Shown: one piece after another, positions 1 through 64,000 of the stretch
Position numbering within the stretch: position 1 is the stretch's first letter
How the letters are laid out: each line of letters opens with the position of its first letter
Source of the DNA: Pseudoalteromonas nigrifaciens
GTDB lineage: Bacteria; Pseudomonadota; Gammaproteobacteria; Enterobacterales; Alteromonadaceae
Assembly (NCBI RefSeq): GCF_002221505.1
Contig: NZ_CP011037.1
Span: 62,001 to 126,000, forward strand
DNA length: 64,000 nt
Direction: 5' to 3'
Position numbers and translations under genes: made by a program
The notes under the pieces: generated by a model
The model's database searches: none
What the model was told of the DNA's origin: nothing
Seen by the model: the letters and a program-made list of their open reading frames with translations, nothing else

Positions 1-118
1 TTTGTTGCTCAACGAGAGTGGCTAACAGCCAAGTGAAAAAAGCAAGGTGTTCATGACGACGGTCATATTCATAAAATTGTTGGCCAAGGTGCCAATCAGA
101 AGTGTGCAGAACTTTCAT
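1..118 (-). CDS. sbcD: SbcD, nuclease subunit of SbcCD (N-terminal part, runs off the window)
   Basis: The reverse strand reads a protein starting MKVLHTSDWHLGQ, the characteristic SbcD/Mre11 opening with the first metallophosphoesterase motif DxH (SDWH, about residues 7-10). About 39 codons are inside the window and the rest lies to the left. SbcD with SbcC forms an ATP-dependent exo/endonuclease that opens hairpins and trims DNA ends; that is known of the family. The start ATG is at 118. The segment just upstream carries a 9-bp inverted repeat. Nothing can be said about sbcC because it is outside the window. Confidence 0.9.
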   Translation of the reverse strand, partial: MKVLHTSDWHLGQQFYEYDRRHEHLAFFTWLLATLVEQQ

Positions 119-121
119 GTA

Positions 122-147
122 GCGCTCTTAAAAAATCGTAAGAGCGC
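122..147. other. inverted repeat in the sbcD leader
   Basis: GCGCTCTTA and TAAGAGCGC face each other across an 8-base loop, only 4 bases upstream of the sbcD start. There is no T-run on the outgoing side, so it is not a convincing terminator; it could fold in the sbcD leader or be an operator. Confidence 0.45.
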
Positions 148-210
148 CAATATACCCAAGGCAGTTAAAGATGCAACCTTATAGGCTCATCTTGCTAGGG
201 TGAATGGGCT

Positions 211-453
211 TTAGCTAGCTCCTAAGCTAAACCAACCAACATAAATAAGAGGCAAGGCTAAAAGTGCCATAAATAACGGCAGTTTAATTGCTTTGGCTTT
301 TTTAGCTTGTAACGCTTTCAATGCATTTTTTTCGTTACAAGCGGCCACTTTGTCAATATACAAATAACCTGAGTTTAAATACTGCTTACAGTTTTGCGCG
401 TCTGCTGGAATAGCAATTAGTTTTTGCTGCTTTTTTAGAACATAAAAATCCAT
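211..453 (-). CDS. small hypothetical protein with one C-terminal membrane helix
   Basis: About 80 aa. The start chosen is the ATG that gives MDFYVLKKQQ; a second in-frame ATG four codons upstream (465) is possible and neither has a clear Shine-Dalgarno. The N-terminal 50 residues are soluble with two cysteines (NCKQY, AACNEK), followed by a Lys/Ala stretch and a hydrophobic segment (LPLFMALLALPLIYVGWF, roughly residues 58-75) that ends near the C-terminus. The fold is therefore probably tail-anchored with the N-terminus in the cytoplasm, but this is inference. I do not recognise the family. It sits alone between sbcD and the M1 peptidase. Confidence 0.55.
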   Translation of the reverse strand: MDFYVLKKQQKLIAIPADAQNCKQYLNSGYLYIDKVAACNEKNALKALQAKKAKAIKLPLFMALLALPLIYVGWFSLGAS

Positions 454-465
454 ACACCACCACAC

Positions 466-924
466 TTTTCAACACTAAAATATTAATAAACATATTTGAA
501 AATAATTATATTAAATTACCCTCAAATGAAAAAAGTGGGCGATTCTAAGTACAAATGGATACAAAGATCAACCTTAAACTTCACTATTGGCGGTTTCTCA
601 TACAAAGGGATTAACTTTTTTGCTAAATAATTACATTTGGCTACCTTTGAAGCCAAAATACAGAGGGAGATTTAGTAGCTGTAAGCCGTTATTTTTAGCT
701 GATATTTGGCAATTATTTTTATTTAAAACGACAAACTGTAAAGCCCCTTTACAGTTTTATTATTTTAATTCACGTTTAATTAATTTTATCTAAAAGAATA
801 ATGCGCTTTAATTGTAAAAAAATAGTGAAAACTAGCCTGAAAAAGTCGCACTTTATCGTTATTTTATTGAAGAAAAACGATAATTTTGTCAAAGTGCGCA
901 CACTAAAATCTAACAGGTTTAATA
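466..924. other. 459-bp intergenic region upstream of the M1 peptidase
   Basis: Very A+T-rich and with no convincing coding frame: short open frames here lack ribosome sites and read as low-complexity Lys/Asn/Phe. It holds the 17-bp palindrome at 737-753 and presumably the promoter of the M1 peptidase gene. A ribosome site before 925 is weak (AGGTTT, 916-921). Confidence 0.6.
737..753. promoter_or_regulatory. 17-bp palindrome TGTAAA-N5-TTTACA (site 1)
   Basis: TGTAAAGCCCCTTTACA lies 170 bp before the M1 peptidase. The same palindrome, with a C5 or G5 centre, occurs at 11025-11041 and 15055-15071 on either side of the S9 peptidase gene. It resembles a TyrR box but has a 5-base rather than 6-base centre. 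An operator shared by the two peptidase genes is the simplest reading. Confidence 0.5.
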
Positions 925-3375
925 ATGAAAAAAATAATTTATACGCTAAGTGCGGTTATATTGCCAATAGCAATGTCGAGCACTGTTTTAGCGTCTGCTA
1001 TTGAGCAAACCAAAGGCAGCTATATCGATAAGTTTCGTCAACTAGACGAAGCATTGCCAACACCAAATGTTTATAGAAGTGCTGCCGGAGAACCTGGCGA
1101 AAATTATTGGCAGCAACGCGTTAATTACGATATTGACGTACAATTAGACGAAAAAAAGCGCCGTATAAGCGGTAGCCAAAAAATAGAATATAAAAACAAT
1201 TCACCACACACATTAAAGTACTTATGGTTACAGTTAGATCAAAACGTTTTTAAAAATGATTCAATTGCAGAAACCACTCAAACGTTTAAAAGTACTTTAA
1301 CAAGTTTACCAGCCGATAAACCCGCCAAGTTAAGTTTAGGCGACCTTCGTCGTCAACAGTTTATGAGTGACAACGAGCTTGGCTATACAATTAGCAATGT
1401 AAAAGATGACAATGGCGACGAGTTACGTGTAACCGTAGTTGATACATTAATGCGCATTGACCTAAATAAACCGTTAAAGCCAGGTAAAGAAGCCGAATTT
1501 AGCATGAACTTTGCGTTTAACTTAGTTGAAGAAGATGCAGTAGGCGCACGTTCGGGCTATGAGCACTTTGAGAAAGATGGTAACGATATATTTTTAGTGG
1601 CGCAGTGGTTTCCGCGTTTAGCTGCTTATACTGATTACGAAGCTTGGACTAATAAAACATTTTTAGGTGGCGGCGAATTTACCTTAGAGTTTGGTGATTA
1701 CGATGTTGAAATTACCGTACCTGCGGACCATATCGTGTCGGCAACGGGTAAGCTTAATAACGCAAGTAGCGTATTAACGAGCACGCAACGCAAACGTTTA
1801 AAGCAAGCCGAAAATGCTAAACGCCCTGTGTTTATTGTTAGTGAAGAAGAAGCGCTCGATAACGAAAAATCCAGTACAGATAAAACTAAAACTTGGCACT
1901 TTAAAGCTAATAACGTACGCGACTTTGCTTGGGCGTCGTCACGCAAATTTATGTGGGATGCTAAAGGCTATCAGCAAGGCGGTGATGAGCAGCCATTGGT
2001 TATGGCTATGTCGTTTTACCCTAAAGAAGGGGGCGATTTATGGAAAAAATATTCAACCGAAGCTGTTATTCACACTATGGAAGTGTATTCAAAGTATTCA
2101 TTTGATTACCCATACCCAACCGCGCAGTCAGTAAATGGCCCTGTTGGTGGTATGGAATACCCAATGATCACCTTTAATGGCCCGCGCACTAAGCTGCAAG
2201 ATGATGGAACTCGTACTTACTCTCAAGCAGAAAAACGATTTTTACTCGGTGTAGTGATCCATGAAGTGGGTCATATTTACTTTCCGATGATAGTAAACTC
2301 AGATGAGCGCCAATGGACTTGGATGGATGAAGGTTTAAATAGCTTTTTAGACGGTGTTGCAGGGCGAGAGTGGGATCCAAGCATTCCATGGGGTGTTGAG
2401 CCGCGCGATATAGTGGCGTATATGAAGTCAGAAATTCAAGTGCCTATAATGACCCAGTCAGACAGCGTATTGCGTTTAGGCCCTAACGCGTACACTAAAC
2501 CCGCTGCTGCACTTAATATTTTACGTGAAGTTATTTTAGGCCGAGAGCTGTTTGATTTTGCGTTTAAAGAATACGCCCAGCGCTGGAAGTATAAGCGCCC
2601 TACCCCAGCTGATTTTTTTCGTACCATGGAAGAAGCTTCGGGTGTTGATTTAGATTGGTTTTGGCGTGGTTGGTTTTTTACCACAGATCACGTAGATATT
2701 GCTTTAGATAAGGTATATCAACTGCGTTTAGACACTAAAAACCCTGATATTGATTTTAGTCGCCTACGCGATATTGAAGCAAATAAGCCAACTTCGCTGT
2801 TTGTAGAGCGTAACCGCGCACAAGGTAAAAAAACCTGGGTAGAAGAAAATCCCGATGTTACAGACTTTTATGATGAAAACGACCGTTTTACCGTTACTAA
2901 TAAAGAACGCAACGCGTACAACAAGTTTTTAAAGGGCTTAGAGCCGTGGGAGCGTAAAACGCTTGAGCGTGCAATAAAAGAAGACCAAAACTACTACGTA
3001 ATGGAGTTTTCTAACGTAGGCGGCTTAGTAATGCCTATTCTATTAGAGCTGACTTTTGAAGATGGCAGCAAAGAAGAGCGTTATATTGCGGCCGAAATTT
3101 GGCGTCGTAATTATAAAAATGTGCAAAAACTAATAGTGACAGACAAAAATAAATCGCTGGTGTCGGTTACTATCGATCCGCGCTGGGAAACGGCTGACGT
3201 AGATATTGAAAATAATAACTACCCACGTCGTATTATTCCATCACGCATAGAAGTATTTAAAAAAGAAAAGAGCAAAGCAAAAGTAAGCCGCGATATTATG
3301 CAAGATATTAAAACCGAGCTTAAAAAAGACGAATCTAAAGGCGACGAAAATAATAATAGTGAGGAGCAACAATAA
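925..3375 (+). CDS. secreted M1-family zinc metallopeptidase
   Basis: 816 aa. An N-terminal signal peptide (MKKIIYTLSAVILPIAMSS, cleavage near ALA-SA, about residue 25) sends it to the periplasm. The zinc site is textbook M1: HEVGH at residues 446-450 and the third ligand Glu 18 residues later (E469, in WMDEGLNSF). The exopeptidase motif GxMEN appears as GGMEYP, with Tyr where Asn is usual, so the aminopeptidase specificity may differ from PepN. The C-terminal third is charged and ends in a Lys/Glu/Asn-rich tail. The stop codon overlaps the start of the next gene (TAATG), so the two are translationally coupled. The 17-bp palindrome lies upstream. A role in peptide scavenging from marine protein is likely but inferred. 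Confidence 0.9.
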   Translation: MKKIIYTLSAVILPIAMSSTVLASAIEQTKGSYIDKFRQLDEALPTPNVYRSAAGEPGENYWQQRVNYDIDVQLDEKKRRISGSQKIEYKNNSPHTLKYLWLQLDQNVFKNDSIAETTQTFKSTLTSLPADKPAKLSLGDLRRQQFMSDNELGYTISNVKDDNGDELRVTVVDTLMRIDLNKPLKPGKEAEFSMNFAFNLVEEDAVGARSGYEHFEKDGNDIFLVAQWFPRLAAYTDYEAWTNKTFLGGGEFTLEFGDYDVEITVPADHIVSATGKLNNASSVLTSTQRKRLKQAENAKRPVFIVSEEEALDNEKSSTDKTKTWHFKANNVRDFAWASSRKFMWDAKGYQQGGDEQPLVMAMSFYPKEGGDLWKKYSTEAVIHTMEVYSKYSFDYPYPTAQSVNGPVGGMEYPMITFNGPRTKLQDDGTRTYSQAEKRFLLGVVIHEVGHIYFPMIVNSDERQWTWMDEGLNSFLDGVAGREWDPSIPWGVEPRDIVAYMKSEIQVPIMTQSDSVLRLGPNAYTKPAAALNILREVILGRELFDFAFKEYAQRWKYKRPTPADFFRTMEEASGVDLDWFWRGWFFTTDHVDIALDKVYQLRLDTKNPDIDFSRLRDIEANKPTSLFVERNRAQGKKTWVEENPDVTDFYDENDRFTVTNKERNAYNKFLKGLEPWERKTLERAIKEDQNYYVMEFSNVGGLVMPILLELTFEDGSKEERYIAAEIWRRNYKNVQKLIVTDKNKSLVSVTIDPRWETADVDIENNNYPRRIIPSRIEVFKKEKSKAKVSRDIMQDIKTELKKDESKGDENNNSEEQQ

Positions 3376-3869
3376 TGCGCATATTGCTAATTATTGTTGG
3401 TTTATTAATTGCTGCGCCTAGCATGGCGCATCAATTAAAGTCGTCTGTTACTACTGTGCTTTTTAATAAACGTACTAATAATATTGAGCTAATGCATCGT
3501 TTTTATTTGCACGATACTGAGCATGCTGTGGCGCACTTATTTAAAGGTAAGGTTGATATTATTAGCAATAAAATAGATCAACAACGCTTTGCTAAGTATG
3601 TAGAGTCGCATGTTGCGCTACAAACGTTAAACGGTGAACCACTGCCGCTTAACTTTGTAGGAGCACAAGTTGATGGCAAGTTTTTTTGGGTTTACCAAGA
3701 AGCGCCAATTCCGGTAAAAATTGCAGGAATTAAAATGAGTAACGGTGCACTGCGCGACTTATGGCCTTCGCAAGTTAATATGGTTAACGTTGAAGGACAA
3801 GGAAAAATAAAAACCTTAAACTTTACTCAAGACGACACTTGGCTTGAAGCAAGGTTTGAGCAACAATAA
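3375..3869 (+). CDS. DUF6702-family exported protein
   Basis: 164 aa with a short signal peptide (MRILLIIVGLLIAAPSMA, cleaved before HQLK). The mature protein is a beta-rich domain with the pattern HQLKSSVTTVLFN...IELMHRFYLHDTEHAV typical of DUF6702, which is usually found beside M1 peptidases. Its ATG overlaps the peptidase stop by one base, so it is second in the same operon and probably a periplasmic partner. No biochemical role is established for the family as far as I know. A strong terminator follows directly. Confidence 0.75.
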   Translation: MRILLIIVGLLIAAPSMAHQLKSSVTTVLFNKRTNNIELMHRFYLHDTEHAVAHLFKGKVDIISNKIDQQRFAKYVESHVALQTLNGEPLPLNFVGAQVDGKFFWVYQEAPIPVKIAGIKMSNGALRDLWPSQVNMVNVEGQGKIKTLNFTQDDTWLEARFEQQ

Positions 3870-3880
3870 TCCTACAAACT

Positions 3881-3908
3881 ACGCGCACAGTCACTGTGCG
3901 CGTTTTTG
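3881..3908 (+). terminator. rho-independent terminator of the M1/DUF6702 operon
   Basis: ACGCGCACAG-TCA-CTGTGCGCGT followed by TTTTG: a 10-bp G+C-rich stem with a short U-tract, 11 bases after the stop codon. Confidence 0.9.
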
Positions 3909-3995
3909 TTATTTTCATTCCCGTTTTTCTGATCGACTTAATACTAAATTACGTTAATATACCTTGTATATTAGTGTGCTTTTTAGCAAGCAAGG

Positions 3996-4192
3996 TAACC
4001 TGAACTTTGGATAATAAATCTATCTCAAGCAGCTACTTTCAGCGCTAACTGCGTTGAATTTACTTGCAATAGGCCAGCTATTGACGCGTAAATTCGCCTT
4101 GTTTTCACTGAAAATCTCTGGCTAGAGAAAATAAATTTAAATATAACTATGATTTAGTATGTTAGTAAATCTCTTAACCAGAGGTCAGGTTA
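3996..4192. repeat. MITE-like 197-bp repeat, copy 1
   Basis: The ends are inverted repeats: TAACCTGAACTTTGG on the left and CCAGAGGTCAGGTTA on the right. The interior (AATAGGCCAGCTATTGACGC and the segment around it) recurs at 10077-10273, 10751-10949 and, inverted, 25768-25955. No coding capacity. The right arm contains a run CTCTTAACCAGAG that pairs with itself. It behaves as a non-autonomous palindromic element; the mobilising enzyme is not in this window. Confidence 0.8.
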
Positions 4193-4299
4193 GGTATATA
4201 AATTTTGTTATTCATCAGTGATTTAGTTTTATAAACGATGAAGTTATTTTTATATAGGGTTTAATTCAATGGGTATTAAATACAAGGAAGGATATATAA

Positions 4300-4911
4300 A
4301 TGCAGATTGAAGCGATTAAAGGTGTGATTTTTGATTTAGATGGCACTTTAGTGTCATCAGAATTAGATTTTTCATTAATTAAAGCGCAAATAGGGTGCCC
4401 GTGTGAGCAAGACTTACTCGATTATATTGCCCAATTGCCTTCAGCATATATGCGCGAAGAAGCAATGAATATTGTACATCAGCATGAGTTACTCGACGCT
4501 CAACATGCCAAAATGCTACCCGGTGTGAGTGAGGCTGTAAATGCCCTTAAAGCTAAAAACATTCCAATGGCGATAGTTACACGCAATTTTGACAAAGCGG
4601 CCGCTATTAAGTTACAAAATAATCCACTGCCAATAGAAATAGTACTTACCCGAAGTGACGCGCCAGCAAAACCCGATCCGAGTGCATTAAATAATATTGC
4701 TACCTTGTGGAATATGAGCCCAAGTAATTTATTGTATGTGGGCGATTTTTTATATGATATTCAGGCAGCGCATAATGCCAATATGCGTGCATGTTTATAC
4801 GCCCCCGATGTTACTCCTAGTTATGCTAGCCAGGCCGATTATGTATTACATGATTTTACGCAGTTAGTTACTTTAATTGACAATTACGCACAAAAAGTTG
4901 TGTTATGTTAA
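4300..4911 (+). CDS. HAD-superfamily phosphatase, phosphoglycolate-phosphatase-like
   Basis: 203 aa, preceded by a strong ribosome site (AAGGAAGG). Motif I is FDLDGTLVSS (nucleophile and acid/base Asp, about residues 11-15), motif II is IVTRN, motif III is the Lys of KPDPSA, and motif IV is YVGDFLYDI. A helical cap lies between motif I and motif II (residues 20-85), so it is a C1-cap Gph/YqaB-type enzyme acting on a small phosphorylated metabolite. The exact substrate cannot be read from sequence. It is monocistronic, between a MITE-like repeat and the YeeN gene. Confidence 0.85.
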   Translation: MQIEAIKGVIFDLDGTLVSSELDFSLIKAQIGCPCEQDLLDYIAQLPSAYMREEAMNIVHQHELLDAQHAKMLPGVSEAVNALKAKNIPMAIVTRNFDKAAAIKLQNNPLPIEIVLTRSDAPAKPDPSALNNIATLWNMSPSNLLYVGDFLYDIQAAHNANMRACLYAPDVTPSYASQADYVLHDFTQLVTLIDNYAQKVVLC

Positions 4912-5039
4912 ATAGCGCCTTGTTTATTTTTTTATGTAATTAGTGTGGTGTTATAAACGTTATATATTAACGTGGTGCTAGCCCAATACGTTTTGAATTG
5001 GTAAAATGTCGACAAGTTTAACGTATTCATTAGAGGTAC

Positions 5040-5768
5040 ATGATGGGCAGAGCATTTGAAGTTCGTAAAAGTTCGATGGCTAAAACGGCTAACGCAAAAA
5101 CTAAAGTAAATTCAAAATACGGCAAAGAAATTTACGTTGCAGCTAAAAACGGCGAACCTGACCCAGATGTAAACCAAACTTTGCGCCGCTTAATCGAAAA
5201 GGCAAAAAAAGATCAAGTGCCTGCGCATGTTATCGAAAAAGCAATTGAAAAAGCCGCCGGTGGAGCAGGGGAGGATTACTCAACTGCACGTTACGAAGGT
5301 TATGGCCCTGGAAATTGTATGGTTATTGTTGACTGTTTAACCGATAACCCAAATCGTACTATTAAAGATGTACGTTTGCCTTTTACTAAAACAGATTCAA
5401 AAATTGGTACACCGGGTTGTGTAGCGCATATGTTTGATCATTTTGCTGTGCTTGGTTTTTCAGGCGATGACGACGAAGTTGTGTTAGAAGCACTAATGAT
5501 GGCTGACGTTGATGTAACCGATGTTGAAGTAGAAGACGGTAAAGTATCGGTGTTTGCCCCACATACAGAATACTTTAAAGCTAAAACAGCCCTTGAAGAG
5601 GCGTTTGAAGGCATTAATTTTGAAGTAGACGAAATTACTTTTGTCCCGCAAGTGCATATTGAAATTACAGATGAAGAAGTAATTGCTAACTTTGATAAGT
5701 TCATCACTATGCTTGAGGATTGTGATGACGTACAAAATATTTATCACAACGCAATCATCAAAAACTAA
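5040..5768 (+). CDS. YebC/PmpR-family protein, YeeN type
   Basis: 242 aa. It opens MGRAFEVRK and carries the YeeN-type block [20 protein letters not shown] rather than the canonical YebC start with MAGHSK. The family's three-domain pattern continues with [14 protein letters not shown] and the YEGYGPGN motif, then the acidic domain III. YebC-family proteins were annotated as transcriptional regulators; more recent work on relatives points to a ribosome-linked role at proline-rich stalls, so the regulator label should be taken loosely. ATG codons at 5040 and 5043 are both possible after GAGGT. Two terminators follow. Confidence 0.85.
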
Positions 5769-5804
5769 TTAAAGCTGTATATTAAAGCGGTAATAATTTA
5801 AGAA

Positions 5805-5839
5805 AAAGCGTGTTTTGTGTAAGCAAAACGCGCTTTTTT
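5805..5839 (+). terminator. terminator of the yeeN-like gene
   Basis: AAAGCGTGTTTTG and CAAAACGCGCTTT form a 13-bp stem (one G-U) around TGTAAG, followed by TTTTTTG. Confidence 0.9.
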
Positions 5840-5928
5840 GTGGTTAAAAACTAATAACGGCTACTAAGATGAATGTTAGCCATTCACCTTAGTTATTAAT
5901 AATGGCTGGTATTTTTGGCAAATAAATA

Positions 5929-5954
5929 AAAACCAGCACTTTGGCTGGTTTTTG
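5929..5954 (-). terminator. bidirectional terminator, probably for glcB
   Basis: AAAAACCAGC-ACTTT-GGCTGGTTTTT. The A-run and T-run on both sides let it serve both strands; it lies 39 bp past the glcB stop codon. Confidence 0.8.
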
Positions 5955-5992
5955 TATGCTAACTAGGGTGTTTTATTACTTGAAGTTAAGTG

Positions 5993-8176
5993 TTAAGTAC
6001 CCTGCTGCGCTTTATATTTTAAGCGGTAGCTGTGCAATAAAGGCTCAGTGTAGCCACTTGGTTGCTTAGCTCCTTCTAACACTAAGGCTAGTGCAGCTTG
6101 GTAGGCAATATTATTAGCAAGTGATTGCTCACTAATTGCCATAGGCTTATAAGCACTGTCGTGTTCATTTTGGCCATCTACCACTTTTGCCATTTTAGCC
6201 ATGGTTGATCTAATTTGTTGCTCGCTGCAAATACCATGATGCAGCCAGTTAGCCATATGTTGGCTTGAAATACGCAGTGTTGCTCTGTCTTCCATAAGGC
6301 CAATGTGGTTTATGTCGGGCACTTTAGAGCAGCCAATCCCTTGGTCAATCCAGCGTACTACATAACCTAAAATACCTTGGGCGTTGTTTTCAAGCTCGGT
6401 TTTAATATCTTCTTTGCTAAGTAGCTCAGGCTCGTCCATTAATGGCGGGGTAAGTAGCTCATCTAGGCTGGCAATAGCACGCTTTGCAATGCTTTGCTGC
6501 TCGCTAAATACATCTACATCATGATAATGCATAGCATGCAGAGTTGCTGCAGTAGGGGAGGGCACCCACGCGGTATTAGCACCTGATTTAGGATGAGCTA
6601 TTTTTTGCTCCATCATTAATGCCATTTTATCGGGCATAGCCCACATACCTTTACCTATTTGTGCTTTATGGCTTAAGCCACAAGCCAAACCAATGTCTAC
6701 GTTGCGATCTTCGTAGGCGCTGATCCACGGCTCTAATTTAATAGCGGCTTTAGGCAGTACCACACCGGCGTGCATTGAGGTATGAATTTCATCACCTGTT
6801 CTATCTAAAAATCCGGTATTAATAAATACTACACGCTCTTTTGCTGCATGAATACAGGCTTTTAGGTTAGCTGAAGTACGGCGCTCTTCATCCATAATGC
6901 CCATTTTAATGGTGTTTTTTTCTAAGCCAAGTGCTTCTTCAACCATGTTAAATAGCGTGTTAGTTAATGCCACTTCTTCAGGACCATGCATTTTAGGTTT
7001 TACAATATTTATACTTTGCGCACTGGAGTTTTTAAGCGCACTGCTAGAATTTAAATCATGCAGCGCCGCTGTTGCAGTAAACATGGCGTCCATAATGCCT
7101 TCAAACACATCGTTACCGCTTACGTCGGTAATTGCTGGATTGGTCATTAGGTGGCCTACATTGCGCACAAACATCATGCTGCGGCCTTTTAAGCTTAGGG
7201 TTTCACCATTTAGCGCCGTATATTGTCGATCGCTTTGCAGGGTACGTTCAACTGTGTTATCGCCTTTTTTAAACGATTCAACTAAGTTGCCTTGCATTAA
7301 ACCTAACCAGTTTTTATAAACTTGTACTTTATCCTCTGCATCAACCGCAGCTATAGAATCCTCGCAGTCCATAATAGTGGTAAGTGCAGCTTCAAGTACC
7401 ACATCTTTTAAGCCAGCTTTATCTGCTTGGCCTATTGGGTGATGGTGATCTATATGTAGCTCAAGGTGTAGGCCATTATTTTTGAGCAAAATAACGCTAG
7501 GGTTTTGTGCTTCACCTTGGTAACCCACTAATTGCTCAGGCTTTTTTAGTTTGGTTTGTGAGCTGTCGCGTAGAGTAATTGACAGCGCACCGTCAACAAC
7601 AGAATAATTAGTGCTCTCTATATGCGAGCCGTTTTCTAGTGGCAAGGCTTTATCTAAAAACTGCCTCGCGTATGCCATTACTTTAAAGCCACGAACTGAG
7701 TTATAAGTACGGCCTTTTTCGGCACCATCTTCTTCGCTTAGTACATCAGTGCCGTATAGGGCATCGTATAACGAACCCCAACGTGCGTTTGCAGCATTAA
7801 GTGCAAAGCGTGCATTGCTTACCGGCACTACTAGCTGTGGTCCCGCTGTTTGTGCTATTTCGGGCTCAACATTCTTTGTTTCAATACTAAAATTTTCAGG
7901 TTCGTTTACAAGGTAACCTATGTCGGTTAAAAACGTCTGGTACTGGGCTTTATCCCAGCTTTTATTAGCCAGATGATACTCATCAATTTGCTGTTGTAGC
8001 TGTTCGCGTTTAGCAAGTAGAGCTCTATTTACTGGCGTTAATGTTTGTACAATATGCGCAAAGCGCTGCCAAAATTGCTGCTCATTTAAATGTGTACCAG
8101 GTAATAGCTGGTTTTTAACAAAGTCAGCTAGTTGGTTGTCTACGCTGAGTCCTGAGTGAGTGAGAGTATGGGGCAT
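5993..8176 (-). CDS. glcB: malate synthase G
   Basis: 727 aa, the usual length for isoform G. It condenses glyoxylate with acetyl-CoA to malate, the second step of the glyoxylate shunt, in the cytoplasm. Recognisable blocks are [18 protein letters not shown], the loop [11 protein letters not shown], and the [20 protein letters not shown] stretch near residue 545. The start ATG has AAGGATT upstream. It is divergent from aceA with 238 bp between, so the two shunt enzymes probably share control from that region, though I see no operator I can name. Confidence 0.97.
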
Positions 8177-8414
8177 TTTAATAATCCTTAAACGGTCGCG
8201 ATATTGTAAATTTTAGTGTGCGTAGTGTAACCATAACGTAAAAAAGAGGGGTTGAGTGCATTTTACTCATTCATGATATGTATAGCCGCAATAACAACTA
8301 TAAATTTACTAAATCTGAAAAATAAGCCTAATGTTTAATTAAGCGCTGCAGAGCAACTAAAGCAGTCACTCTCATAACACTATAATAATTTACCCCGTTC
8401 AAAGGATTTTAATT

Positions 8415-10016
8415 ATGACTACATATAAAAGCGAAACAGATACATTAGCAACACTTTGTAAAAAACAAGGTAGTGCATGGAAAACCATTAACCCTGAATA
8501 TGCAACACGTATGCGTTTACAAAATCGCTTTCGTACTGGGGTAGAAATTGCACAGTTTACTGCTGACATTATGCGTGAAGACATGGCCGCATACGACGCA
8601 GATACAAGCCAGTACACTCAGTCTTTAGGTTGTTGGCATGGATTTACTGCGCAACAAATGATGATGGCTATTAAGCGCCATCAAAAAACAACTAAGCGTA
8701 GTTATGTATACTTAAGTGGCTGGATGGTTGCGGCACTTCGTTCAGAGTTTGGTCCGCTTCCGGATCAAAGTATGCACGAAAAAACCTCAGTTCCGGCACT
8801 AATTGAAGAAATTTACACCTTTTTAAAGCAAGCCGATGCACGTGAACTAGACCATTTATTTAATGACCTAGATGCAGCTAAAGCAAACGGCGGCGACGTA
8901 CAAGCGGTACTAGATAAAATTGATAACTTTGAAACGCACGTAGTGCCAATTATTGCTGATATTGATGCCGGTTTTGGTAACGAAGAAGCGACTTACCTAC
9001 TCGCTAAAAAAATGATTGAAGCAGGTGCTTGTGCAATTCAAATCGAAAACCAAGTGTCTGACGCTAAGCAATGTGGCCACCAAGCAGGTAAAGTAACCGT
9101 ACCGCACGAAGACTTTTTAGCTAAAATTAACGCAGTACGTTACGCATTTTTAGAACTGGGCATTGATAACGGTATTATTGTTGCGCGTACCGATTCACTA
9201 GGCGCCAGCCTAACGCAAAAAGTACCGGTTTCACAAACTCCAGGTGACTTAGCTAGCCAGTACAATGCATTTTTAGAAACTACGCCAATTAACGGTGTTG
9301 ATGACTTAAATGAAGGCGACACTGCAATGAAGCTTAATGGCCAACTTTGCAAACCAACGCGCCTTGATAATGGTTTATTCCAGTTCCGCGAAGGTACAGA
9401 AAAAGACCGCGTAGTACTAGATTGTGTAACTAGCCTACAGTCGGGTGCAGATTTACTGTGGATTGAAACCGAAAAACCACATGTTAAGCAAATTGCTGAG
9501 CTGGTTAATCGTGTTAAAGAGCAAGTGCCAGATGCTAAGCTTGTTTATAACAACTCACCGTCGTTTAACTGGACACTTAAGTTTCGTGAGCAAGTGTATC
9601 AAGAATGGCAAGAAGCGGGCCGTGACCTTAGCGCTTACCCAAGCTTGGGTGACAATAAAGGCCTTATGGCACCAGAAATGGATGCTACCGAGCTTGCAGT
9701 AGCAGCCGATTTACTAGTACAAAACTTCCAACGTGATGGTGCACGTGAAGCCGGTATTTTCCATCACTTAATCACATTGCCAACGTACCATACAGCAGCA
9801 TTAAGTACGGATATTTTGTCAGAAGGTTACTTTGGTGACTTAGGCATGCTGGCTTATGTACGTGATGTACAGCGTCAAGAGATTCGTCGCGAACAAGCGT
9901 CTGTTAAGCACCAAGACCTTGCAGGCTCTAACATTGGCGATACACACAAAGAGTACTTCTCTGGTGATAATGCGCTTAAAGCCGGTGGTGAAGATAACAC
10001 CATGAACCAATTCTAA
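8415..10016 (+). CDS. aceA: isocitrate lyase (long form)
   Basis: 533 aa, the longer isocitrate-lyase subfamily found in Pseudomonas and marine gammaproteobacteria rather than the 434-aa E. coli type. It splits isocitrate into glyoxylate and succinate. The catalytic loop KxCGH is present as KQCGHQAGK (about residues 217-225) and the conserved IADIDAGFGNEEATY precedes it. A ribosome site AAGGATTTT precedes the ATG. Divergent from glcB. A short strong terminator follows the stop. Confidence 0.97.
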   Translation: MTTYKSETDTLATLCKKQGSAWKTINPEYATRMRLQNRFRTGVEIAQFTADIMREDMAAYDADTSQYTQSLGCWHGFTAQQMMMAIKRHQKTTKRSYVYLSGWMVAALRSEFGPLPDQSMHEKTSVPALIEEIYTFLKQADARELDHLFNDLDAAKANGGDVQAVLDKIDNFETHVVPIIADIDAGFGNEEATYLLAKKMIEAGACAIQIENQVSDAKQCGHQAGKVTVPHEDFLAKINAVRYAFLELGIDNGIIVARTDSLGASLTQKVPVSQTPGDLASQYNAFLETTPINGVDDLNEGDTAMKLNGQLCKPTRLDNGLFQFREGTEKDRVVLDCVTSLQSGADLLWIETEKPHVKQIAELVNRVKEQVPDAKLVYNNSPSFNWTLKFREQVYQEWQEAGRDLSAYPSLGDNKGLMAPEMDATELAVAADLLVQNFQRDGAREAGIFHHLITLPTYHTAALSTDILSEGYFGDLGMLAYVRDVQRQEIRREQASVKHQDLAGSNIGDTHKEYFSGDNALKAGGEDNTMNQF

Positions 10017-10040
10017 TTCAACTAGATAGTGTTACGTAAA

Positions 10041-10062
10041 GGGCCGAAAGGCCCTTTTTTTA
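10041..10062 (+). terminator. aceA terminator
   Basis: GGGCC-GAAA-GGCCC with a seven-base T-run, 24 bp after the aceA stop. Confidence 0.92.
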
Positions 10063-10076
10063 TGCGTATAATTAAG

Positions 10077-10273
10077 TAACCTGTCTGTGGGTAATAAAGC
10101 TAGCTTTAGTCGCTTTTTGACGTTAACTGCATTGAATTTGTTTGCAATAGGCCAGCTATGGGCGCGTAAAGCTGCCTTGTTTCCTCCCCACTCCTCAAAA
10201 ACCTCTGATTAAAGAAAATAAAATTATCATTACAGTTTAATACTTTAGTAAACCTTTTAACCAGTTCAGTTAA
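10077..10273. repeat. MITE-like repeat, copy 2 (diverged)
   Basis: Same layout as copy 1: TAACCTG at the left, AATAGGCCAGCTATGGGCGC in the middle, TAACCAGTTCAGTTAA at the right. More substitutions than the other copies (for instance TTGTTTGCAATAGG versus TTACTTGCAATAGG), so it is an older insertion. Confidence 0.7.
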
Positions 10274-10453
10274 GTAGCTACCCACAACAGATCAGTATTT
10301 AACTAGCTGGCTATAATTACGGATCAGAGTTTAACCAAGCTTAGTGTAAAGCCCATTATTTAACCTTTTTAGCACTTTTATGGCTTTATAAACTGTAAAT
10401 AAAGGCCATAAGTGACTGATTTTAGCTTTTTGAGTGAACACTCACCTTATAAT

Positions 10454-10590
10454 AAACCGATTTTTTACTAACTTGAGCAATCCACAAAACACTTTTTTAC
10501 TAACTGAGGGCCTATAAACACTAGCTCAAACCGGTTTTTTACCAACTCAGTGGGTATTTAATTGTATAAACCGAAATTTTACCAACTCAA
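10454..10590. repeat. four degenerate 23-bp direct repeats
   Basis: Units begin at about 10454, 10486, 10528 and 10568. The shared form is AAACCGRTTTTTTACYAACT followed by a short GAG/CAG. Spacing is 32, 42 and 40 bases, so it is not a regular array. The region between aceA and the S9 gene is otherwise non-coding. Function unknown; they could be repeated binding sites or decayed short repeats. Confidence 0.5.
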
Positions 10591-10750
10591 ATAATAGTTA
10601 AGTCCGATACTTAAGCTAGGCATTAAGATAGCTTAAGTATTAGTAAGCATTTAGATGGCTTTATCTCTATATTGCTGATGTTAGCGTGTAGGTGAATATA
10701 GTTAAAGTGGACTATATCCCTAAAGGGGTAGTGAGTACTTTTTGGCTATA

Positions 10751-10949
10751 TTAACCTGATCTCCGGATAATAAACTTATCTCAAGCAGCTATTTTCAGCG
10801 CTAACTGCGTTGAATTTACTTGCAATAGGCCAGCTATTGACGCGTAAATTCGCCTTGTTTTCACTGAAAACCTCTGGCTAGAGAAAATAAAATTAAATAT
10901 AAATATGATTCAATACGTTAGTAAATCTCTTAACCAGAGTTCAGGTTAA
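10751..10949. repeat. MITE-like repeat, copy 3
   Basis: TTAACCTGATCTCCGG at the left and CCAGAGTTCAGGTTAA at the right, with an interior almost identical to copy 1. TTAA stands at both outer edges, which fits a target duplication or ends that include TTAA. Confidence 0.8.
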
Positions 10950-11024
10950 TTAACTTGCCGCGGCGTTTGTGGTTTGCCTTGGTGTTACTATTAAAAATAC
11001 CTAATCTGAGTTTAGGTTACTTAC

Positions 11025-11041
11025 TGTAAACCCCCTTTACA
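11025..11041. promoter_or_regulatory. 17-bp palindrome TGTAAA-N5-TTTACA (site 2)
   Basis: TGTAAACCCCCTTTACA, 91 bp beyond the stop codon of the S9 gene. It is the complement of site 3 on the other side of the same gene. Its location downstream of a gene makes an operator role here less obvious. Confidence 0.4.
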
Positions 11042-11055
11042 CTTATTGGTAATGC

Positions 11056-11083
11056 AAAAAAGCCACTTTAAAAAAGTGGCTTT
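11056..11083 (-). terminator. terminator of the S9 peptidase gene
   Basis: AAAGCCACTTT-AAAA-AAGTGGCTTT forms a stem with A and T runs on its flanks, 48 bp past the stop at 11132; orientation suits the leftward gene. Confidence 0.8.
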
Positions 11084-11131
11084 AACTTACATACCAAGGG
11101 GTATGTTTAGGTTATTTAGTGTGTTTATAGA

Positions 11132-12928
11132 TTACCATTGAATATAGGCAACTTTAGCCATTAAATTAGACGGACGAGCGGTAATACCATGTGATGCATC
11201 GGGAATACGTACCATAGCGGTTTCAACACCTTGTAGCTTTAATGCTTGATAAAACTGTTCGGTTTCTGAAATCGGTGTACGGAAATCAGATTCACCAGTT
11301 AGTAGCATAGTGGGTGTTTTTACATTGCCGACATAACTAATTGGCGAGCGTTTCATATAATGTTCTATATGATCCCACGGCTTACCCGGAAACCAATAGT
11401 CAGCAAAGAACGGGTAAAAGTCGGCAGTTAGTACAAAACTGATCCAGTTAATTACAGGTTTAGCAACCACGGCTGCGGCAAAACGGTCGGTATGGCCAAC
11501 TATCCACGCGGTAAGTACGCCGCCACCAGAGCCACCGGTAACAAACAATTTAGACTCATCAATAAAACCTTTGGCAATTAAAGCATCTACTCCAGTCATT
11601 AAGTCGTCATAATCGTTACTTGGGTAATTATGATGAATAGTTTGTGCAAACTCTTTGCCGTAAGAGTCACTCCCGCGAGGGTTCATATACAATACAACGT
11701 TCCCCTTAGCCGCATATAATTGTACCTCGGCGCTAAAGTGCGGGCCGTAATTGGCTACCGGGCCACCATGAATTTCAAGAATTAATGGGTACTTTTTATT
11801 ACTGTCAAAACCAGGCGGGTAGGCTACCCAAGCTTGAATTGGCAGTTGATCGTGGCTCGATTTAAGCCATAGTTCTTCTACCTTGGCTAGTTGTTTATGC
11901 CCCAGCGAGTTGTCATTTAAACTTGTTAAGCGCTGTGCTTTACCACGTTTAATTGCCGCTACATCGGCAGGGCGCTGCGTGTCGGCTAGGGTAAACACAA
12001 TTTCGTCATCTTCGCTCACATCAAAGTCGCCACCAGAATAAGGACGACCAAAGGAAACGCTGCCAATTTTTTCGGTAATAACTTTACGTGAACCGCTACG
12101 AGGTTGGTACGCTAACGTGGTTTGCCCTTGATCAGCGTAACTAAAGTAAATGCCTTTAGAGTTACCGCTCCATTTTATTTTAGCTACGCTGCGGTCTAAG
12201 TCAGCAGTTAAATTAGTTGTTTTACCCGAACGTAGGTCGCGAATATACAATTGGGTGTTTTCGTAATTAGTTTGTTTATCATCGTAACCGGTATACGCAA
12301 GATAGCGGCCATTAGGCGATACTTGAGGTTGGCGGTCGGGGCCGTTTCTATCGGTTACAGCGGTTACTTCAAGCGTAATTAAATTAAGTTTATATACTTC
12401 GCTGTTAGTTGGCTTTAACAAGTAATTGTTATGCCTATTAGCCGAAAAATATAACGCTTTTTTATCTTTACTAAAGCTAACTTCGCCGCCGTTATTAAAT
12501 TCATCAAAGGTAAGTTGTTTAGCATTGCCGCCATTTGCGTCAATAATAAATAATTGCTCAAAGCCCTTTTTAGAGTAACCAGCACCATCAGCACGATAAT
12601 ACACGTCGTCAATATATTTAGCTGGCTCTGACCAAGTAGCGCCTTCAGGTTTACCAGGTAAGTTAATGGGTGAGCTTGATGTGGTGGCAACAAACATACT
12701 AAATGCGAGTTGCTTAGCATCTGGGCTCCAGCTTAGCGCTTTTGGCGTACTTGTAAGGTTACTTATTTTGCTAACCGCGCCAGTTTTAAGCCATTTCATG
12801 TAAATTTGGTTGCTACCGTCACGGTTTGAAATAAACGCTAAACGAGAGCCGTCCGGCGACAACTTTGGCGAATGATCCATATGTACGCCAGAAGTAAGCG
12901 GTTGAATTTGTCGTGTTTTATATTCTAC
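11132..12928 (-). pseudogene. S9 prolyl-oligopeptidase-family peptidase, C-terminal 90% (split by IS200/IS605)
   Basis: This piece holds a WD40/TolB-like beta-propeller (repeats of the form LSPDGSRLAFIS, SPDAKQLAFS, SPNGRYLAYTG) and the whole alpha/beta-hydrolase domain. The catalytic Ser is in VTGGSGGG, Asp in GESDFRTP and His in DASHGI. The family are serine peptidases that cleave short peptides; the other half (14741-14941) gives it a signal peptide, so it acts outside the cytoplasm. The gene is broken after the codons for GNIWT by the element at 12929-14740. The fragment could be translated from the ATG at 12880 but would lack the export signal. Joining 14741 to 12928 restores one open frame reading GNIWT-VEYKTRQIQPLTSG. 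Confidence 0.88.
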
Positions 12929-13020
12929 CCAATAGCGCCAAGTGCTCCATCTAAATCTAATGAGCCAAAGCGAGTTAATTTAGGTGGTGGTGAAAGGCGC
13001 ACCACCACGAAGTGGTGGCT

Positions 13021-13434
13021 TTAATCAAATCCTTCCTGCTGAGCTAAATATTGCTTCACGATTTCAAGTGGTGCACCTCCGCAACTAACCAGACAATAAC
13101 TTCTGCTGTAAAAAACTGGCTTCCAGTAAAACTCACCCAAGTGTTCGGAAAACTCCTTTCGCACAAGTCTTGATGTAGCAGTTTTTAAACTGTTCACCAT
13201 TTTACTTGGTTGCATCTTGGGATTAGCAGAAATTAAAAGGTGAAGGTGATCTGGCTCACCATTGCACTCCAAAAGCTCACAATCCCAAGATTTTAACAAC
13301 CTTTTGTACTGAGATTCTAAGTACGCGGCAACCTCTGGCGTGATACAGCGACGACGATATTTAGTTACAAGAACTAAATGATAGTGAATATTATAAACGC
13401 TGTAATACAGCGTTTTTAGGGCTTGTTTTTTCAT
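13021..13434 (-). CDS. tnpA: IS200/IS605 transposase TnpA (Y1 HUH)
   Basis: 137 aa, the usual length for the single-tyrosine HUH transposases that cut and paste single-stranded DNA. The HUH motif is the HLH of EPDHLHLLIS (about residues 62-64) and the catalytic tyrosine is in IVKQYLAQQE near the C-terminus (about residue 129). The opening YYSVYNIHYHLVLVTKYRR is diagnostic. It appears intact. It is divergent from tnpB with 37 bp between the two starts, so one short region must hold both promoters. Confidence 0.95.
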   Translation of the reverse strand: MKKQALKTLYYSVYNIHYHLVLVTKYRRRCITPEVAAYLESQYKRLLKSWDCELLECNGEPDHLHLLISANPKMQPSKMVNSLKTATSRLVRKEFSEHLGEFYWKPVFYSRSYCLVSCGGAPLEIVKQYLAQQEGFD

Positions 13435-13471
13435 AATATTTTTTCATAACCACTAAATATAATTAGTTGTT

Positions 13472-14686
13472 ATGAAAAAAGCAATCCGTAAAGTTACATA
13501 TAAAATGAAATCATCAGTTTCTCAAGAAGAATCGCTGATGGATTTGTTTGTCCACCATCACCAGTTGTACAACTGGGCTTTACGTGATCGCATCGAAACA
13601 TATCGTGATTCTAATTACAGTCTTAACTTTCACGAACAGTGCAAAATCAACACTCTGTGGCGTAATAATCGTAAAGCGCATGGCATTTTCAATGCTAATG
13701 CTCAGAGTGAGCAAGTCACATTAAAACGTGTTGCACTGGCTTTTGACGGTTTTTTTAGACGGCTCAAAAAAGGTGATAAGAAAGCTGGATTCCCACGTTT
13801 TAAACCATTTCAACGCTTTAAAGGTTGGGGCTACAAGGCTCATGGTGATGGTTGGAAGCTCAACCTGAAAGAAAAAAAGCATGGTGCTGTTTATTTGGCT
13901 GATGTTGGTATCGTTAAGATCCGAGGTAAAGCTAGAAACACAGGAGGCAAGCCGAAAACTGCCGAAATCATCCGAAAGAATGGTGAGTGGTTCATTTCAG
14001 TTTCAATGGAGTATGACACCATTGAGAGAAACTGTGGCACTAAAGCTGTTGGCTTGGATTGGGGTGTTTCTCATTACTTTTCGACTATCGATCAGGATGG
14101 TAATTTTGAGCAAGTCGAAAACCCCCGTTACCTCAGAAACAGCAAAGAGCGATTAACCTCTTTACAACGTGACCTCGCGTTAGCGAAAAAAGGCACTCGC
14201 ACCCAGCGAAAATTAAAGCATCAAATTGCCAAACTCCACCAGAAAATCGCCCGTCAAAGACTCGATTTTACTCATAAAGAAACTGCAAAATTAGTTGAAG
14301 TGGCGGCATTGATCGCCACCGAAAAACTCACCGTTAAGAACATGACTCGTAGTGCCAAAGGTACTGTCGAGAAAAACGGAAAAATGGTGAAACAAAAGGC
14401 TGGTCTGAATCGGGAAATTCTGAACACCGCGCCAGCCATGACTCTTAATTTGCTGCGATACAAAGCGGAAGAAGCTAGTAGCGAATTTGTTGAAGTACCA
14501 ACAAAGCAAGTTAAGCCAAGTCAAACCTGTCCAGACTGCGGAGCTAAGAAGAAGAAATCCTTAGCAGACCGCTGGCACTCATGCGAATGTGGTTGTGAGA
14601 AGCCCCGCGATGTAGCCAGTGCGCAAGTTAACTTAAACTGGGCGTTAGGTATTCAGGCTGGGAACCAGCCTAAAAAGGTAGCTTAG
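13472..14686 (+). CDS. tnpB: RNA-guided nuclease TnpB (IS605 type)
   Basis: 404 aa. RuvC-like catalytic residues can be located: D196 in GLDWGVSHY, E284 in IATEKLTVKNM and D380 in KPRDVASAQ. The zinc finger is CPDC (353-356) with the second pair in HSCECGC (371-375). TnpB proteins use an omega/re-RNA made from the element's right end as guide and are ancestors of Cas12; that is established for relatives such as ISDra2. The catalytic set looks complete, so it may be active. Its guide would be the host bases directly after the right end (from 14741). Confidence 0.95.
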   Translation: MKKAIRKVTYKMKSSVSQEESLMDLFVHHHQLYNWALRDRIETYRDSNYSLNFHEQCKINTLWRNNRKAHGIFNANAQSEQVTLKRVALAFDGFFRRLKKGDKKAGFPRFKPFQRFKGWGYKAHGDGWKLNLKEKKHGAVYLADVGIVKIRGKARNTGGKPKTAEIIRKNGEWFISVSMEYDTIERNCGTKAVGLDWGVSHYFSTIDQDGNFEQVENPRYLRNSKERLTSLQRDLALAKKGTRTQRKLKHQIAKLHQKIARQRLDFTHKETAKLVEVAALIATEKLTVKNMTRSAKGTVEKNGKMVKQKAGLNREILNTAPAMTLNLLRYKAEEASSEFVEVPTKQVKPSQTCPDCGAKKKKSLADRWHSCECGCEKPRDVASAQVNLNWALGIQAGNQPKKVA

Positions 14687-14699
14687 GCTTTCTTTTTGA

Positions 14700-14734
14700 A
14701 ACTCCTTCAAAACGCGCAGCGTTTAGTGGGAGTT
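14700..14734 (+). ncRNA. right-end hairpin and presumed 3' scaffold of the TnpB omega RNA
   Basis: AACTCC ... GGAGTT encloses AAACG-CGCAG-CGTTT, giving a two-part hairpin 6 bases before the element's end. In IS605 relatives the guide RNA scaffold ends at the right end and the adjacent host sequence is the guide. The 5' end of the RNA cannot be placed by eye; only the terminal hairpin is marked. Confidence 0.6.
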
Positions 14735-14740
14735 GTTCAT

Positions 14741-14941
14741 TGTCCAAATATTACCTATTTTACGGTCGGTTTTTATATCCATTCTGTTACGTACAAAATA
14801 AACTGTTTTACCGTCTTTGGTAATGTCTAGCTGGTTAGCGTATTCAAGCGTAAATACATCTTCTAACTGTAGGGTGCTGCTATTGGCAAAGGCAAGATTA
14901 CCCGTGCTTATTAATAGACTAAGCGCAAAAAATGTTTTCAT
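14741..14941 (-). pseudogene. S9 peptidase, N-terminal piece with signal peptide
   Basis: Starts MKTFFALSLLISTGNLAFANS, a clear signal peptide, and continues to NRMDIKTDRKIGNIWT, where the IS200/IS605 element begins. The frame then runs seven codons into the element (MNNSH) and stops. Together with 11132-12928 it would make a protein of about 665 residues, normal for the family. Confidence 0.85.
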
Positions 14942-15054
14942 TTAAAATCCCTGTGGTTGTTAATAATAATAGTTATATGTTAGAGAGTTTAAAAATAATA
15001 GCTAGGGCGATGAAGTAATTGCGTGGGTAGACTGAATCTGTAAAACGGTTCGGC

Positions 15055-15071
15055 TGTAAAGGGGGTTTACA
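15055..15071. promoter_or_regulatory. 17-bp palindrome TGTAAA-N5-TTTACA (site 3), S9 promoter region
   Basis: TGTAAAGGGGGTTTACA, 114 bp upstream of the S9 start codon and 23 bp past the pxpA stop. With site 1 upstream of the M1 peptidase it suggests a regulator shared by the two exported peptidases. Confidence 0.5.
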
Positions 15072-15093
15072 GCTGAACATATTAAATAATGCT

Positions 15094-15822
15094 TTACCGT
15101 TTACACAATAATTTTATTTGTTGAATGAGTGCAATACCGGCAGGGTTATCGCCGTGAACGCATAAACTATCGGCATTTAAAATTAACTTTTTACCTGAAC
15201 GCGTAGTTACACTACCATCAGCTAACAGTTGCTTTACTTGCTCGATTAAAGCTTGCTCGTTATGCACACTACCTGCTAACTGCCTTGACACTAAAAGCCC
15301 TTCGTCGGTGTATTGTCTGTCGGCAAAGGCTTCTAATATTAATTTTATCCCTAAAGTGTCGGCCATTTTTTGATGCTTTTTAGCATCAGCCGTTGCTAAA
15401 ATCATTAATTTTAATGGGCTAGGGTAGTGTGCTACCGCGCTCATTACGCTAGTTAAAAGCTGCTCGTTAAGCATCATATCGTTATAAAGTGCGCCATGGG
15501 GCTTAACATAACTAAGGCTTAAGCCTTGTACTTTGGCCATACCTTCTAGCGCAGCAATTTGATAGTGCAGACAATTTGTAAGCTCGCTTGCACTAAGTGC
15601 CATAGATCGTCTGCCAAAACCTTGTTGATCTGGGTAGCTAGGATGAGCGCCAATTTGTACCTTATGCTGTTTTGCCAGCTTGAGCGTATTTGCCATTACA
15701 TCGGCATCACCCGCATGAAAACCACAAGCGATGTTAGCCATATTAATGTGCGGCATAACCTCTTCATCTAAGCCCATTTTCCAAGCACCAAAGCTTTCAC
15801 CTAAATCGCAATTTAATAGCAT
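15094..15822 (-). CDS. pxpA: 5-oxoprolinase subunit A (LamB/YcsF family)
   Basis: 242 aa. The N-terminus reads LLNCDLGESFGAW, followed by NIACGFHAGD and VQIGAHPSYPD, the signature blocks of LamB/YcsF proteins. With PxpB and PxpC the subunit hydrolyses 5-oxoproline (pyroglutamate) to glutamate using ATP. No pxpB or pxpC is in the window, so the complex must be completed elsewhere or this copy acts in another context. Only 11 bp separate it from the glycosidase stop upstream, with AAGGAGA before its ATG, so it is cotranscribed with the glycosidase. Confidence 0.92.
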   Translation of the reverse strand: MLLNCDLGESFGAWKMGLDEEVMPHINMANIACGFHAGDADVMANTLKLAKQHKVQIGAHPSYPDQQGFGRRSMALSASELTNCLHYQIAALEGMAKVQGLSLSYVKPHGALYNDMMLNEQLLTSVMSAVAHYPSPLKLMILATADAKKHQKMADTLGIKLILEAFADRQYTDEGLLVSRQLAGSVHNEQALIEQVKQLLADGSVTTRSGKKLILNADSLCVHGDNPAGIALIQQIKLLCKR

Positions 15823-15833
15823 TTAAGTTCTCC

Positions 15834-17684
15834 TTACTTTTTTATTGTTACAGGCAAAGTGCCATTAGCTGGCAATTTTCCTAACAGTACGTGTGCTAAA
15901 GCGGTAAATGCGGGGCCTGTTACAATATCGTTTTTATCGTGATCAATATTATAGGCATACGATGCAAGTACAGCATGCGCATAATCGCTAAACTCAGCAA
16001 TGTCGTAAGGCGCTCTTAGGCTAATAAATACCGTGTTTTTATTTTGCTTTTTGGCCACTTTTAATAACGACTCAAGTGCTTTTGGTTGCTGTGCGTTGCT
16101 AAGTGCAAATTGAGGATCGTTTTTTAAATCATCCATACCGCCAATTTCTACCGCACTTTGATTTGGCGTTGCATTGCCCGCTATAACAACATCGGCTTTA
16201 TTAATGTCTGTGTGCGCTTGTTGCGGATCAAAGCCTTGCAAGCTGCTACAAGTATAGTTAAGCGTATGTTTACTAATGCTTTGCAGGGCTTGTTGTAGTG
16301 CCATACATTTGCGGGTGTCGGGCATTATAATATGTATATGTTGCCCGGCTTTAAGTGTAAGTGGCAGTGTATTGTGAGTGTTTTTAACTTGTGTAATAGC
16401 CTCTACCGCAAGTTGAGCTTCAATATTGCGATGCGCTTTACTACCAATAACATGCTTGGCGTTAACTAGCGCATTAATGGCGTTAAAACTGGTGTTAAGT
16501 TTAAACTTACTTTTAAGCGCTGTAATACGCTGCGCCGACTCAGTTATTTCTTGCTGATTAAGTTGCTTAGTTTTAACCGCTGTAACTAAATCTGTAATGA
16601 GCTGATCAAGTTTGGTTAAGTCATCTATGCTGCGAATTTCTATTGGCATTAAGGCAATATCGACCCCTGCAGCAAAGGTATTTATAACCGCTTGAGTAGG
16701 ATTGAAAAAGTGACTAATACCTGCCATATCAAGTGCATCGGTTACTACTACGCCATTATAATTAAGCTCATGGCGTAAAATATCAGTAATTATTTTACGC
16801 GACATAGTTGCGGGCTTAATCATGCTTTTACCATCTACACTGGTAAAGGTACTGCTATCAAGCGCAGGGTACTGAATATGTGCGGTCATGATCATGCCAG
16901 GGCTTTGCGTGGCAATAATCTGTTTAAAAGGGGCTAGGTCTTGTTGGTAAATAACCTCTTTTGAATGGTTAACTCTAGGTAAGCCCGTATGGCTATCTAC
17001 GTTAGTGTCGCCGTGGCCCGGAAAATGTTTAAGCGAACTAATAATGCCGTTATTTTCAAATCCAGCAACTTGAGCTGCACCTAAAGTTGCAACGCGCTTA
17101 GGATCCTCGCCAAACGAGCGTACATTAATAACGGGGTTATCTGGGTTCATATTTACGTCGATTGAAGGCGCATAATTAACGTTAATACCCAAAGCACTTA
17201 GCTCGGTGGCCATTACTTTAGCGGTTTGCGCGGCAAAATAACTGTCGTGTTTTTCAAAAGTAGCACCAATCGACATATTACCGGTAAACGAGGTTGCTAC
17301 ATCGCGCGGTAGGCGTGCAACACGGCCGCCTTCTTGATCTACCGAAATAAACAAAGGTAATGCCGAACTCGATTTACTTGCAGCATGTTGTAATTGTTGG
17401 TTAAGGGTAATTATTTGTTCAATAGATTGGGTGTTTTCAGAAAATAAAATCACCCCGCCAATATTGTATTTACTAATGGCGTTTGCCAGTTCATTGGGTA
17501 ATTGAGTCATTGGCGTTCGGCACTGTTTGCTTGCACCTTGATGACAAAAATAGCGAAAGTCGAGTAATAGCTTTTGGCCAAGTTGTTGTTCAAGCGTAAG
17601 CGCAGGTTGAGCTATAGAAGATTGTAATGGCATTAAACACCCGATTAAAAAAGCAATAGACGATACAGCATACTTATTTAGCAA
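15834..17684 (-). CDS. secreted family-3 glycoside hydrolase, beta-N-acetylglucosaminidase type
   Basis: About 616 aa. The start chosen is TTG at 17684 because GGAG lies 6 bases upstream; the reading frame extends a few codons further but over the ribosome site. A signal peptide follows (LLNKYAVSSIAFLIGCLMPLQSSIAQ). The GH3 core contains KHFPGHGDTNVDSHTGLP, the NagZ-type His/Asp catalytic dyad motif, and the nucleophile Asp in VVTDALDMAG. Unlike the cytoplasmic, 340-aa NagZ of E. coli it is exported and has a second C-terminal domain, so it more likely degrades external chitin or peptidoglycan fragments than recycles muropeptides. Upstream of pxpA in one operon. Confidence 0.88.
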   Translation of the reverse strand: MLNKYAVSSIAFLIGCLMPLQSSIAQPALTLEQQLGQKLLLDFRYFCHQGASKQCRTPMTQLPNELANAISKYNIGGVILFSENTQSIEQIITLNQQLQHAASKSSSALPLFISVDQEGGRVARLPRDVATSFTGNMSIGATFEKHDSYFAAQTAKVMATELSALGINVNYAPSIDVNMNPDNPVINVRSFGEDPKRVATLGAAQVAGFENNGIISSLKHFPGHGDTNVDSHTGLPRVNHSKEVIYQQDLAPFKQIIATQSPGMIMTAHIQYPALDSSTFTSVDGKSMIKPATMSRKIITDILRHELNYNGVVVTDALDMAGISHFFNPTQAVINTFAAGVDIALMPIEIRSIDDLTKLDQLITDLVTAVKTKQLNQQEITESAQRITALKSKFKLNTSFNAINALVNAKHVIGSKAHRNIEAQLAVEAITQVKNTHNTLPLTLKAGQHIHIIMPDTRKCMALQQALQSISKHTLNYTCSSLQGFDPQQAHTDINKADVVIAGNATPNQSAVEIGGMDDLKNDPQFALSNAQQPKALESLLKVAKKQNKNTVFISLRAPYDIAEFSDYAHAVLASYAYNIDHDKNDIVTGPAFTALAHVLLGKLPANGTLPVTIKK

Positions 17685-17708
17685 AACACACTCCAAAGCT
17701 AAATAAAA

Positions 17709-17737
17709 TAGATAAGTGCATGCAGCTTATCTATTTT
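17709..17737. terminator. hairpin between hmuV-direction gene and the glycosidase
   Basis: AGATAAG-TGCATGCAG-CTTATCT with T-rich flanks on both sides. It could end leftward transcription coming from hmuV before the glycosidase. Confidence 0.5.
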
Positions 17738-17829
17738 TTAGTGCAACTGCAAAGCAGATACGCAATAGCGGTGCGTTTAAGTCTTATTGATTTTTAAAGC
17801 TGAATAAACGCTGATATTAGTTAAGTATT

Positions 17830-18615
17830 TTAGTAACACATTTGAATGTGTGGCATAGCCTCGCTGGTGTTATTTTCAAGCCTGGCGTTAATATTATATA
17901 CCCGTTTAAGTAGCGCAGGGGTAAGCACTTCTTTTGGTGTACCACATGCTGCTACCTCGCCATTATTAAGCATGTAAATTCGATCTGCAAAACTGGCAGC
18001 AAGCGATAGGTCGTGGATCACGGCAACTACTCCTGCGCCTTGGCTAGCAATACTTTTAGCTTGAGCCATTACATCGTATTGATGAAAAATATCTAAGCTA
18101 GAGGTGGGCTCGTCAATTAGTAAGTAAGGTGTTTTATTGGCAACTAGGCTAGGCTGAATTTGGCATAATACCCGCGCAAGTTGTACGCGTTGTTTTTCTC
18201 CGCCAGAGAGTTGTGTAAAGGTATGGGTTTTTAAGTGCGTTACACTAAGTGCTTGCATTACTTGCTCTGAAAAATGCATAAGCTGCTGTTTACTATAGTC
18301 TGCTTGATGGGCAAAGTGCGCCATATCAACCACTTCAGCTACGCTAAATGGAAAGTCGAGTTCGTAATTTTGCGTAAGCACAGCGCGTAATGTAGCCAAA
18401 CTTGCTATTGAGTAGTCGCTAAGCAAGCGGTCATTAAGCGTAATATCGCCATTATTAATTTTTATATCGCCGCATAAAGCTTTTAATAACGACGATTTAC
18501 CCGCCCCATTAGGGCCTATAATTACCACTAACTCGTTAGGTTTTACATAAAAGTTAATATGCTTGAGTAGTTTTTTTTGCCCAATTTGGGCCGATACATT
18601 ATTAGCGCACAGCAT
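17830..18615 (-). CDS. hmuV: heme ABC transporter ATP-binding protein
   Basis: 261 aa. Walker A is GPNGAGKSS (about residues 36-44), the signature is LSGGEKQRVQLARVL and Walker B is LLIDEPTSSLD, followed by the H-loop His in VIHDLS. It energises import of heme across the inner membrane with HmuU. Its start abuts the hmuU stop (18615/18616), so the subunits are coupled. The FecE/HmuV assignment rests on context with HmuT, TonB and the heme receptor. Confidence 0.92.
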   Translation of the reverse strand: MLCANNVSAQIGQKKLLKHINFYVKPNELVVIIGPNGAGKSSLLKALCGDIKINNGDITLNDRLLSDYSIASLATLRAVLTQNYELDFPFSVAEVVDMAHFAHQADYSKQQLMHFSEQVMQALSVTHLKTHTFTQLSGGEKQRVQLARVLCQIQPSLVANKTPYLLIDEPTSSLDIFHQYDVMAQAKSIASQGAGVVAVIHDLSLAASFADRIYMLNNGEVAACGTPKEVLTPALLKRVYNINARLENNTSEAMPHIQMCY

Positions 18616-19671
18616 TTATAAGCTCCGTTGCTGATAAGTTTTTAGCAACATAATTAAAAAGAAAGGGCCACCAATAGCACTGGTTATTAAGCCAATAGGT
18701 AACTCTGCAGGGAGCATTACAGTGCGTGCAAATAAATCAGCAAAGCTTAATAGCAGCGCGCCGCCTAAAATACTTGCTGGCATTAAGTAACGATGATCGG
18801 GCCCTAAAACAAGCCTTACAATATGCGGCACAATAAAACCAACAAAACCAATAATACCGGTAATAGAGACAGCTGCTCCGGTGCACAATGCCGTGCAAAT
18901 AAATACCTGCTTTTTAAGCCGCGTTACATTAATACCTAAGTGTTTAGCTTGCGCTTCGCCTAGTAAATATAAATTAAGAGGTTTTGCTAGGCGTAGTAAT
19001 AAAACCACACTCAAAACAATAATACATAAAGAGGGCAGCATCATTGCAAAGTGATTACCGGCTAAAGAACCCATACTCCAAAATGTTAAATCGCGCAGTT
19101 GTTGCTCGTTACTAATTAATGTAAGCCCACCAATGAGCGATCCCACAATGGCATTAACAGCAATACCAGCTAGTAATAAGCTAATAATTGTAAACTGACC
19201 ACTGTGAGCGCTTAATCTATAAATAAATACACATACACTAATACAGCCAATAAATGCGCCAACCGGTACCGCATAAACGCCCAAGGTACTGCTAAAGTTA
19301 GCAAATAAACTACTGCCTAATACTATAGTGGCTACAGCGCCAAGTGCTGCACCACTCGACACACCAATTAAACCCGGATCGGCTAATGGGTTTCTAAAAA
19401 TTGCCTGCATAGCACAGCCACACGCGGCTAACCCTGCACCTACCACCATGGCTAACACTATGCGTGGTAAGCGTATTTGCCAAATAATAGCGTTTTTTAA
19501 GCTATCAGTTTCAAGCTGGTTAATTATTGCGACTATTTCACTCAAGCTTAAATTTACGCCCCCTTTACTTAGTGCAATAAAAAACATAAAAACACAGGCT
19601 AAAAATAAACAGGGAATGGCCATTTTTCGCTGTTTTTGTTCGGTTAATAGCGTACTTCCTAATGCCAGCAT
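18616..19671 (-). CDS. hmuU: heme ABC transporter permease
   Basis: 351 aa, BtuCD/FecCD-type permease with about nine or ten membrane segments. The block LPRIVLAMVVGAGLAACGC and the motif GADHRYLMPAS-like stretch near the C-terminus (LGPDHRYLMPASILGGA) are diagnostic. It forms the inner-membrane channel with HmuV. It lies between hmuT (5 bp gap) and hmuV (no gap) in a leftward operon. Confidence 0.92.
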   Translation of the reverse strand: MLALGSTLLTEQKQRKMAIPCLFLACVFMFFIALSKGGVNLSLSEIVAIINQLETDSLKNAIIWQIRLPRIVLAMVVGAGLAACGCAMQAIFRNPLADPGLIGVSSGAALGAVATIVLGSSLFANFSSTLGVYAVPVGAFIGCISVCVFIYRLSAHSGQFTIISLLLAGIAVNAIVGSLIGGLTLISNEQQLRDLTFWSMGSLAGNHFAMMLPSLCIIVLSVVLLLRLAKPLNLYLLGEAQAKHLGINVTRLKKQVFICTALCTGAAVSITGIIGFVGFIVPHIVRLVLGPDHRYLMPASILGGALLLSFADLFARTVMLPAELPIGLITSAIGGPFFLIMLLKTYQQRSL

Positions 19672-19676
19672 AGTTA

Positions 19677-20594
19677 TTACTCACTTAGCTCAATGTTAGG
19701 TTGAGAGGTTTTAGCAAAGCGAAACTTATACGTTGTAGGTAATTTAGCATTAGGGTGTAAAACACTTGCAAGCTCAACTACCGCTTGTGGTGTACGTGGG
19801 CCCATGCCTAATAAATAACTGCCATCGAAGCTATAAACTTGCTTATTTTTAACTGCATTAGAGAACTTAAAATGTGCTAGTTTTGAGACGTTTTCCATAG
19901 GGGTGTCGCCGTGTCGTCCCATAGTAATAATTGCGTCTGGATTAAGAGCAAGGGCCGCTTCAGTTGAAAGCGGTTTCCAATTTTGTATATGCTCTGCTGC
20001 AATATTAATTGCTCCAGCGGCATTTATTAATTCATTTGCAGAGGTATTTGCCCCGGCTACAATAGGTTGCCCGCTGCGTACATTAAGAATAAATAGTACT
20101 CTCGGCTTATAAGTACTTTGTTGTAAAACAGTGTTTAAAGCAGCTCTGTCTATTGCCAAACTATTTGCAAGTTGCTCTCCCTTTTTAGGTACATTGAGTA
20201 AACGTGCAATGTGTTTTATTTTAGCTTCAATACCTAAAAAGTTATCTTCTTGTGTAAGTATGGTCATGTTTATTCCCGTACTTTTTAGCTGCTCTACTAC
20301 CTTTTGAGGTCCTGTGTCGGCTTCGCCTAAGAGTAAATCTGGGCTGAGCGATAATATCCCCTCTGTACTTATTTTTCGTACGTACCCTATTTGCGGTTTT
20401 TTAGTCGCAGCACTTGGAAATACACTGGTGCTGTCTACACCTACAATACGATGCTGCTCATTAAAGGCATAAATAATTTCAGTTATTGAGCCTCCCGAAA
20501 CAACAATTCTTTGTGCCGAGAATGGAGCTGAATTACTGCTACAAGCAAATGTTAACAAGGTAAGCGTAATTAAATATGTGAATAGGGGTTTCAT
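19677..20594 (-). CDS. hmuT: periplasmic heme-binding protein
   Basis: 305 aa from the ATG at 20594, chosen because it begins a standard signal peptide (MKPLFTYLITLTLLTFACSS); the open frame extends upstream without export features. The cysteine after LTFA could be a lipid site, but the Phe at -2 does not fit the lipobox well. The mature part is a helical-backbone (type III) binding protein: RIVVSGGSITEIIYAF, RIVGVDSTSVFP, GYVRKISTEGILSLSPDLLLG. It delivers heme to HmuUV. It is divergent from tonB, with Fur-like sequence between. Confidence 0.9.
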   Translation of the reverse strand: MKPLFTYLITLTLLTFACSSNSAPFSAQRIVVSGGSITEIIYAFNEQHRIVGVDSTSVFPSAATKKPQIGYVRKISTEGILSLSPDLLLGEADTGPQKVVEQLKSTGINMTILTQEDNFLGIEAKIKHIARLLNVPKKGEQLANSLAIDRAALNTVLQQSTYKPRVLFILNVRSGQPIVAGANTSANELINAAGAINIAAEHIQNWKPLSTEAALALNPDAIITMGRHGDTPMENVSKLAHFKFSNAVKNKQVYSFDGSYLLGMGPRTPQAVVELASVLHPNAKLPTTYKFRFAKTSQPNIELSE

Positions 20595-20607
20595 AACAAA
20601 TCCAATG

Positions 20608-20650
20608 TTGATATTATCAATAAACACGAACAATAACAGTTATCATTTAT
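20608..20650. promoter_or_regulatory. Fur-like sites between hmuT and tonB
   Basis: TGATATTATCAAT (20608-20620) and AATAACAGTTATCATTTAT (20632-20650) resemble the Fur consensus built from GATAAT units. They sit exactly in the divergent promoter region, so iron control of both operons is likely. Confidence 0.55.
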
Positions 20651-20661
20651 ATTTAAAAGCT

Positions 20662-21414
20662 ATGAAGTTTACTATTTTTATATTACTGTCAGCAGTTGCT
20701 CATTATATTGGGTTGTTTATGCAACCTGCTCCCCCTAAAGCTATGACATTTTCGCAGGGGCAAAAAGCCGATCGTGTAGCAATTAATATTATTAACTCAA
20801 CCCAGGTTAACGCCAGTAAAGTAGCTAAAAAAATACCAGCTGAGCCAAAACTAACAGCGCCTGTGGTTAAAAACGATAATGTTAGTACTGAGTTTTCGGG
20901 CACCAAGCAGCACCTTAAAATAGTAAAAAAAACACCTAAAAATATAAAAAAAATAATAGATAACCCGCCAAAAAAACCAGCTAAAGCCAAACCGGTTAAC
21001 ATAGCTAAAAGCACTGAACATAAAAAGTCTGTAAAAAATGCCCCTGCAAACAAAAATAAAATAAAGCCTGCTGCGCCCAGTTCTAGTACCACAAAACTAA
21101 GTAACCAGCACTCTGCTACTAATCAATTAGTTACCGTAACCGAATTACCATTATTTAAAGCCCCTAAGCCAATATTAACGTATCCGTTACGGGCTAAAAA
21201 AAGAGGTTACGAAGGGGTTACGTTATTACAAATTGAGTTGAATAAGCAGGGGCATATAGCAAAATTAACTGTGTTAAAAAGCAGCGGATTTACTGAGCTC
21301 GACAAAGCTGCTTTAAATAATGTAGCGCAGTGGCAGTTTCATCCTGTTGTTAAAAATAACCACCCGATAAAAGCACGATTTAGCGTGCCAATTCGGTTTT
21401 CGTTAAACGTATAA
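20662..21414 (+). CDS. tonB: TonB energy-transducing protein of the heme system
   Basis: 250 aa from the ATG at 20662, which starts the single membrane helix (MKFTIFILLSAVAHYIGLFM); the frame extends upstream into the hmuT leader without sense. A long Lys/Pro/Ala linker follows (residues 50-165), then the TonB C-terminal domain with YPLRAKKRGYEGVTLLQ and SSGFTELDKAALNNVAQWQF. It spans the periplasm and passes proton-motive energy to the receptor. It is first in tonB-exbB-exbD. Confidence 0.92.
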   Translation: MKFTIFILLSAVAHYIGLFMQPAPPKAMTFSQGQKADRVAINIINSTQVNASKVAKKIPAEPKLTAPVVKNDNVSTEFSGTKQHLKIVKKTPKNIKKIIDNPPKKPAKAKPVNIAKSTEHKKSVKNAPANKNKIKPAAPSSSTTKLSNQHSATNQLVTVTELPLFKAPKPILTYPLRAKKRGYEGVTLLQIELNKQGHIAKLTVLKSSGFTELDKAALNNVAQWQFHPVVKNNHPIKARFSVPIRFSLNV

Positions 21415-21428
21415 CAAAGAGTAATAAC

Positions 21429-21980
21429 ATGCAGTCAACTTTTAATGCGGTAGGTATTATGGCTTGGCCATTACTATTGGTGTCAATTATAGCTTTGGCT
21501 ATTGTGCTGGAGCGCAGCACTATTTTAATTATTGCTAAGTGGCAATTAAAGCAACATAAACTAGGGACAAGTCAATTTGCAATTACGCTGCAAGCTAAGC
21601 AGTTGCTGCACAGTGAGCAACGTTTGCAATGGTGTCAATTGTATTTACAAGACTGCTTAATTGATTGGCGAAAACGGCTAAACATATTGAGCTTATTGGC
21701 CTCTTTAAGCCCTTTAATGGGGTTACTTGGTACTGTGTGGGGGTTGGTCGTTATGTTTAAACGTATTGCCGAAACTAACCAAGCGGTTACGCCTGCTTTA
21801 CTAGCTGATGGCTTGTGGGAAGCTATGTATTCAACTATGGCTGGATTAGTTATTGCTATTCCATGTTTATTAGTTAGCGGCTTATTAAACACCATACTAG
21901 AAGGGTTACAAAATGATTTTACAAGAATTATCAATCATTTAAATTATAAGTTTACCTATAGTGACTCACCTTATGCTTAG
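21429..21980 (+). CDS. exbB: ExbB proton-channel subunit
   Basis: 183 aa. Three membrane segments are visible: residues 7-24, 75-100 and 120-145. The MotA/TolQ/ExbB block SLSPLMGLLGTVWGLVVMF and the later PALLADGLWEAMYSTMAGLVIAIP are present. With ExbD it uses the proton gradient to drive TonB. It is 14 bp after tonB with AAGAGTAAT before the ATG and overlaps exbD. Confidence 0.92.
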   Translation: MQSTFNAVGIMAWPLLLVSIIALAIVLERSTILIIAKWQLKQHKLGTSQFAITLQAKQLLHSEQRLQWCQLYLQDCLIDWRKRLNILSLLASLSPLMGLLGTVWGLVVMFKRIAETNQAVTPALLADGLWEAMYSTMAGLVIAIPCLLVSGLLNTILEGLQNDFTRIINHLNYKFTYSDSPYA

Positions 21981-22386
21981 CTTGCCACCGCGTAATACAG
22001 CGGCGCAATTAGTGCCAGACTTAACCGCTTTGCTTGATGTGTTATTTATTTTATTGGTTTTTTTATTACTTACAGCAGCGGTTAAGTTAAATATGCTTGA
22101 TGTAACGCTTCCCGATACAGGTAAAAACACCAGCACACCGGTACAACAAGCAGATGTACAGGTGCTTAGTATTCGGTTAGAGCATAATAAGCTTCAATAC
22201 GCCCTCGAAAAAGAATCATTTACTACGTTAAATGAAGCGATTAACGCCTTAAAAAACAGTAAAGAAAGCTTACCTCTGTATTTAGCGGTTGATCAGCAAG
22301 TACCTAGCGGCGAATTAGTAAAGCTATTAGCTAAACTTTCTGCTGAAAAGTATCAAGTTGCAAATATTTTAGTTAAAAGCGATTGA
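21973..22386 (+). CDS. exbD: ExbD proton-channel subunit
   Basis: 137 aa from the ATG at 21973, which overlaps the last 8 bases of exbB; an in-frame GTG at 21961 is the alternative and no ribosome site decides it. A single N-terminal membrane helix carries the essential Asp in PDLTALLDVLFILLVFLLL, followed by a periplasmic domain ending in VPSGELVKLLAKLSAEKYQVANIL. Partner of ExbB. Confidence 0.9.
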   Translation: MLSLPPRNTAAQLVPDLTALLDVLFILLVFLLLTAAVKLNMLDVTLPDTGKNTSTPVQQADVQVLSIRLEHNKLQYALEKESFTTLNEAINALKNSKESLPLYLAVDQQVPSGELVKLLAKLSAEKYQVANILVKSD

Positions 22387-22403
22387 TAACTATTATCATT
22401 TAA
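22385..22403 (+). promoter_or_regulatory. Fur-like box before the heme receptor
   Basis: TGATAACTATTATCATTTA immediately after exbD, 130 bp before the receptor start. Close to the classic 19-bp Fur box. It gives the receptor gene its own iron-responsive promoter. Confidence 0.6.
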
Positions 22404-22532
22404 TGTTTATTTTGTTATAGTCAAGTTGCTTTAGGCAGTAGGGGCTAACCCAAAGCGTTATGTAATTTTTTTGCATTCAATATAAGTAGAGCAAAAGAGT
22501 AAACAAAATATAATTATTAAATGGAGTAAATA

Positions 22533-24620
22533 ATGCGTATTACCAAACTGGCAGCTTGCCTTGCCACTCTGTCTTCGCCCTTAATGGCAGCTGATCTTGA
22601 AAACCCTAACCACACTAATATGCCGGTTACAGCACTTGATGCCGTAACCGTTACGGCAACCCGTACCGCAAAGTCTGCACTAAATTCAGCTCAAGCCGTT
22701 AATGTTATTAACGCAGAACAAATAGAGCAAGTACTTGCTAGTAGCGTATTCGACAGCCTTATTAGTATTCCTAACGTTACTGCAACCGGTGGCCCACGTA
22801 ATATGGGACAAAAGTTTAATGTACGTGGTTTTAGTGACGCAGAAGATGTGTTGATAAGTGTAGATGGTGCAATTCAAACATTTGAAAAGTATCGAATGGG
22901 AAGTTTTTTTTCAGATCCTGAACTTTATCGCTCTGTAAATGTTAAACGTGGACCAAGTACTGTTTTGCATGGCGGTGGTGCTTTAGGTGGTGTGGTAGAA
23001 ATGGAACTTAAAGATGCCAGCGACTTTTTAGCACCGGGTGAGCAAGGTGGCGTTAAAGTTAAGCTAGGTCACCATGGCAATAATAATGAAAATAACGGTA
23101 CCGTATATGCTTATGCACGCCCTACTGACTCATTAGATATACTTACTTCGTACGTAAAGCGCAGCAGTGACGACTTTAAGTTATCAAATGGTGAAACGCT
23201 CGATAATTCGGGTATTGAGGCCGAATCGTTGCTTTTAAAAGCTGAATATTACTTAAACGAAGACTCCTTAATTGGATTGTCGTATACAAAAAGTGAAGAC
23301 AATCAGCGCACCGAGTTTAATACTACCGATCCTGGCGCATGGGGTACGGTATATAGAGAAATTGAACAATCGGTTACTAATTTAAGCTATGAGCTTAACC
23401 CCGCCAATAATCCTTATGTAAATTTAACAGCACGCTTAGGGCGCACCCAAAGTCAGGTTGTTGAAAGTGATGGTTCAGGCACTTTAAAAGATTTTATTGG
23501 CTTAGAGTCTAACTACGAATACAACATAACTACACTTGATATTGCGAATACATCTTTAATTAAACAGCATACTTTAACCTATGGCATGCAGTATTCTGAA
23601 AAAGATCGAGTGGGAACCAAGTTAAGTTATCCATGCCTTAATTTAGACATGCAAACTTATCAATGTATTGATTATGCAGAGCAAGCAATACAAGACGAAA
23701 TAACATCTCAGCCCGGAGGTACTCAAAAACGTATAGGCGTTTACCTACAAGACGAATTTACTTGGCAGGCATTAACGCTTACCACAGGGCTACGTTATGA
23801 AAAGTATAAAACCACAGCAACCTCTAGCTTTGCCAACTCATTTAATAATTTAGATACCGATGTTGATCACTCTCAAGTGGTGCCTGCATTAACCGCTCAC
23901 TATCAAATTAATAACCAGCTAGCTGTTTTTTCAAGTTATCAGCAAGGATTTAGAGCCCCATTAATAGATGAGCTTTATGATCAATATGGTGGCCGTGATC
24001 CGGCACTCGAACTTAAAGTAGAAAACAGCACCAATAAAGAAATAGGTGCGAGTTACCAAAACCAAAACATATTTACAAACAGAGATGCTTTAACTGCCCG
24101 TGTTATTTATTTTAAAGTAAAAATAGATGACGAAATTCAATCAAACACCAATATAGCCACTAATCCCGAACCCGCAGCGCGTTATAACAATAGTGGCGAA
24201 AACCAACGAGACGGCATTGAGTTTGAAATTAATTATGCACATACCTTAGGTTATGCCAACTTTTCTTATAGTCGAATATCAGGTGAAAACCAAAACAATG
24301 AACCACTTTGGTATTTACCAGCAGATAAATTTGCACTAAGTAGCGGGTTAAACTTTTTTAACGACGTGCTAAAAACAGGCTTTAATATTCAACATGTTAA
24401 TGATCGCACTGTACTTGTAGCAGGTATTGAGCAGCAACATAAAAGTTATGTTTTAGCCGGTATAAACGCCAGTTGGGATATTAACGACAGCTGGAATGCC
24501 CGCTTAGCAATAGATAATTTATTTGATAAAGAATACCAAGTTATAGCGGGTACTACAGGCGCCATTGGCGACTATGGTGTTGGCCGTAATATTAAAACGC
24601 AAATTAGTTTTAAATTTTAA
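22533..24620 (+). CDS. hmuR: TonB-dependent hemoglobin/heme outer-membrane receptor
   Basis: 695 aa. Signal peptide (MRITKLAACLATLSSPLMAA), then a TonB box in DAVTVTATR (about residues 36-44), a plug domain with KRGPSTVLHGGGALGG, and a 22-strand barrel ending in an aromatic residue (KTQISFKF). The heme-receptor FRAP motif occurs in QQGFRAPLIDELY. An insertion with a Cys pair (CLNLDMQTYQC) lies in an extracellular loop. It binds heme or hemoproteins outside and passes heme to HmuT. Ligand choice cannot be decided from sequence. It is followed 45 bp later by the hemS-like gene. Confidence 0.92.
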   Translation: MRITKLAACLATLSSPLMAADLENPNHTNMPVTALDAVTVTATRTAKSALNSAQAVNVINAEQIEQVLASSVFDSLISIPNVTATGGPRNMGQKFNVRGFSDAEDVLISVDGAIQTFEKYRMGSFFSDPELYRSVNVKRGPSTVLHGGGALGGVVEMELKDASDFLAPGEQGGVKVKLGHHGNNNENNGTVYAYARPTDSLDILTSYVKRSSDDFKLSNGETLDNSGIEAESLLLKAEYYLNEDSLIGLSYTKSEDNQRTEFNTTDPGAWGTVYREIEQSVTNLSYELNPANNPYVNLTARLGRTQSQVVESDGSGTLKDFIGLESNYEYNITTLDIANTSLIKQHTLTYGMQYSEKDRVGTKLSYPCLNLDMQTYQCIDYAEQAIQDEITSQPGGTQKRIGVYLQDEFTWQALTLTTGLRYEKYKTTATSSFANSFNNLDTDVDHSQVVPALTAHYQINNQLAVFSSYQQGFRAPLIDELYDQYGGRDPALELKVENSTNKEIGASYQNQNIFTNRDALTARVIYFKVKIDDEIQSNTNIATNPEPAARYNNSGENQRDGIEFEINYAHTLGYANFSYSRISGENQNNEPLWYLPADKFALSSGLNFFNDVLKTGFNIQHVNDRTVLVAGIEQQHKSYVLAGINASWDINDSWNARLAIDNLFDKEYQVIAGTTGAIGDYGVGRNIKTQISFKF

Positions 24621-24665
24621 GTTGCCGTAATGGTCACTTAGGCCATTACCTTTTAGGAGTAAATT

Positions 24666-25718
24666 ATGAATACCTTAGTTAACCAATATCAAACATTAAA
24701 AGTAGCGCAGCCCAATATTCGCAGTGTAGATGCCGCCGTACAACTTGGCACCACAGAAGCACAACTTATTGCTTCTCAAGTAGGGCAGCAAGCAATTAAA
24801 TTAAATATTAATCAAATCGAAAACATTCTCAAAGGGTTAAAAAAGCTAGAACATGTAATGGCACTTACACGCAACGGCGTTGTAGTGAGTGAAATTAAAG
24901 GCTGCTACGAAAAACTATATACTTCACAGCGTAATAATAAAAAAATGGGAATAGCAATTAACCCAGGAGGCATAGATTTAAGGTTGTTTTTATCGCAATG
25001 GGCCAGTGTATTTGCTGTTAAGTTAAATAACATGGTGAGCATTCAGTGCTTTGATAAACATGGCCGAGCTGTTCATAAAATATTTAATACCGATAAAACT
25101 AATTTAACTGCGTATCAGGCGCTAATTAGTAAATATAGCGACCCAGAGCAAAGCACTACATTAGTGGTAGAGCCAATCAAAACCCAAGAGCTTGAGACCA
25201 CACCGCAAGAAAATATAAATGTAGCAGGCTTTTTAACCGCATGGGAAAACTTGCAAGATGTGCATCATTTTCCGGCATTATTAACCGAGTTTAAAGTAGG
25301 CAGAATACAAGCACTTGAACTTGCACAGCCCAATTGGGCACAAGAAATACCAACCGCAAGCTTACCATTAATATTTAGCACGTTAAAAGAGCAGCAAAGC
25401 GAGGTAATGATTTTTGTAAATAACAACGCCGCGGTGCAAATATACTCAGGAGCACTCAATAACTTAAAGCAAGTAGGCCCTTGGTATAACGTACTTGATG
25501 AAGACTTTAATTTACATATTAAAAGTGAAGGTTTAGCGCGTGCTTTTGTCGTTAAAAAGCCAACAGATAACGGTAATACTGTGGTGCACTCAATAGAGTT
25601 TTTTGATGAGAGCAGCAACACAGTGATGACCTTATTTGGCCGCAGGGTTGAAGGTAAAGAGCAACCGAAGCAGTGGATAGCACTGTGTAATAAATTGAGC
25701 GACAGTTATAAAAGTTAA
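24666..25718 (+). CDS. hmuS: hemin-degrading/heme-trafficking protein, HemS/HmuS family
   Basis: 350 aa, the usual two-repeat HemS length. It has the duplicated fold with RNGVVVSEIKGCYEKL and the second half AGFLTAWENLQDVHHFPALLTEFKVGR, and ends with a conserved GRRVEGKEQPKQW block. The family stores or breaks heme and hands it to downstream enzymes in the cytoplasm. A ribosome site TTAGGAGTAA precedes the ATG. It closes the rightward heme operon. Confidence 0.9.
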   Translation: MNTLVNQYQTLKVAQPNIRSVDAAVQLGTTEAQLIASQVGQQAIKLNINQIENILKGLKKLEHVMALTRNGVVVSEIKGCYEKLYTSQRNNKKMGIAINPGGIDLRLFLSQWASVFAVKLNNMVSIQCFDKHGRAVHKIFNTDKTNLTAYQALISKYSDPEQSTTLVVEPIKTQELETTPQENINVAGFLTAWENLQDVHHFPALLTEFKVGRIQALELAQPNWAQEIPTASLPLIFSTLKEQQSEVMIFVNNNAAVQIYSGALNNLKQVGPWYNVLDEDFNLHIKSEGLARAFVVKKPTDNGNTVVHSIEFFDESSNTVMTLFGRRVEGKEQPKQWIALCNKLSDSYKS

Positions 25719-25737
25719 CTTGATACAACACATTTAT

Positions 25738-25769
25738 AATTATTGTCTACCGATAGGTAGGCAATAATT
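25738..25769. terminator. hairpin after the heme operon
   Basis: AATTATTG-TCTACC-GATA-GGTAGG-CAATAATT gives a 14-bp stem (one mismatch). The T-run is missing, so termination is probable but not certain. It touches the edge of MITE-like copy 4. Confidence 0.5.
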
Positions 25770-25955
25770 AACCGGAACTCTGGTTAAGAGATTTATTAAC
25801 GTATTGAATCATACTTATATTTAAATTTATTTTCTCTAGCCAGAGGCTTTTAGCGAGTTTACGCGTCAATAGCTGGCCTATTGCAAGTAAATTCAACGCA
25901 GTTAGCGTTGTAAATAGCTACTTGAGATAGTTTTGTTATCCAAAGCTTAGGTTAA
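25768..25955. repeat. MITE-like repeat, copy 4 (inverted)
   Basis: TTAACCGGAACTCTGG at the left and CCAAAGCTTAGGTTAA at the right, with the interior of copy 1 in reverse complement (GCGTCAATAGCTGGCCTATT). It sits between the heme operon and the diguanylate cyclase pseudogene. Confidence 0.8.
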
Positions 25956-26063
25956 TTAGTACTTCACATTATTAAAGTTGGTTAGATTCTTGGTTTTAAA
26001 GCAGGTAGTATAAAATGTATTGAATATATTATGCATGCAAGTTGTACGTGAGGTATAGACAGA

Positions 26064-26300
26064 GTGTTTCACAAACTATTACCAACATTAAACCTCAGGT
26101 TTCTTATACTATTACTTGTTTTACTTGCCTCTATTTGCACCTTAGTAAGTAGTTTTTATGCTACTTACCAAGTGCAAAAAGAGCAGTTAATCAACTACAC
26201 GTTACACAGTAATTACGCTTATGCTAATAAGCTTGCTTCAGCAACAGATAGCTTTCTTGAACATTTGCAGGGTGCATTCTCGTCGGCTTTAGCTACGAGT
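26064..26300 (+). pseudogene. diguanylate cyclase, N-terminal fragment
   Basis: GTG start, then a hydrophobic membrane segment (LRFLILLLVLLASICTLVSS, residues 12-31) and the beginning of a periplasmic sensor region (SFYATYQVQKEQLINYTLHSNY). The frame reaches the TnpB element and stops. The middle of the sensor domain is not found on the other side, so at least a few hundred residues are missing compared with an ordinary membrane diguanylate cyclase. Confidence 0.7.
26288..26300 (+). repeat. 13-bp direct repeat at the edges of the TnpB element (left copy)
   Basis: TTTAGCTACGAGT occurs here and again at 28064-28076, 1776 bp apart, exactly bordering the TnpB-only element. TnpB-type elements normally make no target duplication, so the repeat is unexpected. 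Confidence 0.7.
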
Positions 26301-26545
26301 TAAGCCCTGCGGTTTTAGTGGTTGTGTTTTGCTACAGCTTTACTCTATTTTACAGCTAGTTCAGAGGGTGGCTTACGCTGCGAGCGAACACGTCACAGCG
26401 GTATTTTGCAACGAATGCTAGGTGTACTTGGTTCTTATAAACGCAGTTCCTGCCAGTTCTCCATTCGTGCATATTAAACTCATGATTGTTTTTTGTATAG
26501 CGCTATAATATTCTGTGTTTAGTGACTGTTCAAGGCATTTAATTA

Positions 26546-28063
26546 ATGGCAATTCGTGGCTTTAATATCGAAATAACTTACAAAATGAGTAGTAAAGCAG
26601 CTACTCATTTTGCGCGGTGGATTGGTGGATCGAATGTCATGCGTAATCAGAGAATTGAGGAAAGCCTCGAACTTATCCGAGCCGACAAAGGCTCGGATAT
26701 TGATCAGAAGTATGCAGGTATTAAGGCTAAACCTGAGCTTTCCTTCTTAAAAGAAATACCACCACAAATACTTCGAAACGCTGCAAGTATGTTATTTAGT
26801 GATATTAATGCGTGCCGAAGTGGGCTTCGGAAGTTTCCTAAGCCCAAAGGGCGTAATCGCAAGCGTAGCTGTGTAGTAACAAAGGAAATGTTCATCCTTG
26901 AGCCGCTAAACGAAGGTCGGGCACTTCTGACATTCTACGAGAAGGCTTCGAAGAAGCCCGCACGTATGTTTTCTATAAAGCTCGACTACGAACCCGACCA
27001 GCTCGCAAAGCAGTTCCGTATATCGCGCCAAGGTAGACGCTTCTACCTCTCAGGGTCGTATAACGACGGTGTTGAGTCTGCAACGAATGAGGAACTGTTG
27101 AAAGGCTTTGTTGCACAAAGCCTCAGTGATGACGAATTACTATCCCAAATCACAGGTATCGACCGTGGCGTTAAGCTGCCTATTGCAACAAGCGACGGTT
27201 TGCGCAAAGCCTATAGCCCTGAGACGACTGAAAGGCTAAAGCGATTAGTGCAAAAGAAGGCTCGGTATCAGCGTATTTTGGCGCGTAAAAAGCGCCAAAA
27301 CAATAACAAAAACACTAGACGTGTTGAGTCTAATGAGCAGCAAAAGCTAGCAGATAAGATAGCTAACTTCGACGCCAAGACTGCGCGAATTAGGCACGAC
27401 TTTTTGCACCAGACCTCGAAAGAGGTCGTGCTTTCGGCGAAGTCTATAATCGCTTTGGAAGACTTAAAACTCAAAAACATGACCAAGCGTGCTAAACCAA
27501 AGCGCGGCAAGCATGGCCGTGGCTATGCGCGTAACAACGCGAATGCCAAGAGCAGTTTAAATCGCTCATTATTAAATGTCGCTTTAGGAAAGCTTGGTGA
27601 CTTCATCAAGTATAAAGCGAACGACTACGGTAAGGCCGTAGTCGAAGTGAGCCCCGCAGGCACGTCGCAGACGTGCCATATGTGCGGTGAAAAAAATACG
27701 ATAAGACCTCAGCAAGATACATTAATTTGTTTAAATGGCTGCGGAACTTTTCATGCGGACGACAATGCCAGCATTGTCGTAGCGCAACGAGCTGTACCTT
27801 ACATACAAGAGTCTACGTTTGCCCAGAAAGCAAAAACTCGTAAGAAAACAGCAGTACGTAAAAAGGCGGTAACACCGCCGTTGGGGAGCGAACTGGCCTC
27901 AACTGAAAAATCAGGGGAGTTAGAGACTGCATCAACTGATGTGTCCCTTGTGTGCTCACGCACGCAAGCTGACGTAAGACCGTCATCGACGGCAAGCCTT
28001 GTACAAAGAAACTCTCTTACAACAATGGACGCCAGTGTTACTGGCGTCTTGGAAACTCGATAG
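26546..28063 (+). CDS. RNA-guided nuclease TnpB-like protein (long C-terminus)
   Basis: 505 aa. RuvC residues: D206 in GIDRGVKLP, E305 in IALEDLKLKNM, and D405/D406 in FHADDNASIVVA. Zinc cysteines C377/C380 (CHMC) and C395/C399 (CLNGC). The N-terminal domain is longer than in the IS605 TnpB of this window and the two share little outside the RuvC motifs. After the RuvC domain there is an unusual tail of about 90 residues, basic first (KAKTRKKTAVRKKAV) then Ser/Thr-rich, encoded over the element's right-end hairpin. The stop codon is the last three bases of the element. Catalytic residues are intact. Confidence 0.9.
   Translation: MAIRGFNIEITYKMSSKAATHFARWIGGSNVMRNQRIEESLELIRADKGSDIDQKYAGIKAKPELSFLKEIPPQILRNAASMLFSDINACRSGLRKFPKPKGRNRKRSCVVTKEMFILEPLNEGRALLTFYEKASKKPARMFSIKLDYEPDQLAKQFRISRQGRRFYLSGSYNDGVESATNEELLKGFVAQSLSDDELLSQITGIDRGVKLPIATSDGLRKAYSPETTERLKRLVQKKARYQRILARKKRQNNNKNTRRVESNEQQKLADKIANFDAKTARIRHDFLHQTSKEVVLSAKSIIALEDLKLKNMTKRAKPKRGKHGRGYARNNANAKSSLNRSLLNVALGKLGDFIKYKANDYGKAVVEVSPAGTSQTCHMCGEKNTIRPQQDTLICLNGCGTFHADDNASIVVAQRAVPYIQESTFAQKAKTRKKTAVRKKAVTPPLGSELASTEKSGELETASTDVSLVCSRTQADVRPSSTASLVQRNSLTTMDASVTGVLETR
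28027..28047 (+). ncRNA. right-end hairpin, presumed omega-RNA scaffold of the second TnpB
   Basis: GACGCCAGT-GTT-ACTGGCGTC, a perfect 9-bp stem 16 bases before the element end and inside the 3' end of the tnpB frame. Guide-RNA scaffolds overlapping the tnpB 3' end are known in relatives. Only the hairpin is directly visible. Confidence 0.5.
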
Positions 28064-28076
28064 TTTTAGCTACGAG

Positions 28077-28638
28077 TAGTTCATAGTCAGCAATTAAGAA
28101 CAGCAATGCTAAAAGGCGAAAGTATTTTACAGCTGCAAATAGGGCAGTTACGCCACGATGCACAAACAGATCCTCTAACGGGGATTCATAATCGCAGAAG
28201 TTTAAAAGCATGGCTTGATAAACTAATCCACGAACAAACGTTATTTACCATTTTAGAAATAGACATCGACTTTTTTAAACGCGTAAATGACACATATGGC
28301 CACGACAAGGCGATGAAGCACTCAAAGCATTAACCAAGCTTATTCAAAGTGTTGCTCGCAAAGACGATATTGTTGCGCGCATTGGCGGCGAAGAGTTTGT
28401 ACTTGTAATACCTAATCAAAACAGTGAAGGTGCATTTAAAATAGCTGAAAGGCTGCGCCTTGCAGTTGAGTCGTCACATATAGATACAGTTGGTTACATA
28501 ACCATATCAATAGGTATTGCTAGTTACCCAGAGCACGGCACTAATATTGAGCAAGTATTTAAAAAAGCCGATAACGCACTTTACTATGCAAAAGAGCATG
28601 GTCGTAACCGTAGCGTTATTGCTAATTTAATAGAGTAA
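28077..28638 (+). pseudogene. diguanylate cyclase, GGDEF-domain fragment with a frameshift
   Basis: Reads LRHDAQTDPLTGIHNRRSL and EIDIDFFKRVNDTYGHDK, then a one-base deletion near 28308-28311 throws the frame (AAGGCGAT where AAGGGCGAT would be expected). The +1 frame continues the domain with the active-site GGEEF, the YPEHG block and KKADNALYYAKEHGRNR to a stop at 28638. Two independent lesions plus loss of the sensor middle mean the gene is dead; c-di-GMP synthesis from it is not expected. Confidence 0.85.
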
Positions 28639-28699
28639 CTGCAAGGCCCTTAACTAATTTAAACAAGGTTTAATATTTTAAATTATTTAAATAATAAGC

Positions 28700-28727
28700 T
28701 TGACACAAATTAAAACTTCTATATAGT
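28700..28727 (+). promoter_or_regulatory. sigma-70-type promoter of the cold-shock gene
   Basis: TTGACA (28700-28705) and TATAGT (28722-28727) with a 16-bp spacer. It implies a leader of about 150 bases before the start codon, matching the long structured leader typical of cspA-type mRNAs. Confidence 0.65.
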
Positions 28728-28887
28728 GGGCCGCAGCTAGAAAGAAAGTATGTAATCTATAAATCTCCATTTCGATGTTGTATAAGTAATACTTGTAGTA
28801 CCGTCCTGAAGTTTTTAAAGTACCATCTCATTTTTTGCTATACCCGCTCATATGAGCATATTTTTATTTTTATATCAGGATATTACA

Positions 28888-29097
28888 ATGTCAAACATCG
28901 TATCAGGTACAGTTAAGTGGTTTAACGAGTCTAAAGGTTTTGGTTTCATCGAGCAAGAAAATGGCCCAGACGTTTTCGCACATTTCTCAGCAATCAAAAG
29001 CGAAGGTTTCAAAACTTTAGCTGAAGGCCAACGTGTAGAGTTCACTCTTTCACAAGGTCAAAAAGGTCCACAAGCTGATAACATCACAGCTGTATAA
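28888..29097 (+). CDS. cold-shock protein, CspA family
   Basis: 69 aa from the ATG at 28888, chosen for the AGGATATTACA ribosome site; upstream in-frame ATG has none. Both RNA-binding motifs are present: KGFGFIEQ (RNP1) and VFAHFSAI (RNP2). A single OB-fold nucleic-acid chaperone. The long leader suggests post-transcriptional control by temperature, as known for cspA. Confidence 0.95.
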
Positions 29098-29118
29098 TTT
29101 TACTTTTTAAGTAAAATG

Positions 29119-29145
29119 AAAAAAAGCGCTTAAGGCGCTTTTTTT
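29119..29145 (+). terminator. terminator of the cold-shock gene
   Basis: AAAAAGCGC-TTAAG-GCGCTTTTTTT, 22 bp after the stop codon. Confidence 0.9.
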
Positions 29146-29229
29146 GTGCCTAAAATTTGGTATTCCTCGGTAACTCCCCCCACAGTATTGTATTTCAACG
29201 TATTAAACTTAACTAGCCAAGCTTCGCTA

Positions 29230-29413
29230 AAATACAGGTGCCAGGCTCCAAGCTTTAGGCTCTAGGTTTCAGGATTTATATCTCAGGCAGAATTTGCCAA
29301 GCTCAATGTGTATAGCTTTGGCCGTAAATGCAAAAGGTAGCGCTCAGACTTGAGCTATCAATCAACTATCAGCGAGCAGTTAGAACCCCATCCAAATTAA
29401 TGGCTGCGAAAGT
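29230..29413. repeat. dispersed intergenic repeat interrupted by IS110 copy 1
   Basis: The stretch CAAGCTCAATG...GCTTTGGC...GCTCAGACTTGAGCT...CAACTATCA...CCAAATTAATGGCTGCGAA is a diverged paralogue of 30865-30998. In the latter it continues directly into GTAGACGGGAGTTTATCTCG, while here the same junction is split by IS110. It therefore gives an empty-site comparison for the insertion. Confidence 0.7.
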
Positions 29414-29449
29414 AGATACCATCTCTCATTTTATGCTTCAAGATCGTAT

Positions 29450-30433
29450 TTAACTTTCTTGAAGCTTAAACGCTTCTTGATTCTTTACTACGCCAAAACA
29501 TATATGAATGAGTTTACGCATATTGGCACCAATGATTTGCATCGATGTTTTGCCATGATTCATCAATCTTATTTTTTGCTGTTTTATTTGATAATTCCAC
29601 TGCCCAGCGACTACTGCTGCCATATAAAGCTTACTTCGTATTCTCGAGGGCCCTAGCTTACTTAAAGTTGTACGGCCCTTCATTTTCCCTGACTCATGCA
29701 ACTTCGGTATTAAGCCACAGTAAGCTGCTGCCTGCTTAGCTTGGTTGAATTTTTTAGCTGCGAATATATACGTGAGCTCTCGAGACATAACGGGCCCAAT
29801 ACCGGGGATTGTTTCTAGTAACGCTCTATCTTTTTTTAAATTAGGGAAGCTGTCTATGTGATTATCGATATCTAATTTAAGTTTTTTTATCTCATCATCA
29901 AAAAAATTAATCGTTTCTTTTAATGATTGAATAACTCGCTCCGACGCCGCATTAAACTCACTTGCTTCTAATCGATTATGCTCCCTTTGCTTGCTGGATT
30001 CTAATGCATCAAGTCGGCGCAGTAATGCCTTAAGCTCTCTAATTTCTTTTGCTTCAGGTTGCCAATAGTTAACAATTGAATGCTTTGCATAACCATAGCT
30101 TGCAAGCATTATCGCATCTGACTTATCTGTTTTATGAACAATATTTAGAGCCTCGGCATATTTCTTTGCTTTGCCTGGATTAGCGAGCACAATATTGAAT
30201 CCTTGCTGGTATAAAAAGTACATCAGCGGTTCATGGTAAACACCCGTTGGCTCTACCGTGATAACGACCTCCTCAGCTACAGCTTGGGTTGTACTTAAAA
30301 GCCACTGCTCAATATCTTTGAAAGATAGCTGGTTGTTTTTAAATACTTTCGTTTTCTTTTTGTTGGTAGTTGGATCTCTCAGCCAGCATAAATCTACTTT
30401 ATCCTTACTAATATCAAAACCGATAAACATCAT
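29450..30433 (-). CDS. IS110-family DEDD transposase/recombinase, copy 1
   Basis: 327 aa. The N-terminal DEDD (RuvC-like) domain shows IGFDISKDKVD, VEPTGVYHE, and HKTDKSDA; the C-terminal Tnp_20 domain has IPGIGPVMSRELTYIFAA and the serine-bearing region GRTTLSKLGPSRIRSKLYM. These enzymes recombine DNA under direction of a bridge RNA encoded in the element, as shown for IS621. No frameshift; probably active. Roughly three quarters identical by eye to copy 2 at 53625. Confidence 0.95.
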   Translation of the reverse strand: MMFIGFDISKDKVDLCWLRDPTTNKKKTKVFKNNQLSFKDIEQWLLSTTQAVAEEVVITVEPTGVYHEPLMYFLYQQGFNIVLANPGKAKKYAEALNIVHKTDKSDAIMLASYGYAKHSIVNYWQPEAKEIRELKALLRRLDALESSKQREHNRLEASEFNAASERVIQSLKETINFFDDEIKKLKLDIDNHIDSFPNLKKDRALLETIPGIGPVMSRELTYIFAAKKFNQAKQAAAYCGLIPKLHESGKMKGRTTLSKLGPSRIRSKLYMAAVVAGQWNYQIKQQKIRLMNHGKTSMQIIGANMRKLIHICFGVVKNQEAFKLQES

Positions 30434-30435
30434 CT

Positions 30436-30616
30436 CTACTTACTCCCCTTGTACATACAGCATCAACTTAATTTAAGTGTGCTTGGATACCATTCAGTTT
30501 GTTGAGAATTGGACGCTAGGGCTTAATCTACATCTCAGTATCGAGTACTGGGCGGGAATACAAGCTCACTAGCATCCGATGTAATAAATGATAGCTAATC
30601 ATCTATTACTGAGAGA
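30436..30616 (-). ncRNA. candidate bridge RNA of IS110 copy 1
   Basis: Left-end segment before the transposase. On the minus strand it has a 5' hairpin (10-bp arms around TTAGCTA), then a stem made by TGCTAG/CTAGCG and GCTT/AAGC that encloses an inner hairpin CAGTA-TCGAG-TACTG-type. One loop strand reads TCCCGCC like the left target; the other carries GTAG, complementary to CTAC of the target right side. A second loop holds ATGGTATC, equal to the element's right end, and TACAAG, complementary to its left end. The exact RNA ends are not known. Confidence 0.7.
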
Positions 30617-30621
30617 TACAA

Positions 30622-30642
30622 GGCGGGAGTTTACCTCGCGCT
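30622..30642. repeat. dispersed motif GGCGGGAGTTTACCTCGC (IS110 target)
   Basis: This intergenic motif recurs, with small changes, at about 30997-31018, 43235-43257, 45796-45818, 46148-46160 (partial), 53376-53396, 56447-56469, 58745-58765 and 60297-60319. Copy 1 of IS110 is inserted at its GTAG/GCGGG junction. Confidence 0.75.
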
Positions 30643-30823
30643 TTTTGCTGTGTTTTCGATGCTGGGTATAAACTTACCCTGGGCGAGTAGCTTGTTACCT
30701 GCCGCACGCTCGTAGTACGAAAAACGTATTTGTAAAAGGTGATGAGATCACAAAGTAGTGATTTAAACCCTAGAGATGAAATGCCAGCATGAGGTAAAAA
30801 CAGGTTTATATTTCATGTTTTAG

Positions 30824-31020
30824 GCGTCAGGTGTTTGATGCAAGCTCAATAAAGTAACTAAGCAAGCTCAATGTTTAGCTTTGGCTGTAAATACGAAAAG
30901 GGACAGCACTCAGGCTTGAGCTGTCTGCCAGTCAACTATCAACTTCTTAATTATTAGCGAGTAGTTATAATCCCACCCAAGTTAATGGTTATGGAAGTAG
31001 ACGGGAGTTTATCTCGCACG
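30824..31020. repeat. dispersed intergenic repeat, uninterrupted form
   Basis: Paralogue of 29230-29413, ending in GTAGACGGGAGTTTATCTCGC. The stretch 31021-31200 after it holds no gene that I can support. Confidence 0.6.
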
Positions 31021-31202
31021 CTTTTTACTGCTTTATATTACGCTTATGACAGGGGACTGTTATCTGATGTTGATCTCTGGTTGCTGGTGAATACCATTTT
31101 AGTGTTTAAAGGCGGTGGTTGGCAGGTGGTTCTTTATTTTATTATATGATTCAAAGATTAGCCTTTAAGCTCATTATAAGCCTATTTATAAGCCCAAAAC
31201 GA

Positions 31203-31225
31203 TAAAAGGGCCTTGCGGCCCTTGA
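31203..31225 (-). terminator. terminator of nupC
   Basis: Read leftward, AGGGCC-GCAA-GGCCCT followed by TTTATC; it lies about 90 bp past the nupC stop. Confidence 0.75.
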
Positions 31226-31311
31226 TGAAGTATCGTTCAAGTCAGATAGAGCTTTAACCCCTTAAAGCACTATCCTATTGTTTTGCAACAGTGGTTCATC
31301 TCATTAAGTTT

Positions 31312-32535
31312 CTAAGCTAGCGAGAGGAAAAATCCAGCAATTGCGGCGCTCATAAGGTTAGCCATAGATCCTGCTAACACTGCTCTGAGCCCTAAGCGAG
31401 CGATATCCTTTCGCCGACTAGGCGCCATACCGCCTAATCCACCTAGTAAAATGGCTATCGATGATAAGTTAGCAAAGCCACACAGTGCAAAAGTAACAAT
31501 TGCTTGTGTGTGCGCACTTAACGTATCGCGATAATTTATAAAGTCTAAGTAAGCAACAAATTCATTCACTACTAACTTTTGACCAATAAAGCTACCGGCT
31601 AGTATTGCTTCATTCCATGGCACACCAAGTAACCATGCAACAGGCGCAAATACATAACCTAAAATTTCTTGCAGCGTTAATGTCGGGTAGTCAAACCAGC
31701 CGCCAATACCACCTAATAAACCGTTTAACAATGCAATTAATGCTACAAAAGCAAGTAGCATTGCACCTACGTTTAGTGCCAAGTGCATACCACTTGCAGC
31801 ACCCGATGCAGCAGCATCAATAACGTTAACGGGCTTTTCATCATCTACATCTAAGTCAGCTAAATTGTCTTTAGGCGTTTCGGTTTCTGGTACAATCATT
31901 TTGGCCATTAAAAAGCCACCAGGAGCCGCCATAAAGCTAGCTGCTATTAAATACTTAAGGTCAATACCAATAATTACGTAACCGGCCATAACAGAGCCTG
32001 CTACCGTTGCCAAACCACCTACCATTACGGCAAATAATTCCGACTTGGTCATAGTGGCAATAAAGGGTTTAACAATTAACGGTGCTTCTGTTTGACCAAC
32101 AAAAATATTAGCAGTGGCCGATAGTGATTCAGTACGTGAGGTTTTTAACAGCTTTTGCAAGCCGCCACCTAAAATCTTAATAACCCACGCCATAATGCCT
32201 AAATGATATAACACGGCCACTAACGCAGAGAAAAATACAATTACCGGCAGTACTTGAATAGCAAAAATAAATCCTAATGTATCTTGCGATGCTAAAGGTC
32301 CAAACAAAAAGCTTATACCGTCGTTAGCAAAACCAATAACCGATGAAACAGCGGAAGATACACTTGCTAATGCATTTTTACCTGCATCAAAAAATAATAC
32401 AAAACCACCAATAATTACTTGCATCGCAAATGCGATACCTACCGTTCTAAGCTTTATAGCTTTGCGATTAGTTGACGCCGCAAATGCAATAGCTAGCAGC
32501 ACAAACATGCCAACTACGCTCATAAAAGTTGTCAT
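31312..32535 (-). CDS. nupC: concentrative nucleoside transporter NupC family
   Basis: 407 aa with about ten membrane segments. Signature pieces: [16 protein letters not shown] (as [16 protein letters not shown]), [15 protein letters not shown], and [13 protein letters not shown] with the following [18 protein letters not shown]. It imports nucleosides with H+ or Na+. The CNT motif and the neighbours (udk, deoB, deoD) make a nucleoside uptake and salvage locus. It lies 17 bp after udk in one operon. Confidence 0.93.
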
Positions 32536-32552
32536 ACAAATGTTTCCCGTTA

Positions 32553-33182
32553 CTATTCTTGAAGAATATGTTTGATTTTACTTTTTATTATATCAATCGC
32601 AACGCGATTCATGCCGCCTCGAGTGACAACTAGATCTGCATTATGCTTTGACGGTTCTATAAATTGATAAAACATCGGTCTAACAGTTGCTTGGTATTGT
32701 TCAACAACAGATTGTAATGTTCTGCCCCTTTGCTCCATATCGCGTTGCATTCTACGCATTAAGCAAATGTCTAAGGGAGTGTCTATAAACACCTTAATAT
32801 CAAATTCTTTATTAAGCGCTTTATCGCTAAGTAGTAAAATGCCTTCTACGATTAATATTTTAGCTGCAGTTACATACCGCGTTGTTTCGCTGCGAGTATG
32901 TTGTGCGTAATCATAAATAGGTACTTCTACAGCGTGGCCGTTACGAAGTTGTGTTAAATGCTCATGCATTAACTTATATTCAAATGCATCAGGATGGTCG
33001 TAGTTAGTTTGCGTACGATGTGCAAACGGTAAATGCGACTGATCCTTATAATAAGCATCTTCTTCGATAATGGCGATAGCGCCTGGTTCAAGTTCATTAA
33101 CCAATTCATTGTAAATTGTTTGGCTAAAAAGAGATTTACCCGACGCTGATGCGCCAGCAATGGCTATAATAGTTCGTGTCAC
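32553..33182 (-). CDS. udk: uridine kinase
   Basis: About 209 aa from the GTG at 33182 ([17 protein letters not shown]), chosen because it matches the normal distance to the P-loop; an upstream in-frame GTG at 33200 is possible. Walker A is GASASGKS, and the family blocks [23 protein letters not shown] and [18 protein letters not shown] follow. It phosphorylates uridine and cytidine with ATP or GTP. Upstream of nupC and divergent from deoB. Confidence 0.93.
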
Positions 33183-33301
33183 TAAAGTTCTCACCCACAC
33201 AGGAAGATATATTGTTGGTAGATCACAATAGCAAAAAAGACACGATTAATCTCTTTTGCTTCGCTTAAGGACGTAAATTTATAATGTTTAGGTTATATGA
33301 A

Positions 33302-33319
33302 ACAGGACTTATGTCCTGT
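33302..33319. promoter_or_regulatory. perfect palindrome in the udk/deoB divergent promoter region
   Basis: ACAGGACTTATGTCCTGT, 55 bp before the deoB ATG. It could be an operator for a nucleoside-responsive repressor or a leader hairpin. The regulator is not identifiable from the window. Confidence 0.45.
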
Positions 33320-33373
33320 GCGTAAAAATCGAAGAGCAGATAAAGTAACCATATTGAATAACGGGAGGTCACA

Positions 33374-34591
33374 ATGGCAAGAGCAATTATCCTAATGGCA
33401 GACAGTTTAGGAATTGGTGCAGCACCAGATGCAGATAAATTTGGTGATATTGGCGCAAATACTTTAGCACATCTGCTAAAAGCATATTATGACGAAACAG
33501 GCACAGCATTATCGCTACCAAACTTATCAAAGTTAGGGTTAATTGATGCCTGCGAAGCGGCCGGTAAAGAGCCTTGTTTAGTGTCAAACCGTTCAGCATC
33601 GCAAGGTGCATGGGGATACGCTAAAGAGCTTTCGAGCGGTAAAGATACGCCATCAGGCCATTGGGAAATGGCGGGAGTACCCGTTTTATTTGATTGGGGT
33701 TATTTTCCTAAAACTCAGCCAAGCTTCCCACAAGAATTTATTGACGAGCTTATTGCTCGTACCGGTATTCCTGGCATATTAGGTAACTGCCATGCATCAG
33801 GAACCACTATTTTAGAGCAGCTAGGTGAAGAGCACGTTAAAACAGGTAAACCTATCTGTTACACCTCAGCTGACAGCGTGTTTCAAATAGCCGCGCATGA
33901 AGAGTCATTCGGCCTAGAAAAGCTTTATCAGGTTTGCGAAACTGCACGGTCGCTACTTGATGAAATGAATATAGGGCGAGTGATTGCGCGGCCATTTTTG
34001 GGTTCAAATAATCAAGATTTTGCCCGCACCAGCAATCGCCGTGACTACTCGGTATTACCGCCAGCTCCTACATTGCTAGACGTACTGGCAAAAGACGGTG
34101 GCGAAGTAATAAGCATTGGCAAAATTTCAGATATATACGCGCATCAAGGTATTACCCAAAAGCATAAAGCACCAGGGTTAATAAACTTGCTGAAAAAAAC
34201 TAACGAATTAATGCAAAGTGCGCCCGATCACAGCTTAATATTTACTAACTTGGTCGACTTTGACGAAATGTTTGGCCATCGTCGTAATCCTGTTGGGTAT
34301 GCAAAAGCGTTAAAAGAGTTTGACGATTACTTGCCAACTATATTAAACGCACTAAAAGCCGATGATTTACTAATTATTACTGCCGATCATGGCTGCGATC
34401 CAACCTTTCCAGGTTCTGAGCACACCCGTGAATACGTACCAGTAATTGCTTACCAACCGGCCATGACCGACACCCCACTTGGTGAGCGAAATAGTTTTGC
34501 AGACATAGGTCAAACCTTAGCACAATGGTTTAACTTACCTGCGCTTGAATATGGTGATGGCTTTATAGATAAGCTAACTACATCTAAATAA
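33374..34591 (+). CDS. deoB: phosphopentomutase
   Basis: 405 aa, full length. It interconverts (deoxy)ribose 1- and 5-phosphate in nucleoside catabolism. Alkaline-phosphatase-fold metal ligands appear in [14 protein letters not shown] near the N-terminus and in [17 protein letters not shown] and [17 protein letters not shown] near the C-terminus; the phosphorylated Thr is in [11 protein letters not shown]. Strong ribosome site GGGAGGT. First gene of deoB-deoD. Confidence 0.96.
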
Positions 34592-34604
34592 AAAGGAAAG
34601 ATTA

Positions 34605-35306
34605 ATGAGTACTCCGCATATCAATGCAAACGTAGGTGATTTCGCCGAAACAGTATTAATGCCAGGCGATCCGCTACGCGCAAAATATATTGCTGAAAAC
34701 TTTTTAGATGACGCAAAACAAGTAACCAGTGTACGTAACATGCTTGGCTTTACGGGCACTTACAAAGGTAAGCCTGTAAGCATTATGGGCTCGGGCATGG
34801 GCATTCCATCAATGTCTTTGTATGCGCGTGAGCTAATTGTTACTTTTGGGGTTAAAAACCTGATTCGTATTGGCACGTGTGGCGGTATTGGTAGCGACGT
34901 TAAAATACGCGATGTTATTTTTGCACAAGGTGCATGCACCGATTCAAACGTAAATCGTGCCCGTGTGCGCGGTACAGATTTTGCTGCAATTGCTGACTTT
35001 GACCTGCTTTTAAACGGCGTAAATGCTGCAAAAGATCTTGGTATTAAAGCAAAAGTGGGCAACGTATTTACTACCGACACATTTTATCAAGCCGATGACA
35101 CTTTTTATAAAGATTTAGATAAATTAGGTGTGCTTGCCGTTGATATGGAAACAGCCGGTTTATATGGCGTTGCAGCCGAATATGGCGCAAAAGCAATGGC
35201 ATTATTCACTGTAAGTGATCATGTGATCACTGGCGAAGCAACTCCAGCAGACGAGCGTCAAAGCACATTTAACGAAATGGTTAAAATTGCCTTAGAGTCT
35301 ATCTAA
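34605..35306 (+). CDS. deoD: purine nucleoside phosphorylase, DeoD type
   Basis: 233 aa, hexameric bacterial type. Signature [24 protein letters not shown] (first 20 residues quoted in part: [19 protein letters not shown]) and the catalytic Asp in [11 protein letters not shown]. It releases purine bases and (deoxy)ribose 1-phosphate, the substrate of DeoB. It is 13 bp after deoB with AAAGGAAAG before its ATG. Confidence 0.96.
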
Positions 35307-35394
35307 GTAATTAACTATTGTAGTAAAACAGTTCCTTGGTAACGTATTCACTAAATTTTGGAGACACGCCCAAAGTGAAGTGAGACTAAACCCC

Positions 35395-35421
35395 AAAGCC
35401 GCATTTATGCGGCTTTTTTTA
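35395..35421 (+). terminator. terminator of deoB-deoD
   Basis: AAAGCCGCAT-TT-ATGCGGCTTTTTTT, about 90 bp after the deoD stop. Confidence 0.9.
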
Positions 35422-35836
35422 TAGGTGCAATCTTATATTAAGTGCAATTTCATATCGTGCGTTTTAGCTTAAAGAGAAAGGCGAAGAATTAAAGATAGCT
35501 AATAGTTAATTATTTGCTTAAAACAGCCCCATTGTAAAATTGACCGTAGGCGAGTAGCTTGCTGCCGCGCGCACGCAGTGCGAATCATTAAATATATTAT
35601 ATTTTAAAAAATATCAGATCTAAAAGTAAAAAAGCCAATCTAACGCAAAATAAACACAGACATTAACTACATATACCCTCTTTATTTTGACTGGTTGATC
35701 CTGATTGTTTTACCTGCAATTACACAGTGTTTTAGCTATAAGTATTTGTTACTTAGTGTTAAGGTTTAAGCTATAAAAACGCATGTTTAAAGTCAGTAAC
35801 CTTAATACTTTATAGCTGATAATATAGGAGCTAACT
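35422..35836. other. intergenic region before fpr
   Basis: 415 bp without a gene. It holds one short G+C-rich run, TAGGCGAGTAGCTTGCTGCC, which is also seen near 30690 (GGGCGAGTAGCTTGTTACC) and therefore belongs to the dispersed-repeat background. The rest is A+T-rich. Confidence 0.55.
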
Positions 35837-36580
35837 ATGTCTAATTGGGTTGATGCAACAGTAAAAAAAATTACTTGGTGGACAGACTCGTTATTTAGCA
35901 TAACGGTAAATGCCGACGTTGAGCCATTTAAAGCGGGGCAGTTTACTAAGTTATCTATAATGGATGGCGATAAGCGTATTGCACGGGCTTACTCCTACGT
36001 TAATGCCCCTGATGACCCCAATTTAGAGTTTTATTTAATCAACGTAGTTGACGGTTTACTCTCATCGTATTTAGCCAAGCTACAACCAGGCGATAATGTA
36101 TTAATAGAGCGCCGTGCTACAGGCTTTTTTACCCTTGACGAAATACCCGCCAGCGAACAGTTATGGATGCTAAGTACAGGCACCGCTTTGGGGCCGTTTT
36201 TGTCCATGCTACAACAGAGCGAAGTATGGCAAAAGTATCAACATATAAACCTAGTGCATGGCGTGCGTTTAAATGACGATTTAAGCTATCAGGAGCTTAT
36301 AAACACGTTACTTGAAGCTCATCCCAAACAGTTAAATTACATTCCTGTAGTGAGTCGTGAGCAAGCTGATGTAGGGTTACATGGCCGAATAACGGATATG
36401 ATTGCGAATAAGCAATTATTTTCGCACGTTGGGCTAAATGCAACGCCCGAAAACGCACAGTTTATGATTTGTGGTAATCCGCAAATGGTGAAAGACACCA
36501 CAGAGTTACTCATAAACCAAAATTACCAACGCAATCGGCGCAGAACCCCCGGCCACATAACGGTTGAGCAATATTGGTAG
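35837..36580 (+). CDS. fpr: ferredoxin/flavodoxin--NADP+ reductase
   Basis: 247 aa, the bacterial class. The FAD motif RAYSYVNAP (about residues 50-58) and the NADP motif GTALGPFLSML are present, and the C-terminus GHITVEQYW has the terminal aromatic residue that stacks on FAD. It transfers electrons between NADPH and ferredoxin or flavodoxin and takes part in oxidative-stress repair. Ribosome site AGGAGC. Monocistronic. Confidence 0.93.
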   Translation: MSNWVDATVKKITWWTDSLFSITVNADVEPFKAGQFTKLSIMDGDKRIARAYSYVNAPDDPNLEFYLINVVDGLLSSYLAKLQPGDNVLIERRATGFFTLDEIPASEQLWMLSTGTALGPFLSMLQQSEVWQKYQHINLVHGVRLNDDLSYQELINTLLEAHPKQLNYIPVVSREQADVGLHGRITDMIANKQLFSHVGLNATPENAQFMICGNPQMVKDTTELLINQNYQRNRRRTPGHITVEQYW

Positions 36581-36794
36581 TTAGGTGTGTTTATTTTACC
36601 TGTTTAAACGTGTAGCCGGGTGTTTGGTTTTTAGGTAAATAAGTACCTATTTAGTGTGGATATTCCTTTAAATGGGTAATAACCATGCTAAATACCAAAC
36701 ATGCCCTAGTACTAAACAGATAATCACTACCCCAAAACCGCAAAATTTGCTATGTTGCGCCCTAACAGTATTTCGTGCTCATTTTAGGAAAACT

Positions 36795-37535
36795 ATGAAA
36801 TCTTTACCTATCGTTTTTGCTTTTATATTTATTGGTGCCGCGGCACTTGTTTACGCAACAGAGCAAGAAACCAACACAACGGCGCAAAGCAGTACAGAGC
36901 AAGCTAAACCTGCAATTGAAAAAGAGCAGCAAGCTGCCGACGAGTCAAAACAACAAGCTACAGATAGACTCAATACCCTTGAGCATAAAGAGGCAGTATT
37001 AACAAAACCAGTTGTTGATCCTAACAAAGTAGACGACTCAAAAGTACTTGGCACCGAAACCCCTAAGCCAGTTGAAAAGATTAAAAATAAAGAGGAAAAA
37101 GCGGCCGCTATTGCCAAAGCTGAGCAAGTGGTAACGCAAGCAAAAGAAGCCTTAACGCAAAGGCAGCAAACAAAAGCCAAACAATCGCGCGAATCATTAG
37201 CTGTGGTTGAACAATTAGTTAAAGCCTATAACGCCCGTAATATTGAAGAGTTTATTCGGGTTTATGCCGAAGACGTTGAATTTTATATTTTCCCTAACGA
37301 GCTGCTATTTAAAGGTAAGGAAAAACTAATAGCCCGTTATGGCTTAATGTTTAAAAAGCTAAAATGCATTCATTCATCACCAATCAAACGCATAGTACAT
37401 GGCGACATAGTAATTGATCATGAATTATCAGAAACCTGCTCAGTAGATGAAAACGTAATAGATAAACGCTCAGAGCTTATTTCAAGCTATCAAGTTAAAG
37501 ATGGTAAAATAATTCGTGTGTTATTTTTTCGATAA
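36795..37535 (+). CDS. exported coiled-coil protein with a SnoaL/NTF2-like C-terminal domain
   Basis: 246 aa from the ATG at 36795, which has AGGAAAA before it and begins a signal peptide (MKSLPIVFAFIFIGAAALVYA). Residues 22-130 are Gln/Glu/Lys/Ala-rich and likely helical or disordered. From about residue 135 a domain of the NTF2/DUF4440 type follows: VEQLVKAYNARNIEEFIRVYAEDVEFYIFPNE... to the C-terminal VKDGKIIRVLFFR. These cone-shaped domains bind small molecules or mediate dimerisation; the specific role is unknown. Confidence 0.7.
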   Translation: MKSLPIVFAFIFIGAAALVYATEQETNTTAQSSTEQAKPAIEKEQQAADESKQQATDRLNTLEHKEAVLTKPVVDPNKVDDSKVLGTETPKPVEKIKNKEEKAAAIAKAEQVVTQAKEALTQRQQTKAKQSRESLAVVEQLVKAYNARNIEEFIRVYAEDVEFYIFPNELLFKGKEKLIARYGLMFKKLKCIHSSPIKRIVHGDIVIDHELSETCSVDENVIDKRSELISSYQVKDGKIIRVLFFR

Positions 37536-37562
37536 CTCATAACTAGGTAAGTAAGTATCAAA

Positions 37563-37883
37563 ATGCAGTTAAACGACGAGAAAAAAATTCGCCTAGAGTA
37601 TCGGGTAGAGCCAGGCTGTTTAGGCCCACAAGGGCTAAGCCACATAGAAGATTTTTGTCGCTATGCTAATAAGCATATTAAATCACCATATTATGCGCAA
37701 TTTTTATTTACCCCTCGTTACGACAAGCAAAAAAGTGAACGTCAATACAGCGTAAATAGCCGCAACTTATCGCAAGTTCAGGCCAAGCTGTATTTTGATC
37801 ACTTTCAAATAAATATAGTAGAGTTTGAAGAGCAGCTCGACGAGCTGCTCAGTAAAGCAATAGATCTGTACTTTAAACGCTAG
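37563..37883 (+). CDS. conserved hypothetical protein, 106 aa
   Basis: A small soluble protein (MQLNDEKKIRLEYRVEPGCLGPQG...). A central PRYDKQKSERQYSV region and a C-terminal amphipathic helix (FEEQLDELLSKAIDLYF) are visible. No known motif. It follows the NTF2-like gene by 27 bp, and its last 11 bases overlap the end of the convergent TPR gene. I do not recognise the family with certainty. Confidence 0.65.
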   Translation: MQLNDEKKIRLEYRVEPGCLGPQGLSHIEDFCRYANKHIKSPYYAQFLFTPRYDKQKSERQYSVNSRNLSQVQAKLYFDHFQINIVEFEEQLDELLSKAIDLYFKR

Positions 37884-38766
37884 TCGCACTCAAAATTTCG
37901 TTAAAGCTTTCGTTGTCGTGTAGGCTAGCAAACGCACTCTCGTGCAGTAGTTCATTGCGTAAGTTAGGTGAGTAATCTAACGCCATTTTTATATCGGCTA
38001 ACGCATCGGCATGTTCATGAATTAACGCATAAGCACACGCACGTTGCCAATAAGCATAGCCATAATCACTGTCTATCTCTATTGCTTGGTTACATAGCTC
38101 AATAGCTTGTGTTGTATCGTTAATTTCTAGCAGCGCATCGGCTTTATAAGCAATGGCTTCTACGTCTTCAGGTTTACGTTTTAAAATTTCGTCAAAAATT
38201 TCAATTTTGTTAGCAAAATCACTTTCTAAATTAGCCCGCATCCACAGTGAGTGAACTTCATTAGTGACCGAAATCCGTTCTTGGTTACTGAGTATTTCTT
38301 CAGAGCGAACGCGCAGTTTTTCTTCAAGAATTTTTAAGCGATCTTCATACTCATCGGTAATAACGCTTACTCGGGTATTTACTATGTCTTCTACTTTATT
38401 TTTAACATCGCGCAGTGAGTTCCAACCCACTAATACTAAAATTGATGCGGTAGCCGTAATAATAAAAAATACATTATTAATGGTATCAGTAGTGTAGGTA
38501 ATTGCACGGTCGGCGGTATCTAGCTGGGCATGAGTAACTTGTTTTGTTACATCCTCACGTAGTTTTTGCTGATCTTGACGCACAGCTCTAAGCTCATCAA
38601 GAATATAACGCTCCATTAGCGGCTTATACATAGGAGCAGCTAGCCCATCAACAGCTTGGTTTTGTTGCTGCTCGGTGGGAGCCGAAAAAGGGTCATCTTC
38701 AGCAGCAATGATCGCTGTAGAATTAAAAGTTACGCAAATAAACAATAGTAATAAAAAGTAACGCAT
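37873..38766 (-). CDS. membrane-anchored TPR protein
   Basis: 297 aa from the ATG at 38766 (TTAGGCGTACT upstream). N-terminal signal sequence (MRYFLLLLFICVTFNSTAIIAA), a helical region, a second membrane segment (VFFIITATASILVLVGW, about residues 95-111), a coiled coil (DEYEDRLKILEEKLRVRSEE) and a C-terminal TPR block with PEDVEAIAYKADALLEIND and DYGYAYWQRACAYALIHEHADAL. Probably an assembly or scaffold protein in the cell envelope. Convergent with 37563-37883. Confidence 0.75.
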   Translation of the reverse strand: MRYFLLLLFICVTFNSTAIIAAEDDPFSAPTEQQQNQAVDGLAAPMYKPLMERYILDELRAVRQDQQKLREDVTKQVTHAQLDTADRAITYTTDTINNVFFIITATASILVLVGWNSLRDVKNKVEDIVNTRVSVITDEYEDRLKILEEKLRVRSEEILSNQERISVTNEVHSLWMRANLESDFANKIEIFDEILKRKPEDVEAIAYKADALLEINDTTQAIELCNQAIEIDSDYGYAYWQRACAYALIHEHADALADIKMALDYSPNLRNELLHESAFASLHDNESFNEILSATSV

Positions 38767-39107
38767 AGTACGCCTAATAAATAAAATCAATAAATCGCTA
38801 AGGCAACTTTAACATGCACAGATTCAGGGTACTAGAGGAGGTTGCTGTTTCGTTAAACACTTTATAGCGCCGGTTAGGTAATTAACGTTAGTTTGCAGCA
38901 ATTAGACATTTTTAGACGCTATTGATAAAAATTAGGCAAAAAAAACCAGCTCAAGGTGAGCTGGCAAAAACTACTTAAAACAACATAATGTCAAAGGGAA
39001 AAACAATAAGTTAGATTGCATAATAACGCGACTAAGCTGAACAATTACTTAACTCAATTCAATACTTTAAATTAAGTTACAAAAATAAATAAGGTGTATA
39101 AATCATC
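38767..39107. other. intergenic region before IS66, with an orphan leftward terminator
   Basis: No gene. The clear hairpin at 38946-38964 reads as a terminator for leftward transcripts, but no leftward gene lies immediately to its right: only IS66 and the tandem repeats follow until the ABC-F gene, which has its own terminator. Confidence 0.5.
38946..38964 (-). terminator. orphan terminator
   Basis: CCAGCTCA-AGG-TGAGCTGG; on the minus strand it is followed by an uninterrupted T-run of eight or more. Confidence 0.65.
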
Positions 39108-39115
39108 AAAAAATA
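39108..39115 (+). repeat. 8-bp target duplication of IS66 (left)
   Basis: AAAAAATA here and again at 40665-40672, directly bordering both ends of the IS66 element; 8 bp is the duplication size of the family. Confidence 0.9.
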
Positions 39116-40664
39116 GTAACTATTCACCAAGACAAATTATTTTCTAAGGATCTTTTTTAGCTATTGACTGATCCTGCCAGTATGCCAAGCTAGAGCTATT
39201 ACCCTATCGCTCTAGCTTTAATGAATTTAAACAGCATAAATATCACTGAAATAGTTGAGCAAACTAAAACTCAGTTACAAGAAGATAAAACACTCTCGCC
39301 AGCGTTGAAGATGTCTATTGAACTCATTCTTGTTGTCGTTGTTATGCTAGCTAGTAAATTAGGACTTAATAGTCAAAATAGTAGCATTCCTCCATCAAAA
39401 GATATCAACCGAACAAAGCCAACGAGAGAGAAGTCAGAAAAATCAGCTGGCGGACAAAAAGGCCGAGTAGGTAAAACGCTGACTCAAACAGAAACACCTG
39501 ATGAGGTACAAGTCATTTTAGTTGACCGAGATTTTTTACCTAAAGGTCACTATCGTGAGGTGGGTTTTCAAAAGCGACAAGTCGTCGATATAGATATCAG
39601 TAAAGTGGTGACCGAATACCAGGCTCAAATCCTTGAGAATGAGCAAGGGAAGCGGTTTGTTGGTGAATTCCCCCAAGGTGTTAACGGTCCTATTCAATAT
39701 GGTGTTGGTGTGAAAGCCCATGCGGTTTACTTATCACAATATCAATTACTCCCTTATAACCGCATTGAAGAATACTTTAGTGACCAACTAGGTATTCCGA
39801 TCAGTGCCGGCAGTTTATTTAACTTTAATGAACAAGCAGCGGCACTGGTAAAGTCATCGGGCGCAGAAGGTATCATCAAAGCGGCATTACAAAGCCCGCA
39901 TCAAACTTTGCATGTTGATGAGACTGGCATTAATATCGGCGGTAAACGGCGATGGCTTCATGGTGCATCAACGACTTGGTGGACTTATTTTTATCCTCAT
40001 GAAAAAAGAGGAAAAATAGCGATGGATGAGGCCGGTATTTTACCGCACTTTACCGGTGTGCTATGTCATGACCATTGGAAGCCATATTATCAATATACCC
40101 AATGCCAACATGCATTATGTAATGCTCACCACATCCGAGAATTAGAAAGGGCTTGGGAGCAAGACGGCATGCAATGGGCGAAGGATATGCAAACCTTACT
40201 TAAAGAAATGAATAAAGCTCAAATAGATAATCCCGACCTAGATAAAGGGGCTAAACAGAAATATCGTGAGCAATATCAAAAAATATTGCTTCAAGGTGAC
40301 GCTAAATGTCCACCACCAGATAAAAGTAGCCGAGTGGAAGGTCAGCGAGGCCGATTAAAGCGAACCAAATCCCGCGCATTATTGGAACGACTAAGAGATT
40401 ATCAAGATGATGTTTTACGTTTCATGATGAGCACTGGCGTGCCATTTACCAACAACCAAGGCGAGAATGATATTAGGATGACCAAGGTTCATCAAAAAAT
40501 ATCGGGGTGTTTTAGAAGTAAGCAAGGAGCTGAAATGTTCTGCTTGCTGAGAAGCTATTTATCGACTTGCAGAAAACAATATGTATCTGCAAGCCTAGCC
40601 CTTGAGTTATTATTCAAAAATCAGCTGCCTGATATATTCATTTCAGATGAGGCTGAATAGTTAC
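39116..40664 (+). mobile_element. IS66-family element, complete (1549 bp)
   Basis: Ends are inverted repeats GTAACTATTCACC at the left and GGCTGAATAGTTAC at the right. The 8-bp duplication AAAAAATA flanks it. It carries a single transposase gene without the accessory tnpA/tnpB genes, like the ISBst12 subgroup. Everything needed for transposition seems present and the perfect duplication points to a recent insertion. Confidence 0.93.
39221..40660 (+). CDS. IS66-family transposase (ISBst12-like)
   Basis: 479 aa. N-terminal leucine-rich helix followed by NSSIPPSKDINRTKP and the GGQKGRVGKTL motif, then a zinc-binding-like region and the DDE catalytic core: HVDETGINIGGKRRWLHG (first Asp), LCHDHWKPYY (second Asp) and NNQGENDIRMTKVHQKISG (Glu). 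Cut-and-paste type enzyme. The stop codon lies 4 bases before the element's end, inside the right inverted repeat. Confidence 0.94.
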   Translation: MNLNSINITEIVEQTKTQLQEDKTLSPALKMSIELILVVVVMLASKLGLNSQNSSIPPSKDINRTKPTREKSEKSAGGQKGRVGKTLTQTETPDEVQVILVDRDFLPKGHYREVGFQKRQVVDIDISKVVTEYQAQILENEQGKRFVGEFPQGVNGPIQYGVGVKAHAVYLSQYQLLPYNRIEEYFSDQLGIPISAGSLFNFNEQAAALVKSSGAEGIIKAALQSPHQTLHVDETGINIGGKRRWLHGASTTWWTYFYPHEKRGKIAMDEAGILPHFTGVLCHDHWKPYYQYTQCQHALCNAHHIRELERAWEQDGMQWAKDMQTLLKEMNKAQIDNPDLDKGAKQKYREQYQKILLQGDAKCPPPDKSSRVEGQRGRLKRTKSRALLERLRDYQDDVLRFMMSTGVPFTNNQGENDIRMTKVHQKISGCFRSKQGAEMFCLLRSYLSTCRKQYVSASLALELLFKNQLPDIFISDEAE

Positions 40665-40801
40665 AAAAAATATACCTTTTTTAACTTACATGGCGAAGGG
40701 GGATATACACAGTGACCTTGGTTACCCGACAGCCAACTTTTTAAGCCCTTCACATTACATTACGTCGCTTATTTTAAAAGCGATCATTTTTATTATTTAA
40801 A

Positions 40802-41275
40802 ATGCGCGGCATAAAGCCCCAGCAACACAATTTTCACAAATAGAAGACAAAGAGAAGGCAATGAGAGTATATTTATTTTTCACACCACCCACAGCGCTTT
40901 CACCCTCTAAAAGCGCAGCGCCTCATAGTCTCTTTGTGAATAGGTTTTTTAATTTTAAATGCGCGGCATAAAGCCCTGCCTACAAAAATGGCACATAGAG
41001 AAGATAATGAGAGTAAATGAGTAGAGCAGTTCCATTTTATCCGCAGTTCGAAACTTACAGCTCTTTTCACCCTCTAAAAGCGCAGCGCCTCATAGTCTCT
41101 TTGTGAATAGGTTTTTTAATTTAAAATGCGCGGCATAAAGCCCCGCCTACAAAAGATTGCACATAGAGTAGGCAGCAAGAGTAAATGAGTAGAGCAGTTC
41201 CATTTTATCCGCAGTTCGAAACTTACAGCTCTTTTCACCCTCTAAAGCGCAGCGCCTCATAGCCTCTTTGTGAGT
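40802..41275. repeat. three tandem copies of an about 160-bp repeat
   Basis: Units start with ATGCGCGGCATAAAGCCC at 40802, 40959 and 41126 (periods 157 and 167). Each ends with a block CTAAAAGCGCAGCGCCTCAT and TCTCTTTGTGAATAGG. Units 2 and 3 share GTAAATGAGTAGAGCAGTTC, which unit 1 lacks. A single remnant of the terminal block is found at 61505-61536. No coding frame. Placed between IS66 and the ABC-F terminator. Confidence 0.85.
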
Positions 41276-41345
41276 TAATTACTTAAAAGCGATTGCTCAC
41301 AGGCCAAAGCCCAAGCTCGCAACTCGAAACGCAAATAACAAGCAC

Positions 41346-41377
41346 AAAAAAACGGCGCTAAAGTTAGCACCGTTTTT
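41346..41377 (-). terminator. terminator of the ABC-F gene
   Basis: AAAACGGCGCTA-AAG-TTAGCACCGTTTTT, a stem with one mismatch and runs of A and T on the flanks, 36 bp past the stop. Confidence 0.85.
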
Positions 41378-41412
41378 ACTTAATACTTAAATAAAGTATT
41401 TAAAGCCTGTTA

Positions 41413-43014
41413 TTACGCTATTTTTTTCTCTTCGCAACTGGCTAGGTATTCGTCAAACGAGCCTTGAAAGTCGATTACTTGTTTATCTTTAATATCAATA
41501 ATACGCGTAGCTAATGACGATACAAACTCACGGTCATGGCTTACAAAAATAAGCGTACCTTGGAAGTCTTTTAACGCATTGTTAAGTGCTTCAATGGCTT
41601 CCATATCCATGTGGTTTGTAGGCTCGTCCATTACGAGTACGTTAACGTCTTGCATCATTAACTTACCAAATAACAAACGGTTTTTTTCACCACCTGAACA
41701 GTTACGCGCTTTTTTGTTTGAATCGTCTGCTGTAAACAACAAACGACCTAACATGCCACGTACCATTAAATCGTTGTGCTTAGCGGTGCGCCACTGCGAC
41801 ATCCAATCAAACAAGGTTAAGTCGTTATCAAAATCTTTAGTGCTGTCTTGCGGGCAATAACCAAAAGTAGCATTTTCAGACCACTTAACTTCGCCCTCTA
41901 AGCTTTTAAGCTCGTCTACTAAACAGCGTAAAAAGGTAGTTTTACCCACACCATTTTCGCCAATTACTGCAAGCTTAGCGCCGGCTTCAAGTAATAAGTC
42001 GCCGCCAGAGAACAACATTTCGCCATCAAAGCCATGGCCAATTTTGTTAACTTCAAGCGCTTGGCGATACATTTTTTTACCTTCGTCAAAGCTCAGCGAA
42101 GGGCTCATACGGCTTGACGATTTAACTTCATCAAGTTTAATTTTATCCATTTTTTTAGCACGCGAACTTGCTTGTTTCGCTTTAGATGCGTTAGCACCAA
42201 AACGGTTAACAAAGTCTTGTAGTTCGTCAATTTCAGCGCTCTTCTTCGCGTTTTCAGCAAGTAATTGCTCGCGTTGTAGGCCAGCAGCTTCTAAAAACTT
42301 CTCGTAGTTACCAGGGTAAATACGCAGCTCGCCGTAATCAATGTCGGCCATGTGTGTACATACCGAGTTTAAAAAGTGACGGTCATGCGAAATAATAATC
42401 ATGGTACATTTACGCTTGTTAAGCTCGTTAGCAAGCCAGGTAATTGTATGAATATCCAAGTTATTTGTAGGTTCATCGAGTAGCAAAATATCAGGGTTTG
42501 CAAATAACGCCTGTGCTAAAAGCACACGTAATTTCCAGCCCGGCGCTACGTTTGCCATTAAACCGTAATGAAATTCTTTATCGATACCCGCTTCAAGCAA
42601 AATCTCTTCAGCGCGGCTTTCTGCCGTGTAACCGTCCATTTCTGCAAATACGCTTTCTAGCTCAGCTACTTTCATGCCATCGTCTTCGCTCATTTCTGGC
42701 AAAGAGTAAATACGTTCGCGCTCTTGCTTTACTTTCCAAAGCTCCACGTCGCCCATAATTACAGCGTCAACAACGCTAAACTCTTCAAACGCAAACTGGT
42801 CTTGGCTTAGGTTACCTACTTTTAACCCTGGAGTAATAGATACATTACCCGCACTTGGCACAAGTGCCCCGCTTAAAATTTTCATGAAAGTCGACTTGCC
42901 GCAGCCGTTAGCGCCAATTAAACCGTAACGGTTACCGTTACCAAATTTAGCTGAAATGTTTTCAAACAACGGCTCTGCGCCAAACTGCATCGTGATATTT
43001 GCGGTGGAGATCAA
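41413..43014 (-). CDS. ybiT: ABC-F ATPase, YbiT type
   Basis: 533 aa, soluble protein with two ATPase domains. First Walker [10 protein letters not shown] (about residue 35), first Walker [14 protein letters not shown]; second Walker [10 protein letters not shown], signature [14 protein letters not shown] and DEPTNHMD. Between them lies the charged P-site linker with the [17 protein letters not shown] region. It is close to E. coli YbiT in length and in the opening [15 protein letters not shown]. The start must be TTG at 43014 to match that N-terminus; AGGATTACA lies upstream. ABC-F proteins act on the ribosome rather than as transporters. Confidence 0.92.
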
Positions 43015-43585
43015 AAAAATGTAATCCTAGAAAAAGTACTGACAGGGATAGGCCGCAGCAAAACGCCACAAACAAGAACCAGACAATAGGGTAAATTAGC
43101 TGGCGAATTATACAGATCCAAAGCCAAAGATGAAAGGTAAAAGAAACTTAAAAAATAGCCAGTAGGGCAAGAGCAGCTTTTAGGTGTCAGGCTTGAGGTT
43201 TTAGATAAAAATTAACCAAGGTTAATGTACAAGAGTAGGCGGAAGTTTACTTCGCGCTTATGGGCTGTAGGCGTTGAGCTTGCTGGCGCGAAAAGCACAG
43301 CTTTTGATGTGTAGGCACGATTATACCTTCGGATTAATTTAAACGTGTTGTGTGGTTTTTTAAATTTAGTAATAACAAAAGCTTGTACTTAATTGTTTAA
43401 AAGTTAAGGCTAAATTTACATAATTGTAAAAGCAGGCGCGTATTAATGATAACGGCGTAGTTTTTATTGGTTATATAACTAATAAGCCTATATTTATTTT
43501 TACCAATCAGGTAAATTGTTTTAAATGAATACTAACTTAATAATACGTTAGTTATTAACAGATAAACCAAGGAGCGGTGTGTCTC
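43015..43585. other. intergenic region with dispersed repeat material
   Basis: No gene. It contains CAAGAGTAGGCGGAAGTTTA (43232-43251, a copy of the dispersed motif), then TGTAGGCGTTGAGCTTGCTG and GCGCGAAAAGCACAGCTTTT (43270-43310), which recur as GTAGGCGCAGAGCTTGCTCG and GCGCGAAAAGCGCAGCTTTT at 45742-45780. Confidence 0.65.
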
Positions 43586-44182
43586 GTGTCAAACTCCACA
43601 CTTAGTTACTACAATCAAAACGCACAAAACTTTAGTGACTCAACCCTAAATGTTGATATGTCAGTGCTGTATGCTGAGTTTTTGCCACACGTTACCGAAC
43701 ACGGCCATATTTTAGATGCAGGTTGCGGTAGTGCCCGCGATGCAGCTTATTTTAAAAAGCAGGGTTTTACTGTAAGTGCGTTTGATGCAAGCGCAGAGCT
43801 TGCCGCATTAGCAAGCAGTTACTTACAACAACCCGTCGACGTTAAAACCTTCCAACAGCTAGATTGCGTTAATAAATACGATGCTATTTGGTGCTGCGCT
43901 AGCTTATTGCACGTGCCAAAAGCTGAACTTCCGCAGGTGTTTTTAAACCTACAAACTGCACTAAAACCAAATGGTGTTTTGTATGTATCGTTTAAATATG
44001 GCGATACAGAGCGTGTGCATAATGGTCGCGAATTTACCGATTTAAACGAAAATTCTTTAACGCATTTACTTAGCCATACGCAGTTAAAAGCTATTAAACA
44101 ATGGCAAAGTGTTGATCAGCGCCCAGAGCGCGAAAGCGAAGTGTGGCTAAATGCGTTGATTAAAGTAGTGCACGTTTTATGA
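43586..44182 (+). CDS. class I SAM-dependent methyltransferase
   Basis: 198 aa from the GTG at 43586; an in-frame GTG at 43577 is only 2 bases after the AAGGAG, too close. Motif I is ILDAGCGSARDAAYF (about residues 38-52), then the acidic VSAFDAS and the post-motif block WCCASLLHVPKAELP. No DNA-methylase NPPY/DPPY motif, so the target is a small molecule or protein rather than DNA. It overlaps the HNH-S24 gene by 4 bases (ATGA), so the two are coupled. Its presence upstream of a nuclease is what makes it notable. Confidence 0.85.
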   Translation: MSNSTLSYYNQNAQNFSDSTLNVDMSVLYAEFLPHVTEHGHILDAGCGSARDAAYFKKQGFTVSAFDASAELAALASSYLQQPVDVKTFQQLDCVNKYDAIWCCASLLHVPKAELPQVFLNLQTALKPNGVLYVSFKYGDTERVHNGREFTDLNENSLTHLLSHTQLKAIKQWQSVDQRPERESEVWLNALIKVVHVL

Positions 44183-45717
44183 TTGGAGCAATGCAGCAAC
44201 AGCTCGACTTTATTGCGTATATTCAACGAATGTTAGTTGAAGGGGACTTTAGCGCAACTTATAAGTTTGCCCTGCTGCATGCTATTGCCGATGTATGTGT
44301 AGAACAGCCGTTATTGTCAGATCAAAGTGAGTTAGTAATAGAGTTACCTACACTTGCCGATAAATTAATTACCTTATATTGGCATCATGCAATGCCGTTT
44401 CCGTCAGAACATACCGGTGAAAGCGCTCTGCTTTTGCAAAACACAGGCGCGCAATCAAAAGTAATTAGCGTATTGTTTGAATGCCAACAAAACAATATTC
44501 GTAATTTACGCCAGCTAAAGCAAAGTTCATTTTACAAACCAACATTTAACGCTGCTATGGCAACATTAAAAAGTGGTCCGCTTTGGCGATTACAAATACT
44601 TGCCAAACAAGAAGAATGCTTTTTATACCCACACACTAAAAACACTAAATTCATTACCTTAAACGCAGGTATCGCCAGTTGCTTTAGACGTTTTTATGAT
44701 TTAGTCGTGTACTTAGCTAAAAATGCGTGGCTGCAAAAAATTCAAAGTATAAAGTACAACCAAACACTTATTGGCCCGCAAAGCCAACTGCATGATTTTT
44801 TATTTGGCTTTGACCGTAACGCACTCACAAAAGCAAAACCTGTGTTAGTAGAGCTGCAATCAAACTCATGCTTTTATTGCCAAAAGCCAATGAAAAACGA
44901 TATTGAGGTCGACCACTTTATACCGTTTGCCCGTTACGCAAACGATCTAGGCCATAACTTTGTAGCAGCGCATCGCACATGTAATAACAATAAGCGCGAC
45001 TTTTTAGCTGCGCAACAGCATCGCGAGCGCTGGCAAAATCAAAACTTGGTTGTTAACAGCCAAATTATTAGTAATGAGCTAAGTGCGTATTTTCACTGCG
45101 ATGCAGATAAGTCACTCGCAGTAAGCAATTGGGCGTATCAGGTGGCACAAGCCAACAACGCTAAATTATGGCTTGGAAATAAAGACCATTTTGAGCAAGC
45201 AAAACCAACCGCCGATATAGTGGCTTTCCCGCAAGCAAAACAAACAGAGTTAAATCAAGTTGCAGAGCCTGTTATTAGCTTAAAATCAACTGATAATGCA
45301 TTAAAGCTGCCGTATTTCCCCAATATAAAAATTGCTTGTGGGCATTTTAAAACAGGGGATGAGAGCGACATGGAATTAATGGATGCGCCACTTGGTGCAG
45401 GCAAGCTCGATCCGCAAGTACACTTTTTAGCGCATGCATCGGGTAACTCAATGAATGGTGGTAAAAATCCGATTAACGATGGCGATTTACTGTTACTTGA
45501 GCTTATAACCTCCGATAAAGCCGGATCGCTACGCGGCCAAATTGTCGCGATAGAGCGAGATGATATAGGTGGAGATGGCCAGTATTTACTGCGCAAAGTT
45601 AATAAATTACCAAATGGGCAATATGAGTTAATCGCTCAAAACCCAGATTACGAAGTAATGATTGCAGATGAAAGCATGCGAACATTTGCGCGGTTTAAAC
45701 AAGTGGTTGCAGAGTAG
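44179..45717 (+). CDS. HNH endonuclease fused to a LexA-like S24 peptidase domain
   Basis: 512 aa with three parts. Residues 1-225 are an uncharacterised helical region. Residues 230-285 are an HNH nuclease: CFYCQKPM, VDHFIPFARY and HRTCNNNKRDF give the Zn/Cys pairs, the DH and the His-Asn. Residues 380-512 are an S24 domain: Ser423 in SGNSMNGGKNP and Lys473 in YLLRKVNK form the LexA-type Ser-Lys dyad, with INDGDLLLLE between. In LexA/UmuD such domains self-cleave when DNA damage builds RecA filaments. A damage-triggered release of the nuclease is therefore an attractive reading, but it is inference. Coupled to the methyltransferase. Confidence 0.85.
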   Translation: MIGAMQQQLDFIAYIQRMLVEGDFSATYKFALLHAIADVCVEQPLLSDQSELVIELPTLADKLITLYWHHAMPFPSEHTGESALLLQNTGAQSKVISVLFECQQNNIRNLRQLKQSSFYKPTFNAAMATLKSGPLWRLQILAKQEECFLYPHTKNTKFITLNAGIASCFRRFYDLVVYLAKNAWLQKIQSIKYNQTLIGPQSQLHDFLFGFDRNALTKAKPVLVELQSNSCFYCQKPMKNDIEVDHFIPFARYANDLGHNFVAAHRTCNNNKRDFLAAQQHRERWQNQNLVVNSQIISNELSAYFHCDADKSLAVSNWAYQVAQANNAKLWLGNKDHFEQAKPTADIVAFPQAKQTELNQVAEPVISLKSTDNALKLPYFPNIKIACGHFKTGDESDMELMDAPLGAGKLDPQVHFLAHASGNSMNGGKNPINDGDLLLLELITSDKAGSLRGQIVAIERDDIGGDGQYLLRKVNKLPNGQYELIAQNPDYEVMIADESMRTFARFKQVVAE

Positions 45718-45734
45718 TTTGTCGTCGCGCTTTA

Positions 45735-45840
45735 ACTTGTAGGCGCAGAGCTTGCTCGCGCGAAAAGCGCAGCTTTTAAAATTGTAGGTCGTGCCGTAGG
45801 TGGGAGTTTACCTCGCGCTTTTAAAGTGTAGGAATTGGCT
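45735..45840. repeat. dispersed intergenic repeats after the HNH-S24 gene
   Basis: TTGTAGGCGCAGAGCTTGCT and GCGCGAAAAGCGCAGCTTTT, then the motif TAGGTGGGAGTTTACCTCGC at 45798-45817. It precedes R1. Confidence 0.65.
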
Positions 45841-45901
45841 TGAGCCGTGATTTTTACATGGTTTTGGGAAAAGGGATTTAATAACCTCTATTCGAGGTTT
45901 T

Positions 45902-46112
45902 ATCGCGTTGGCGATGGCAACCAAAGAGAGGCTGCCGCCGACCTCTCTCTGGACTCTCTCGGCGCGCCCGAGGATCACACTTGATCTTCAACATCGTTAA
46001 TGATGTGAACGTAATCAGCGTAGATAGGCCATCCATGGCCAAGCTACGCTTTTTACAGCATCCATGCTGTAAATTACTCATCATTAACTCAGTTTCAGCT
46101 GTGATCACGGGG
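45902..46112 (-). repeat. structured repeat R1 (inverted orientation)
   Basis: Reverse-complement copy of the multi-hairpin repeat seen at 52722, 53129 and 56497. Read on the minus strand: outer arm CACGGGG-side / CCCGAGG-side with GATCACA, hairpin ACAGCATGGATGCTGT, hairpin GCGTAG...GGCCATGGATGGCC...CTACGC, then CCAGAGAGAGG/CCTCTCTTTGG and ATCGC-CAAC-GCGAT. The last two stems differ in sequence from the other copies but still pair. R1 lies between the HNH-S24 gene and the ASCH group. Confidence 0.85.
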
Positions 46113-46305
46113 AGATGGAGTGTCTGATAGATTGGTGTTTATGAAGTTAGGCGGGAGTTTAGGTCTCATATTTAGATAGTCTTGTTTGTAGACTCAAAGG
46201 TTTTATTCCTTATAGATTGTTTAGGAGTTATTTCCTTAGTAAATTACTTGTGAGGAAGTATTATATTGTCAGCATAAACTTTGATTACAATTATTGGAGA
46301 AAGTC

Positions 46306-46731
46306 ATGGCTGAAAGTAAGCATATAGTTATTAGTGTGAAGCCTAAGTGGGCTAAGCTAATCATGAGTGGTGAGAAAAAAGTCGAACTCAGAAAGTCATT
46401 TTCAAAAAGTGTGTCGCTAGGTAGTACAGCTATTATTTATGCATCAGCTCCTATATCTGCAATTATAGGTACCATTAAACTAAAAAAAATAGATGTAAAT
46501 AAACTTGAAAGTTTGTGGAATGAATATGCTATTTGGACTATGGCAACTAGAGACGAGTTCTTTGATTACTTTAAAGGCAAAGAAACTGGAGTTGCTCTTA
46601 TTGTTGAACAACCAATTAAACAGCATGAGAAATCACTTAAAGAATTGCGTAAAAATTATAACTTTACTCCACCTGTTTCTTGGCGCTATTTAAAGGAAAC
46701 AGAGACTGAACTTATCCATAAGGAAAAGTAA
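46306..46731 (+). CDS. ASCH-domain protein
   Basis: 141 aa from the ATG at 46306; GGAGA lies 6 bases upstream, so the longer TTG frame is not used. The ASCH fold is shown by ISVKPKWAKLIMSGEKKVELR (quoted within limit as KPKWAKLIMSGEKKVELR) with the GEKKVELR motif, and by GSTAIIYASAPISAIIGTIK. ASCH domains bind RNA and some, such as YqfB, cleave modified nucleosides. Its last base overlaps the start of the kinase gene (TAATG), so they are coupled. First gene of an A+T-rich accessory group. Confidence 0.85.
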   Translation: MAESKHIVISVKPKWAKLIMSGEKKVELRKSFSKSVSLGSTAIIYASAPISAIIGTIKLKKIDVNKLESLWNEYAIWTMATRDEFFDYFKGKETGVALIVEQPIKQHEKSLKELRKNYNFTPPVSWRYLKETETELIHKEK

Positions 46732-47225
46732 TGGGAAAAAGAATAATTTTAATAGTGGGGGTATCGGGAGTCGGTAAAAGTACATTATGTAAGTCTATTA
46801 CTGAAAAGTATCCCCAGTCGCTTCATCTTACAGCCAGTAAGTTTGCTAAGAAAAATGATGAAATTGATTATAATCAGACTAACTTAACTCGTAGAATAAG
46901 AGCATCAATAGAAAGCTTCGATGGTAGTTTAGTTCTAATTGATGGACATTTAACCTTTGATAAATTTGAAATACCAGTCAAAGCTGTCCAGTTATTACAA
47001 TTAGATTCTATTATCGTTTTAGAAGAAGACCCTGTAACTATTTTAGAAAGAAGGAAGAGTGATTTAAGTAGAATGAGGGTTGAAGAGACTGAAAGTTCTA
47101 TTTTGAAAGCACAGAATAGAGAGATACAGTACAGCCAAAGTGTTGCATGCTCTTTAAATATCAACATTCAAATAATAAAACAGCCTACAGTTTGTAAAGT
47201 TATTTCTCAGCTATCTCTGATCTAA
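46731..47225 (+). CDS. P-loop nucleoside/adenylate-kinase-like protein
   Basis: 164 aa. Walker A GVSGVGKST (about residues 11-19), a LVLIDGHLTF Walker-B-like strand with Asp-Gly-His, and the lid-like EEDPVTILERRKSDLSRMR. It matches small AAA/adenylate-kinase-type ATPases (AAA_33 style) that phosphorylate nucleotides, nucleic-acid ends or other small acceptors. The substrate is unknown. Coupled to the ASCH gene. Codon use is rich in AGA and AGG relative to the core genes, which suggests transfer. Confidence 0.8.
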   Translation: MGKRIILIVGVSGVGKSTLCKSITEKYPQSLHLTASKFAKKNDEIDYNQTNLTRRIRASIESFDGSLVLIDGHLTFDKFEIPVKAVQLLQLDSIIVLEEDPVTILERRKSDLSRMRVEETESSILKAQNREIQYSQSVACSLNINIQIIKQPTVCKVISQLSLI

Positions 47226-47289
47226 CTGTGTAAAAATACTTGTAAGTATAAAAATAACAAAGTTCCGACTATTGGCTAAGGAGATTCAT

Positions 47290-48528
47290 TTGAGCCAGGC
47301 AAAAAGCATCGCTATATGGTGTAAGACAGAAGATGATAAACTCTCTTTTCTGAATGAAAAAATGCAGATGCATGTTAATTATTGGCATTTTTCATATGAG
47401 AAAAGGGGAGCGATTACAAGGTTATTTAATTTTTTTAAAAGGACTAACAGACGCTCAAGTAGGGATACACCTGATTTTATCGATATTGGTTTGATGCTTC
47501 CCTTAGCTGAAAGTTTAGATAGTGTATCTATTTATCTGCCTTTCCTCGCTTCAATTAGTGATATTGAAGATATTTCACCACTGCTTAGTAATTATGAGGT
47601 TGCAGGTGCAATATTTAATGAAAATTTGAAAGTTGACCCCGGAAAACCTGAAGAGCAGCATTGTTTCAGTTTGATTAAAAACGGTAATGAATTATGCCGA
47701 ATTCGAAAGTTTGCTAAAAATCAATCTAATATCATAGCTGAATCTAGTTTAATTTCTTGCGAAGAAATTGAAACTGGAGAAGGTTCAGTGCTTACCCTTA
47801 AAAAAGAAGCTTTCTCAGCTTTTAGAGCTTCAGGTTCCTTAGCTTATTATCGGTTTAGGGTTGCGTTAGAGGGAAATGATAAGCAAGTATTTCTTAGGGG
47901 GATTGATCCAAAAGATAAGCTTTTTAAAAGCAGTTATGAAAAAACCGAATTTATTGATTTTCGAATCAATGAGTTTAGATTATTACCGCAACTTGTTCAG
48001 AGAAAAATCGTTGATGAGCAAAAATGTACCGCTTTACCAATGAACCGAATTGATTTTTTGCTTGCTGTAAACTTAGTTGCTGATATAACCGGTGCAAGGA
48101 AAGAATTTCATAAATCTCGTTTTTTAGAGCCGCTACTATGGAAGGATTATTTTAAAGGAAATCATGAGTATGTTGCTGAGTTAATCACGAGAGGGATGTT
48201 AGTTTATCATTGGAAAAAAGTTAGAAATACTGTCTCAGAACCAAATGAGTCTTTCAATGATTTTGTAGCTTTTGTTAAGCTAAAAGTTAATTTAAGTAGT
48301 ACATCTACTATACTTAAATATATGACTATTGCATTTTTAGTTGGTTTATTGGGAAGTTTGATTGGCAGCTTTATTTACACAGGGCCTGAAGGAATTACTA
48401 GCGCTAAGGAGAAGTGGTCTTTGTGGTTGCAACCTAATACAGTGGATATTGCGATACCATTAAGTAAAAATGTCGAAGAAAAAGAAGAAATGCCACAATC
48501 AGTAAGTGCCTCTGAAACTATTAACTGA
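47290..48528 (+). CDS. large protein of unknown function with one C-terminal membrane helix
   Basis: 412 aa from the TTG at 47290; AAGGAG is 8 bases upstream and the frame further upstream runs over it. The first 330 residues are soluble and match nothing I know; features include a Cys-containing ISCEEIETGEGSVL and a LLPQLVQRKIVDEQKC segment. One membrane helix (LKYMTIAFLVGLLGSLIGSFIY, about residues 336-357) is followed by a 55-residue tail ending in Glu/Ser-rich sequence. It is 64 bp after the kinase. Membrane-tethered effectors are common in defence modules, but nothing in the sequence proves that here. Confidence 0.7.
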   Translation: MSQAKSIAIWCKTEDDKLSFLNEKMQMHVNYWHFSYEKRGAITRLFNFFKRTNRRSSRDTPDFIDIGLMLPLAESLDSVSIYLPFLASISDIEDISPLLSNYEVAGAIFNENLKVDPGKPEEQHCFSLIKNGNELCRIRKFAKNQSNIIAESSLISCEEIETGEGSVLTLKKEAFSAFRASGSLAYYRFRVALEGNDKQVFLRGIDPKDKLFKSSYEKTEFIDFRINEFRLLPQLVQRKIVDEQKCTALPMNRIDFLLAVNLVADITGARKEFHKSRFLEPLLWKDYFKGNHEYVAELITRGMLVYHWKKVRNTVSEPNESFNDFVAFVKLKVNLSSTSTILKYMTIAFLVGLLGSLIGSFIYTGPEGITSAKEKWSLWLQPNTVDIAIPLSKNVEEKEEMPQSVSASETIN

Positions 48529-48642
48529 AGTCTAGAATCAAATTATATTTAGTACTAGTTTTTTAAATTTATGGTATATTTGCCAAGAGGATGTTCTAGG
48601 ATATTTGTTTTGCTTCAAATAGACTGAGCAAGGAGTTATTAC

Positions 48643-49146
48643 ATGTTAAATACAAAATTGTTAAAAAAAGATATTTTTTGCGTGGAAAGTAATATTGAAA
48701 AATCTTATCTAGATAAAGATGAAGCTGAATCTTTAGATTTTTTGTCTTGTCTATCAGGTGGTTACCCTGGCATTGATGGTTGGTTTATAAATAAAGTTGT
48801 TCCAGGCTTAAGTAATGGAACCCGTAAGCTTTTCATTTATCGCAGAGATGAAAAAGTAGTTGCATTGTGTATTGCTAAAAAAAGTGAAACAGAATTGAAA
48901 GTTTGTACGGTCAGAGTAATTCCTGAATATGCAGGTAAAGGCCTTGGTATTAAGTTATTTAAAGATGCTATGAACTGGTTAGAAACGGATAAACCACACC
49001 TAACTGTTAGCGAAGAGCGACTTTCTGACTTTACTAGAATTTTTGAATACTTTGGATATAAGCTGACCTCAACGCATAATGGTCTATACCTACCAGGTAA
49101 AGTTGAGTACTTTTATAATGAGCCATTATCTTTAAAGGTTAGATAG
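48643..49146 (+). CDS. GNAT-family N-acetyltransferase
   Basis: 167 aa. The acetyl-CoA site is in VRVIPEYAGKGLGIKLF (Q/RxxGxG/A as AGKGLG, about residues 100-105), with the strand CTVRVIP before it. The N-terminal 60 residues carry SLDFLSCLSGGYPGIDGWF, which is not part of the standard fold. Strong ribosome site AAGGAG. It is 114 bp downstream of the membrane protein on the same strand and may share its transcript. Acceptor unknown. Confidence 0.82.
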   Translation: MLNTKLLKKDIFCVESNIEKSYLDKDEAESLDFLSCLSGGYPGIDGWFINKVVPGLSNGTRKLFIYRRDEKVVALCIAKKSETELKVCTVRVIPEYAGKGLGIKLFKDAMNWLETDKPHLTVSEERLSDFTRIFEYFGYKLTSTHNGLYLPGKVEYFYNEPLSLKVR

Positions 49147-49292
49147 TCTTGCAAGATTGTACTCTTAACTTAAAAACTATCTAATCGGCTGTTTTTTACT
49201 CTATGCCAATTTCACTTGGCATAGAGCTTTTAATCCACATTTTATATTTTATCTATGGGTAGTGTTTTTCAACTTAATAGCATGATGAACTT

Positions 49293-49445
49293 CTAGTAGC
49301 AGAAATAATACTTTTTTGCATTTCTTTTATCATCTCGTCGAGATCTATAAAAGAAAGCAAATGCACCTGTAGATGCAATTATTAAGGCTGCTGCGGCTGT
49401 AATTAGAGCTGCAACAATTTTGGTGTCTTGAAAAAAATCACTCAT
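49293..49445 (-). CDS. small single-helix membrane protein, 50 aa, downstream of the helicase
   Basis: A short gene on the minus strand: MSDFFQDTKIVAALITAAAA then LIIASTGAFAFFYRSRRDDK and a short basic tail. An AGAGG ribosome site lies 7 bases before the ATG. The start is only 24 bp after the helicase stop, so it is the second gene of that operon. One membrane helix (about residues 10-33) with a positive C-terminal flank (RSRRDDKR) predicts the tail in the cytoplasm. No family recognised. The ribosome site, spacing and classic hydrophobic pattern make it credible. Confidence 0.65.
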   Translation of the reverse strand: MSDFFQDTKIVAALITAAAALIIASTGAFAFFYRSRRDDKRNAKKYYFCY

Positions 49446-49469
49446 TTACAATCCTCTAATTAAAAATCA

Positions 49470-52400
49470 TCACCCAACCGCCAACTTTCCAGCCTCATGC
49501 CACATTTCACTTGGCATGGGGTTAGTTAATTCCCACGTTATATTCATCGGCTGGCTGCCGTTGTGGCTTTGGTATTTAACCTCGCCGTAGTTTACAAACC
49601 CCATGGTTCGGCCGTTTTCGTCTTTGCCTTGCTCGCGCACAAATAACAGGATGGTTTTGCCTGTTTGCTGGTGTTCAATATAACTTAGGCCGCGGCCGTG
49701 TTCTGGGCGGGCGCTGTTTTGTGTTTGCCAATGAAACAGGGTAGGGCTGATTGCGTAGTCGTGATACAGCGTGGTGGGCGAGTAGGTTTTTTCGCACTTG
49801 TTGAGTGTTACAAATAACAGCTCTAGGTTTTGATTTTTAAATTCTAAAACACCTTCGCGGGCGGTCGATTTTTTATCAAACGTGTGTGCGCCAAACGCGG
49901 CGAGTATTTGTTGGCGCGTGTAGCGGCTGTGTAATTTGATTGCGTGATTAGGTAGGCACGTTAAATCGCTTTCCTGCTGGTGAATACGGTTTATCAACAG
50001 CGCAATCACTTGGGCAAGTTCCTGCTGTAACTCTCGGTGTTTAAGTGCTTGTAAGCTTTGCTCAAGCGTTTTAACCCCTAAACTTGTGCCTGTGGTATCC
50101 CAAAAGTTGTAATGCGCCATAAGCGCGTACTGTTGGTTTTGAGCTGTTGGCGTAAAGCTAAAGTCGTTGTTACATAAATCACGTAAAAAGCATAAGTAGC
50201 TGAGCGAGTCGCAGCCGAGTAACTGGGTGTTGATTGCGCGGTAATACGCGGCGTAAATGTTGGTTTGCTCTGCGGGTATTTCATCGCCTTTTAGCCAGTG
50301 CCAGCCACCGAGCTTTTTATCTTTTGGTTTGTATATGTCTTCAAGCGTGACTTGTGGATTTATGTGTAAAAAGTTACTTAGCGTTAGCGCATCATTGGTA
50401 TGTTGCGGGTAAGCAGTTATCAGTTGGTGTAAACGGCGTTTAGTGTTTATGGCTTGCTGAATATTTTTTAATATCGTTTTTTGCGTGCGCTCTTGGAGTT
50501 CAATACGACAACCCAGCGGTAAATGCGGGAAGTTGTTTTCGATCTCGGTTTTTATTGGTTGGTTGCTTTTACCAATTAACGCTCGGAACTTGCTGGCAAA
50601 GTCGTATTCTGGGCGAGCGTTGCCTACAAAGTCGAGTACGGTGCAGCACTGCTTTTGGCTATTATCTGGTAAACGCAAGCCACGGCCGAGTTGTTGTAAA
50701 AATAGCGTTAAGCTTTCAGTTGGGCGTAAAAATAACAGAGTATCGACTTCTGGAATATCGACACCTTCGTTAAAAATATCAACCACACAGAGTATTTGAA
50801 TTTCGCCTTGGCGCAGTGCTTGTTGTTTGTGCGCCCGTTCATTGGTGTTTTTGCTAATGAGAACGTCGGCGTTTATGCCAGCTAAGTTGAATTTAGATGC
50901 CATAAATTCAGCGTGTTTTTGGCTTACGCAAAATGCCAATGCTTTAATGTTATGAACATTAGTCACTATATCAGCAAGACTCGATATAATTTTGTTAGCG
51001 CGGCTGTTCTCCCCTGTATAAAGGTTACTTAGCTCGCTTATATCGTAACGGCCGCCTCGCCATGTTATTTGACTTAGGTCGGTGTCATCATCAAGGCCAA
51101 AGTACTGAAATGGGCATAAGTGGCGTTGGTTTATTGCCTCTGGCAAGCGAATTTCAGCGGCTATTACGCCGCAAAAATCATCGAGTATATTTGCGCTATC
51201 TTGTCGCTCTGGTGTGGCGGTTAAGCCAAGTAATATTGTGGGCGTAAAGTGGTTCAAAATAGCGCGATAACTGGCTGCGCTTACGTGATGCACTTCGTCT
51301 ATCACAATGTAGTCGTAGTAATCGTGAGTTAAATTGAGCGATTCAATTTGGCTGTTCAGCGTTTGGATTGATGCAAATAATTGGTTGTAGCGCTGCGGTT
51401 TATAGTTACCCACCCACAGCTCACCAAAGTCGTTATTTTTAAGCACACCACGGTAAGCGCTTTGTGCTTGTTTGAGTATTTCTTCACGGTGGGCTACAAA
51501 CAAAAAGTTTGCGTTTGGGTTTTTATCGTAAACGGTTTTAAAGTCAAACGCCGATATGATTGTTTTACCTGTGCCGGTTGCGGCAACCACTAAATTTTTA
51601 AAGCGATCATGAACGCTACGCTCAACGCTTAGTTTTTCTAAAATAGCGAGTTGGTGGGTTTTAGGTGTTATATCAAAATAAAACTGGCTGCTTGCTTGGC
51701 CAACACCGCGTTGCTCATTAAGTGAATTTATGAGCTTTTCTTTACATTCAGCTTTGCCAGTAAACAGCTCGAAATCTGGCGACTGCCAATAGGTTTCAAA
51801 GGTACTTTTGGTTTTAGCTATGATGTGCGGAATTTCTTGCGCGGTAATTTTTAAGTTCCACTCAAGGCCGCTGGTAAGCGCCGAATGCGATAAATTAGAC
51901 GAGCCAATATAACCGGTATGAAAACCCGTATTACGCATAAATAAGTAAGATTTAGCATGTAAGCGCTCTTGCTGATTGTTATAACTTAGCTTTACTTCGG
52001 TATTTGGCAGGCTCGCTAAAAATTCAACCGCTTTAGCATCTGTTGCGCCCATATACGAAGTAGTAATTACTTTGAGTTTGTTGCCGCTTTTGGTAAACGC
52101 TTCCAGCTCATTTTTAAATATGCGCAGCCCTGTCCATTTTATAAATGAGACCAACCAATAAATGGTATCGGACGATTTAATCTCGCGTTTAAGCTCTGTT
52201 TCGAGTGATATACCTGCATTAGCGCCGCTAAACAATTCGCTTTGCGTAAGGCCCGTTAGCGGGAATATATCGTGTGAGTAATCTTTAAGGTTTGCAGCAA
52301 TAGGGTTTAGGGTATTAAACAGTGCAGTAAGTATTCGGCCTTGGCTGTCGATAAGGTTTTCGTTAATGAGCTCATCATCTTTTATATGATCTTTAAGCCA

Positions 52401-52622
52401 AAGAACAAGGTTGTTAGCAAGGCTAATTTGCTCTTGTAACCGCTCGTTTGAATTAGGAATAGCATCGATTGCATGAGCAACAAGTTTACCTAAAAATCGT
52501 GAAAGCCATGTTGCGGCTTCGGCCGTTTCAAGCTGGCGCTCACCTACATAAAATTGATCACGATTTAAGTTTTGCTTAATTACTTGCGTAATTAACTGCT
52601 CGTAAATACCAATTTGCTGCAT
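49470..52622 (-). CDS. PLD-like nuclease / superfamily-2 helicase with DUF3427
   Basis: 1050 aa from the ATG at 52622, which has AGGGAGTGG before it; the longer frame adds 20 residues without a ribosome site. Domain order: a helical region (1-110), a phospholipase-D-like domain with RLHAKSYLFMRNTGFHTGYI and the GSSNLSHSAL motif (about 120-300), a DEAD-type helicase with Walker A AATGTGKTI, DEVHH, LLGLTATPERQD and motif VI QQLGRGLRLP (about 330-700), and a C-terminal DUF3427 with LFHWQTQNSARPEHGRG. Such proteins are frequent in mobile islands beside nucleases and are suspected defence enzymes. The neighbour HNH-S24 pair could belong to the same system, but 3.7 kb of other genes lie between. 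Confidence 0.88.
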   Translation of the reverse strand: MQQIGIYEQLITQVIKQNLNRDQFYVGERQLETAEAATWLSRFLGKLVAHAIDAIPNSNERLQEQISLANNLVLWLKDHIKDDELINENLIDSQGRILTALFNTLNPIAANLKDYSHDIFPLTGLTQSELFSGANAGISLETELKREIKSSDTIYWLVSFIKWTGLRIFKNELEAFTKSGNKLKVITTSYMGATDAKAVEFLASLPNTEVKLSYNNQQERLHAKSYLFMRNTGFHTGYIGSSNLSHSALTSGLEWNLKITAQEIPHIIAKTKSTFETYWQSPDFELFTGKAECKEKLINSLNEQRGVGQASSQFYFDITPKTHQLAILEKLSVERSVHDRFKNLVVAATGTGKTIISAFDFKTVYDKNPNANFLFVAHREEILKQAQSAYRGVLKNNDFGELWVGNYKPQRYNQLFASIQTLNSQIESLNLTHDYYDYIVIDEVHHVSAASYRAILNHFTPTILLGLTATPERQDSANILDDFCGVIAAEIRLPEAINQRHLCPFQYFGLDDDTDLSQITWRGGRYDISELSNLYTGENSRANKIISSLADIVTNVHNIKALAFCVSQKHAEFMASKFNLAGINADVLISKNTNERAHKQQALRQGEIQILCVVDIFNEGVDIPEVDTLLFLRPTESLTLFLQQLGRGLRLPDNSQKQCCTVLDFVGNARPEYDFASKFRALIGKSNQPIKTEIENNFPHLPLGCRIELQERTQKTILKNIQQAINTKRRLHQLITAYPQHTNDALTLSNFLHINPQVTLEDIYKPKDKKLGGWHWLKGDEIPAEQTNIYAAYYRAINTQLLGCDSLSYLCFLRDLCNNDFSFTPTAQNQQYALMAHYNFWDTTGTSLGVKTLEQSLQALKHRELQQELAQVIALLINRIHQQESDLTCLPNHAIKLHSRYTRQQILAAFGAHTFDKKSTAREGVLEFKNQNLELLFVTLNKCEKTYSPTTLYHDYAISPTLFHWQTQNSARPEHGRGLSYIEHQQTGKTILLFVREQGKDENGRTMGFVNYGEVKYQSHNGSQPMNITWELTNPMPSEMWHEAGKLAVG

Positions 52623-52974
52623 TAAAACCACTCCCTGTTTGCGAACATTCAGTTTACTAAAAAATGCAATGTAAACAAGCATTAACTCATTGTTGAACTA
52701 AAGGCAGCTGCTAAGACAACTCCCCGTGATCACACCTGAAATTGAATTAATGATGAGTAATTTACAGCATGGATGCTGTTAAAAAGCGTAGCTAGGCCAC
52801 GGATGGCCTATCTACGCTGGTTACGTTCATATCATTAATTACAATTGAGGAAACAGTGTGATCCTCGGGGCGCTGTGAGATTCCAAAGAGAGGCCGGCGT
52901 TTGCCTTTCTTTGGTTGCCGTCGCCAACGCGACATATAACTAATATTTGCAATTAAAAAATCGTATCATGATTT
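52567..52974. repeat. tandem duplication unit A (helicase 5' end plus R2)
   Basis: The 5' end and leader of the helicase gene and the following R2 repeat are duplicated just downstream as 52975-53340. The second unit keeps TTACTTGCGTAATTAACTGC and the leader GTTTGCGAACATTCAG almost unchanged. The unit length is about 408 bp. The helicase open frame does not continue in the second unit. Confidence 0.8.
52722..52935 (+). repeat. structured repeat R2
   Basis: Arms visible: outer CCCCGTGATCACAC with GTGTGATCCTCGGGG (52857-52870); AATTGAATTAATGAT with ATCATTAATTACAATT; hairpin ACAGCATGGATGCTGT (52764-52779); hairpin GCGTAG-C-TAGGCCA-CGGA-TGGCCTA-T-CTACGC (52786-52817); hairpin CCAAAGAGAGGC...GCCTTTCTTTGG; hairpin GTCGC-CAAC-GCGAC. 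The result is a branched structure with two hairpins on a closing stem followed by two more hairpins. Confidence 0.88.
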
Positions 52975-53128
52975 AAATTTTGTTCAATTACTTGCGTAAT
53001 TAACTGCTCGTAAATACCAATCTGCTGCATTAAAGCCACTCCCTGTTTGCGAACATTCAGTTTACTAAAAAATGCAATGTAAACAAGCATTAACTCATTG
53101 TTGAACTAAAGGCTGGTGCTAAGACAAC

Positions 53129-53340
53129 ACCCCGTGATCACACCAGAAATTGAATTAATGATGAGTAATAGCTGCGCATGGATGCGCGATAAAGCGTAGC
53201 TTGGCCATGGATGGCCTATCTACGCTGATTACGTTCATATCATTAATTACAATTGAAGAAACAGTGTGATCCTCGGGGCGCTGTGAGATTCCAAAGAGAG
53301 ACCAGCGTTTGCCTTTCTTTGGGTGCCGTCGCCAACGCGA
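53129..53340 (+). repeat. structured repeat R3
   Basis: Same plan as R2 but hairpin 1 is GCGCAT-GG-ATGCGC instead of ACAGCAT-GG-ATGCTGT, both arms changed together. In hairpin 2 one pair is lost (TTGGCCA opposite TGGCCTA). It belongs to the second unit of the tandem duplication and is followed by the dispersed motif and IS110 copy 2. Confidence 0.88.
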
Positions 53341-53375
53341 TATGTATAAATAATTTGCAATTTAAAAGCCCAAGT

Positions 53376-53400
53376 GCGAGGTAAACTCCCGCCTACAATT
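53376..53400. repeat. dispersed motif (intact) next to IS110 copy 2
   Basis: GCGAGGTAAACTCCCGCCTA at 53376-53395, about 40 bp left of the insertion. Copy 2 did not insert in this motif itself but in AACGC-CT-ACAAAA, which keeps the CGCCTAC core. Confidence 0.7.
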
Positions 53401-53440
53401 CAAAAGTTGCGCTTTTGGTGTCAGCAAACTTAACGCCTTG

Positions 53441-53620
53441 TATCTCTCATTGATAAATGATTAGCTATCATTTATCACATCGAAGTCAGTGAGCTTGCCT
53501 TTACGCCTAGTATTTAATACTGCTCGGTAGATAAAGCCCTGACTTTCTATTCTCACAAACTGAATGGTATCCAAGCACACTTTTATTTAAGTAGATGCTG
53601 TATGTACAAGGGGAGTAAGT
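53441..53620 (+). ncRNA. candidate bridge RNA of IS110 copy 2
   Basis: 5' hairpin TGATAAATGA-TTAGCTA-TCATTTATCA (53451-53477). Target-loop stem AGTCAG (53484-53489) with CTGACT (53539-53544) and GCTT with AAGC. Inside: loop strand CTTTACGCCT (53499-53508), inner hairpin AGTA-TTTAA-TACT, and GGTAG (53526-53530). Donor loop: ATGGTATC (53564-53571), identical to the right end 54636-54643, and TACAAG (53605-53610), complementary to CTTGTA at the left junction. Ends of the RNA are not mapped. Confidence 0.75.
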
Positions 53621-53624
53621 AGAG

Positions 53625-54608
53625 ATGATGTTTATCGGCATTGATATTAGTAAAGAGAAGATTGATATATCGTGGTTGAGAGACCAACTTACAAATAAAA
53701 TTAAAACAAAAGTCTTTAAAAACAATCATCAAGACTTTTTAGCAATAGAAAAATGGCTGTTAAATACAACTAAAAGCGCTGCTAGTAAGCTCGTTATCAC
53801 TCTCGAACCAACAGGTGTTTATCATGAAGCACTGATGTATTTTTTACACGAGCAAGGCTTTAATATTATTTTAGCGAATCCCGGTAAAGCTAAAAAGTAT
53901 GCAGACGCTTTAAACATAATTCATAAAACAGACAAGTCTGATGCAACAATGCTTGCCCATTACGGCTGTGCTAAGCACGCAGTCGTTAATTATTGGCAGC
54001 CTGAAGCATTAGCAATTAGAGAGCTTAAAGCCCTTATCCGTCGTTTAGATGCGCTTGAAAGTAACCGGCAACGAGAAGCTAACCGATTAGAAGCAAGTGA
54101 ATTCAGCAACGTTTCCGCGCGTGTTTGCCAATCGATAAAAGTGACTATCGCGTTTTTAGATGACGAAATTAAACAGCTTAAATCTGACATTGATAACCAC
54201 ATAGATAATGAACCTGATTTAAAAAGAAACAGGAAACTACTTGAGTCTATCCCTGGCATTGGGCCCGTACTATCGAGAGAGCTGACGTATTTATTTGCCG
54301 CTAAAAAATTTAATAAAGCCAAAGAAGCGGCGGCTTATTGTGGATTAATCCCACGGCATAATGAATCGGGTAAATTAAAAGGGCGAACATCAATCAGTAA
54401 ACTTGGGCCAGCCAGAATTCGATGCAAACTTTATATGGCGGCCATTGTTGCAGGGCAATGGAATAAAACAATAAAGAGACACAAGTTAACGTTAATAAAT
54501 AATGGTAAAACACCGATGCAAGCTGTGTGTGCAAATATGCGAAAGCTCATTCATATATGTTTTGGTGTAATAAAAAACCAAGAAGCGTTTAAGCTCCAAG
54601 AAAGTTAA
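53625..54608 (+). CDS. IS110-family DEDD transposase/recombinase, copy 2
   Basis: 327 aa, same length as copy 1, with IGIDISKEKID, LEPTGVYHE, HKTDKSDA and IPGIGPVLSRELTYLFAA. The serine region GRTSISKLGPARIRCKLYM carries Cys where copy 1 has Ser at one position. The frame is intact. The differences from copy 1 are spread over the protein, so the two are related but not recent duplicates of each other. Confidence 0.95.
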   Translation: MMFIGIDISKEKIDISWLRDQLTNKIKTKVFKNNHQDFLAIEKWLLNTTKSAASKLVITLEPTGVYHEALMYFLHEQGFNIILANPGKAKKYADALNIIHKTDKSDATMLAHYGCAKHAVVNYWQPEALAIRELKALIRRLDALESNRQREANRLEASEFSNVSARVCQSIKVTIAFLDDEIKQLKSDIDNHIDNEPDLKRNRKLLESIPGIGPVLSRELTYLFAAKKFNKAKEAAAYCGLIPRHNESGKLKGRTSISKLGPARIRCKLYMAAIVAGQWNKTIKRHKLTLINNGKTPMQAVCANMRKLIHICFGVIKNQEAFKLQES

Positions 54609-54785
54609 ATACGACCTTGAAGCTTAAAATGAGAGATGGTATCTACAAAATTACTTTTACTTTTACTATTGCGCTAAAGCACGACTTACCAATTCCCCTA
54701 AACTATCTGTTTCTATTTTATATCCAATCCCTTATATTCACTCTAGGAGCATAAAGGAAGAAAGCACTCAATTTAAGGATAAATA

Positions 54786-55262
54786 ATGATTAAATGGATT
54801 TTATTGATACTACTTGGTCTATTTACTTCTTTCCCGCAAGCATACGAACCTTACTCGCAAGGGCATTGCGATAGTATTGAAAAAGAACGTGAAACAATAC
54901 GTTCACGGTTGCGTCAAGGCTATAGAGTGAAAGAAGGTGAGCGATTAAAAGCACGATTCAAATCTTTATTTGAAGAACTTGCAAAGCATTGTGATAACCC
55001 CAAACAAACCAATCGAACATATCAACGATCTTCCGTTTATAGCACTAGTAATAACGCGTTATTACACACAAAAATGCCGAATATGCAATTTTATAGTGAT
55101 AGCTATAACGACCCAGGTAAGCTTAAAGCTTGGTCTGAGTTTTATACTTTACCTAAACGTTGCCGAGCTAAGGGAATGGAGTCATCCGATTTTGTATGGT
55201 GCAGTGAGTACCGCGGTGAGCAAAAACGATTATTTGAAGAGCAGTGGAGTAAGCGGCCATAA
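54786..55262 (+). CDS. small exported protein of unknown function
   Basis: 158 aa. Signal peptide (MIKWILLILLGLFTSFPQA, cleaved before YEPYS). The mature part starts with GHCDSIEKERETIRSRLRQGY and holds four Cys (GHC, KHC, KRC, VWC), enough for two disulfides. It is followed after 2 bp by the gluzincin-like gene, so the pair is one operon. Ribosome site AAGGAT. I do not recognise the family. Confidence 0.7.
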   Translation: MIKWILLILLGLFTSFPQAYEPYSQGHCDSIEKERETIRSRLRQGYRVKEGERLKARFKSLFEELAKHCDNPKQTNRTYQRSSVYSTSNNALLHTKMPNMQFYSDSYNDPGKLKAWSEFYTLPKRCRAKGMESSDFVWCSEYRGEQKRLFEEQWSKRP

Positions 55263-55264
55263 AT

Positions 55265-56398
55265 ATGTTAAACACACAATGGCGAGTGCTATTTGTATTT
55301 ATTGTGCTGTTAATTGCATCGGCACTTATTGCTAATCATTTGACAGGACGGGTATTTAATTATCATGATCCTATTGGCAGTGTTAGGGCTATTTACGAAG
55401 ATATAAAAACTAAAATCGAAATGGCTGAAGAGTCTGAACTAACCGCTATTAAAACGATTGCCGCTCCGTCACTTTCTGCTAAAACTGCAATGCAAAAACA
55501 TTTACCACAAGCCGACACTACGCGCTGTGTAGATGTGTCATTAGGTAAGGTTAAATATAAGCGTAATGGCAATATTTACACTTGGACAGATAGTAATGGC
55601 GTGCCACATTTTAGTGATGAAAAGCCTGACTTTGAGGCCGCAACACTCGACACAGACTTTGTTGAGCCGCTCGATTACTTTGAATTAACGCTACATGCAG
55701 CTAACTTACCGCCCTCGTTTACTGAAGAGTTACGTATAAAATTGAATACTGTTTTTAAGGTGTATGGTCAAATTATAGGTGTTGATGCATTAAAAAAAGT
55801 AAGGTTAAATTTAACTGTATTTGCAACACGAAGAAGCTATGAGCAAGCAATTAAACTGCGCGGGGCCGATCCAACAAACACCGATGGTATGTATTTTCAT
55901 TCTACCAACTCAGCTTTAATAAATTATAGAAATGAGCAAAGTGCTATGCGCACAGCGGTACACGAAGCGGTGCATGCGGTTAACAAAGCAATATTAGGCT
56001 CTACTCCTCGCTGGCTCAATGAGGGGTTAGCTGAGTATTTTGAATATACCAAAAACAGCATGCAACTAGTTAGTGTTGAGCCACATCCTGGCTGGGTAAA
56101 TAATAAGCGCGTAGCGCAAAGTGTTTTTACTATTAATTGGTTGATAGGTTTAGATGACACGTGGCAAACAGGCGATGACACTAAACTTTATGCGAGCAGT
56201 TGGGCTGCTATATATTTTATGATGGATTCTAATAAAGGCAAACAGTTTTTAAAAAGCATCATGCTAGCCGAGCAAAAATCGCCATGCAGTAAACTCACTG
56301 CAGCAGAGTTAAAAAATATGCTGTATCAGCATTTTCCGCAATTGGATAAAGACTATAGACAATGGTTGAAAACCCCATTTAGAAAACAGAGTTTTTAA
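55265..56398 (+). CDS. membrane-anchored gluzincin-like protein with a DUF4124 segment
   Basis: 377 aa. N-terminal membrane helix (VLFVFIVLLIASALIA). Residues 90-125 have the DUF4124-like YTWTDSNGVPHFSDEKP. The C-terminal half contains VHEAVHAVN (HExxH, about residues 238-242) and RWLNEGLAEYFE 18-22 residues later with the second Glu, the pattern of M1/MA-clan 'peptidase MA-like' proteins. A zinc protease role in the envelope is likely. It is the second gene after the 158-aa exported protein. Confidence 0.78.
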   Translation: MLNTQWRVLFVFIVLLIASALIANHLTGRVFNYHDPIGSVRAIYEDIKTKIEMAEESELTAIKTIAAPSLSAKTAMQKHLPQADTTRCVDVSLGKVKYKRNGNIYTWTDSNGVPHFSDEKPDFEAATLDTDFVEPLDYFELTLHAANLPPSFTEELRIKLNTVFKVYGQIIGVDALKKVRLNLTVFATRRSYEQAIKLRGADPTNTDGMYFHSTNSALINYRNEQSAMRTAVHEAVHAVNKAILGSTPRWLNEGLAEYFEYTKNSMQLVSVEPHPGWVNNKRVAQSVFTINWLIGLDDTWQTGDDTKLYASSWAAIYFMMDSNKGKQFLKSIMLAEQKSPCSKLTAAELKNMLYQHFPQLDKDYRQWLKTPFRKQSF

Positions 56399-56446
56399 GG
56401 AGTTATGCAAAGCACTACGCGAATTAAACTCGGATCTAAAAACAAA

Positions 56447-56469
56447 GCGCGAGGTAAACTCCCGCCTAC
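56447..56469. repeat. dispersed motif copy before R4
   Basis: GCGCGAGGTAAACTCCCGCC beginning at 56447, between the gluzincin gene and R4. Confidence 0.75.
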
Positions 56470-56496
56470 AATTTGAAGGCTGACGCTGAGATATTT

Positions 56497-56769
56497 CCCC
56501 GTGATCACACCAGAAATTGAATTAATGATGAGTAATAGCTGCGCATGGCGGAATTTTGTTCCCGACAAATTCCAAGTACCTAAATCCCTTTAGGCAATGC
56601 GCGATAAAGCGTAGCTTGGCCACGGATGGCCTATCTACGCTGATTACGTTCATATCATTAATTACAATTGAGGAGATAGTGTGATCCTCGGGGCGCCGTG
56701 TGGTTCCAAGGGGCGGTCGGCGCTTTAACTTGGTAAAGAGCGCCCCTTGGTTGCCGTCGCCAACGCGAC
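56497..56769 (+). repeat. structured repeat R4 (enlarged)
   Basis: Same outer arms as R2/R3. Hairpin 1 keeps GCGCAT...ATGCGC but its tip is enlarged by two new hairpins, GGAATTT...AAATTCC and CCTAAA-TCC-TTTAGG. The third hairpin has a different sequence from the other copies, CCAAGGGGCG paired with CGCCCCTTGG. The final hairpin GTCGC-CAAC-GCGAC is unchanged. Confidence 0.88.
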
Positions 56770-56780
56770 TTTTTCTTTAG

Positions 56781-57452
56781 TTATTTAGATTGTTTATTAA
56801 TTTCTTCAACAGTTCTAATTACAGCTTTTTTTAAAGCGCTGCGCATAACTTCGTTAGTTAATTGATCTAATAATGTTTTATGGAGAACTCCCATACCTTC
56901 ATTATTGGCCATAGTTGCATCAAATAATTCACGTGTAATTAATTCTTCCCCTAGCTTATTTACTAATGAAAGTGAAAAAGAAACATTTCTATTGCAGTCT
57001 AAAGTCCATGCACCATGACAATTAACATCAAAACTCATAAGGTCTGCAGAAATTAACATTTCTACTTGATTATTTATTGCGATATTACTTAATAGCTTCG
57101 CATCACTAGATGCAGGTATTATGTCAATCTTTTTTGCATTTACACCTAAAGATTGAAGCTCATTAATAAAGGCATTTCTTATAAAGTCAGCAACTCTTAC
57201 AAATTCCTGTCCATCACTTGTCATGCCGATTGTTGCAGGGCCCATCCGCATAACTGCTTTTTCTGCTAATTCATCTTTAACAGTGGCAAGGTTTCTTTTA
57301 TCTCTCCATTGGGTTACACCAATAGAGTCGATATTTTTAACCTCAACATTTTCAATTGTTTTTTTATGGTATTCCACAGGGAATGAGTTTTGTATAGTAC
57401 AACCAGATAAAATGGATAAGAAAGCGGCAGTTATAGTGAGTTTCTTTAACAT
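56781..57452 (-). CDS. lipoprotein of unknown function
   Basis: 223 aa from the ATG at 57452, which starts a lipoprotein signal with lipobox LSGC (MLKKLTITAAFLSILSGC). The mature domain has VKNIDSIGVTQWRDKRNLA, a helical middle with FVRVADFIRNAFINELQSLGV and a strand-rich end. The pattern, short strands around a helical FIxNAFxxEL segment, is like several outer-membrane-associated lipoproteins (YajG-type), but I cannot assign a family. It begins 12 bp after R4 and is convergent with nothing; the NERD gene follows upstream. Confidence 0.7.
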   Translation of the reverse strand: MLKKLTITAAFLSILSGCTIQNSFPVEYHKKTIENVEVKNIDSIGVTQWRDKRNLATVKDELAEKAVMRMGPATIGMTSDGQEFVRVADFIRNAFINELQSLGVNAKKIDIIPASSDAKLLSNIAINNQVEMLISADLMSFDVNCHGAWTLDCNRNVSFSLSLVNKLGEELITRELFDATMANNEGMGVLHKTLLDQLTNEVMRSALKKAVIRTVEEINKQSK

Positions 57453-57595
57453 ATATTTATTTCCATATAAGGGTAAATATCGCACTTTTACCAAGTGCAA
57501 ACCTAAAAGCTTTGATTAAGCGCCATGATACACAAATTTTTATGAAAATAAGATCAATACTTTCAAATGGCTAAGTTATATTATAAATTTTATAA

Positions 57596-58600
57596 CTAAA
57601 ACCGAATTGGCACAGTCTCGTCACAATTCCCGCACACTAATGAGTAACTATCCTTACGCTTACTTGCTTTAGTATGGGCGTTAGAACATTGCGGGCAAGG
57701 AGCTTTCATTGGTGTATTAGCTTCGCAAATGCCACAGGTAACAAAGTAACCATAGCGACCAGAACGTGGTTGTAAACTGGCTGAGCTATTACACTGTTTA
57801 CACGTTAAAACTATCTCTTTGCTTAGTGTTACTTCAGGCTCGGTCTGTGCCTCAATAACAGGTTCAGTATGCGTTACTACTTGTTGATAGGGCGGTTTAA
57901 GTTCATTTATTTGTGTCGTGGCATTTGAATGATTTTGTGAACTAAGTGATATGTTTTTCTCTAAAATAAATTGGCAAATTTTGCCCAAACTTTCTTCGTT
58001 AAACCATGGTCTAACGTTAGTGGATAAAAAATGTAAAGCATTAGGTGTCGATGCGGGTAGTTTCATCATTTGTAGTAGTTTATCAGCTATGAATTCTGAT
58101 TTAACTAACCGCTCTTGTGTTGCTTTTGGTGTGTGATCCCTGTTGATAATAGCATTGCTCGATATTGCACAAACACTTTGCCATTCTCGGCCACCAAAGC
58201 CTTGTTGTAGTTTACCAAATATTTTTGGCAGTAATAATGGGGCATTGGCTCGTAATAGGCTTTTTAGTACTGCTAGTTGTAGCTCAACTTGCTTTATTGG
58301 TGAGGGCATACCTTGCCAGTTACCACGGTAACTTCGGCTCCATTCTTGATGTTCATTAATCGTTACTTCCCCTGTAATGCTTTTAGATTCGATGAGAATA
58401 AAGCCGTAGGTATATACAATAAGGTGGTCTATTTGAGCTGTTTCGTCGTTGTGTTTAAATTTGAGGTCGTTAAACACAAAAACTTGAGGGTGATCTTTAA
58501 ATGCACGGCGTAAATAAAATGCCACGTCGAGCTCTTGTTTTTGGCCTGCTTGTATTTTTGCAGAGTTACTGGTGGTGAGTATTTTATCTTTTAAAATCAT
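57596..58600 (-). CDS. NERD-domain protein with C-terminal zinc ribbons
   Basis: 334 aa from the ATG at 58600 (TGGAAG upstream). The NERD (nuclease-related) domain covers about residues 20-140: AQIDHLIVYTYGFILIESKS holds the D...E-x-K core of the PD-(D/E)xK fold (D in QIDHLIV, E and K in IESKS). Three CxxC-type zinc ribbons of the topoisomerase kind follow in the C-terminal 90 residues (CKQCNSSAS, CGICEANTPMKAPCPQC, CGNCDETVP). A DNA end-processing or defence role is usual for NERD proteins, but not shown here. Confidence 0.85.
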   Translation of the reverse strand: MILKDKILTTSNSAKIQAGQKQELDVAFYLRRAFKDHPQVFVFNDLKFKHNDETAQIDHLIVYTYGFILIESKSITGEVTINEHQEWSRSYRGNWQGMPSPIKQVELQLAVLKSLLRANAPLLLPKIFGKLQQGFGGREWQSVCAISSNAIINRDHTPKATQERLVKSEFIADKLLQMMKLPASTPNALHFLSTNVRPWFNEESLGKICQFILEKNISLSSQNHSNATTQINELKPPYQQVVTHTEPVIEAQTEPEVTLSKEIVLTCKQCNSSASLQPRSGRYGYFVTCGICEANTPMKAPCPQCSNAHTKASKRKDSYSLVCGNCDETVPIRF

Positions 58601-58689
58601 GAGGCTTCCATTCAATCATGCGTGTGGATAGGATATCACTGATGTACCTAATAGCAATACGATTAAGGCTTTAATGTTGATTAGGAAGC

Positions 58690-58770
58690 TTTAAAGTCAT
58701 CGACAACGCGACATATAACTAATACTTGCAATTAAAAGCCTAAACGCGAGGTAAACTCTTGCCTACAATT
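58690..58770. repeat. truncated R-type tail and dispersed motif
   Basis: ACAACGCGACATATAACTAA and TTGCAATTAAAAGCC equal the 3' tail of R2; then CGCGAGGTAAACTCTTGCC. Only the tail of the structured repeat is present, upstream of the AbiE-type pair. Confidence 0.7.
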
Positions 58771-58837
58771 TAAAAGCTAGGCTTTTCGCGTCAGCAAATT
58801 AAGTGTTGATAGCTACCTTACCCAATCTATTATTAAA

Positions 58838-58875
58838 TGTCGTATGTTTGCGTTGTTAAGGTGTCGTATATTTGC
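58838..58875 (+). promoter_or_regulatory. two direct repeats before the AbiE-type operon
   Basis: TGTCGTATGTTTGC at 58838-58851 and TGTCGTATATTTGC at 58862-58875, 24 bases apart, 30-70 bp before the start codon of the antitoxin gene. AbiEi antitoxins are known to repress their own promoter, so these are candidate operator half sites. Confidence 0.5.
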
Positions 58876-58907
58876 TATATTTAATACAAGAAACGAGGGT
58901 ATTTATT

Positions 58908-59306
58908 ATGACAATAGCAAGTAAAGTAACAACAAGAATAAACCGCTCAAAGCGTTATGTTTTTGATCGTGCTGATTTTGCAGATATTGCTGGTTACGAC
59001 CAAGTTGGCCGGGTATTAAAAAAGCTGGTTGATAATGGTCATTTATTGCGTATTGGTTATGGGCTTTACACTAAAGCGAGAGAAAATCGCATTACGGGTA
59101 AGTTAATGCCGGCATCTCCTGCGGGAGCTGATGGTGTTATATTAGAAGCGATTGAAAAGCTAGGTGTTGACTACAAATTTGATGAGTTTTCACAACGTAG
59201 TATCAATGGTGAAAGCTTGCAAATTCCAGCGTCTCTGAAAATAATTACAAATAATCGCTTTAAACGCAAAATTGTCGTAAATAATAGTGCTATTAATGCT
59301 AATTGA
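58908..59306 (+). CDS. AbiEi-like antitoxin (DUF6088 type)
   Basis: 132 aa from the ATG at 58908 (GAGGGT upstream). The N-terminal 70 residues form a winged-helix: SKRYVFDRADFADIAGYDQVGRVLKKLVDNGHLLRIGYGLYTKA. The C-terminal part reads KLGVDYKFDEFSQRSINGE. It belongs with type IV antitoxins that control an AbiEii nucleotidyltransferase toxin and repress the operon. Its end overlaps the next gene by 11 bases. Short direct repeats in the promoter fit autoregulation. Confidence 0.82.
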   Translation: MTIASKVTTRINRSKRYVFDRADFADIAGYDQVGRVLKKLVDNGHLLRIGYGLYTKARENRITGKLMPASPAGADGVILEAIEKLGVDYKFDEFSQRSINGESLQIPASLKIITNNRFKRKIVVNNSAINAN

Positions 59307-60246
59307 TAGTGACCTGTTTTTAGATGTTGCCGATGCTCTTGGTATGGGTAACCCTGCTATTGTTGAAAAAGATTATTATGTTGTTGCATTACTAAAACTA
59401 CTTTCTGAATTGTCTTTTGATACGCACTTATTGGTTTTTTCTGGTGGTACCGCATTAACAAAGTCGGGCATTAAAACTCATCGAATGTCTGAAGACATTG
59501 ATATTAAAATCATACCTACAGATGTGTTTGCTAATATTTCAAAAACACAAAAAAGAAAGGCTAGGAAAGAGTTACATCTTCAATTACTTAATGCCATTAG
59601 TCTGCACAACTCTTTTTCGGTAGAAAACCGCCCTACTATTTATGATGAATATCGTTATCAACAAATTGATATACGTTATCCTCAAGCACATTCAAAAGTT
59701 CCATGCCTAAGGCCGTTTATTAAGTTAGAGCTGATAGAGACCTTGCTTTATGATCAAGTAGTGAGTAGAGATATATGTTCTTTAATGAATGAGGTCACTC
59801 AAAAGCCTCCTGAAGTTGCGCTAATGGGGTTTTCGAGTATTAAGAGTACACAAGCGGAAAAGCTAGTCTCTATGTTGAGGCGAACAGCAAGTTTTGCGCG
59901 CGATAATATAAGAGATGATGATCCTGCATTAATACGCCATATTTATGATACGTATTATATTCAACAAGCTGGGCTTGCGAGTGCTTCTGACGTAATGTCT
60001 TTGGTAAGTAAAGTTATTGCGGAAGACTTAACGCGTTACTCAAACCAACACGCTGAATTTATGAAAAGTCCGATTGCTGAACTGAAGTTTGGCTTAAGCT
60101 TACTACAAACCAATACATTATATGAAGAACGCTTTAACCAATATGTAGTACCTATGGTTTATGGCAATAATAGCCTTAATTGGCAGCAAGCATTTGATGT
60201 ATTTAAGTTATATTGCAATCAAGTGTTAAATAACATAAAGCTTTAG
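59296..60246 (+). CDS. AbiEii/AbiGii-type nucleotidyltransferase toxin
   Basis: 316 aa from the ATG at 59296. The toxin motif I is FSGGTALTKSG and motif II is SEDIDIKII (about residues 55-80), the GS(x)xxD/E pair of the minimal nucleotidyltransferase fold; a conserved later block FARDNIRDDDPALIRHIYD and a C-terminal helical domain follow. These enzymes block growth during phage infection in characterised relatives. It overlaps the antitoxin gene (stop at 59306) and ends just before a truncated R tail. Confidence 0.87.
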   Translation: MLIDSDLFLDVADALGMGNPAIVEKDYYVVALLKLLSELSFDTHLLVFSGGTALTKSGIKTHRMSEDIDIKIIPTDVFANISKTQKRKARKELHLQLLNAISLHNSFSVENRPTIYDEYRYQQIDIRYPQAHSKVPCLRPFIKLELIETLLYDQVVSRDICSLMNEVTQKPPEVALMGFSSIKSTQAEKLVSMLRRTASFARDNIRDDDPALIRHIYDTYYIQQAGLASASDVMSLVSKVIAEDLTRYSNQHAEFMKSPIAELKFGLSLLQTNTLYEERFNQYVVPMVYGNNSLNWQQAFDVFKLYCNQVLNNIKL

Positions 60247-60320
60247 CTGCCGTCGCCAACGCGACATATAACTCAAATTTGCAATTAAAAGCCTAGGCGC
60301 GAGGTAAGCCCCCGCCTACA
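60247..60320. repeat. truncated R-type tail and dispersed motif
   Basis: CTGCCGTCGCCAACGCGACA and AATTTGCAATTAAAAGCC match the R2/R3 tail including the last hairpin GTCGC-CAAC-GCGAC; then GCGCGAGGTAAGCCCCCGCC. Confidence 0.75.
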
Positions 60321-60365
60321 ATTTAAAGGTTTCGGGCTTAGCGCAATGAGGCAATTAGTTATACT

Positions 60366-60390
60366 ATTCGCCTCATTGTGTGAGGCGAAT
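60366..60390 (-). terminator. strong hairpin after the SEC-C gene
   Basis: ATTCGCCTCA-TTGTG-TGAGGCGAAT, 20 bp beyond the stop of the leftward gene. The following T-run is weak, so the terminator call is moderate. Confidence 0.6.
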
Positions 60391-60409
60391 AATAATTGTA
60401 TGTGTGGTA

Positions 60410-61390
60410 CTAAATTGCAAACTGAAAGGTTTGCGTTAGCAATGGCTGTATATTGGCATTTCCCCTACGCTTTGGATCGATGCTAACAAATCCCCAAAAT
60501 TCTAAAAAGCGATTGATGAATCGAGATTCAATCAGTCTGCCTAATAGCTCACTCGGACTTGAGTATTGAGACGCTGGAGCGTGACTAAGTAACGCTGGGA
60601 ATGCGGTAATGACTTCGTCAATTAGTTGCTCGACCGAGGCATGTTTTTGTAGTCGCCACAGCATAAATAGCCAAAATGCGCGCAGATCCACGCTATCGGT
60701 AAAGCTGTCGAAGTAACGCCAATTGTATTGCATGATGGCGGCTTCGAGCATAGGGAGGTAAAAAGCATTAATCCCCTGGGTTTGATACAGCTTTTGCACC
60801 GATTTTTTAATATGAAAATGGCCACTTTTATAGTAAATAATACCGGCAACATCAGCCAAAGTACGCGTGTAGTGTAGGGCGTTAAACTTATCTTCGTTAC
60901 TGCCTGCAAATTCACTAATACTGATATGGATGGGGTATTTAGAAACAGCAAAGTTAGGTAGTAGCTCAGAGGCTTGTTTGACTAATTTAGCAGGTAAATT
61001 GCCTTTAGCCGTTGCTTTAATTGAGCCGCCTTGTTGCATGGCTTCAGTAAAAATTAATGCTAAATAGCTCATCACTGGGCTACTTGATAAATCTGCTGGA
61101 GTATTAAAAGTAACTTTTGTTAATTCGTTGAACGGGGCATAGAGCCAATTAGATATTTGCGTTGGGCAAAGCCCGCAAAAATCACTATCGGCTTGGTTGT
61201 TTCGCGCAGCTATTGTTTGTTCTGCGACAAGGTTTAGCTCATCTAAACTTAACTCTGGATTCATGGCTAAAGTTTGCGTTATGTCATCAAATATTTGTGC
61301 ATGCTGTTTAGTAGATACAGTGTTCATACAACAATGTTTGTGCTTTTTGCCACTGCCACATGGGCAGGGATCATTTCGTCCTAGTTTCAT
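60410..61390 (-). CDS. SEC-C-motif protein of unknown function
   Basis: 326 aa. The SEC-C zinc motif opens the protein: NDPCPCGSGKKHKHCC at residues 5-20, the version found on SecA and many orphan proteins. The rest is helical; DUF-like blocks KFNALHYTRTLADVAGIIYY and QYNWRYFDSFTDSVDLRAFW are visible. No catalytic motif. It probably binds an unknown protein partner or RNA. It is divergent from no gene nearby and lies beside truncated R and tandem-repeat remnants. Confidence 0.8.
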   Translation of the reverse strand: MKLGRNDPCPCGSGKKHKHCCMNTVSTKQHAQIFDDITQTLAMNPELSLDELNLVAEQTIAARNNQADSDFCGLCPTQISNWLYAPFNELTKVTFNTPADLSSSPVMSYLALIFTEAMQQGGSIKATAKGNLPAKLVKQASELLPNFAVSKYPIHISISEFAGSNEDKFNALHYTRTLADVAGIIYYKSGHFHIKKSVQKLYQTQGINAFYLPMLEAAIMQYNWRYFDSFTDSVDLRAFWLFMLWRLQKHASVEQLIDEVITAFPALLSHAPASQYSSPSELLGRLIESRFINRFLEFWGFVSIDPKRRGNANIQPLLTQTFQFAI

Positions 61391-61504
61391 TTATTAGCTC
61401 GTTCTGCGCAATATGGGTTTAGTGTTACATCATTATATTTGTTAGTAAATAAAAGCTACGAGCAGAGGGCTAACTGGAAACTGACCGTGGATTGTTTTTT
61501 CTCT

Positions 61505-61536
61505 AAAGCGCAGCGCCTCATACCCTCTTTGTGAAT
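61505..61536. repeat. remnant of the 40.8-41.3 kb tandem repeat
   Basis: TAAAGCGCAGCGCCTCATAC and CCTCTTTGTGAATT match the terminal block of the tandem units. Confidence 0.75.
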
Positions 61537-61560
61537 TTTTACTGGTTGTTTACTTACTTT

Positions 61561-61590
61561 AGAGCTTCGGCATAATTTTGCCGAAGCTCT
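61561..61590 (-). terminator. terminator of the hydroquinone reductase gene
   Basis: AGAGCTTCGGCA-TAATTT-TGCCGAAGCTCT, a perfect 12-bp stem 8 bp past the stop codon; the T-rich TTT precedes on the outgoing minus strand. Confidence 0.85.
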
Positions 61591-61598
61591 AAGCCCGA

Positions 61599-62549
61599 TT
61601 AATACCGGCGGTCGCGATCGTGCGGTTGCTCAAATTGTGTTTTAGGCCCTAGCGGTACTACGCCGGTGGGGTTAATAGTTTTGTGGCTGGCGTAGTAGTG
61701 TATTTTGGTGTATTCCAAGTCAACAGTGTCTTTAATGCCTGGTACTTGGTACAGCTCAGTGACATAGTTATATAGGTTAGGGTATTCGCTAATTTTTTGC
61801 TGATTACACTTAAAGTGGCCATGATACACAGCGTCAAAGCGCACTAAAGTAGTAAATAAGCGCCAATCGGCTTCGGTAATTTGCTCACCAACTAAGTAGC
61901 GCTGTGTAGCTAGGCGTTGCTCTAACCAGTCTAGGCTTTCGAATAATGCATGGTAAGCGCTGTTATAAGCACTTTGCGTGGTGGCAAAGCCTGCTTTATA
62001 TACGCCGTTATTTACCGTGTTGTAAATGCGCTCGTTTACGCTGTCGATTTCTGCTTGTAGTGCTTGCGGGTAGTAGTCGTCGGTATTGCCGGTTAGCTCG
62101 TTAAACGCGGTATTTAAAATGCGCATGATGTTTGATGATTCGTTATTAACTATAGTATGGGTTTTTTTATCCCATAAAATAGGAATAGTGGCGCGGCCTT
62201 CGTAATTGGCATCGGCTTTTAAATACAATTGGTAGGCGTAATCTAGGTTATAAAGCGGATCGCCGTGCTCACCAAATTCCCAGCCATTTTCGAGCATTTC
62301 GGGCTTTACTACGCTAAGTGTAATTACGTTTTCGAGTTGCTTTAATTTACGCATTATCATGGTGCGGTGTGCCCATGGGCAAGCTAGCGACACATATAAA
62401 TGGTAACGTCCCGCTTCGGGTTTAAATTTGCTATCGGCGGCGTTTGAAATTTGTTGGGTAAAGCGGCTTGCTTGGCGCTCAAACTTACCGCCAGATTTTT
62501 TGGTGTCGTACCATTGGTCAACCCATTTTCCGTCTACGATTAATCCCAT
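61599..62549 (-). CDS. yqjG: glutathionyl-hydroquinone reductase (Xi-class GST, YqjG type)
   Basis: 316 aa from the ATG at 62549 (TTAAGGAG upstream). The active-site motif is CPWAHRTMI (Cys nucleophile at about residue 51), preceded by GRYHLYVSLA, the pattern of the Xi class. The C-terminal helical domain shows [12 protein letters not shown] WLEQRLATQRYLVGEQITEADWRLFTTLVRFDAVY. It reduces glutathionyl-hydroquinones in detoxification. It lies 75 bp downstream of a DoxX gene and likely shares its operon and its LysR neighbour. Confidence 0.92.
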   Translation of the reverse strand: MGLIVDGKWVDQWYDTKKSGGKFERQASRFTQQISNAADSKFKPEAGRYHLYVSLACPWAHRTMIMRKLKQLENVITLSVVKPEMLENGWEFGEHGDPLYNLDYAYQLYLKADANYEGRATIPILWDKKTHTIVNNESSNIMRILNTAFNELTGNTDDYYPQALQAEIDSVNERIYNTVNNGVYKAGFATTQSAYNSAYHALFESLDWLEQRLATQRYLVGEQITEADWRLFTTLVRFDAVYHGHFKCNQQKISEYPNLYNYVTELYQVPGIKDTVDLEYTKIHYYASHKTINPTGVVPLGPKTQFEQPHDRDRRY

Positions 62550-62624
62550 TATTAACTCCTTAATGTGCTGTAAATGCATAAACACACCGCATAGCTATGT
62601 GGTGTGTGTTTTAAATAACTAATA

Positions 62625-63080
62625 TTACGCTTTGTTTAAGTTACGGTTAATTACGTTATCAAGTGAGAATTTACCGCCACCTTGGATAACTAAAGCCAGT
62701 GTGATTGCTAATAGCGCTAGGCCAAATTCGTAACCGTTGTTGCTCATAAATAAGCCGTTATCAATGTGAGTGGTAAATATAGCCACAACCATAGTAATAG
62801 CCAGTACAAAGCTAGCAGGTCTTGTTAGTAGACCAACAATTAAAAATAAGCCACCAAAAAATTCTGCACTACCTGCCATTAAGGCCATTAAAAACCCTGG
62901 TGCTAGGCCAATTGATTCCATCCATTGTCCTGTGCCTTCTAAGCCATAACCACCAAACCATGCAAATAATTTTTGTGCACCGTGAGCGGCAAAAATAATA
63001 CCTGCAATAACGCGCAGTGGTACTGCAGCCAGTGATTGTTCAGTTTTAGTGATAACATTAGCAATATTTTTAATAGTCAT
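62625..63080 (-). CDS. DoxX-family membrane protein
   Basis: 151 aa from the ATG at 63080; the open frame extends 18 codons upstream with no ribosome site, while TAAGGGCAA precedes this ATG. Four membrane segments are visible: residues 23-40, 60-80, 88-108 and 115-140. The DoxX motif GAQKLFAWFGGYGLEGT with AGSAEFFGGLFLIVGLLTR is present. DoxX proteins are linked to quinone or thiol metabolism; YqjF, beside YqjG in E. coli, is a DoxX-family homologue, so the pair mirrors that locus. Confidence 0.9.
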   Translation of the reverse strand: MTIKNIANVITKTEQSLAAVPLRVIAGIIFAAHGAQKLFAWFGGYGLEGTGQWMESIGLAPGFLMALMAGSAEFFGGLFLIVGLLTRPASFVLAITMVVAIFTTHIDNGLFMSNNGYEFGLALLAITLALVIQGGGKFSLDNVINRNLNKA

Positions 63081-63224
63081 AATTTTTGCCCTTATTGATG
63101 TTAAGTAAGTATGTTTAATTGAGTATGTAGCCATTGTAGTTGTTGTTATGTAATTAAATAACGCCTATTATTTGCTTGATATGTTCAAATAATTTGAATA
63201 GTTGTTATTTGGATGAAAAAAACC

Positions 63225-64000
63225 ATGAGTACACCTCCTATTAGTATTGAAGCGTTACTGGTGCTTGACGCTATTGAGCATCGTGGCAGTTATGCGGCAG
63301 CCGCAGAGCAATTAAATAAAGTACCTTCGGCGCTGTCCTACATAGTACAAAAACTAGAAGAGCAATTAAACGTGACTTTGTTTCAGCGTCAGGGGCGTCG
63401 TGCTGTGTTGACTCCTGCGGGCAAACATTTACTGACCGAGGGGCGCAAGTTGCTTACGGCGATTAATTCATTGTCGGAGCAAACACAAACAATTGCGAAC
63501 GGCTGGGAGCCAAAAATTCGTATTGCTTTGGATTCTATTATTGATATAAAACCGATATTTACCAGTATAGAGCAGTTTTTAGTAGAGCATAAAAATATTG
63601 AAATAGATGTACAAGAACAGGTAATGAACGGCAGCTGGGAAGTGCTGATTGAAGATAAAGTTGATTTAGTTATTGGCGCGCCGTCGCCAGTGCCGAACCA
63701 AAAAGGCATTCGCGCGGTTAAAATAGATGAGTATCAAAGTGTACTTGTGGTAAATAGCACGCACCCGTTAGCAACGCAGCAGCAACCACTCGATATGAGT
63801 AGCCTTGCTCAGTACCGCAGTGTGATAGTACACGACTCTGCAGAGCAAGAAATTCCATGGTCGGCAAATATAATAGAGGGCACCCAGCGCTTTTTTGTTA
63901 GCTCTGTTGCGCAAAAAATTGCGGCTATTATTGCCGGTATAGGTATTGGTTATTTACCCAAGCGTTTAATTGAGCAGTATATAGGGTCGGGGCAGTTAGT
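63225..64000 (+). CDS. LysR-family transcriptional regulator (partial, runs off the window)
   Basis: Start ATG at 63225 (an in-frame ATG at 63213 is possible). The N-terminal winged helix is typical: LLVLDAIEHRGSYAAAAEQLNKVPSALSYIVQKLEEQLN and LFQRQGRRAVLTPAGKHLL. The effector-binding domain begins with IRIALDSIID. About 258 codons are inside the window, near full length (LysR proteins are about 300). It is divergent from doxX-yqjG with 144 bp between, the usual place for a LysR regulator of the neighbouring operon. Confidence 0.88.
   Translation, partial: MSTPPISIEALLVLDAIEHRGSYAAAAEQLNKVPSALSYIVQKLEEQLNVTLFQRQGRRAVLTPAGKHLLTEGRKLLTAINSLSEQTQTIANGWEPKIRIALDSIIDIKPIFTSIEQFLVEHKNIEIDVQEQVMNGSWEVLIEDKVDLVIGAPSPVPNQKGIRAVKIDEYQSVLVVNSTHPLATQQQPLDMSSLAQYRSVIVHDSAEQEIPWSANIIEGTQRFFVSSVAQKIAAIIAGIGIGYLPKRLIEQYIGSGQL

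Follow-up and report, generated by a model that had tools for sequence, protein, structure and literature searches.

An IS621-type bridge RNA very likely encoded in the left end of an IS110-group element of Pseudoalteromonas

The bridge-RNA mechanism was first described in 2024. Its IS621 version includes handshake pairing (PMC11208158), and IS492 of Pseudoalteromonas atlantica, a circle-forming IS110-family element, has been grouped with IS621 (PMC11187229). Two papers give the IS110 group a subterminal inverted repeat of 2–3 bp, or else none or a short imperfect one (PMC11208160, PMC11187229). For the IS1111 group, which uses a seekRNA, they give a repeat of 7–17 bp (PMC11208160) and terminal extensions of 7 + 3, occasionally 6 + 3, bases (PMC11187229). 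Insertion of the IS110 family into REP palindromes is already known: ISPpu9 and ISPpu10 sit in them with a 2-bp repeat (PMC1525189), and GTAG, the complement of CTAC, heads many such palindromes (PMC2817692).

We analysed a window of 64,000 nucleotides, meaning the whole stretch of DNA under study. It contains an IS110-group (IS621-like) element of Pseudoalteromonas, here called copy 2, whose left end is at 53437–53624. We put the probability that this segment encodes an IS621-type bridge RNA at about 0.95, and the RNA is very likely functional or recently so. As far as sequence can tell, copy 2 is a well-supported further example of the bridge-RNA mechanism. Together with the empty sites and a series of near-identical elements, it tests the model cleanly in nature, in a marine bacterium. 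The bridge RNA itself is ordinary as a kind; the part that merits specialist attention is the long, co-varying inverted repeat beside the donor. The anatomy, pairing, covariation and empty sites reported below come from the sequence and its comparison with relatives.

Copy 2 resembles IS621 in its recombinase domains and catalytic residues, CT core and left-end RNA (PMC11208160, PMC11208158), and also in the order of the left and right target and donor guides (LTG-RTG-LDG-RDG), the split 9-base RDG, the first handshake base, the junction promoter and the CTAC target end. It differs in protein sequence (35% identity) and in its guides; moreover, the IS621 copy L078 has four contiguous repeat pairs where copy 2 has a 10-bp repeat, and the -10 box lies inside the left end of IS621 but spans the core in copy 2. 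With the IS1111 group, known here by description only, copy 2 shares a long subterminal repeat with 10 bases between the arms across the circle junction (PMC11187229). Its RNA, however, is in the left end, upstream of the recombinase gene, and not in a long non-coding region downstream of it, and its bottom-strand guide precedes the top-strand guide, which is the order of the IS110 family (PMC11187229). Two further likenesses rest on published descriptions: IS492 comes from the same genus, and ISPpu9 and ISPpu10 belong to the same family but to another host.

The element, its empty sites and its recombinase

The flanks of copy 2 meet at one CT in the empty site of Pseudoalteromonas sp. HL-AS2 (NZ_CP133572.1), a near-identical strain that lacks both copies of the window; this site reads CTTAACGC-CT-ACAAAATTAC. 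BLAST pieces of HL-AS2 against the window overlap on the two core bases, 53437–53438 and 54643–54644. Both copy 2 and a second element in the window, copy 1, are scarless insertions at a CT core common to target and donor. Identity to HL-AS2 is 99.85% along the right flank of copy 2 and 97.9% along the left, so that the insertion is probably recent. The element combines a long non-coding left end of 186 bases, which holds the RNA, with a short right end of 34 bases.

The 327-residue recombinase scores above the cut-off for both PF01548 and PF02371, and its residues D7, E61, D103, D106 and S248 align with D11, E60, D102, D105 and S241 of IS621. Its one relative in the same genome at E up to 0.001 is the recombinase of copy 1 (29450–30433), 75% identical. 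Because the genome holds this copy 1 and no second copy of the element itself, the comparison of flanks was made on relatives.

Copy 1 carries guides of its own (Table 1). The HL-AS2 site empty of copy 1 reads CTCCCGC-CT-GC, i.e. AACTCCCGC CT GCTTTCGC, and target position t10 is G in this empty site and A in the filled one; the guide U could still pair. Two neighbours of the locus were seen in passing: an IS21 element in HL-AS2 near the empty copy 1 site, and in the window a cspA thermoregulator (RF01766) at 28778–29148, close to copy 1, with a score of 78.5 against a gathering score of 78.

Table 1. Features of copy 2 and copy 1, in window coordinates (t, target position).
Feature	Coordinates	Strand	Basis
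Left target t1-t7 TTAACGC, host flank	53430..53436	+	HL-AS2 empty site
Left CT core	53437..53438	+	junctions vs empty site
Left arm, subterminal inverted repeat ATCTCTCATT	53442..53451	+	10 bp complementary to 54628-54637; co-varies in relatives
5' hairpin of putative bridge RNA	53451..53477	+	folds; outside consensus structure
Covariance-model match	53480..53618	+	model trained without window copies; 113.9 bits, E 7e-26
Left target guide TTTACGCCT	53500..53508	+	shuffled-target scan; relatives' flanks
Right target guide GTAG, pairs with top strand CTAC, t8-t11	53527..53530	+	relatives' comparison
Putative target-loop handshake guide AT, complement of AT at donor bases 6-7	53531..53532	+	sequence; position as in PMC11208158
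Left donor guide ATGGTATC, 8/8 with donor 1-8	53564..53571	+	relatives' comparison
Right donor guide ATGTACAAG, pairs with CTTGTAT, two bases skipped	53602..53610	+	relatives' comparison
Probable Shine-Dalgarno AAGGGGAG of recombinase	53608..53615	+	sequence; ends 9 bases before ATG
Donor-loop handshake guide GG; first base pairs with t7	53611..53612	+	first base 25/27, second base no signal
IS110 recombinase, 327 aa	53625..54608	+	PF01548, PF02371; 35% identity to IS621; residues
-35 box TTGAAG of predicted circle promoter, spacer 17	54617..54622	+	in silico
Right arm, subterminal inverted repeat AATGAGAGAT	54628..54637	+	complementarity; relatives
Right end, donor bases 1-7 ATGGTAT	54636..54642	+	relatives' comparison
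-10 box TATCTT across circle junction (predicted)	TAT 54640-54642 + CTT 53437-53439	+	in silico
Right CT core; host right target ACAAAA next	54643..54644	+	junctions vs empty site
Copy 1, recombinase 75% identical to copy 2, own guides	29414..30622	-	sequence; model match
Copy 1 left target guide TTCCCGCCC	30550-30558	-	sequence
Copy 1 right target guide GTAG	within 30526-30532	-	sequence
Copy 1 left donor guide	30486-30493	-	sequence
Copy 1 right donor guide	30448-30456	-	sequence

Anatomy and fold of the predicted RNA

The earlier note had read a bridge RNA with its guides from the letters of copy 2, and its sequence statements all hold. The 5' hairpin with 10-bp arms around TTAGCTA is present (TGATAAATGA-TTAGCTA-TCATTTATCA, 53451–53477), as is the target-loop stem AGTCAG/CTGACT plus GCTT/AAGC. 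CTTTACGCCT (53499–53508) agrees with the target's left side CTTAACGCCT at 9 of 10 bases, GTAG (53527–53530) is complementary to CTAC, ATGGTATC (53564–53571) is identical to the element's right end, and CT is found in both junctions. TACAAG (53605–53610) does complement the left junction CTTGTA, and comparison with IS621 extends this right donor guide to the 9-mer ATGTACAAG (53602–53610). A second correction concerns the start of the segment 53437–53624: 53437–53438 is the shared core, and the predicted circle promoter would start the RNA a few bases inside. The left target guide TTTACGCCT pairs with the bottom strand of target positions 1–9 with one mismatch, at t3, which is a true one (U against A); the C at 53499 may extend it.

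Thermodynamic folding and a covariance-model search, both proposed in that note, agree with a structured RNA. The single-sequence fold of the left end is modestly better than shuffles, with z -2.2 for 53437–53624 (4 of 200 shuffles as good). In the full-length fold the right donor guide is occupied by the 5' CUUGUAU; refolding from 53447 gives z -2.1. Two stem-loops with internal loops accompany the 5' hairpin, the latter found by folding and helix search only. The consensus fold of 28 left ends comprises 23 pairs, 20 of them with compensatory (double) changes, and 89.3% of cells pair, versus 67.6% with shuffled partners and 35–42% with slid partners.

Neither window copy was in the training set of the covariance model, which was built from 25 relatives. 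It places matches in the window at 30440–30578 (121.8 bits) and, in the left end of copy 2, at 53480–53618 (113.9 bits), both with E below 1e-25; the next window matches reach 7.0 and 5.7 bits (E 3.2 and 6.7). No third match with E of 10 or less came from the 4.27-Mb genome, where 150 of the 449 first-look candidates were scored, and Rfam at gathering score lists no family over 53437–53624.

Guides and flanks across relatives

Taken alone, the copy 2 sequence is weak proof of guide function, and the proof comes from relatives. Its best left-target match, 7 of 8 bases, lies in the correct loop and is equalled by 6.8% of shuffled targets (p 0.068). Such a non-significant match would suit a reading in which the left end does no more than lead the recombinase mRNA and the junction matches reflect chance or shared descent. 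The segment does lie directly 5' of the gene and holds a probable ribosome site, and in ISPpu9 a 5' UTR fold over the ribosome site limits translation (PMC8450116). The flanks of relatives, which follow their own loops in 27 clusters and again inside near-identical elements, make this leader-only reading very improbable: right-guide and handshake bases co-vary with their targets, and chance is excluded across relatives. The roles of mRNA leader and bridge RNA are in any case compatible. The probable ribosome site AAGGGGAG (53608–53615) overlaps the end of the right donor guide, the donor-loop handshake guide and a donor-loop stem, and with this overlap folding or binding of the bridge RNA may limit recombinase translation, akin to the inhibitory fold of ISPpu9.

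Relatives were sought in 108 genus, 395 family, 394 order and 369 class genomes (partly overlapping), in plasmid records and in contig collections; two-copy alignment scans gave three loci in the genome collections and one in the viral set. Six of 45 recombinase loci (L009, L055, L057, L058, L068 and L075, with L058, L068 and L075 at contig ends) were left out before guide counts, and five plasmid loci (L078, L079, L080, L082 and L083) raised the remaining 39 to 44. L081, with no left end seen, and L045 (25% identity) were unused, and L043 duplicates L003. Clusters, drawn by eye from recombinase kinship, supplied 27 representatives; the permutation tests ignore kinship between elements. For L083 the right-guide anchor was moved one base by hand. 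In these counts the left-guide offset was the best of four, likewise for permuted flanks.

In a position-blind scan, 37 of 39 left ends had their top match to their own left target on the 5' side of the target loop; L062 and L064 were the exceptions. Outside the main counts, the target loops of L057 and L068 match their own flanks at 8/8 and 7/8 bases, and re-checking L055, L058, L075 and L009 revealed no left junction. L055 (genome G155) has an open recombinase frame and a right end without a recognisable left junction; its genome has other IS110 copies, on whose RNA it may depend.

The guides pair with target and donor alike, on both strands and over the core. Summed over the 27 representatives, left target guide and own flank agree at 175 of 189 bases, versus 99.3 (sd 5.3) with swapped flanks, and 0 of 5000 permutations reached the observed count; over all 44 elements they agree at 277 of 308. 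This tracking, together with that inside 11 near-identical elements, supports the earlier note's proposal of an IS621-like bridge RNA with these guides. The right target guide pairs at all of t8–t11 in each of the 24 representatives with a right flank. Where the target departs from CTAC, to CTGA (L067, L071, L083) or CTCA (L082), the guide has changed in step. Positions t10, t11 and t12 co-vary with this guide; extension beyond t12 is not significant (t13 p 0.149, t14 p 0.099). Donor pairing offers two natural changes, in L070 and L083, both matched by the guide.

The first donor-loop handshake base complements t7, a base of the non-cognate DNA, in 25 of 27 representatives (permuted mean 18.2, 0/5000), and all four pairings (G with C, C with G, T with A and A with T) are represented. 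Two representatives fail: L048 has G facing G, and L082 has G facing T. The second handshake base, at position 6, gives no covariation signal (4/27 versus a permuted mean of 8.0). Poor fits occur in L044 (5/8), in L062, L067 and L077 (5/7 flank bases each) and in L048, with core bases and right donor guide mismatched, and 8 of 27 representatives lack a match at the core T of the left target guide.

Near-identical elements are informative on a finer scale: a few bases separate their guides, which for the most part agree with their own flanks. Among nine of them, 4 of 9 left-guide bases vary versus 12 of the 179 remaining left-end bases (Fisher p 0.0035). In 11, own flanks match at 74 of 88 bases versus 64.5 when permuted (p 5e-5, optimistic because some rows share guide and target: L004, L008 and L063; L088 and L089); L044 reaches only 5/8.

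CTAC is the right target in 20 of 24 representatives, and a hairpin at p 0.05 or better is found in 12 of 27 left flanks versus 1 of 27 control stretches. Both counts would fit a protein that recognises REP-like hairpins ending in CTAC, the loop being a copy of flank sequence that pairs with nothing as RNA. We consider this even less probable than a leader-only left end, since right-guide and handshake bases are complementary to the flank, not copied from it, and mismatches are biased to RNA-wobble types. The 30 mismatches in 37 distinct guide/target pairs include 14 that are wobble-capable, i.e. a guide U where the target has C or a guide G where it has A, both still able to pair with the bottom strand (expected 17.9%, p 2.8e-4), versus 3 of the mirror-image types; the IS621 structure holds one such wobble pair (PMC11208158). 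Moreover, no hairpin is significant in the left flanks of the non-CTAC elements L067, L071, L082 and L083 (p 0.34–0.67), and these elements still pair at t8–t11 and at 5, 6, 6 and 7 of 7 left bases. The window copies themselves give p 0.050 (copy 1) and a non-significant p 0.26 (copy 2) for a flank hairpin.

CTTWACGCCTAC with up to one mismatch has 54 sites in the own genome versus 15 for the reversed control. The idea that this genome is full of the target repeat was rejected: by eye, most of the 30 CTTWACGCCTAC contexts listed are ordinary-looking sequence and not one repeat. The REP-like AGCNNNRCGYCTAC occurs in 10 copies there (control 1), in 31, 58, 51 and 58 copies in genomes G005, G016, G068 and G1195 (controls 2, 1, 0 and 0) and in 10 and 5 copies in two single records (controls 0). 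A guide tuned to the commonest repeat of the host was also considered and dropped, because the matches listed did not include the guide in its exact REP form. Elsewhere in the window, a repeat block at 40788–41246 has a spacing of 157–168 bp, and two of its units carry GCCTACAAAA, similar to the IS110 target end.

The circle junction: predicted promoter and inverted repeat

Transcription, binding and catalysis, as we infer them, would run as follows. The element would be excised as a circle, and joining of the right end to the left would complete a sigma-70-like promoter (TTGAAG, 17 bases, TATCTT). This promoter would transcribe the left end into the 5' hairpin, the target loop and the donor loop. 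The donor loop would pair with the element's own junction (LDG ATGGTATC, RDG ATGTACAAG) and the target loop with both strands of the host site (LTG TTTACGCCT, RTG GTAG), and the DEDD/serine recombinase would join donor and target at CT without a scar.

Junctions could be counted in 38 of the 44 elements, the right end being unusable in six (L044, L054, L062, L063, L074 and L076). In silico, the promoter rebuilt across the junction of copy 2 agrees with 8 of 12 consensus bases, and its -10 box spans the CT core. This box begins three bases before the core in 29 of 38 junctions, both window copies included, and lies inside the left end in 8, IS621 among them; L083 fits neither register. The evidence for the promoter is its conserved position, since scores are modest (8–9 of 12). 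The integrated left end of copy 2 reaches a match of 6/12, and the transcript might be weak in the integrated state because the best predicted match lies across the junction.

The same junction of copy 2 reads AATGAGAGAT GGTATCTTGT ATCTCTCATT, a perfect 10-bp inverted repeat with 10 bases between the arms. This length departs from the short, imperfect or absent repeat described for the IS110 group and falls within the IS1111 range; we take it as not excluding IS110-group membership, given the domains, the core and the RNA position. The 38 junctions comprise 26 distinct end pairs, of which 14 have at least 7 contiguous pairs counted from the inside, or 15 with L077 (9 from pair 2 on); 11 have fewer, including those of Enterobacterales and Acinetobacter. 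Covariation is significant at pairs 3, 5 and 8, whose observed counts were reached by 0 of 2000 shuffles, and at pairs 4 (p 0.004), 6 (p 0.0035) and 7 (p 0.03); at pairs 1, 2, 9 and 10 it is not significant among the 26 end pairs. From pair 3 on, the repeat falls outside the 14 donor bases that the RNA reads. No comparable dyad is seen in target flanks, where a single position of 10 is below p 0.05 (p 0.024).

We tentatively propose, at somewhat below an even chance, that the donor junction of this IS110 branch is read twice: 14 bases by the RNA and the outer 7–10 bp dyad by the protein. If so, the enzyme could use the dyad to distinguish donor from target, and the two groups, IS110 and IS1111, would have a single end architecture in common, as dyad length and arm spacing match the description of IS1111 despite the RNA being in the left end. 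Donor recognition would then perhaps not be by RNA alone, which bears on recombinase engineering and on the relationship of IS110 to IS1111.

Other repeats and RNAs lie in the window. TwoAYGGAY RNA (RF01731) occurs at 45957–46122 (-), 52712–52878 (+) and 53120–53286 (+), the only three copies found in the genome. A tandem duplication of 408 bp, immediately upstream of copy 2, contains two of them, and part of this repeat has a relative, 68% identical, at 56606–56782. Finally, a repeat of ~200 bp is present at 3996–4192, 10752–10948 and 25764–25956 in two direct copies and one inverted copy, 86–93% alike.
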